Virus record (IMG/VR): IMGVR_UViG_3300044950_000471
Location: 1 to 20,299 of that record
DNA: 20,299 bases
Strand: one strand, 5' to 3'
Source: a virus
Below are positions 1-20,299 of this stretch, piece by piece. The stretch's first letter is position 1; each line of letters begins with the position of its first letter. The notes beneath the pieces are model-generated. The model did no database searches. It was not told where the DNA came from and saw only the letters and a program-made list of their open reading frames with translations. Both the position numbers and the translations under genes were made by a program.

Positions 1-44
1 GGAACACCAGTGCTACTGACAGCGGATATAATTTCGTACCCCAT
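1..44 (-). CDS. partial CDS, N-terminus of unknown protein
   Basis: The first 14 codons of a leftward gene are visible (reading MGYEIISAVSSTGV) before it runs off the window. The start ATG lies at 44-42 and has a good ribosome binding site (GGAGA, about 5 bases upstream). It follows the preceding gene by 12 bases, in the same operon as the tail genes. The visible residues are too few to assign a family. Given its position it is probably another virion or structural gene, but that is inference only. Confidence 0.6.
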   Translation of the reverse strand, partial: MGYEIISAVSSTGV

Positions 45-56
45 TTTAATCTCCAA

Positions 57-413
57 TCATAATAGTAAAAGTATGGCTTCTTCGTCGTCACGCTCGTCTT
101 CAAGCATTTGCGCGATAGCAAGCTCTAATTCAGCCTTTTCGGTTTCCATGCGGAGGATTGCTTCATAATCCTCAACAAAAGCGCTCGGTTCTTCTTCAAC
201 TTTAGGTGCAGCCTTAGCTTTTGGTTTAGGCTCTCCGGTCACTGCTTCAACGGCATCTTCAATTGCTTTCTTAACATCAGCGCTGTTGTTTTTATATTCT
301 TTTTTCTTGGCTTTTATGCCACCACGAGATTCTACAATAACAACGGGTGTAGGCGTTTCACTACTTAATATTGCAGCAAACGGTACCTCAGCAAAAGCAG
401 ATAAACCAAACAT
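57..413 (-). CDS. small acidic phage protein of unknown function
   Basis: A 118-residue protein that I cannot assign to a named family. The first 20 residues are hydrophobic and small-residue rich (MFGLSAFAEVPFAAI). This kind of opening is often seen in short proteins encoded beside phage tail genes, and here it does not look like a cleaved signal peptide. The middle (about residues 33-75) is Lys/Ala/Pro/Glu-rich and low in complexity. The C-terminal half is strongly acidic and probably helical, ending in a Leu run. It starts in a TAATG overlap with the gene before it, so translation is probably coupled. It may be a minor virion or tail-assembly protein; the evidence for that is only its position. 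Confidence 0.7.
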   Translation of the reverse strand: MFGLSAFAEVPFAAILSSETPTPVVIVESRGGIKAKKKEYKNNSADVKKAIEDAVEAVTGEPKPKAKAAPKVEEEPSAFVEDYEAILRMETEKAELELAIAQMLEDERDDEEAILLLL

Positions 414-628
414 TACACTTTTACAAAATTAAAGGCCTCTTGAAAAGGCGTTAAATCTTCGTCTGTCCAAAAGTCTTTACTTAGCATGATTTCTAAATGT
501 TCTTTGTTTCTTTTCACCGTATCTGCCCAGTTAGTAGCAGATTGGTTGTCTACGTTCCCTGCTAAAATAAGATTTACAGAGTCCATAGCCGCTAAATAGT
601 GTTTTGTGATTTGTTCTGGTGTGTTCAT
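413..628 (-). CDS. small hypothetical protein in tail gene cluster
   Basis: A 71-residue, mostly helical, mildly acidic protein with no recognised domain, transmembrane segment or signal peptide. The start is supported by a clear ribosome binding site (AGAGGA, 7 bases before ATG). The stop overlaps the start of the next gene as TAATG. The N-terminal part (MNTPEQITKHYLAAMDSVN) and the rest look like a compact helical bundle. It sits between a probable tail-associated protein and the acidic 118-residue protein. A role in tail assembly or as a small accessory protein is possible but unproven. Confidence 0.7.
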   Translation of the reverse strand: MNTPEQITKHYLAAMDSVNLILAGNVDNQSATNWADTVKRNKEHLEIMLSKDFWTDEDLTPFQEAFNFVKV

Positions 629-652
629 TTGTCTATCCTCTTAACTTTATAA

Positions 653-1069
653 TTAAACCACTTGTGTTTGCTCAACCCAAGATACAGTTGGCTCATCCCA
701 GTAATAGCGTTTGTCATCTTGCGGATAAGGCACAGGCGGTTGCCATGACATGGTGTCAATGTCGCCTACCCAAGATGGGTAAGGTTTTCTTGCTTGATGT
801 TCGGCTTGCTTATCTGCATCAAATTCAGTTTGTGATAACACTTTTAAAACGCCAACAAGGCTTGTATCTGCGTCATCATCACACGTTCCATAGAGCAGTG
901 GTGCTGTGCTAAGTGAACCATCAGGATTTGATGCAATAGGAAAATCAGATTCGTTTTGAAAGATAAACTGAAATCCCTTTACATTTGGGAGTGCCGGTCC
1001 TGTACGCATTGGTGCTTCTGTGCAAAGAATACCTGTATCTGCGTCAATGTTTGTGATTTGTATGTACAT
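653..1069 (-). CDS. putative tail-associated protein with YYWDE..SWV C-terminus
   Basis: A 138-residue protein. The last third (residues 95-135) is aromatic and proline rich, with PYPSWVGD, MSWQPPVPYP and RYYWDEPTVSWVEQ. From memory, short modules of this kind (a Trp/Pro segment ending in YxWDExxxxWV) recur in tail-fibre-associated or minor structural proteins of many marine and freshwater phages. The N-terminal 80 residues look beta-rich. The start has a good ribosome binding site (AGGAAACC). It lies directly downstream of the lectin-like tail protein. It could be a tail-fibre assembly factor or a minor tail component; I cannot tell which. Confidence 0.75.
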   Translation of the reverse strand: MYIQITNIDADTGILCTEAPMRTGPALPNVKGFQFIFQNESDFPIASNPDGSLSTAPLLYGTCDDDADTSLVGVLKVLSQTEFDADKQAEHQARKPYPSWVGDIDTMSWQPPVPYPQDDKRYYWDEPTVSWVEQTQVV

Positions 1070-1086
1070 AATGGTTTCCTGTTTTG

Positions 1087-1731
1087 TTATGCGAGTACTC
1101 TGCGAACGGCTCTGACGTAGAGACTCTCGGACTTATTAGTGCTGGTCTGAAATCCATTGTAGAAGTCCTGTAACCATGTGTAGAGAGCAGTGCTATCAGT
1201 AGACGACCAATAGGCGTCAGAAACAAACGCATTTGTTTCACCCGTTCTAAAGCCAATACCCGCGCTTGTTTGAGCTGGTGAACCACTTGTGTAGTTTGTG
1301 CTAATCGGCTCTGGTGATACCGCATTAGCATTTGAACCCGTTGAAGTATTGTTATTGTCAGTAGCCGGTTTTAAGAAGTAATATAACACTTCTAGCTCGT
1401 TTTTAGCAGGTAGATACCAATCGCTATAACCCCCTATTGTTAAGCCTTCGCAAAACACTGCCGCTTGATATGAAGCTCCTAACGCGGCTAATGACGCAGA
1501 GTTTGATGGTCCATTAATGACAGACGTTATTCCCGTTGTCGTTCCAAAAACGCCCCATGCTCTACTTGCTTCACCCGATGCCTTAGGGGCAACTACTAAA
1601 TTATAAAAAGTTCCTGATACATTTATTCTTCCAGCATAAAAACCACCCCCATAAGCACCACCTATTGTTGTTGGCGGAGGTGGTGGGCCAAAAGAACGAC
1701 CATAAGCAAAGTTTTGTTGAATCCCACTCAT
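1087..1731 (-). CDS. DUF1566 / C-type-lectin-like tail protein
   Basis: A 214-residue protein with a short N-terminal region containing a five-proline run (residues 16-20) and a glycine-rich stretch. A DUF1566-type domain follows. Its hallmarks are GGYSDWYLPAKNELEVLY (about residues 98-115), YWSSTDS (about 175) and a C-terminal YVRAVRR motif. Known DUF1566 domains are related to the formylglycine-enzyme/C-type-lectin fold and in phages sit at receptor-binding tips. I place the start at 1731, where ATG overlaps the TAA of the fibre gene (TAATG). An in-frame ATG ten codons upstream (1761) lies inside the fibre gene and is less likely. The inferred role is host-surface binding at the end of the tail fibre. 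Confidence 0.85.
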   Translation of the reverse strand: MSGIQQNFAYGRSFGPPPPPTTIGGAYGGGFYAGRINVSGTFYNLVVAPKASGEASRAWGVFGTTTGITSVINGPSNSASLAALGASYQAAVFCEGLTIGGYSDWYLPAKNELEVLYYFLKPATDNNNTSTGSNANAVSPEPISTNYTSGSPAQTSAGIGFRTGETNAFVSDAYWSSTDSTALYTWLQDFYNGFQTSTNKSESLYVRAVRRVLA

Positions 1732-2837
1732 TAGGTCAACCCCGCACCAGAAATAATCCAAGTTGTCGATGTCATTTTAAGTGCTGTTGCTGTGCCGTAC
1801 TGAGCAAGTGAGCGCGTACCTGTTGTGCCTGTACCTGCTAAATACATCGTGTCTGTTGTAATAGCAATACTGACCACTTGAGAAGTCATATTAACAAAAG
1901 AAATAGCTGTGCCGATTGGGTACGCCACTGAACCATTTGCAGGGATAGTAAACGTCCGAGCATTAGCGTCAGTTGAAGGGTGGAAGATATGTTTACCTGC
2001 ATCCGCAGCAACGAGTGTATAAGCCGCTGATTGGCTGTTTTGGGGAATATTGATATACCCAACGCCATTTGTCCCATCTACCGTACAAGATGACAGCGTA
2101 CCGCTAGATGGTGTCCCTAAAGCGCCGCCAGTTGAGTATTTACCGTTAAACGTATTCCAATCTGTACTGGTTAAATATCCGTTAACAGTCGTAGTTGCAG
2201 CAGCCATGCTAATTGCGGGGGCTGTCCCACCGCTCGATACAACTGGTGCTGTTCCGGTTACTGAGGTGACTGTACCCCCAGAAGAAGTTGCGTTAATAGT
2301 TTGGTTTGGCCATGTTCCGGAAATAGTTACATTTGAACCTGCTACTAACGCTGGTGTAGCTGTCCCTGTGCCTCCATTAGCTACAGCAACAAGCCCTGTT
2401 ACATTAGCCGCTGTACCCGTCGTGTTTTGATTCCAAGTAGGTACTGTACCACTTAGATTAGCATATGTGTACCCAGTAGCATTAGTAAGCGTACCACTAG
2501 ACGGCGTGCCTAAAGGCCCTCCAGTGTATAGTGCTCGTTCAGCAGGGTAAGAAATAAAAACATCTTTAGTGCCAGCAGTGAATGTAACTAAGCTACCTGC
2601 ATTACTAGATGCTAATACTGTATCTCGGCTTAAGGTATTGCCAGAAGTTGTATAAGCGCCAACCCCTACTTCCCAGTTAGCGCCTGTTTGGTCTGCTATG
2701 GTGTAATAAGTGGTGTTTGCATCACCTACTGCTGAAGAAAATGTTTGATAACCTGTAGCTGCACCAGCTAAAGTAATAGCGGCAGTGCCTGTAGAAGTTG
2801 TTGTTTCTTTAACTCTATCTGCTAAAACTAAAGCCAT
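1731..2837 (-). CDS. tail fibre protein
   Basis: A 368-residue Ser/Thr/Gly/Ala-rich protein with a typical fibre layout. Residues 1-105 form an N-terminal module (MALVLADRVKETTTSTGT... to DVFISYPAERALY) that I recognise from many phage fibre proteins, probably the virion-attachment part. The middle is repetitive, with the motif G(P/A)LGTPSSGTL at about 108 and 239 and NGGTGTATPALVAGSNVTISG in between. A C-terminal domain starts at about 260 (INIPQNSQSAAYTLV) and ends in WIISGAGLT. This domain is common in fibres and prophage tail proteins. Few charged and almost no Cys residues fit a trimeric beta fibre. It is coupled to the portal upstream and the lectin-like protein downstream by TAATG overlaps. 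Fibre plus lectin tip is the likely adsorption apparatus. Confidence 0.9.
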   Translation of the reverse strand: MALVLADRVKETTTSTGTAAITLAGAATGYQTFSSAVGDANTTYYTIADQTGANWEVGVGAYTTSGNTLSRDTVLASSNAGSLVTFTAGTKDVFISYPAERALYTGGPLGTPSSGTLTNATGYTYANLSGTVPTWNQNTTGTAANVTGLVAVANGGTGTATPALVAGSNVTISGTWPNQTINATSSGGTVTSVTGTAPVVSSGGTAPAISMAAATTTVNGYLTSTDWNTFNGKYSTGGALGTPSSGTLSSCTVDGTNGVGYINIPQNSQSAAYTLVAADAGKHIFHPSTDANARTFTIPANGSVAYPIGTAISFVNMTSQVVSIAITTDTMYLAGTGTTGTRSLAQYGTATALKMTSTTWIISGAGLT

Positions 2838-5056
2838 TATTTAACCCCTATAATTTTGCCGTTAGCGTCCCGAACAACTTGTTTTGGACGAGTTACTTGG
2901 TTGTGCATTTCAGACATTCTGTCGAGCAATGCTTGGTTTTGTTGATTTGCCATTGTCATCATTTGTGTCATGTTCATATTAACACTATCGATAACATTGC
3001 CCAGTGAGCTTGATAATAATTGACTAACTTGCGGTGTTCCTGTTTCATCAAGTTCTGTCATTGCATCCGCGTCTTTTCCTGCGTTAAGCGTTAAGACGTG
3101 TTGTTTCATGCTATTTTGAGCTTGAATCTGTGCAATAGCAATTCTAGTGTCGTTATCAAGCTGTGTTTTCCATCTATCAAACTCGAGTTTAGCTTGTTCA
3201 AGCTGATTGCTTGCTTGAAGTTTCACTTGTTCAAGCTGCATTGTCGCCTGCTCTGACTGTTGTTGTGCTTGCATCTTCATTTGGGCAATTTGCGCCTCTG
3301 CTTGGGTGCGTTGCTCGTCTTTAGTTGGGCCTTGAGGCTCTTGTGCTTTCTTAGCCGCTTGGTCAACAAACTGTTCAAGGACGCCTTCAAGCTCACGCCC
3401 TGCCTTAAATCCTCGAACACCATAAAGCAATAGCTCTCCAACTAACGGCGCTATGGCAGGGTCTTCTTTAACCGCGCCAATACCGTCTTTAATAAAGCTA
3501 CTCACCGCTTGCAAAAACTCCATGCGGTTTGCTTTTTCAGTCTGTTTATCAAGCTCAACTAACGTGTCTGTCTGTATGTCAACGTTAAAGACTCTAGCAG
3601 GCTCATTTTTAAGTAACTCAATTGCCTGCTGCGCAAATTGAGCGTCAGGCGTGTTCATAATACCTGACACTTCAATTAATGTCTGTGGTTGGTATTTTGA
3701 GCAGATAATCTCCGACTTCATGCGTAGAATTTCACGCGCAAAACGGTAAAGCCCATCTTTCATGTTGCCAAGTCGCAACGACGCGTATTGGCTCTTAATC
3801 TGCTGCGCTGTCGCTGTTTCACTCGCTACCGACGCGCCACGCATGATGTCGGAAAGCCCTGTTGTTTCGTAAATAATTTGTTTACATGCTTCACGCGCTT
3901 GATATAGCTGTTGCAGTGCTGACGCAACGTCGCCAAGTGGCATAAATTGCACAGCGCCTTGCAATCCGCCTTTTTCAACAAACGCCGCCCAGTTTTTGAC
4001 AGGAACAAGCACCCCATCATTACCTTCTTTCATCAAGCGTTCAATCGCAGGCTCGTCCGCCGCGTAAATACCCATCACTTTGAGCGCTTTGGTCAAATGC
4101 TTGATTCGACCTGTTAACTCGTCAATTTCGTCTGCTTGGTCTTGATAAAGTAAGAAATCAGCTACAGGAATCAGCGTCCCTGTTGATGTAGTTGCAAAGT
4201 AAGGCTTAGGGCAGGGGTAAAAGCTAGTCAAGCCTAGAGGGTCATCTCTGTGGTCTAGGATGACATCGTAATTATCCGCAATCCAATAGACGCATTTTTC
4301 AGCTTTGCTCCAAATTTCCCAAATTTCCGCTTTTTTATCGGCTTTAGTGGTTTCTTTGTCGCCGTCTTTACGATTTGACGTGTTAGTTAACGGGACTTTC
4401 TCAAAAATGTCGCCAAAGCGCTCAATCCCTTCATCTAACGTCATATAGACGCGACGCGCTACCCATGTCACCTCGTCCCATGTTCGAGCAGGTAGATGTG
4501 CAAAGTCCTGCCAGTAGACATAATCCACCGGTGTTGTTTCCGACACGACACGTTCATAGACTTCAGTCTGTGCTAACCCGTTTTCTTCATCCGGTGTGCG
4601 CTCTGCGGTATATTCACTATCGCCCACTTCCGTATAGTTGGTAATTTGAGGCTCAAATTCTTCAATCTTAGGTTCGTAGCGTAGCCATGCCACGCCTCTG
4701 CCCGGAAGCAGTCTGTCGTCCACCACGCAAGACAGCGTGTCGTGAAAATCAGGGTATTCCTTAATTTCAAAATCAAGAACGCGCTCTAAAATTATGCTCG
4801 CTACTCTGCCGGCGTCATTTCTATCGTCAAAGCGTCTTGAAATCTCAGGGTTGGGCGGTTTTGCGTAAATGGCAGGCTTTAGTGTCTGTACGTTAGACCA
4901 AAGAATATTAAATCGTGCGTCTGCTTGCTCTGCGTCTTTGCGCTCGTCACGGTAGCGCTTGACAATCTTTTCGCCACGCTCCGTCCATTTCTTATATTCT
5001 TCTTGGTAGCGCGATATTTCGTCGTGCCAAGGCTGTGCTGATAGTTTGTCACTCAT
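2837..5056 (-). CDS. portal protein, P22 family
   Basis: A 739-residue protein matching the P22-type portal family in length and features. It has an N-terminal helical segment with WHDEISRYQEEYKKW, a conserved FNILWSNVQTLKPAIYAKPPNPEI region (about 50-72), RLLPGRGVAWLRYEP near 120, YVYWQDFAHLPARTWDEVTW near 180, and a central stem/wing region with TGLSDIMRGA. The C-terminal part (about 565-650) is a long Gln/Lys/Ala-rich coiled coil, fitting a barrel-like extension. The portal is the dodecameric ring at one capsid vertex through which terminase pumps DNA and to which the tail attaches. It directly follows the large terminase (TAATG overlap). A fibre gene immediately after the portal, with no scaffold or capsid gene in between, means the head genes lie outside the window. 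Confidence 0.93.
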   Translation of the reverse strand: MSDKLSAQPWHDEISRYQEEYKKWTERGEKIVKRYRDERKDAEQADARFNILWSNVQTLKPAIYAKPPNPEISRRFDDRNDAGRVASIILERVLDFEIKEYPDFHDTLSCVVDDRLLPGRGVAWLRYEPKIEEFEPQITNYTEVGDSEYTAERTPDEENGLAQTEVYERVVSETTPVDYVYWQDFAHLPARTWDEVTWVARRVYMTLDEGIERFGDIFEKVPLTNTSNRKDGDKETTKADKKAEIWEIWSKAEKCVYWIADNYDVILDHRDDPLGLTSFYPCPKPYFATTSTGTLIPVADFLLYQDQADEIDELTGRIKHLTKALKVMGIYAADEPAIERLMKEGNDGVLVPVKNWAAFVEKGGLQGAVQFMPLGDVASALQQLYQAREACKQIIYETTGLSDIMRGASVASETATAQQIKSQYASLRLGNMKDGLYRFAREILRMKSEIICSKYQPQTLIEVSGIMNTPDAQFAQQAIELLKNEPARVFNVDIQTDTLVELDKQTEKANRMEFLQAVSSFIKDGIGAVKEDPAIAPLVGELLLYGVRGFKAGRELEGVLEQFVDQAAKKAQEPQGPTKDEQRTQAEAQIAQMKMQAQQQSEQATMQLEQVKLQASNQLEQAKLEFDRWKTQLDNDTRIAIAQIQAQNSMKQHVLTLNAGKDADAMTELDETGTPQVSQLLSSSLGNVIDSVNMNMTQMMTMANQQNQALLDRMSEMHNQVTRPKQVVRDANGKIIGVK

Positions 5057-6360
5057 TATATTCGTCTACCTCTACGTTTCGAGCTGTGTTCCCACAACTC
5101 CTCTAAGGACTGGTCTTCCCAGAATTTTGCTTTGGGCTTTGGTGCTGCGTCTGGTCGTTGTTCACGCCATGCAAGACACGCGTACCGGAAAGCATCAGCA
5201 AAGTGAGATGTCCAATCGTGTTTGGGGCGTTCATTAAACACCTTTTTCTCCACATTATACTCTCTTTGGTATTGCGTGAGCGCTTCCATTCCCTCTTTAC
5301 AGCTTGGGTCAAACCAACAGTTTGCTAATGATAACCTAGCGGCTTGTATCCCGTCCATAAGTGATATATTTGGGACAATTCTAGGTGACCAACCAAGCGA
5401 GCGAAATTGCTCCTCAATACTTCTGCCCGTCTGCAAAGATTTAGCCTTCGCGTCGTGCGGCAGATACAGCCATTCGCCATAATCATAGCCTTTACTCTGC
5501 AAAATGTCATGGTAATGCGCGATGGGCATTCCACTGTTGCTGTAGCAGTCAATAAACCTAAGCTCTTTACCCGCCACCTGAAACCACCAAATCGCCGTGT
5601 CGTCGCTCCATCCCAAATCAATAGCCGCATACGTCTTGAGTTTGCGGTCATAGCAAGGTCGTACTCTCCCCGATTGCCCCACTTCGTACATTTCTCTGCC
5701 GTAAATAGCCCCCGGAATCGCCGCGTCGAAATTGCACTCCATCTCCTGTAGCCATGCGTCCTCCGACAACTCTTTCCTCAGCGCGTCAATCTCCTCTTGG
5801 TCGAGGATGCCCGAATTAGATGCGGTCAGCAGCAAGGTAAAGCAATTCTCGTCCATCTTGCCCGCTTCAAAGCGTTCGTAAAAGCTATTCTTACCCTTTG
5901 GCGTTCCAATAATTATCGCCCACCCTTTACGGTCAGCCAGCGCAGGACGGATAACATACGGCCATACAGTTGACTTCCAATCGCCATACTCGTCAGCAAT
6001 AATCCCGTCAAAGTAAAGACCGCGCAACCTGTCAGGATTGTCAGCACCAAATAACTGAATACGCGCCCCGTTTGGAAAATCGAGTCGTAATTCACTTTCG
6101 TTCACCTTTATGTTGGGTATGGGTTTTGTAAACGTTTTACAGTAATCCCAGATTACTTGTTTTGCCTGTGAGTAGTATGGGCAGATGTAGGCATACCTAC
6201 CATCCCCACTAGAGTCTGTACAAGCACACTTTATCAATTCATTAATACACGCTACCGACTTACCCGCCCTTCTGTGAGCGACCACAACCGCCCATCTTTC
6301 TTTTCTCGCGTGTAGCGGCTTAAACACATCTCTTGGTTTGTAGGGGATGACAACCTTCAT
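5056..6360 (-). CDS. terL: terminase large subunit
   Basis: A 434-residue packaging motor with both domains intact. The ATPase domain has Walker A AHRRAGKS (28-35), Walker B IIADE (D123, E124) and the coupling motif IIIGTPKG (150-156). The RNase H-like nuclease has three acidic residues: D248 in AAIDLGWSDD, D303 in PHDAKAK and D389 in HFADAFRY. It cuts concatemers and drives DNA into the prohead through the portal. I chose the ATG at 6360 because it forms an ATGA overlap with the stop of terS. An in-frame GTG at 6369 is possible but has no better ribosome binding site. The C-terminus is short and basic (SSKRRGRRI), as often seen at the portal-contacting end. Full length and motifs argue for a working enzyme. 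Confidence 0.96.
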   Translation of the reverse strand: MKVVIPYKPRDVFKPLHARKERWAVVVAHRRAGKSVACINELIKCACTDSSGDGRYAYICPYYSQAKQVIWDYCKTFTKPIPNIKVNESELRLDFPNGARIQLFGADNPDRLRGLYFDGIIADEYGDWKSTVWPYVIRPALADRKGWAIIIGTPKGKNSFYERFEAGKMDENCFTLLLTASNSGILDQEEIDALRKELSEDAWLQEMECNFDAAIPGAIYGREMYEVGQSGRVRPCYDRKLKTYAAIDLGWSDDTAIWWFQVAGKELRFIDCYSNSGMPIAHYHDILQSKGYDYGEWLYLPHDAKAKSLQTGRSIEEQFRSLGWSPRIVPNISLMDGIQAARLSLANCWFDPSCKEGMEALTQYQREYNVEKKVFNERPKHDWTSHFADAFRYACLAWREQRPDAAPKPKAKFWEDQSLEELWEHSSKRRGRRI

Positions 6361-6734
6361 GATTCCCACCCGATGACAAGGCTTGCCGCTGTGCCGTCCG
6401 CGTTAGTAATGCCAAACGCCACCTTATTCTGCTCCTTAGCGCTTGCCCACCCATGCACGTTTTGAAGAATTGCTAACGCCGACTTTGTATCGCCCCCTAG
6501 CGCGGCTTCTTTTAGCACCCGTGCCATTTGCGCCTCTGCGTCAGCGGCCCCCTTCATCGCCATCAGCTCAACGTTTGGGTCGAGTTGGCACAACTGCCGA
6601 TACTCGCTTGGAAGTAGCCCTGCCGCTAACGCGAGCTTATCCCCTTTTAGCCCTAGCGCAGACGCTTCGTAAATTGCGCTCAGACGCGCCTCTGTAACTT
6701 TTAATTCTCTTGGTGAATATGGAAATGATTGCAT
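6357..6734 (-). CDS. terS: terminase small subunit (putative)
   Basis: A 125-residue, helix-rich protein directly before the large terminase, overlapping it by ATGA. Residues 8-45 (PRELKVTEARLSAIYEASALG, then GDKLALAAGLLPSEY) fit a helix-turn-helix DNA-binding unit. The following helices (about 50-95, with AEAQMARVLKEAALGGDTKSALAIL in two pieces) fit the oligomerisation core of small terminases. Its expected role is to recognise the packaging site and load the large subunit. The assignment rests on position, size and fold pattern, since small terminases diverge strongly. An AAGGA sequence lies about 11 bases before the ATG, a little far. It is the first gene of the leftward late operon. Confidence 0.82.
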   Translation of the reverse strand: MQSFPYSPRELKVTEARLSAIYEASALGLKGDKLALAAGLLPSEYRQLCQLDPNVELMAMKGAADAEAQMARVLKEAALGGDTKSALAILQNVHGWASAKEQNKVAFGITNADGTAASLVIGWES

Positions 6735-6845
6735 GGTCGCATGAATCCTTAGCTTGTTAAAAATTATTTATAATATATATGGAAACGGCTTTTTTGTCTG
6801 TGAATCTTTTGCACCCTCTTTGAAAATGAACGCCCCCCCCCTATG

Positions 6846-6880
6846 CGTCATTTATTTGACGTTGTGTCATTTATTTGACG
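6846..6880. promoter_or_regulatory. pair of palindromic operator-like sites
   Basis: Two 16-bp sites lie 19 bp apart: CGTCATTTATTTGACG (6846-6861) and TGTCATTTATTTGACG (6865-6880). Each is an inverted repeat of (C/T)GTCA with TGACG around TTTATT, as expected for a dimeric helix-turn-helix regulator. The spacing of just under two helical turns would put two dimers on nearly the same DNA face. They lie upstream of the leftward terminase operon. A third copy lies at 7048-7063. Confidence 0.6.
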
Positions 6881-7047
6881 GTATATATGGAAAATGCAAT
6901 TAGTATAGGAAAAATGCAAACGTTGGAGATAATGCCCCCGCCAGTCGTCTTGTCAAGTCCTCCCCGCCTGCGTTTTATTTTTTATTTTAACCCCCCCCTA
7001 TCGCTGAAAGCTACGAAATACGCGGGTTGCAGGGGCTTAAGGTTAAG

Positions 7048-7063
7048 TGTCAATTATTTGACG
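7048..7063. promoter_or_regulatory. third copy of the palindromic operator-like site
   Basis: TGTCAATTATTTGACG differs by one base from the site at 6865-6880 and keeps both half sites. A degenerate fourth copy (TGTCATTGATTTAT) begins at 7072, 24 bp further on, with only the left half conserved. The same spacing-preserving core across three copies makes chance unlikely. Confidence 0.55.
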
Positions 7064-7093
7064 TTATTGTATGTCATTGATTTATAAGGCTTA

Positions 7094-7179
7094 CCCTGCT
7101 GCCTGCCCTGCTGCCTGCCCTGCTGCCTGCTGCCTGCCCTGCTGCCTGCTGCCTGCCCTGCTGTCTGCCCTGCTGTCTG
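7094..7179. repeat. tandem repeat, 12-bp unit
   Basis: Six tandem units of CCCTGCTG(C/T)CTG. The third and fourth carry an extra CTGCCTG, giving unit lengths 12, 12, 19, 19, 12 and 12. The last two units share a C-to-T change, so they probably arose by recent duplication. The array then decays into CCCTGATAG. The complementary strand reads as evenly spaced GGG and AGG runs. The array contains no unique spacers, so it is not a CRISPR. It may be an iteron array, a slippage-prone tract or a G-rich structural element. Confidence 0.85.
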
Positions 7180-7187
7180 CCCTGATA

Positions 7188-7588
7188 GTGTAGGCAGTCA
7201 AGTAGGTATATGTAGGCAATTAAAAACAGGGTGACTGCCTACGCCTCCTCCCAGTGTTGGCGCGGGTTTGCGCCGTTGTAGTCAGTTGTGGGCAATACTT
7301 CTTCCGCACGTCTTTTATATATATTATTATATACCTTATTATTATTATGGTATATTATATAATTCTTATCTTATAATAAATATACTACCCACAACTAACC
7401 ACATTGCCGCCAAGACAAGCACGGCGTGGGCTTGCGCGTGGGCAGTCGATCACCCTTTAAACTACCTACATAATGCCTACCACTACCTACAAAACACTTA
7501 TTCGCAAAATAAAGTATTGCATTTAAATTTTATTGCTGTATAATTCTTTGCAAGTCATCCATTTTGATGACTGCCTACACTAACCACA
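7188..7588. repeat. family of AGT(T)GTRGGYA elements flanking an AT-rich core
   Basis: Related elements occur in both orientations. GTGTAGGCAGTCA (7188-7200) has a perfect inverted partner TGACTGCCTACAC (7568-7580), and a near-identical TGACTGCCTAC lies at 7232-7242. The sequence at 7277-7292 and the reverse complement of 7388-7403 share 14 of 16 bases and end in AGTTGTGGG. Further TGCCTAC cores lie at 7211-7218 (reverse) and 7474-7480. The AGTTGTGGG pair brackets the AT-rich stretch 7312-7386 almost symmetrically. This arrangement is typical of initiator or regulator binding sites around a melting region. No DnaA box was seen. Confidence 0.6.
7517..7572 (+). promoter_or_regulatory. sigma70-like promoter with an inverted repeat at the start site
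   Basis: A perfect -10 TATAAT (7539-7544) is preceded at 16 bp by a weak -35 TTGCAT (7517-7522). The predicted transcription start is about 7551. A 7-bp inverted repeat AGTCATC-N6-GATGACT (7553-7559 and 7566-7572) begins right there and would be both an operator-like palindrome and a hairpin at the 5' end of the RNA. The right arm runs into a TGACTGCCTACAC element. It is positioned to drive the rightward operon starting at 7605. Confidence 0.5.
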
Positions 7589-7604
7589 CTATAGAGAGAA
7601 CATC

Positions 7605-7805
7605 ATGAACACATTAGCTATTTATACCGCTTTACTCGCGCAAGGTTTAAATGTTACCGCGTTTGATAGCGATAAAAACACAATTACTTTTGATTGCGTA
7701 ACGACAAACGAAATATTAACTGTTAGTAAAACATTGAATGCAATGCTACACACTAATGAAGTATTAGTAATCGATAATTTAAAATTTAAAATCAGATTCA
7801 TTTAA
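7605..7805 (+). CDS. small hypothetical early protein
   Basis: A 66-residue protein with no recognised family. It is predicted to alternate helix and strand: an N-terminal helix (NTLAIYTALLAQGLN), then strands around ITFDCV, a second helix (NEILTVSKTLNAML) and a final strand (VLVIDNLKFKIRFI). The overall pattern is a small alpha/beta fold. A GAGAG ribosome binding site precedes the ATG. It is the first gene of the rightward operon that leads to the sliding clamp, about 55 bp downstream of the predicted transcription start. A role early in infection is likely from position only. Confidence 0.7.
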   Translation: MNTLAIYTALLAQGLNVTAFDSDKNTITFDCVTTNEILTVSKTLNAMLHTNEVLVIDNLKFKIRFI

Positions 7806-7811
7806 CCTGAC

Positions 7812-7834
7812 GCGCGGTCATGAGCTGACCGCGC
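7812..7834 (+). other. strong intergenic hairpin
   Basis: A perfect 9-bp inverted repeat, GCGCGGTCA (7812-7820) and TGACCGCGC (7826-7834), with a TGAGC loop, begins seven bases after a stop codon. No T-run follows, so it is not a standard intrinsic terminator. It may protect the upstream message from 3' exonucleases, be an RNA processing site, or be a protein-binding palindrome. Confidence 0.6.
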
Positions 7835-7866
7835 AACAACTAACAATAAAGAGAGAGAGTGATAAA

Positions 7867-8145
7867 ATGATTGCAATACACACTAAATATCTACCCACTT
7901 CAAATTCACGCGGTAGTAGAATTAAAGCCTATACAGCGGCGCATGGCGATTTTAAAGGTTTTCAGGCGACTATTCCATACCCGCATGAATTTGACGGCGT
8001 TGACTGTCATTTTGAAGCTGTAAAAGCCTTAATAGAGAAAAATAAATTAGCCTGGAATTTAGACAATATGCGATATGGTGACAGCGCCGATGGCCGCGGA
8101 TATTCATTTTGTTTTGACGCGTCGAAAATAGGGGCTGCGCTATGA
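7867..8145 (+). CDS. conserved hypothetical protein (MIAIHTKYLP type)
   Basis: A 92-residue protein. The opening MIAIHTKYLPTSNSRGSRIKAYT and the C-terminal NMRYGDSADGRGYSFCF are, from memory, typical of a small conserved family found in phages and mobile elements of proteobacteria. Its function is unknown. It looks like a compact alpha/beta fold with a central amphipathic helix (HFEAVKALIEKNKLAW). An AGAGAGAG ribosome binding site precedes the ATG. Its stop overlaps the start of the next gene (ATGA), so the two are probably translated together. Confidence 0.8.
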   Translation: MIAIHTKYLPTSNSRGSRIKAYTAAHGDFKGFQATIPYPHEFDGVDCHFEAVKALIEKNKLAWNLDNMRYGDSADGRGYSFCFDASKIGAAL

Positions 8146-8300
8146 TTTACATACAGCGTAAAAGTGACGGGTATCTTGAAACAGTTGACGCGTTTGAAAC
8201 TATAAAAGAAGCGCGCGTTATGCTTAGCGAGTATCAACTATCAGATAGCAGCGCGGAATATTATATAAGTCGCCGCGCTTGCAGGGCGTGGAACGTGTAA
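8142..8300 (+). CDS. small conserved hypothetical protein
   Basis: A 52-residue protein reading MIYIQRKSDGYLETVDAFET through YYISRRACRAWNV. It starts in an ATGA overlap with the preceding gene. The YLETVDxF...EARxMLxEYxLSD...YYISxRACxxW pattern is one I have seen in small phage and plasmid proteins that often accompany the MIAIHTKYLP-type protein. No biochemical role is known to me. Arg- and Tyr-rich, it could bind nucleic acid, but nothing in the sequence proves it. Confidence 0.8.
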   Translation: MIYIQRKSDGYLETVDAFETIKEARVMLSEYQLSDSSAEYYISRRACRAWNV

Positions 8301-8378
8301 AGATTCCGACGTATAGCGCGTTAGTAATAGCGCGTTATGCGGTGTAATTTTGCACCTAATAAAAATAAAGGCTTAAAA

Positions 8379-9344
8379 ATGAAAAATATAATTTTCGCCG
8401 AAGTAGTAAAACAAGCATTAAAAGAACGAGCTGCAGGGTATCACGTTGCAAAGTTTGAAAGTGATTGCGTAAAGATTAACACTGGCATGCTAAGTGTTGA
8501 ATTATACAAACATCATAACGTTAACGCGGTCTTAGAATTATCTAAAATCAAGGCGTTCAAGTTAACCGACATTGCTGCGGATCTAACTGTAAAAGGCAAC
8601 GCGTTGCCACTATCTGAACGCGCGTTTTTTCAGGGCGTTAAAGATGATAATAAACTTGTTGGTATTCAGCATATACCCGCCGGTTTTATAAATGCTAAAT
8701 GGTTAAAGATGACGGGTAAGGCTAACGAAATCAGATATTATTTAAAAGGCATGCAATTTAAGCGTGACAATCATAAATTGCAAGTGGTTGGCAGTGACGG
8801 GCATCAGCTCATTATGAATACAGCTATCGGCGAAACGGGTCCTGATTTTAGCGCGTTAATTCCAAGTGAAGCACTACTCATATTGAGCAAGATTAAAACA
8901 TCTTGTTTAATGACAGTTACAGAAACTCACGCTAAATTTACAGGCGAAGACTGGACTATTGAAACGCGGTTAATTGACCACCGATACCCCGATTTTTCAA
9001 AAGTATTCCAAACATCAATTAACGGCGATATCGACGTTAATAAAAAAGCGTTAATACAAGCGATAAAGGATGTCACGCCGTTTTTACCACCCAAATTGCA
9101 AGGCGTGGTTTTAACTGTTACCGATAAATCATTAGATTTTAATCACCACGGTGACACGCTTGCAAGCGTACCATTCATTCATTCAAGTGGCACAAAAACA
9201 AGTGAAGGTATCGACGTTGGTTACTTACTTAACGCGCTCGAATGCTATAAAGACGAAAACATTATGCTAAGTTTTCGTGATAGCTTAATTCAAATTAATC
9301 GTGATACGTTTCAAACTAGTATTATCATGGGTATGAGATTATGA
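8379..9344 (+). CDS. DnaN-like sliding clamp (beta subunit homologue)
   Basis: A 321-residue protein with the signatures of the bacterial beta clamp: YYLKGMQFKRD (121-130) and VVGSDGHQL (136-144) in the middle domain, then WTIETRLIDHRYPDFSKVF (192-210) matching the RxIxxxYPD motif. The C-terminus is MGMRL, close to the MPMRL that ends E. coli DnaN. Clamps are ring-shaped processivity factors that tether polymerase to DNA. At 321 residues it is about 45 shorter than E. coli DnaN, mainly in the first domain. I chose the ATG at 8379 because GGCTTAAAAATG provides a binding site; an in-frame ATG at 8337 has none. It probably serves the phage polymerase at 12210-14126 or recruits host factors. Confidence 0.88.
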   Translation: MKNIIFAEVVKQALKERAAGYHVAKFESDCVKINTGMLSVELYKHHNVNAVLELSKIKAFKLTDIAADLTVKGNALPLSERAFFQGVKDDNKLVGIQHIPAGFINAKWLKMTGKANEIRYYLKGMQFKRDNHKLQVVGSDGHQLIMNTAIGETGPDFSALIPSEALLILSKIKTSCLMTVTETHAKFTGEDWTIETRLIDHRYPDFSKVFQTSINGDIDVNKKALIQAIKDVTPFLPPKLQGVVLTVTDKSLDFNHHGDTLASVPFIHSSGTKTSEGIDVGYLLNALECYKDENIMLSFRDSLIQINRDTFQTSIIMGMRL

Positions 9345-9436
9345 AAAATTTTTATGACGTGGTTATGGGTAGCATAGCAACTGCAGTTTTTACCGTTATT
9401 TTTGTCGCAGAATTAATCGTATTATTTCAACCATGA
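9341..9436 (+). CDS. 31-residue membrane peptide
   Basis: A tiny gene starting in an ATGA overlap with the clamp gene. It reads MKNFYDVVMGSIATAVFTVI and continues hydrophobic to its end, so about residues 8-29 form one membrane-spanning helix. The coupled start makes translation likely. Function is unknown; possibilities are a membrane anchor, a regulator of a host membrane protein or a lysis-related peptide. It was found by reading the strand, as it is far below usual gene-size limits. Confidence 0.6.
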   Translation: MKNFYDVVMGSIATAVFTVIFVAELIVLFQP

Positions 9437-9445
9437 GATAACAAA

Positions 9446-9508
9446 ATGATAATAATATTTTTGATACTGGTAAAGTTTGCCGTTTTGGCGATATTACTGG
9501 AAAACTAA
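9446..9508 (+). CDS. 20-residue hydrophobic peptide (tentative)
   Basis: A micro-ORF, MIIIFLILVKFAVLAILLEN, almost entirely hydrophobic with one lysine. It lies 9 bases after the previous membrane peptide and just before the terminators. A GAGATAAC stretch precedes the ATG as a weak ribosome binding site. Such a short run could be chance in AT-rich DNA. The position in the same transcript, next to another single-span peptide, is the only extra support. Confidence 0.4.
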   Translation: MIIIFLILVKFAVLAILLEN

Positions 9509-9510
9509 AC

Positions 9511-9540
9511 AAAAAACCCGCGATAGCAAGCGGGTTTTTT
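9511..9540 (+). terminator. rho-independent terminator (bidirectional)
   Basis: The stem CCCGC (9517-9521) pairs with GCGGG (9530-9534), with loop GATAGCAA. It is preceded by six A and followed by six T, which also pair, so it can work on both strands. It ends the rightward clamp operon, two bases after the stop of the last micro-ORF. Confidence 0.88.
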
Positions 9541-9558
9541 ATTGCCTCAAACAATTGC

Positions 9559-9580
9559 AAGGCCTTAACAGGCCTTTTTT
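9559..9580 (+). terminator. second, tandem rho-independent terminator
   Basis: The stem AAGGCC (9559-9564) pairs with GGCCTT (9571-9576) around loop TTAACA, and the T-run continues to 9580. It lies 19 bases after the first terminator and backs it up against rightward read-through into the converging replication operon. Confidence 0.82.
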
Positions 9581-9858
9581 ATTGCCTACCATTTAACGGT
9601 CTATAGACTGCAATAAATAGTTTAGCAATACTAGCCTATTACCTATCATTCAATCAGCTAATGACAAGCCAATAAAGGCTATAAAAACACCTTATTTAAT
9701 GACAAGCGCGCGCGTAAAATCACGCGTGAACGCGATGAAACGCGTATATATGAAGGCTCAGGATTTCAATTCTGGTAGGGGCTAGGATTTCAAATCTAAT
9801 GAACGTCAAAAATTTACCACGAAACGATTTGCAAAATTTCGCCACGAAACCAAATGCC
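9581..9858. other. convergent non-coding stretch with short direct repeats
   Basis: No convincing gene lies in this stretch. It holds a 10-bp palindrome GTCTATAGAC (9599-9608), an 11-bp direct repeat TAATGACAAGC (9659-9669 and 9697-9707), AGGATTTCAA twice (9760-9769 and 9784-9793) and AAAATTTACCACGAAAC / AAAATTTCGCCACGAAAC (9809-9825 and 9833-9850, 24 bp apart). The density of paired repeats suggests binding sites or remnants of duplication. The converging transcription units have no obvious need for a regulatory site here, so an attachment or structural role is possible but unsupported. Confidence 0.45.
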
Positions 9859-9895
9859 AAAAAAATTCCCCAATTATCCGAGCAAATAATTGAGG
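9859..9895 (-). terminator. rho-independent terminator of the leftward replication operon
   Basis: On the minus strand a 10-bp stem (CCTCAATTAT, 9895-9886, with ATAATTGGGG, 9877-9868, one G-U pair) with an 8-base loop is followed by AA and seven T (to 9859). It lies 42 bases downstream of the primase-helicase stop and so closes the leftward operon. Confidence 0.75.
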
Positions 9896-9936
9896 AACAC
9901 ATGAACTAACAATTAGAGAGAATTGTTGCAACTAGT

Positions 9937-12213
9937 CTACTTAATCGCTACAACTTTTGCAACAGGTTTCTGCTCTGCCATGTCACGCAGCGCAGACTTG
10001 CTCATGTGCGCGTTTTCAGGTGCGCAAAAGACGTGCTTCTTAGTCTTAGACGAGCGCGAATTGCACATTCCCATATCAGCCCACCCAGCTTCTTCAAGTG
10101 CATGAAACAAAGCAGCAGGTGGAAATTGTTTACTGCCAAACGACATAGCGGCGCGTTCACAGATGGCTTGAAAGGGAGAGGCAATCACACCGGATGCAAA
10201 CTCACCCATACGCAGCGTAATCATGTCAAGAAGCGACGACTCAACCGCAGACATACCATTCTGCACAAGTGACATTTTAAAGTCTGTCATAGGCGCAGGC
10301 GCAGCAGGGTTGAACGCAGACACATCACGCAAGAACAACCAGTTGGCAATAAGGTCATACCCGCCGCCGTCATTAAACCATTTCCATATAGCGGTAGCCG
10401 ATTGCGGAGGCAAGCGCTCCGCCGTACTCCAAGTGGCAAACCAACGACGGTCGCCGCTTTCAAGTGACAACGGTACACGGTCATTAGAGAACGCAAGCAC
10501 AGCAAGACGGTTTACAAGGTTATACGGGGCAAGGCCTTTACGGTTAACAGATAGCATCTCAGGTGGCGCGGCAATGACAGGCTTAAGTTTGTTGGCAAGC
10601 ATTCTACGAGCGGCGCTGTCGGCTTCTTTAAGCTCATTAATAACAATAACCTCTGCTTCTAAATGATAGCCCCACGCGGACTGAATGGTGTCAGTAGACA
10701 TAAGCGAATAATTGCGCAAATGAGGGCCGCACACGGCGTAAATGAACGGGGCATACATTGTATCCTTACCAATACCTTGACCACCAGCGTGAAGAATAGC
10801 GTGGTTAATCTTAACGCGTGGATTCTGCACCTTGAATGCCATGTAATCCCAAATGTGTTCCAGCTCACGCTCGTCAGGAACAAGCGATTTACAGTGGTCA
10901 AGCCACAAGGATATATCGCCACCCAAATTTCCGCCACGAGATGAATCTGGACGGGCGTCACGCCAGCGGTTGCCATACAATTCACCGTCACGCATAGCAA
11001 TTACCGAGTCACCAGCGGCAAAAGTGATACCTGCCAGCACTCTAGCGCCCATCACCTGACGATTCTCGTCAAAGCTCATGGCGGCTTCTATCTTGCGGTC
11101 AGAGTGAATACTTTTGCACGACACATGACGAAACACGGCGTTGAACGTCTGACGTGAAAACTCACGGCGGTTTTGCAAATCGAAGTAAGAATCGTCTGAC
11201 ATGACGTAAGCAAAACGTTGATACCACTCCGCCTTTTCAAGCCGCGCGATTTCCTTCTGCTCGACTTCTGCAATGATAGCCGCCGCCGCGTCAGTGCTGA
11301 ACATATCAGTGGGTTCAAGTTTGCCAATCGCTGTGTGCATGACCTCTGCCAATATTTCTTCACGAAGACCATGTGAGTGCTTAGGGCCGCCCATCTCAGC
11401 TACCCACGCGAGGTAAACACGGCTGTCCCACAACGAGCAATGCCCATGAAAGCAACAGTAAGCGCGGTTAAGCGGATGGTATCTGCCCATCAACTGCCCG
11501 TCGGTGTGTTCAGCATGGTTAGGGCAAACTACGCCAACCCACCCCTCAGCGTTAGCAGACTCTAAAATATCGCCACGAGAAGACAACCACTCCAGCACTT
11601 CATCGTTGCCTGTGTCAATGATAGCCATTGGGCGAACAAACGCGGTGTCAGCGTCAGCGGGGTGAACATCAAGCGCGGCACATATCTGCGCGAGGGTAAA
11701 TTCACGCTCAGGGTGAAACTCTACAAGGATAGATTTGAACGACGCACGGTCAGGCTTCAAATTCACTGACGCAGGAAGGCGAAAATTACGCACGGGGTTA
11801 ATCGCGCCACTGTCAGTATAGCCAGCGTCAGCGATTGCTTTAATAGCCGCGCTGAACTCACCTTTAGTGGGCATATCATCAAGCGCGAAAGTGTATCCCC
11901 ACTGGTAATTCTGCGGTGAGGTTTCCATTATCCATGTCGGCTCGATAGGAGGACGCAAACTCTTGGTGCCGATGTCGTCAAGCACGAGAAAAGCAACGTA
12001 CTCGCAGTTGCCCGCACTCGCAGACGGTTTACCATCTTTAAAACGTGACGTGATAAACGACGCGGTATTGCCATACCATGCGCCCTTGCCATCGTATCGA
12101 GAAGGAAGATACGCAGGCCATGCAAACTGACCGTTATCTTTAGCAATTTGTTTGACCAAAAGGATACTTTCGCCTTCAGGCGCGATACGTTCCAAGTAAG
12201 TAATAAAATTCAT
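9937..12213 (-). CDS. primase-helicase (AEP/RepB-like primase plus DUF5906-type SF3 helicase)
   Basis: A 758-residue two-part replication enzyme. The N-terminal third looks like an archaeo-eukaryotic primase: FLVLDDIG (75-82) as the acidic metal-binding motif, METSPQNYQWGY (96-107) and NPVRNFRLPASVNLK (139-153). A zinc-binding segment follows, with C230, H233 and a CCFHGHC cluster (253-259). The C-terminal half is a superfamily 3 / virulence-E-like helicase: Walker A AGGQGIGKD (476-484), Walker B-like VIVINELKE (522-530), sensor AFSND (574-578) and arginine finger SGDRRWF (586-592). It would unwind and prime phage DNA. The start at 12213 makes an ATGA overlap with the polymerase gene; an ATG 19 codons upstream lies inside that gene. 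The primase assignment is less certain than the helicase. Confidence 0.87.
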   Translation of the reverse strand: MNFITYLERIAPEGESILLVKQIAKDNGQFAWPAYLPSRYDGKGAWYGNTASFITSRFKDGKPSASAGNCEYVAFLVLDDIGTKSLRPPIEPTWIMETSPQNYQWGYTFALDDMPTKGEFSAAIKAIADAGYTDSGAINPVRNFRLPASVNLKPDRASFKSILVEFHPEREFTLAQICAALDVHPADADTAFVRPMAIIDTGNDEVLEWLSSRGDILESANAEGWVGVVCPNHAEHTDGQLMGRYHPLNRAYCCFHGHCSLWDSRVYLAWVAEMGGPKHSHGLREEILAEVMHTAIGKLEPTDMFSTDAAAAIIAEVEQKEIARLEKAEWYQRFAYVMSDDSYFDLQNRREFSRQTFNAVFRHVSCKSIHSDRKIEAAMSFDENRQVMGARVLAGITFAAGDSVIAMRDGELYGNRWRDARPDSSRGGNLGGDISLWLDHCKSLVPDERELEHIWDYMAFKVQNPRVKINHAILHAGGQGIGKDTMYAPFIYAVCGPHLRNYSLMSTDTIQSAWGYHLEAEVIVINELKEADSAARRMLANKLKPVIAAPPEMLSVNRKGLAPYNLVNRLAVLAFSNDRVPLSLESGDRRWFATWSTAERLPPQSATAIWKWFNDGGGYDLIANWLFLRDVSAFNPAAPAPMTDFKMSLVQNGMSAVESSLLDMITLRMGEFASGVIASPFQAICERAAMSFGSKQFPPAALFHALEEAGWADMGMCNSRSSKTKKHVFCAPENAHMSKSALRDMAEQKPVAKVVAIK

Positions 12214-14126
12214 TTTCCATATCTCTCTAATGTTGATACACCAACCGCTAAGGGTAATCCTTCTGCCCACGCAGGGGCGCTACACATCACGGTTTCCAAG
12301 TCTTGCGCGGCTGTCGCCGCGTCTTCTTTTTTCACTTCTAGCACGATTTCATCGTGAACATGAAGCACGACATTATGCTCGATTCGACGCAAAGCGTCAC
12401 GAAGTAAATCATTTGCAATCGCCTGTGTAATATTCTCGCAAGCGAGTCCAGCCCATAGCCTAGCTCGCGGCCATTCGACTGCATCAGCAGCGGGTTTCCA
12501 CGCCGCCTTAGCGTAAGATACCGACCCATCTTCAATATATGCCGACGGATAACACAGCACCCGACCAGACGGCAAGGCGTACCACAAATTCACACCGTCA
12601 AACAGATACGTCACGCGACCAGCGGTAAACTCACGCCCCTTATGGCGCATGGCGCACATATATGCTCGCTCAAGCTCACCCCAATACTGCACCGCCCAAG
12701 TGTTACTGCGACGCCACGCGTCAACGGTACGTTTAGCCTCAGCTTCAGGCAGTGAGATGCCGTAGGCTTTACCCATAGCGCCAAACGCCCCAGCGCCACC
12801 CATATAGCCGCACGACAGAATAGCCACCTTACCAATCTGACGTTGGTCAGGCGTTATCATATCCATTGGACGATTAAAGATACCTGCGGCGGCGCGAACG
12901 TAAATGTCCTCACCACTGCGAAACACATTAAGCACATCCTCACTGCCATGCTGCAAACTCGCCCACGGCGTGACACGCGCTTCAATACCTGCCCAATCTG
13001 CTACCACGAACACGTTTCCAATAGCAGGCATCAGCGCAGGGCGAAGCATACCCTTTAAAACGTCAGTGACACGCTTACCATGCGCCGGAACAATATCACG
13101 CCCTATGACCATATCATCACGCACCCGCTGTGGCTCTTTAGCGCATTTACGCGTAAAGTTATGCACCTGCGCACCATAGGACGACGCTCGACCAGTTGCC
13201 GACCCGCCGTTGAAAACAAACGCACCACGCACACGATGATCTTCAAAATCTGCAAGAGCAAGCAGACGGCTAAACTTCGCCACAGACGACGCCCACAAGT
13301 CATCAGCGCATTGAATAACCTCCGCAACGTGCGGTGGAATTTCCTCAGGGTTGTCCATCAATAGCAAATTAGCGCGAACGCTTTTGTCGATAGAATACTT
13401 CTCACCATTCCACATTAGCTCTTTAGCCGCAGAACCAACGCGCTCAAGCACCCACTCACGCATCTTCGGTGAACGAACAGACTTAATTGCACCGTCAGTA
13501 AGCTCCACGACGCGAGATTGGATTTCCTCAAGCTCAACACTGGCGTAACGCATAGCGGCGCGACACAAGTCAACGTCCACGAGAACACCTGCGTCGTTAA
13601 TGCGCTCGTTGACGTGATAGTCTGCAAGCTCGTCATTTGTCAACTGACGTAGCGACTGCGACACTGCTCGCATGGTTCTCACGTCTTGACGGCAATACTC
13701 AATAAGCTCAGGTAGCAATTTGGTGTTAAAAGGAGGAGTACAGCACTGCTTAACTAACATCTTGCCACGGTGGTCTTTGCGCATCTCGCTAGAGATAGCG
13801 CGACCAACATCCTCAAGACTGCCCGGAAGGCAATTTGCCCGTGCTTGCACAGCGGTGCAGTAAAACTGCTCAAGTTTAAAGTCTATTTGTAGAACGTACC
13901 AGAATATCAAACGCTCAAACGCGGCGTTATGCGCCCGTATCTGTCCCGTGAAGTTGCGAACGTTGTCAGGAAACGGCATATCAGGCGTCCATGTTTGCAC
14001 GTCCTCATCATCGAAGGCGTAGCACATACACAGCACGTCAGTGGTCAAATCTTGCGCGTAATTGTAAACGCCGTGCTTAGGTAAATCACATTCGCTCTTT
14101 GTTTCGAAATCGATATAAAGAATCAT
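12210..14126 (-). CDS. DNA polymerase, family A, with 3'-5' exonuclease
   Basis: A 638-residue replicative polymerase of the phage family A type. The exonuclease has YIDFETKS (D6, E8), AHNAAFE (65-71) and YCRQDV (D148). The polymerase domain has motif A VVADWAGIEAR (D377), motif B with R429, K433 and Y441 in RQIGKVAILSCGYMGG, and motif C HDE (591-593). All catalytic residues are present. The residue matching E. coli Phe762 is Leu437, a variant reported to be associated with slower, more accurate polymerases and temperate phages. I chose the ATG at 14126 because it overlaps the stop of the PP-loop gene (ATGA). An in-frame ATG five codons earlier (14141) is possible. Together with the primase-helicase and clamp it forms the phage replisome. 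Confidence 0.94.
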   Translation of the reverse strand: MILYIDFETKSECDLPKHGVYNYAQDLTTDVLCMCYAFDDEDVQTWTPDMPFPDNVRNFTGQIRAHNAAFERLIFWYVLQIDFKLEQFYCTAVQARANCLPGSLEDVGRAISSEMRKDHRGKMLVKQCCTPPFNTKLLPELIEYCRQDVRTMRAVSQSLRQLTNDELADYHVNERINDAGVLVDVDLCRAAMRYASVELEEIQSRVVELTDGAIKSVRSPKMREWVLERVGSAAKELMWNGEKYSIDKSVRANLLLMDNPEEIPPHVAEVIQCADDLWASSVAKFSRLLALADFEDHRVRGAFVFNGGSATGRASSYGAQVHNFTRKCAKEPQRVRDDMVIGRDIVPAHGKRVTDVLKGMLRPALMPAIGNVFVVADWAGIEARVTPWASLQHGSEDVLNVFRSGEDIYVRAAAGIFNRPMDMITPDQRQIGKVAILSCGYMGGAGAFGAMGKAYGISLPEAEAKRTVDAWRRSNTWAVQYWGELERAYMCAMRHKGREFTAGRVTYLFDGVNLWYALPSGRVLCYPSAYIEDGSVSYAKAAWKPAADAVEWPRARLWAGLACENITQAIANDLLRDALRRIEHNVVLHVHDEIVLEVKKEDAATAAQDLETVMCSAPAWAEGLPLAVGVSTLERYGK

Positions 14127-14887
14127 ATTGCACAACCGCATCCGCCGTATTCTTGACTTTCTAATGCTGTCACTTTACCTTGCGTTAAAAATTCTTCTCT
14201 GTATTGTTTAAGCGTTAGTCTGCGTAAAACTTTATTTTCCGTCTTTTTTAAAAACGGATATGTTGCACCTATTACGTCGTAGACTTCTTGTTCTTTACTT
14301 TCAAACTCTCTATATCTTTCAGGATTAGCTTCATAAAGCGCTTTGTAATGCCCAAGCCCTGCTTTAATGCAAAAACCACCACAGTTATTATGACCTAACT
14401 TCCAGTCATAAAGTCTTGGACGTTTAATGCCAAATTGTTCGCTGTAGTCTTTGTTGATAATTTTCCCTTCTTCAACTAATGTTGAGCGATATATGTAAGG
14501 TGACATTCGTTTTTGAACGCCATCAAGACGATGACTTTCTGAGTAATCAATACCTAAGTGCATCTGCGCGTCATCAACAGCGTAAGTAGACGTAAACCAT
14601 TTATTAAGAGGTTCACGTTTTAATATTTTAGAGCATGGGTCAACCATACTGTTACCCATAAACTTTTCTCGCTTAAAGATTTCAAATGGCGTTTTACCGT
14701 TTGTAAGCGTCACTAACTCGCAACCAAGAAAAGCTACACACTCATCTTTAAACCTGTAAAGGTCTTCATCTTCCATCAACGTGTCAGCAAACAACAAAGT
14801 GACATTTTCTTTGCCGTACTTATCAACGCACGATTTAGCTTCTGCAAAGCTACCCATACCACCTGAAAAACTAACTATATGTTTCAT
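14123..14887 (-). CDS. PP-loop protein, PAPS-reductase-like
   Basis: A 254-residue member of the PAPS reductase/N-type ATP pyrophosphatase superfamily. It has the PP-loop SFSGGMGS (6-13), LLFADTLMEDEDLYRF (31-46) and DPCSKILKREPLNKWF (83-98), which matches the family's second conserved motif. Five notable cysteines could hold a metal or Fe-S cluster: C85, C169 and C173 in NNCGGFC, and C250 and C252 in the GGCGCAI tail. The superfamily activates substrates by adenylation and includes sulfate reduction, tRNA thiolation, 7-deazaguanine synthesis and DndC DNA sulfur modification. It does not look like QueC. A GGAG binding site supports the start, and it is coupled to DNA polymerase by ATGA. A nucleic-acid-related role is inferred from context; the substrate is unknown. 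Confidence 0.85.
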   Translation of the reverse strand: MKHIVSFSGGMGSFAEAKSCVDKYGKENVTLLFADTLMEDEDLYRFKDECVAFLGCELVTLTNGKTPFEIFKREKFMGNSMVDPCSKILKREPLNKWFTSTYAVDDAQMHLGIDYSESHRLDGVQKRMSPYIYRSTLVEEGKIINKDYSEQFGIKRPRLYDWKLGHNNCGGFCIKAGLGHYKALYEANPERYREFESKEQEVYDVIGATYPFLKKTENKVLRRLTLKQYREEFLTQGKVTALESQEYGGCGCAI

Positions 14888-14910
14888 ATCAACTCCAAAA
14901 GAACAAACAT

Positions 14911-14936
14911 AAAAAAAGGCGGCCTTTCAGCCGCCC
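14911..14936 (-). terminator. rho-independent terminator (leftward)
   Basis: On the minus strand GGCGGC (14935-14930) and GCCGCC (14923-14918) form a six-pair GC stem around TGAAAG, followed by seven T (14917-14911). It ends transcription of the putative SSB gene in the gap before the PP-loop gene. The PP-loop/polymerase/primase genes would then need read-through or their own promoter. Confidence 0.9.
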
Positions 14937-14949
14937 TTCTCCTTATCGG

Positions 14950-15597
14950 TTATGCGCGTCTGCGGCGGGTGGCAGGCGCGTCATCTTCGATGACTTCTTG
15001 GGGTGTGTCTTCAGTAGCAGATTCACCGTCAAGGCTAATCCACTCCACGATGTCAAACATCGGCGTGTAGATACGCCCGTAGGCTTTGTGCTGATAGTGT
15101 TCTTTACCAAGAGATACAACAGCAACAGGTTTAGTTTGGTCTGTTTCTACTTGGTTGGCAATGTTTACGGCTAGTGTTTGCACGGCGCGTTTACCACCTA
15201 CACTAGTGACTGTGTAGCGTACTTCTTCGCCTTTGTCTTCACCGTCAATACATTTAAGCGAAAATCCCACTTGCGTTTCCCAACCGCGTTTAGCGGCGGC
15301 AGGCGCAGGCTCAACTTGTGGCAATGGCTCAGTCACGCTAACCATTTTCTCACCTAATACTTCACCTTCACCCCACGCAATAAAGCCGTGCGTGAAACTA
15401 AAAGGGTTGACTGCCCAAACAGAATCATTATCCACTTCAGTTTCTGACGCGCCATATACCCAATGGCCTGTTCTATCCATTTTAAGGATAGTCACGCCGC
15501 CAGCAGTGCTGGTGTCAGTTTGAATGTTACGAAGTGCAGTAGAAATGCTGTTAACGGCTGGAAGGTTGGCGTTGCCAAATACGGATACGTTGTTCAT
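14950..15597 (-). CDS. candidate single-stranded DNA-binding protein
   Basis: A 215-residue beta-rich protein without a motif I can name for certain. The first 160 residues alternate strands and loops (GGVTILKMDRTGHWVYG, NPFSFTHGFIAWGEGEVLGE, GWETQVGFSLKCIDGED), fitting an OB-like fold. Residues 190-208 are acidic (DGESATEDTPQEVIEDD), like the tails of phage SSBs, but the protein then ends in a basic RRRRA. Its place between a DUF2800 nuclease and DNA polymerase is where many phages carry a DUF2815-type ssDNA-binding protein. The SSB call is therefore inference from context and shape, not recognised homology. The AAAGGTAATC upstream supports the start. Confidence 0.5.
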   Translation of the reverse strand: MNNVSVFGNANLPAVNSISTALRNIQTDTSTAGGVTILKMDRTGHWVYGASETEVDNDSVWAVNPFSFTHGFIAWGEGEVLGEKMVSVTEPLPQVEPAPAAAKRGWETQVGFSLKCIDGEDKGEEVRYTVTSVGGKRAVQTLAVNIANQVETDQTKPVAVVSLGKEHYQHKAYGRIYTPMFDIVEWISLDGESATEDTPQEVIEDDAPATRRRRA

Positions 15598-15609
15598 TTT
15601 AGATTACCT

Positions 15610-16728
15610 TTAAAGTTTATTGAGGGCGTTTGTTAATTGTTGCCCGATTAATAAGACAGTAGGGCGCGGGTCAGATTCGTGCGCCATCGTACTGCCAGAA
15701 GATACCACTGCGACAACATCATCCGGCATGGGCAGTTTCAGAGCCTTTAATTTCTTCTCTGCTTGCGCCGGCGACACTAATTTGGAATCGTAGATGTCAT
15801 CATTTGTCAGACCAAGAGCCAAAAGCGATTCGACTGCTTGCGCCTCATTAGTCCATTTTCTTGTCCCCCGCTTTGCAACAAGTTTGTAGTTAGGGACTGG
15901 TTTGCCCGCTTCAAGCATTTGAAACGCTAATGCTCTCAAATCGGTAATCCATTGTTCCAGAATTTCAGCTTGTTGTAAATAGTTTGCAATAGATTCTGCA
16001 TCAATATTATCTAGCGTTGCCTTCAGCGCCCTATCTACCTCACCTGTCATTAACGGGCAAGTTGGTTTAGCCGCGCACCACTTGCAGTGTTTGCCACTGG
16101 CTAACGGTGCATCAGGTGTTTCAGATAAATCGATAGCTTTCTTGAGCGTTTTCTCAAACTCACGAATGCGTTTAGCGGTGGTTTTCCAGCGCTTAACAGA
16201 CGGGGGTTGAACAATCACAAGTTCAATAGATGCCGCGCCATCAAACACCCATTCTAACCCTTTTGTGCGCATTGCTGCGCCGGCGTAAAACAGGAGCTGT
16301 TCGTTCTCCTCCACTTCCACGCTAACGCCACTGCCAAACTTCCAATCTAGGATAACAGCGCGGTCGCCTAATCTGCCAATAAGGTCAACGCTACCAAACA
16401 CGTCAGGCAAGAAATCACCGTAGCTTACGTTAGCTTCAACGGTAAACTCCATGCTCTTAGTTGGGTCAATTTCATCAAGCGCCGCCAGCGCCGGTTCAAT
16501 CTTTTCCTTTGCCAACTCAGTTGTCATATCAATACCTGCATACGACAAACTGTAAATGTTAAAGTTATCCTCAGTGAGTAACTTTTCCATTGCAAGGTGG
16601 CAAAGCGTCCCTTCATCGGCATACGATGACGATGGCTTAGGTGGCATTTGTTGCACCAGCTTAACACTGGCAGGACACGCGATAACTCGTTTGGCGGTGC
16701 TACCGCCGGCAATACTTGAATGGCTCAT
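15610..16728 (-). CDS. DUF2800 family Cas4/RecB-like exonuclease
   Basis: A 372-residue PD-(D/E)XK nuclease. The active-site set is visible: H44 in LCHLAME, D115 in FGSVDLIG, D128 and K130 in VILDWKFG, and Q144/Y148 in EQLLFYAG. C18 together with C215, C218 and C224 in KHCKWCAAKPTC gives the four-cysteine pattern that binds a 4Fe-4S cluster in Cas4 and AddB. DUF2800 proteins are phage enzymes usually encoded next to an SSB and replicative polymerase. They probably process DNA ends for recombination. GGAGAACAG before the ATG supports the start. The gene lies at the head of the leftward replication operon. Confidence 0.9.
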   Translation of the reverse strand: MSHSSIAGGSTAKRVIACPASVKLVQQMPPKPSSSYADEGTLCHLAMEKLLTEDNFNIYSLSYAGIDMTTELAKEKIEPALAALDEIDPTKSMEFTVEANVSYGDFLPDVFGSVDLIGRLGDRAVILDWKFGSGVSVEVEENEQLLFYAGAAMRTKGLEWVFDGAASIELVIVQPPSVKRWKTTAKRIREFEKTLKKAIDLSETPDAPLASGKHCKWCAAKPTCPLMTGEVDRALKATLDNIDAESIANYLQQAEILEQWITDLRALAFQMLEAGKPVPNYKLVAKRGTRKWTNEAQAVESLLALGLTNDDIYDSKLVSPAQAEKKLKALKLPMPDDVVAVVSSGSTMAHESDPRPTVLLIGQQLTNALNKL

Positions 16729-16861
16729 TTACTGTTCTCCAAAAGTGTTTTAAATAATTTCTTACATGGTCTTTATCTATGTCGTACCGCTGGTTTAGTT
16801 CGTCCATCATCTTCACTCGTGACTTCCTGCCGTAGTAATAAAACTTACCGCATTTAGTCAT
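16700..16861 (-). CDS. 53-residue basic protein (small overlapping gene)
   Basis: A short leftward ORF (MTKCGKFYYYGRKSRVKMMD... to PFKYCRR) fills the gap between two real genes exactly. Its start overlaps the end of the upstream gene by 8 bases and its end overlaps the DUF2800 start by 29 bases. The product is rich in Lys, Arg and Tyr. The segment ELNQRYDIDKDHVRNYLKHF could be a helix-turn-helix, so nucleic-acid binding is plausible. The ribosome binding site is weak, and an alternative start is the ATG pair at codons 18-19. It does not match a family I know. Confidence 0.5.
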   Translation of the reverse strand: MTKCGKFYYYGRKSRVKMMDELNQRYDIDKDHVRNYLKHFWRTVNEPFKYCRR

Positions 16862-17111
16862 TGGCATCATCTTTCAATCCTTTTAAATAATAATGAGCAT
16901 CCATATACAAATCATTTTCTTCTGATAGTAGTCTACCCATTCCCCATGCAAATAAAACTCTTTCAAGCAGTTCAGTCAGCTCTTTGGTAACAACGTCTTG
17001 CTCATCTAGGTCTAGTTCAGTTTGTATGTCCCAGTAAAGGTCATAGTGGGTTTCTTCTAATTCGCGCAATACATCTCGCACTCTTTTTAACAACTCTCTT
17101 TCTTTACTCAT
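16854..17111 (-). CDS. small helical hypothetical protein, first gene of replication operon
   Basis: An 85-residue, highly charged, probably all-helical protein (MSKERELLKRVRDVLRELEE onward, with a TKELTELLERVL helix). No family is recognised. It has an excellent ribosome binding site (GAGGTGAG) and starts about 24 bases after a predicted leftward extended -10 promoter, so it is probably the first gene of the leftward early transcript. Being first and strongly translated, it may be an early host-interaction or regulatory protein, though nothing in the sequence shows this directly. Confidence 0.78.
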   Translation of the reverse strand: MSKERELLKRVRDVLRELEETHYDLYWDIQTELDLDEQDVVTKELTELLERVLFAWGMGRLLSEENDLYMDAHYYLKGLKDDAND

Positions 17112-17193
17112 AACTCACCTCTAATTGTTTAATGAGATTGCAGTATATCAAAAAAAGTTTGCAAAGAAAAGTTTGCAATGATAAACTTTAGCC
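17112..17193. promoter_or_regulatory. divergent promoters with repeated AAAAGTTTGCAA operator
   Basis: An 82-bp gap between divergent genes. Leftward: an extended -10 TGATATACT (TATACT at 17147-17142). Rightward: -35 TTGCAA (17159-17164), 17-bp spacer, extended -10 TGATAAACT (TAAACT at 17182-17187). A perfect 12-bp direct repeat AAAAGTTTGCAA (17153-17164 and 17167-17178, period 14) covers the space between the two -10 elements. One bound regulator could therefore control both operons. The rightward start predicted from this -10 falls at or next to the ATG of the next gene. Confidence 0.55.
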
Positions 17194-17469
17194 ATGTTAG
17201 AAAAAGACATCGAAAAATACTTAATAAAAGTCGTCAAAGAAATGGACGGCAAATCGTATAAGTTCACCTCTCCAGCGTGTCGGGGAGTGGCAGATAGAAT
17301 CGTGTGCCTACCTAATGGCAGTACATGGTTTATTGAGCTTAAAACCGCAAGTGGCAAGCTGTCAGCACTGCAAAAAGTTTTTGCATCAGACATGGGCAAA
17401 CTTAATCAAAAGTACGCTTGTCTTTGGAGCAAAGAAGATATTAACAACTGGAGAGAGAACAATGATTGA
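17194..17469 (+). CDS. VRR-NUC domain nuclease
   Basis: A 91-residue minimal VRR-NUC (PD-(D/E)XK) protein. It has an N-terminal acidic helix (E3/E7), RGVADRIV (30-37) with the metal-binding D34, FIELKTASGKLSALQ (46-60) with E48 and K50, and Q60. The whole fold is present at the normal size of stand-alone phage versions. These enzymes resolve or trim branched DNA and resemble Holliday-junction resolvases. No Shine-Dalgarno sequence precedes the ATG, in contrast to most neighbours. The predicted promoter would begin RNA at about the start codon, so the message may be leaderless. First gene of the rightward operon. Confidence 0.92.
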   Translation: MLEKDIEKYLIKVVKEMDGKSYKFTSPACRGVADRIVCLPNGSTWFIELKTASGKLSALQKVFASDMGKLNQKYACLWSKEDINNWRENND

Positions 17470-17608
17470 ATTTTTACAATACCTTGATGAATCAAACTTA
17501 GCATACCTTATTATGCTGTTTTGTTTCTTGCTAATGACGCGTTTGCACCTTAATGCGCTAACTGAAATTACACGTTTACGCAAAATTATGAAGCAGGTGA
17601 TGAGATGA
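17462..17608 (+). CDS. 48-residue single-span membrane protein
   Basis: Begins 8 bases before the end of the VRR-NUC gene with a strong GGAGAGAG ribosome binding site. The ATG at 17462 is chosen over longer in-frame extensions for that reason. Residues about 12-28 (NLAYLIMLFCFLLMTRL) form a transmembrane helix, and the C-terminal part (ITRLRKIMKQVMR) is basic and probably cytoplasmic. No family is recognised. It is coupled to the next gene by ATGA. Confidence 0.7.
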   Translation: MIEFLQYLDESNLAYLIMLFCFLLMTRLHLNALTEITRLRKIMKQVMR

Positions 17609-17853
17609 GCGCATCGTTAGTTTTAACATTGTCATTCTTAACCGTCGATACTAATATCGACAAACGCGGCAAAACAACTACGCACGAAACGATTGCGTAC
17701 ACGACCAACACCATACCGTATGACTCAATGAAAGCGTGTACAAACGCGCGTGAAGAATGGGGACTTGTCATTGGCGCGTATCAAATGAGTAAACGCCCCA
17801 CACGGGTCATTATGGCTGTCTGTAACGACAGCGCTATGGGAGTAGTAGAATGA
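17605..17853 (+). CDS. small hypothetical protein
   Basis: An 82-residue protein starting in an ATGA overlap. The hydrophobic, strand-like N-terminus (SASLVLTLSFLTV) followed by a Thr-rich segment and a helix (DSMKACTNAREEWGLVIGAY), then a final strand (TRVIMAVCND), suggests a small alpha/beta domain. A periplasmic protein with an unusual signal is also possible. No known family. The overlaps on both sides show it is part of the coupled rightward chain. Confidence 0.7.
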   Translation: MSASLVLTLSFLTVDTNIDKRGKTTTHETIAYTTNTIPYDSMKACTNAREEWGLVIGAYQMSKRPTRVIMAVCNDSAMGVVE

Positions 17854-18044
17854 CTGAAACAACAATAAAAAAATACTGTGAGCAGAATAGAATTAGCCGC
17901 AGCGGCATGGATTACCATATCCGCCGGTCAGGCGTGTTCCCAATCGGCAGTAAACGATTCTCCGAAGCAGGCGCACCCTCATTCTTGTGGCGCGTTACCG
18001 ATTTAGACGAAATCAAAGCGCTAATCAAAGGAAAGAAAAAATGA
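17850..18044 (+). CDS. small helix-turn-helix-like DNA-binding protein
   Basis: A 64-residue, very basic protein. The first part (TIKKYCEQNRISRSGMDYHI) fits a helix-turn-helix of the kind seen in small excisionase or MerR-like phage regulators, followed by a wing-like RRSGVFPIGSKRF and a final helix (DLDEIKALIKGKKK). It starts by ATGA overlap. It may regulate a phage promoter, for example at 17112-17193 or 6846-7063, but this is a guess. An accessory DNA-binding role is equally possible. Confidence 0.65.
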   Translation: MTETTIKKYCEQNRISRSGMDYHIRRSGVFPIGSKRFSEAGAPSFLWRVTDLDEIKALIKGKKK

Positions 18045-18241
18045 AAGATGAACTTTTATACATAGCCATTGGCGCGTTTCTAATCGGCGCTGTTGCGTCA
18101 ACGTTAACAATTTACGCAACACACAGACACTACCATGAAATCATTAAAACTAACATTGGCGAATTTATGCTTCGTGACGGTAAAGTGTATGGTGTTTATG
18201 AAATGACGCGCGATGTGCAAGGCAACATGGTGTCAAAATGA
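18041..18241 (+). CDS. 66-residue N-terminally anchored membrane protein
   Basis: ATGA overlap with the upstream gene sets the start at 18041; a longer in-frame reading from 17987 lies inside that gene. Residues 5-26 (LLYIAIGAFLIGAVASTLTIYA) form a membrane anchor. The remaining 40 residues (THRHYHEIIKTN... VYGVYEMTRDV) form a small soluble part, side uncertain. No family is recognised. It is coupled by ATGA to the DpdA-like gene. Confidence 0.72.
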   Translation: MKDELLYIAIGAFLIGAVASTLTIYATHRHYHEIIKTNIGEFMLRDGKVYGVYEMTRDVQGNMVSK

Positions 18242-18969
18242 TTCACTATCACGGCACACCGATTGGCGGAACACGTCAAGACGTAGCACGATTTCTTGTT
18301 GGCCGCCACGCTTTAATCCCATTTGGAAGACAAGATGACACTGGCGCGGTGCTAGAGTTTTGCCAATCTTTTGTGCTAGATAATGGCGCGTTTAGCCATT
18401 GGAAAAAAGGTCACGGCGCAATTGACTTTGATGCTTATTTAGCATGGGCGCAATCGCTATGCCGCCACCCATCTTTTGACTGGGCATTAATCCCCGATAT
18501 TATTGATGGCACAGAAGAAGATAACAAAAACTGGGTGCTAAAATGGACTAGAACAGGAACAAAAGCAAAAGGTGTTCCTGTGTGGCATTTGCATGAGTCT
18601 TTTGAATATCTTGAATGGCTTATTGATTCTTTTGAAATTGTGGCGTTAGGTAGCAGTGGAGATTATGCAACACCGAATACTAAAAAATGGTGGGGTAGAA
18701 TGTCAGACGTAATGAATGTTGTTACTGATGATAAGGGAATGCCTAAATGTAAATTACACGGTTTGCGTATGCTTAACCCTAAAGTGTTTACTAAACTGCC
18801 ATTGTCATCAGCAGATTCAACTAACGCCGCAGTAAATTGTGGGTCACTTGATAGATTTGGAATTTATAAACCCGCTACAGCAGCTCAGAGAGCAGCGGTA
18901 ATTGCAGACAGAATTGAGCAACATAATTCCGCGCCATTTTGGGTAGAAAATTTAGAGGGTACAGAATGA
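18238..18969 (+). CDS. DpdA / tRNA-guanine transglycosylase-like enzyme
   Basis: A 243-residue protein with features of the TGT-like TIM-barrel family that includes phage DpdA, which exchanges guanine for 7-deazaguanine bases in DNA. FVLDNGAFSHW (45-55) matches the DSGAF motif with acid D48. ALIPDIIDG (83-91), GVPVWHLHES (112-121) and VALGSSGDY (135-143) fit successive barrel strands. KLHGLRML (172-179) followed by PLSSADST (188-195) gives the expected nucleophile, D193. At 243 residues it is shorter than bacterial TGT and lacks its zinc site, as in short phage versions. No folE, queD, queE or queC lies in the window, so the base would have to come from the host or other phage genes. Whether the target is DNA or tRNA is unknown. 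Starts by ATGA overlap. Confidence 0.75.
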   Translation: MIHYHGTPIGGTRQDVARFLVGRHALIPFGRQDDTGAVLEFCQSFVLDNGAFSHWKKGHGAIDFDAYLAWAQSLCRHPSFDWALIPDIIDGTEEDNKNWVLKWTRTGTKAKGVPVWHLHESFEYLEWLIDSFEIVALGSSGDYATPNTKKWWGRMSDVMNVVTDDKGMPKCKLHGLRMLNPKVFTKLPLSSADSTNAAVNCGSLDRFGIYKPATAAQRAAVIADRIEQHNSAPFWVENLEGTE

Positions 18970-19100
18970 CAAAAGACGAATGCTTTAAAAGATTAGAAAT
19001 GGCGCAGAAAAACAAAAAAGAATTGAAGAAAATTAAACTTCAACTCCTTAAAGAAATCGAGCAATTAAAGTTAATGCTTCGCGCACTGGAGGAAGGGTAA
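18966..19100 (+). CDS. 44-residue coiled-coil peptide
   Basis: Starts in an ATGA overlap with the DpdA-like gene. Almost the entire product is a Lys/Glu/Leu-rich helix (KNKKELKKIKLQLLKEIEQL) with heptad leucines, so it is likely to form a coiled coil. Partner and function are unknown; it could regulate or multimerise with a neighbour. Too small for routine gene finders, but the coupling and composition support translation. Confidence 0.6.
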   Translation: MTKDECFKRLEMAQKNKKELKKIKLQLLKEIEQLKLMLRALEEG

Positions 19101-19177
19101 TGCAAATCGATGACGTTGCGGCGCTCATGTTCTATATCGGGATACTATTTTTAACAGGAATTTGGCTATGTCATTAG
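19100..19177 (+). CDS. 25-residue membrane peptide
   Basis: Starts in a TAATG overlap directly after a very strong ribosome binding site (GGAGGAAGGG). The product MQIDDVAALMFYIGILFLTG is acidic at the N-terminus and hydrophobic from residue 7 to the end, a single membrane span. A strong site in front of such a short gene argues that the peptide is made. Its end overlaps the next gene by 10 bases. Confidence 0.55.
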   Translation: MQIDDVAALMFYIGILFLTGIWLCH

Positions 19178-19326
19178 TAAAACCCGTATCACCAGTGACG
19201 CCTGCGCCAACAACGGTTGACTGTAAACATGACCATTGGCGCATATATAATAGCCTTGGTTACCGCGAATGTGACCGCTGCAAAGAACGAAGACCCATTT
19301 TTAATGATATACGGCACCAAAGATGA
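19168..19326 (+). CDS. 52-residue zinc-ribbon-like protein
   Basis: A small protein with a Pro/Thr-rich N-terminus followed by DCKHDHWRIYNSLGYRECDR and a second cysteine three residues on. C19 and H21 (or H23) with C35 and C38 give a C-x-H...C-x2-C metal-binding pattern typical of tiny phage zinc ribbons. A role in nucleic-acid or protein binding is likely. It overlaps genes on both sides (10 bases upstream, ATGA downstream). Confidence 0.65.
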   Translation: MSLVKPVSPVTPAPTTVDCKHDHWRIYNSLGYRECDRCKERRPIFNDIRHQR

Positions 19327-19559
19327 ACATTTCACAAATATTTATAGGGCTTAGCCCTTTTTTAAAAGACAGATTTACTAGCGAAGTGTTTACGCTTGGC
19401 TTAATTAATGAGCTTAACGAGCAACGCTTTCGTGCTAGATGCCGGCGCTTGGTACGTCAGCACAACGGCGAAACGCGCAAGCTATATAAAGCGCTAAACA
19501 ACTTGACGATGGACGACAGATTACGATTTTTTGACGTGGTAAGTGGAAATGAAAGATAA
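19323..19559 (+). CDS. small basic helical hypothetical protein
   Basis: A 78-residue protein starting in an ATGA overlap. It is Arg-rich (NEQRFRARCRRLVRQHNGET) and probably helical, with no recognised family. The basic centre could contact nucleic acid. The end overlaps the next gene by 11 bases. Function unknown. Confidence 0.7.
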   Translation: MNISQIFIGLSPFLKDRFTSEVFTLGLINELNEQRFRARCRRLVRQHNGETRKLYKALNNLTMDDRLRFFDVVSGNER

Positions 19560-20133
19560 CGAGTTAGAAATTATACGAAGCGCAGTAAAGTACAACAGCA
19601 CAACAGGTCACTTTTACAAAGGCGGTGCGAACACACCTGCCGCGCTTAGTTGGAAAAATAAGAACGCTACGATTAACATTAAAAAAAGCGGTATGCACTC
19701 CTACTTTCTAGCGTGGAAGATTGCCGTGTTTTTAGCTTATGGACGGTACCCAGAACATACCGACGCGGTAGAGTATTTAGACGGCAACCCGTGCAACTTA
19801 AGCATTAGTAACATCAAGGTTATTAAAGCAGGCGAAGATGAAATGACCATGATTGACTTTTGCGACGAAAACGATTTGCGCTACCCTAGCGTGTCAGCGC
19901 TCATGCGCGGAGAACCGTTTATTCGTCGAATAGAAAATGGATACTCTCGCGCGTATTTTCGTAAAAGTTTATTAGAAGCAAACTGCGCTAAATTGATGGC
20001 TAAAAAACAACGTGACGAAGAAACCAGAAGCAAACCTAAACGCCCAATGGGCAGGCGACGTAATCAGCATTTTATGGAATTTCTAAGAACGCACTATTTA
20101 GTGCCTAAACGTTGGGAGATGACGCTATGTTAA
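19549..20133 (+). CDS. HNH-endonuclease-like DNA-binding protein, probably degenerate
   Basis: A 194-residue protein. Residues 15-95 resemble the HNH homing-endonuclease layout used in phages: YNSTTGHFYKGG, then AWKIAVFLAYGRYPE and YLDGNPCNLSISNIKVI, matching the usual WLxxxGxxP...xDHxDGNxxNNxxxNL pattern. The catalytic DH is replaced by EYL, so cleavage is doubtful. The C-terminal part is basic with a KPKRPMGRRRNQH stretch and may bind DNA; a helix-turn-helix-like segment (MTMIDFCDENDLRYPSVSAL) lies before it. I chose ATG 19549 over an in-frame GTG at 19543. It could be a domesticated homing enzyme or a regulator. Confidence 0.62.
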   Translation: MKDNELEIIRSAVKYNSTTGHFYKGGANTPAALSWKNKNATINIKKSGMHSYFLAWKIAVFLAYGRYPEHTDAVEYLDGNPCNLSISNIKVIKAGEDEMTMIDFCDENDLRYPSVSALMRGEPFIRRIENGYSRAYFRKSLLEANCAKLMAKKQRDEETRSKPKRPMGRRRNQHFMEFLRTHYLVPKRWEMTLC

Positions 20134-20299
20134 GAGGTGACAGTGTACATGAGAGCGATAGCGTAAACGCGCCAGCACATTATCAAGGCGACAAGATGCA
20201 GTGCATCGACGCGATGGAAGCAATGCTTACGCAAGATGAATTTCGTGGGTATCTGCGCGGTAATGTTTTTAAGTATCAATGGCGCTTTAGAGAAAAAGG
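20127..20299 (+). CDS. DUF3310 protein, partial (cut at window end)
   Basis: The first 57 codons of a gene running off the window, overlapping the previous gene by 7 bases. VNAPAHYQGDKMQCIDAMEA followed by FRGYLRGNVFKYQWRFREK is the DUF3310 signature (HY...ECIDA... YxxGNxxKYxxR). DUF3310 proteins are widespread in phages, sometimes annotated as nucleotide kinase-like; their activity is not established. Position in the coupled early chain fits an accessory nucleotide or DNA metabolism role. Confidence 0.9.
   Translation, partial: MLRGDSVHESDSVNAPAHYQGDKMQCIDAMEAMLTQDEFRGYLRGNVFKYQWRFREK

Follow-up and report, generated by a model that had tools for sequence, protein, structure and literature searches.

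A compact singleton DpdA-family protein in a freshwater tailed phage and the pairing of dpdA with YhhQ/VUT-type genes among its relatives

We analyzed a 20.3-kb fragment of a tailed phage of freshwater origin, taken from a virus record and called the window below in its full length of 20,299 nucleotides. One of its genes encodes a protein whose assignment to the DpdA family is well supported by sequence comparison; it is a further member of an already known DpdA group. In the explanation that we consider probable, this compact singleton DpdA would exchange a base in the phage's own DNA, be fed with host-made 7-deazaguanine, and leave a low level of dADG.

The portal, terminase, primase, polymerase, and exonuclease genes are located on the minus strand of the window, and the plus strand carries a chain of short genes from 17194 to the window end, with the dpdA-like gene inside it (Table 1). 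The terminase is nearest to those of Rhodoferax phage P26218 and Pelagibacter phages, at about 41–43% identity. The open reading frame of 243 residues that the preliminary description placed at 18238–18969 is present exactly so and is a real, conserved gene, and the ATGA overlap reported there with the preceding gene was confirmed (ATG at 18041, stop at 18241). A second ATGA overlap is formed with the downstream ATG at 18966, which opens a 44-residue frame conserved in about 15 close relatives. At the other end of the window, at 1087–1761 on the minus strand, lies a gene for a phrog_4245 protein with a C-terminus that by eye resembles a lectin-like variable protein; we noticed no gene for a reverse transcriptase in the window.

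Table 1. Positions of the dpdA-like gene, its motifs, and its two overlapping neighbors in the window.
Feature	Position	Strand	Remarks
Small gene for a 66-aa protein with one hydrophobic stretch	18041..18241	+	Overlaps dpdA by ATGA; matches no transporter
dpdA-like gene for a compact singleton DpdA of 243 aa	18238..18969	+	ATG start; supported by phrog_887, BLASTP, and the AlphaFold barrel
LDNGAFS, D48	18376..18396	+	Aligned with D72 (FLDSGAFS) in 9g DpdA; at the strand 3 end
IPDII, P86-D87	18490..18504	+	Invariant in the singleton group; directly after strand 4
VWHLHE, H117	18580..18597	+	H117 invariant; end of strand 5
HGLRML, H174	18757..18774	+	Aligned with H196 in 9g, which is specific to DpdA; at the strand 7 end
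SADST, D193, putative nucleophile	18808..18822	+	Aligned with the aspartate of CDSS in 9g and CAjan; at the strand 8 end
44-aa charged ORF	18966..19100	+	Overlaps the dpdA end by ATGA; read from sequence

The dpdA-like gene is under strong purifying selection, with dN/dS values of 0.02–0.13 in the seven measurable relatives, whose proteins are 92–98% identical to it. At least 594 related stretches occur in viral contigs, and a tblastn search with the window protein gave matches in 231 of 50,697 phage records. The protein matches phrog_887 (E 7.6e-63), the family that also contains the DpdA proteins of phages 9g, CAjan, 7-11, and MED16. Homology to experimentally tested phage DpdA is further seen in BLASTP matches to the proteins of 7-11 (E 4e-31) and CAjan (E 2e-16) and in a tblastn match to MED16 DpdA with 33% identity over 95% of the protein.

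An HMM search against DpdA/TGT profiles, proposed earlier as a check, thus succeeded on the DpdA side with phrog_887 but not on the TGT side: no match above cut-off was obtained with the Pfam TGT model (PF01702), and the profile comparison with bacterial TGT was not significant, its local match falling on the D48 motif. Since the tested 9g and CAjan enzymes likewise lack a match to the Pfam TGT model, this absence is no argument against DpdA. NCBIfam and PADLOC gave no match for the window DpdA, and a PDB sequence search found no relative of it.

The two aspartates named in the preliminary description, D48 in LDNGAFS and D193 in the stretch from HGLRML to SADST, are both placed as stated, and both are kept in 63 of 63 homologues that have a residue at the position (64 after dereplication). 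The histidine that is conserved in DpdA and absent in DpdA2, H196 in 9g (PMC6884629), is present in the window protein as H174. As neither 9g nor CAjan has an aspartate in the D87 column, the mapping of D87 onto D156 of TGT was dropped. An AlphaFold model built with 49 homologues (pLDDT 88.8, pTM 0.87) predicts eight strands with helices between them, a (beta/alpha)8 barrel, in which the invariant D48, H117, H174, and D193 are located at the C-terminal strand ends, the site of the active sites of TIM barrels. The original reading of a DpdA with a TGT-like fold is therefore supported by the homology to tested DpdA, by the TIM barrel of the model, and by H174, the histidine specific to DpdA.

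The structural comparison with TGT, also proposed earlier, gave a divided answer. In the BFVD structure search, all named matches with E below 1e-4 were queuine tRNA-ribosyltransferases, whereas the best Foldseek matches in the PDB were generic TIM barrels with a TM score of about 0.55, with no TGT among the top 50. Because these PDB matches are generic, the link to TGT rests on DpdA homology and on the published HHpred result that connects MED16 DpdA with TGT (PMC8306585), not on the fold search.

Could the window enzyme act during infection on host tRNA, as a tRNA-guanine transglycosylase, and not on DNA? It shares with bacterial TGT (PF01702) the barrel fold and the order of two aspartate motifs (TDSGGFQ and DMFDC in TGT), and profile libraries name its family queuine tRNA-ribosyltransferase. 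However, it has no C-terminal zinc/tRNA-binding part as in TGT and has conserved histidines instead, including the DpdA-specific one; DNA is the substrate of its nearest tested relatives, an E. coli tgt mutant was not complemented by 9g dpdA, and no tRNA genes were found in the window. We regard a tRNA target as quite improbable.

The DpdA of Pantoea phage vB_PagS_MED16 (cluster DpdA/TGT_1, PMC8306585) has a similar size (261 aa), the same motifs, and the same invariant aspartate and histidine residues, and its gene is the sole pathway gene, as is probably the case in the window phage; MED16 belongs to a different lineage, and its DNA has been measured to contain 354 dADG per million nucleotides, with no restriction resistance attributable to dADG (PMC8306585). 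The DpdA of Salmonella phage 7-11 is also a singleton, with 31% identity to the window protein and 234 aa as annotated, although its annotated start omits the MIHYHGTP N-terminus; 7-11 DNA contains 50 dADG per million nucleotides. QueC and QueD were searched for in both phages, and neither was found. The small size of the window enzyme, which had been pointed out before, is therefore true but normal for its subgroup and not new. The DpdA proteins of 9g and CAjan belong to the same PHROG and have equivalents of D48, H174, and D193, but they are longer (306–317 aa), do not share D87, and are encoded together with folE/queD/queE/queC in phages with bulk modification. In CAjan, modification requires DpdA.

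Because 7-11 and MED16 combine a dpdA gene, the lack of queC and queD, and measured dADG, the singleton DpdA of the window most likely inserts a host-made 7-deazaguanine; with these two related dpdA-only phages as the precedent, it is plausible by homology that the DNA of the window phage is modified, probably at a low level. D193 would attack the deoxyriboside of chosen guanines, the guanine would leave, and a 7-deazaguanine base would take its place in the phage DNA, with D48 serving as the acid/base and base-holding residue; these putative catalytic roles are drawn from established TGT chemistry. The base would not be made by the phage but would be supplied, as preQ0 or 7-amido-7-deazaguanine, by the queuosine pathway of the host, and the product would most likely be dADG at a small fraction of guanines. 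For the window phage we infer the residue roles, the DNA target, the identity of the base, and the host supply in this way, and the benefit may be restriction evasion or a site-specific mark.

Several observations count against this explanation, namely the generic barrels in the PDB search, the non-significant TGT profile comparison, the trace amounts of dADG in the relatives, and the DNA of Mycobacterium phage Orion, a dpdA-only phage with no DNA modification, whose host lacks the pathway. The very low dADG levels of 7-11 and MED16 would also fit a diverged singleton DpdA with another job, such as base recognition or removal or action on host or competitor DNA, the trace dADG being a by-product. 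Hutinet et al. placed singleton DpdAs in separate network clusters and raised the matter of functional divergence themselves (PMC6884629). Against a diverged function, every candidate catalytic residue is kept, and a transporter family known to carry 7-deazaguanine bases is a recurrent partner of the family (see below), so that we consider it rather unlikely.

The source of the base was examined through QueC and QueD. QueC occurred in none of the 50 related viral contigs and QueD in a single one, where it is cut at the contig end and perhaps belongs to a bacterial flank. Among the 50 are two contigs, of 28.6 kb and 38.9 kb, whose dpdA is identical to that of the window and 98% identical to it, respectively; neither gene was found in these two. 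For queC and queD, the earlier suggestion that preQ0 synthesis genes lie elsewhere in the phage thus received no support from near relatives. That the window is a fragment would leave room for an ordinary full-pathway 7-deazaguanine phage with its own synthesis genes outside, but the QueC and QueD results for these contigs make this very improbable.

Among bacterial genomes carrying a dpdA relative, 17 of 19 have full-length QueC and all 19 have TGT, which is consistent with host supply but not strong evidence, because most bacteria have these genes. The two without full-length QueC are Rhizobium subbaraonis and Devosia ginsengisoli. In Caulobacter phage DMCA, a short gene annotated as 6-carboxytetrahydropterin synthase (QueD) at 3705–4001 ends at the start of a distant dpdA homologue; its Pfam model match is below the cut-off. 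The window itself contains a gene for a PP-loop protein with a PAPS-reductase fold at 14123–14887 on the minus strand (phrog_424; PADLOC SspD match, E 1.3e-13). As a base-making partner it was rejected, since it is present in only one of the 50 dpdA-bearing contigs, the one with the identical dpdA.

The preliminary description had also hinted that the membrane protein encoded upstream of dpdA might take up the base. The ATGA overlap, the retention of the 66-residue gene beside dpdA in about 19 close relatives, and the presence of true uptake-family genes next to dpdA elsewhere speak for such an importer. However, its product has a single N-terminal hydrophobic stretch (read by eye) and no Pfam match, including PF02592/Vut_1, and no match to any other transporter family; there is a weak match to phrog_29148, the function of which is listed as unknown. 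Relatives at a slightly greater distance do not have this gene next to dpdA, and the window's clade has no VUT gene beside dpdA. The 66-residue gene was therefore rejected as a YhhQ/VUT transporter, and we give almost no credence to its importing the base; the idea of an uptake partner holds for other members of the family, where a YhhQ/VUT gene does adjoin dpdA.

Other neighbors of dpdA were also seen. In many Pseudomonas-type prophages, the gene directly upstream of dpdA is a conserved one of about 81 aa (phrog_37496, function listed as unknown) that ends at the dpdA start codon, an arrangement that falls in a cluster comprising 48 loci. At about 15 loci, among them that of Pseudomonas phage Epa33, the gene downstream of dpdA carries the annotation C-5 cytosine-specific DNA methylase.

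Many phages and prophages with a singleton dpdA have a PF02592 (Vut_1) gene, phrog_4899, as its direct neighbor; among about 120 dpdA loci it was seen in 13, on the same strand, before dpdA in some loci and after it in others. In PHROG terms this gene is listed with unknown function, and the pairing with dpdA suggests one for it. We take PF02592 to be the YhhQ transporter family COG1738; the note in the PEAT2 record reads VUT/YhhQ. In E. coli, YhhQ is needed for preQ0 uptake (PMC5372724).

The reverse search with the VUT protein found dpdA adjacent in 24 of 24 viral contigs, which are not independent because they are close relatives of the query, and in 14 of 21 phage records. Nine phage loci were checked directly (AB3P2, ECO111 5-P, PEAT2, Tbat1_6, RCIP0319, Opt-719, Phc, LHE71, and Lg3), and the rest of the 14 were inferred, namely PEAT2 and Tbat1_6 in their second records and three Opt-719-type phages that are nearly identical. 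The other seven records form the mEp021 group with MagusPhagus, represented by two records, MagusPhagus and mEp021, in which no hidden DpdA was found. In both of these, there is an overlap between the VUT gene and one that carries the annotation DNA cytosine methyltransferase, and a DNA adenine methyltransferase gene lies two genes upstream. In bacteria, a VUT gene is located beside dpdA in three loci, a small number: those of Rhizobium subbaraonis, Devosia ginsengisoli, and Ideonella livida, the last of which has QueC. No preQ1 riboswitch was detected near dpdA or VUT at the Rfam gathering threshold in 12 sources.

On a tree built from 64 DpdAs after dereplication, the VUT label requires nine changes, at least four of them forced by well-supported branches; 10 of the 20 VUT-positive rows came from the VUT search and are biased, because they were found through VUT. 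In the window's own clade of 17 rows, no VUT gene lies beside dpdA. The repeated pairing supports base scavenging in a subgroup of these phages, not in the clade of the window. Hutinet et al. found YhhQ uncorrelated with any phage group (PMC6884629), and the literature that we examined, with incomplete coverage, holds no description of the dpdA–VUT pairing.

In the 2019 survey, the most numerous group consisted of phages that have DpdA but lack synthesis genes, and whether and how these modify their DNA was left open there (PMC6884629); the window adds a probable freshwater member to them. We tentatively suggest, as a possibility that we consider somewhat less likely than not, that singleton DpdAs form a scavenger branch, which would take ready-made 7-deazaguanine from the host or surroundings, insert it at a few specific DNA sites, and have recruited a dedicated YhhQ-type importer several times, with the window enzyme as a host-fed, importer-less member. 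The pairing of dpdA with VUT among the relatives is a more useful outcome than the window enzyme itself, as it provides a testable reason to think that such dpdA genes use salvaged bases.
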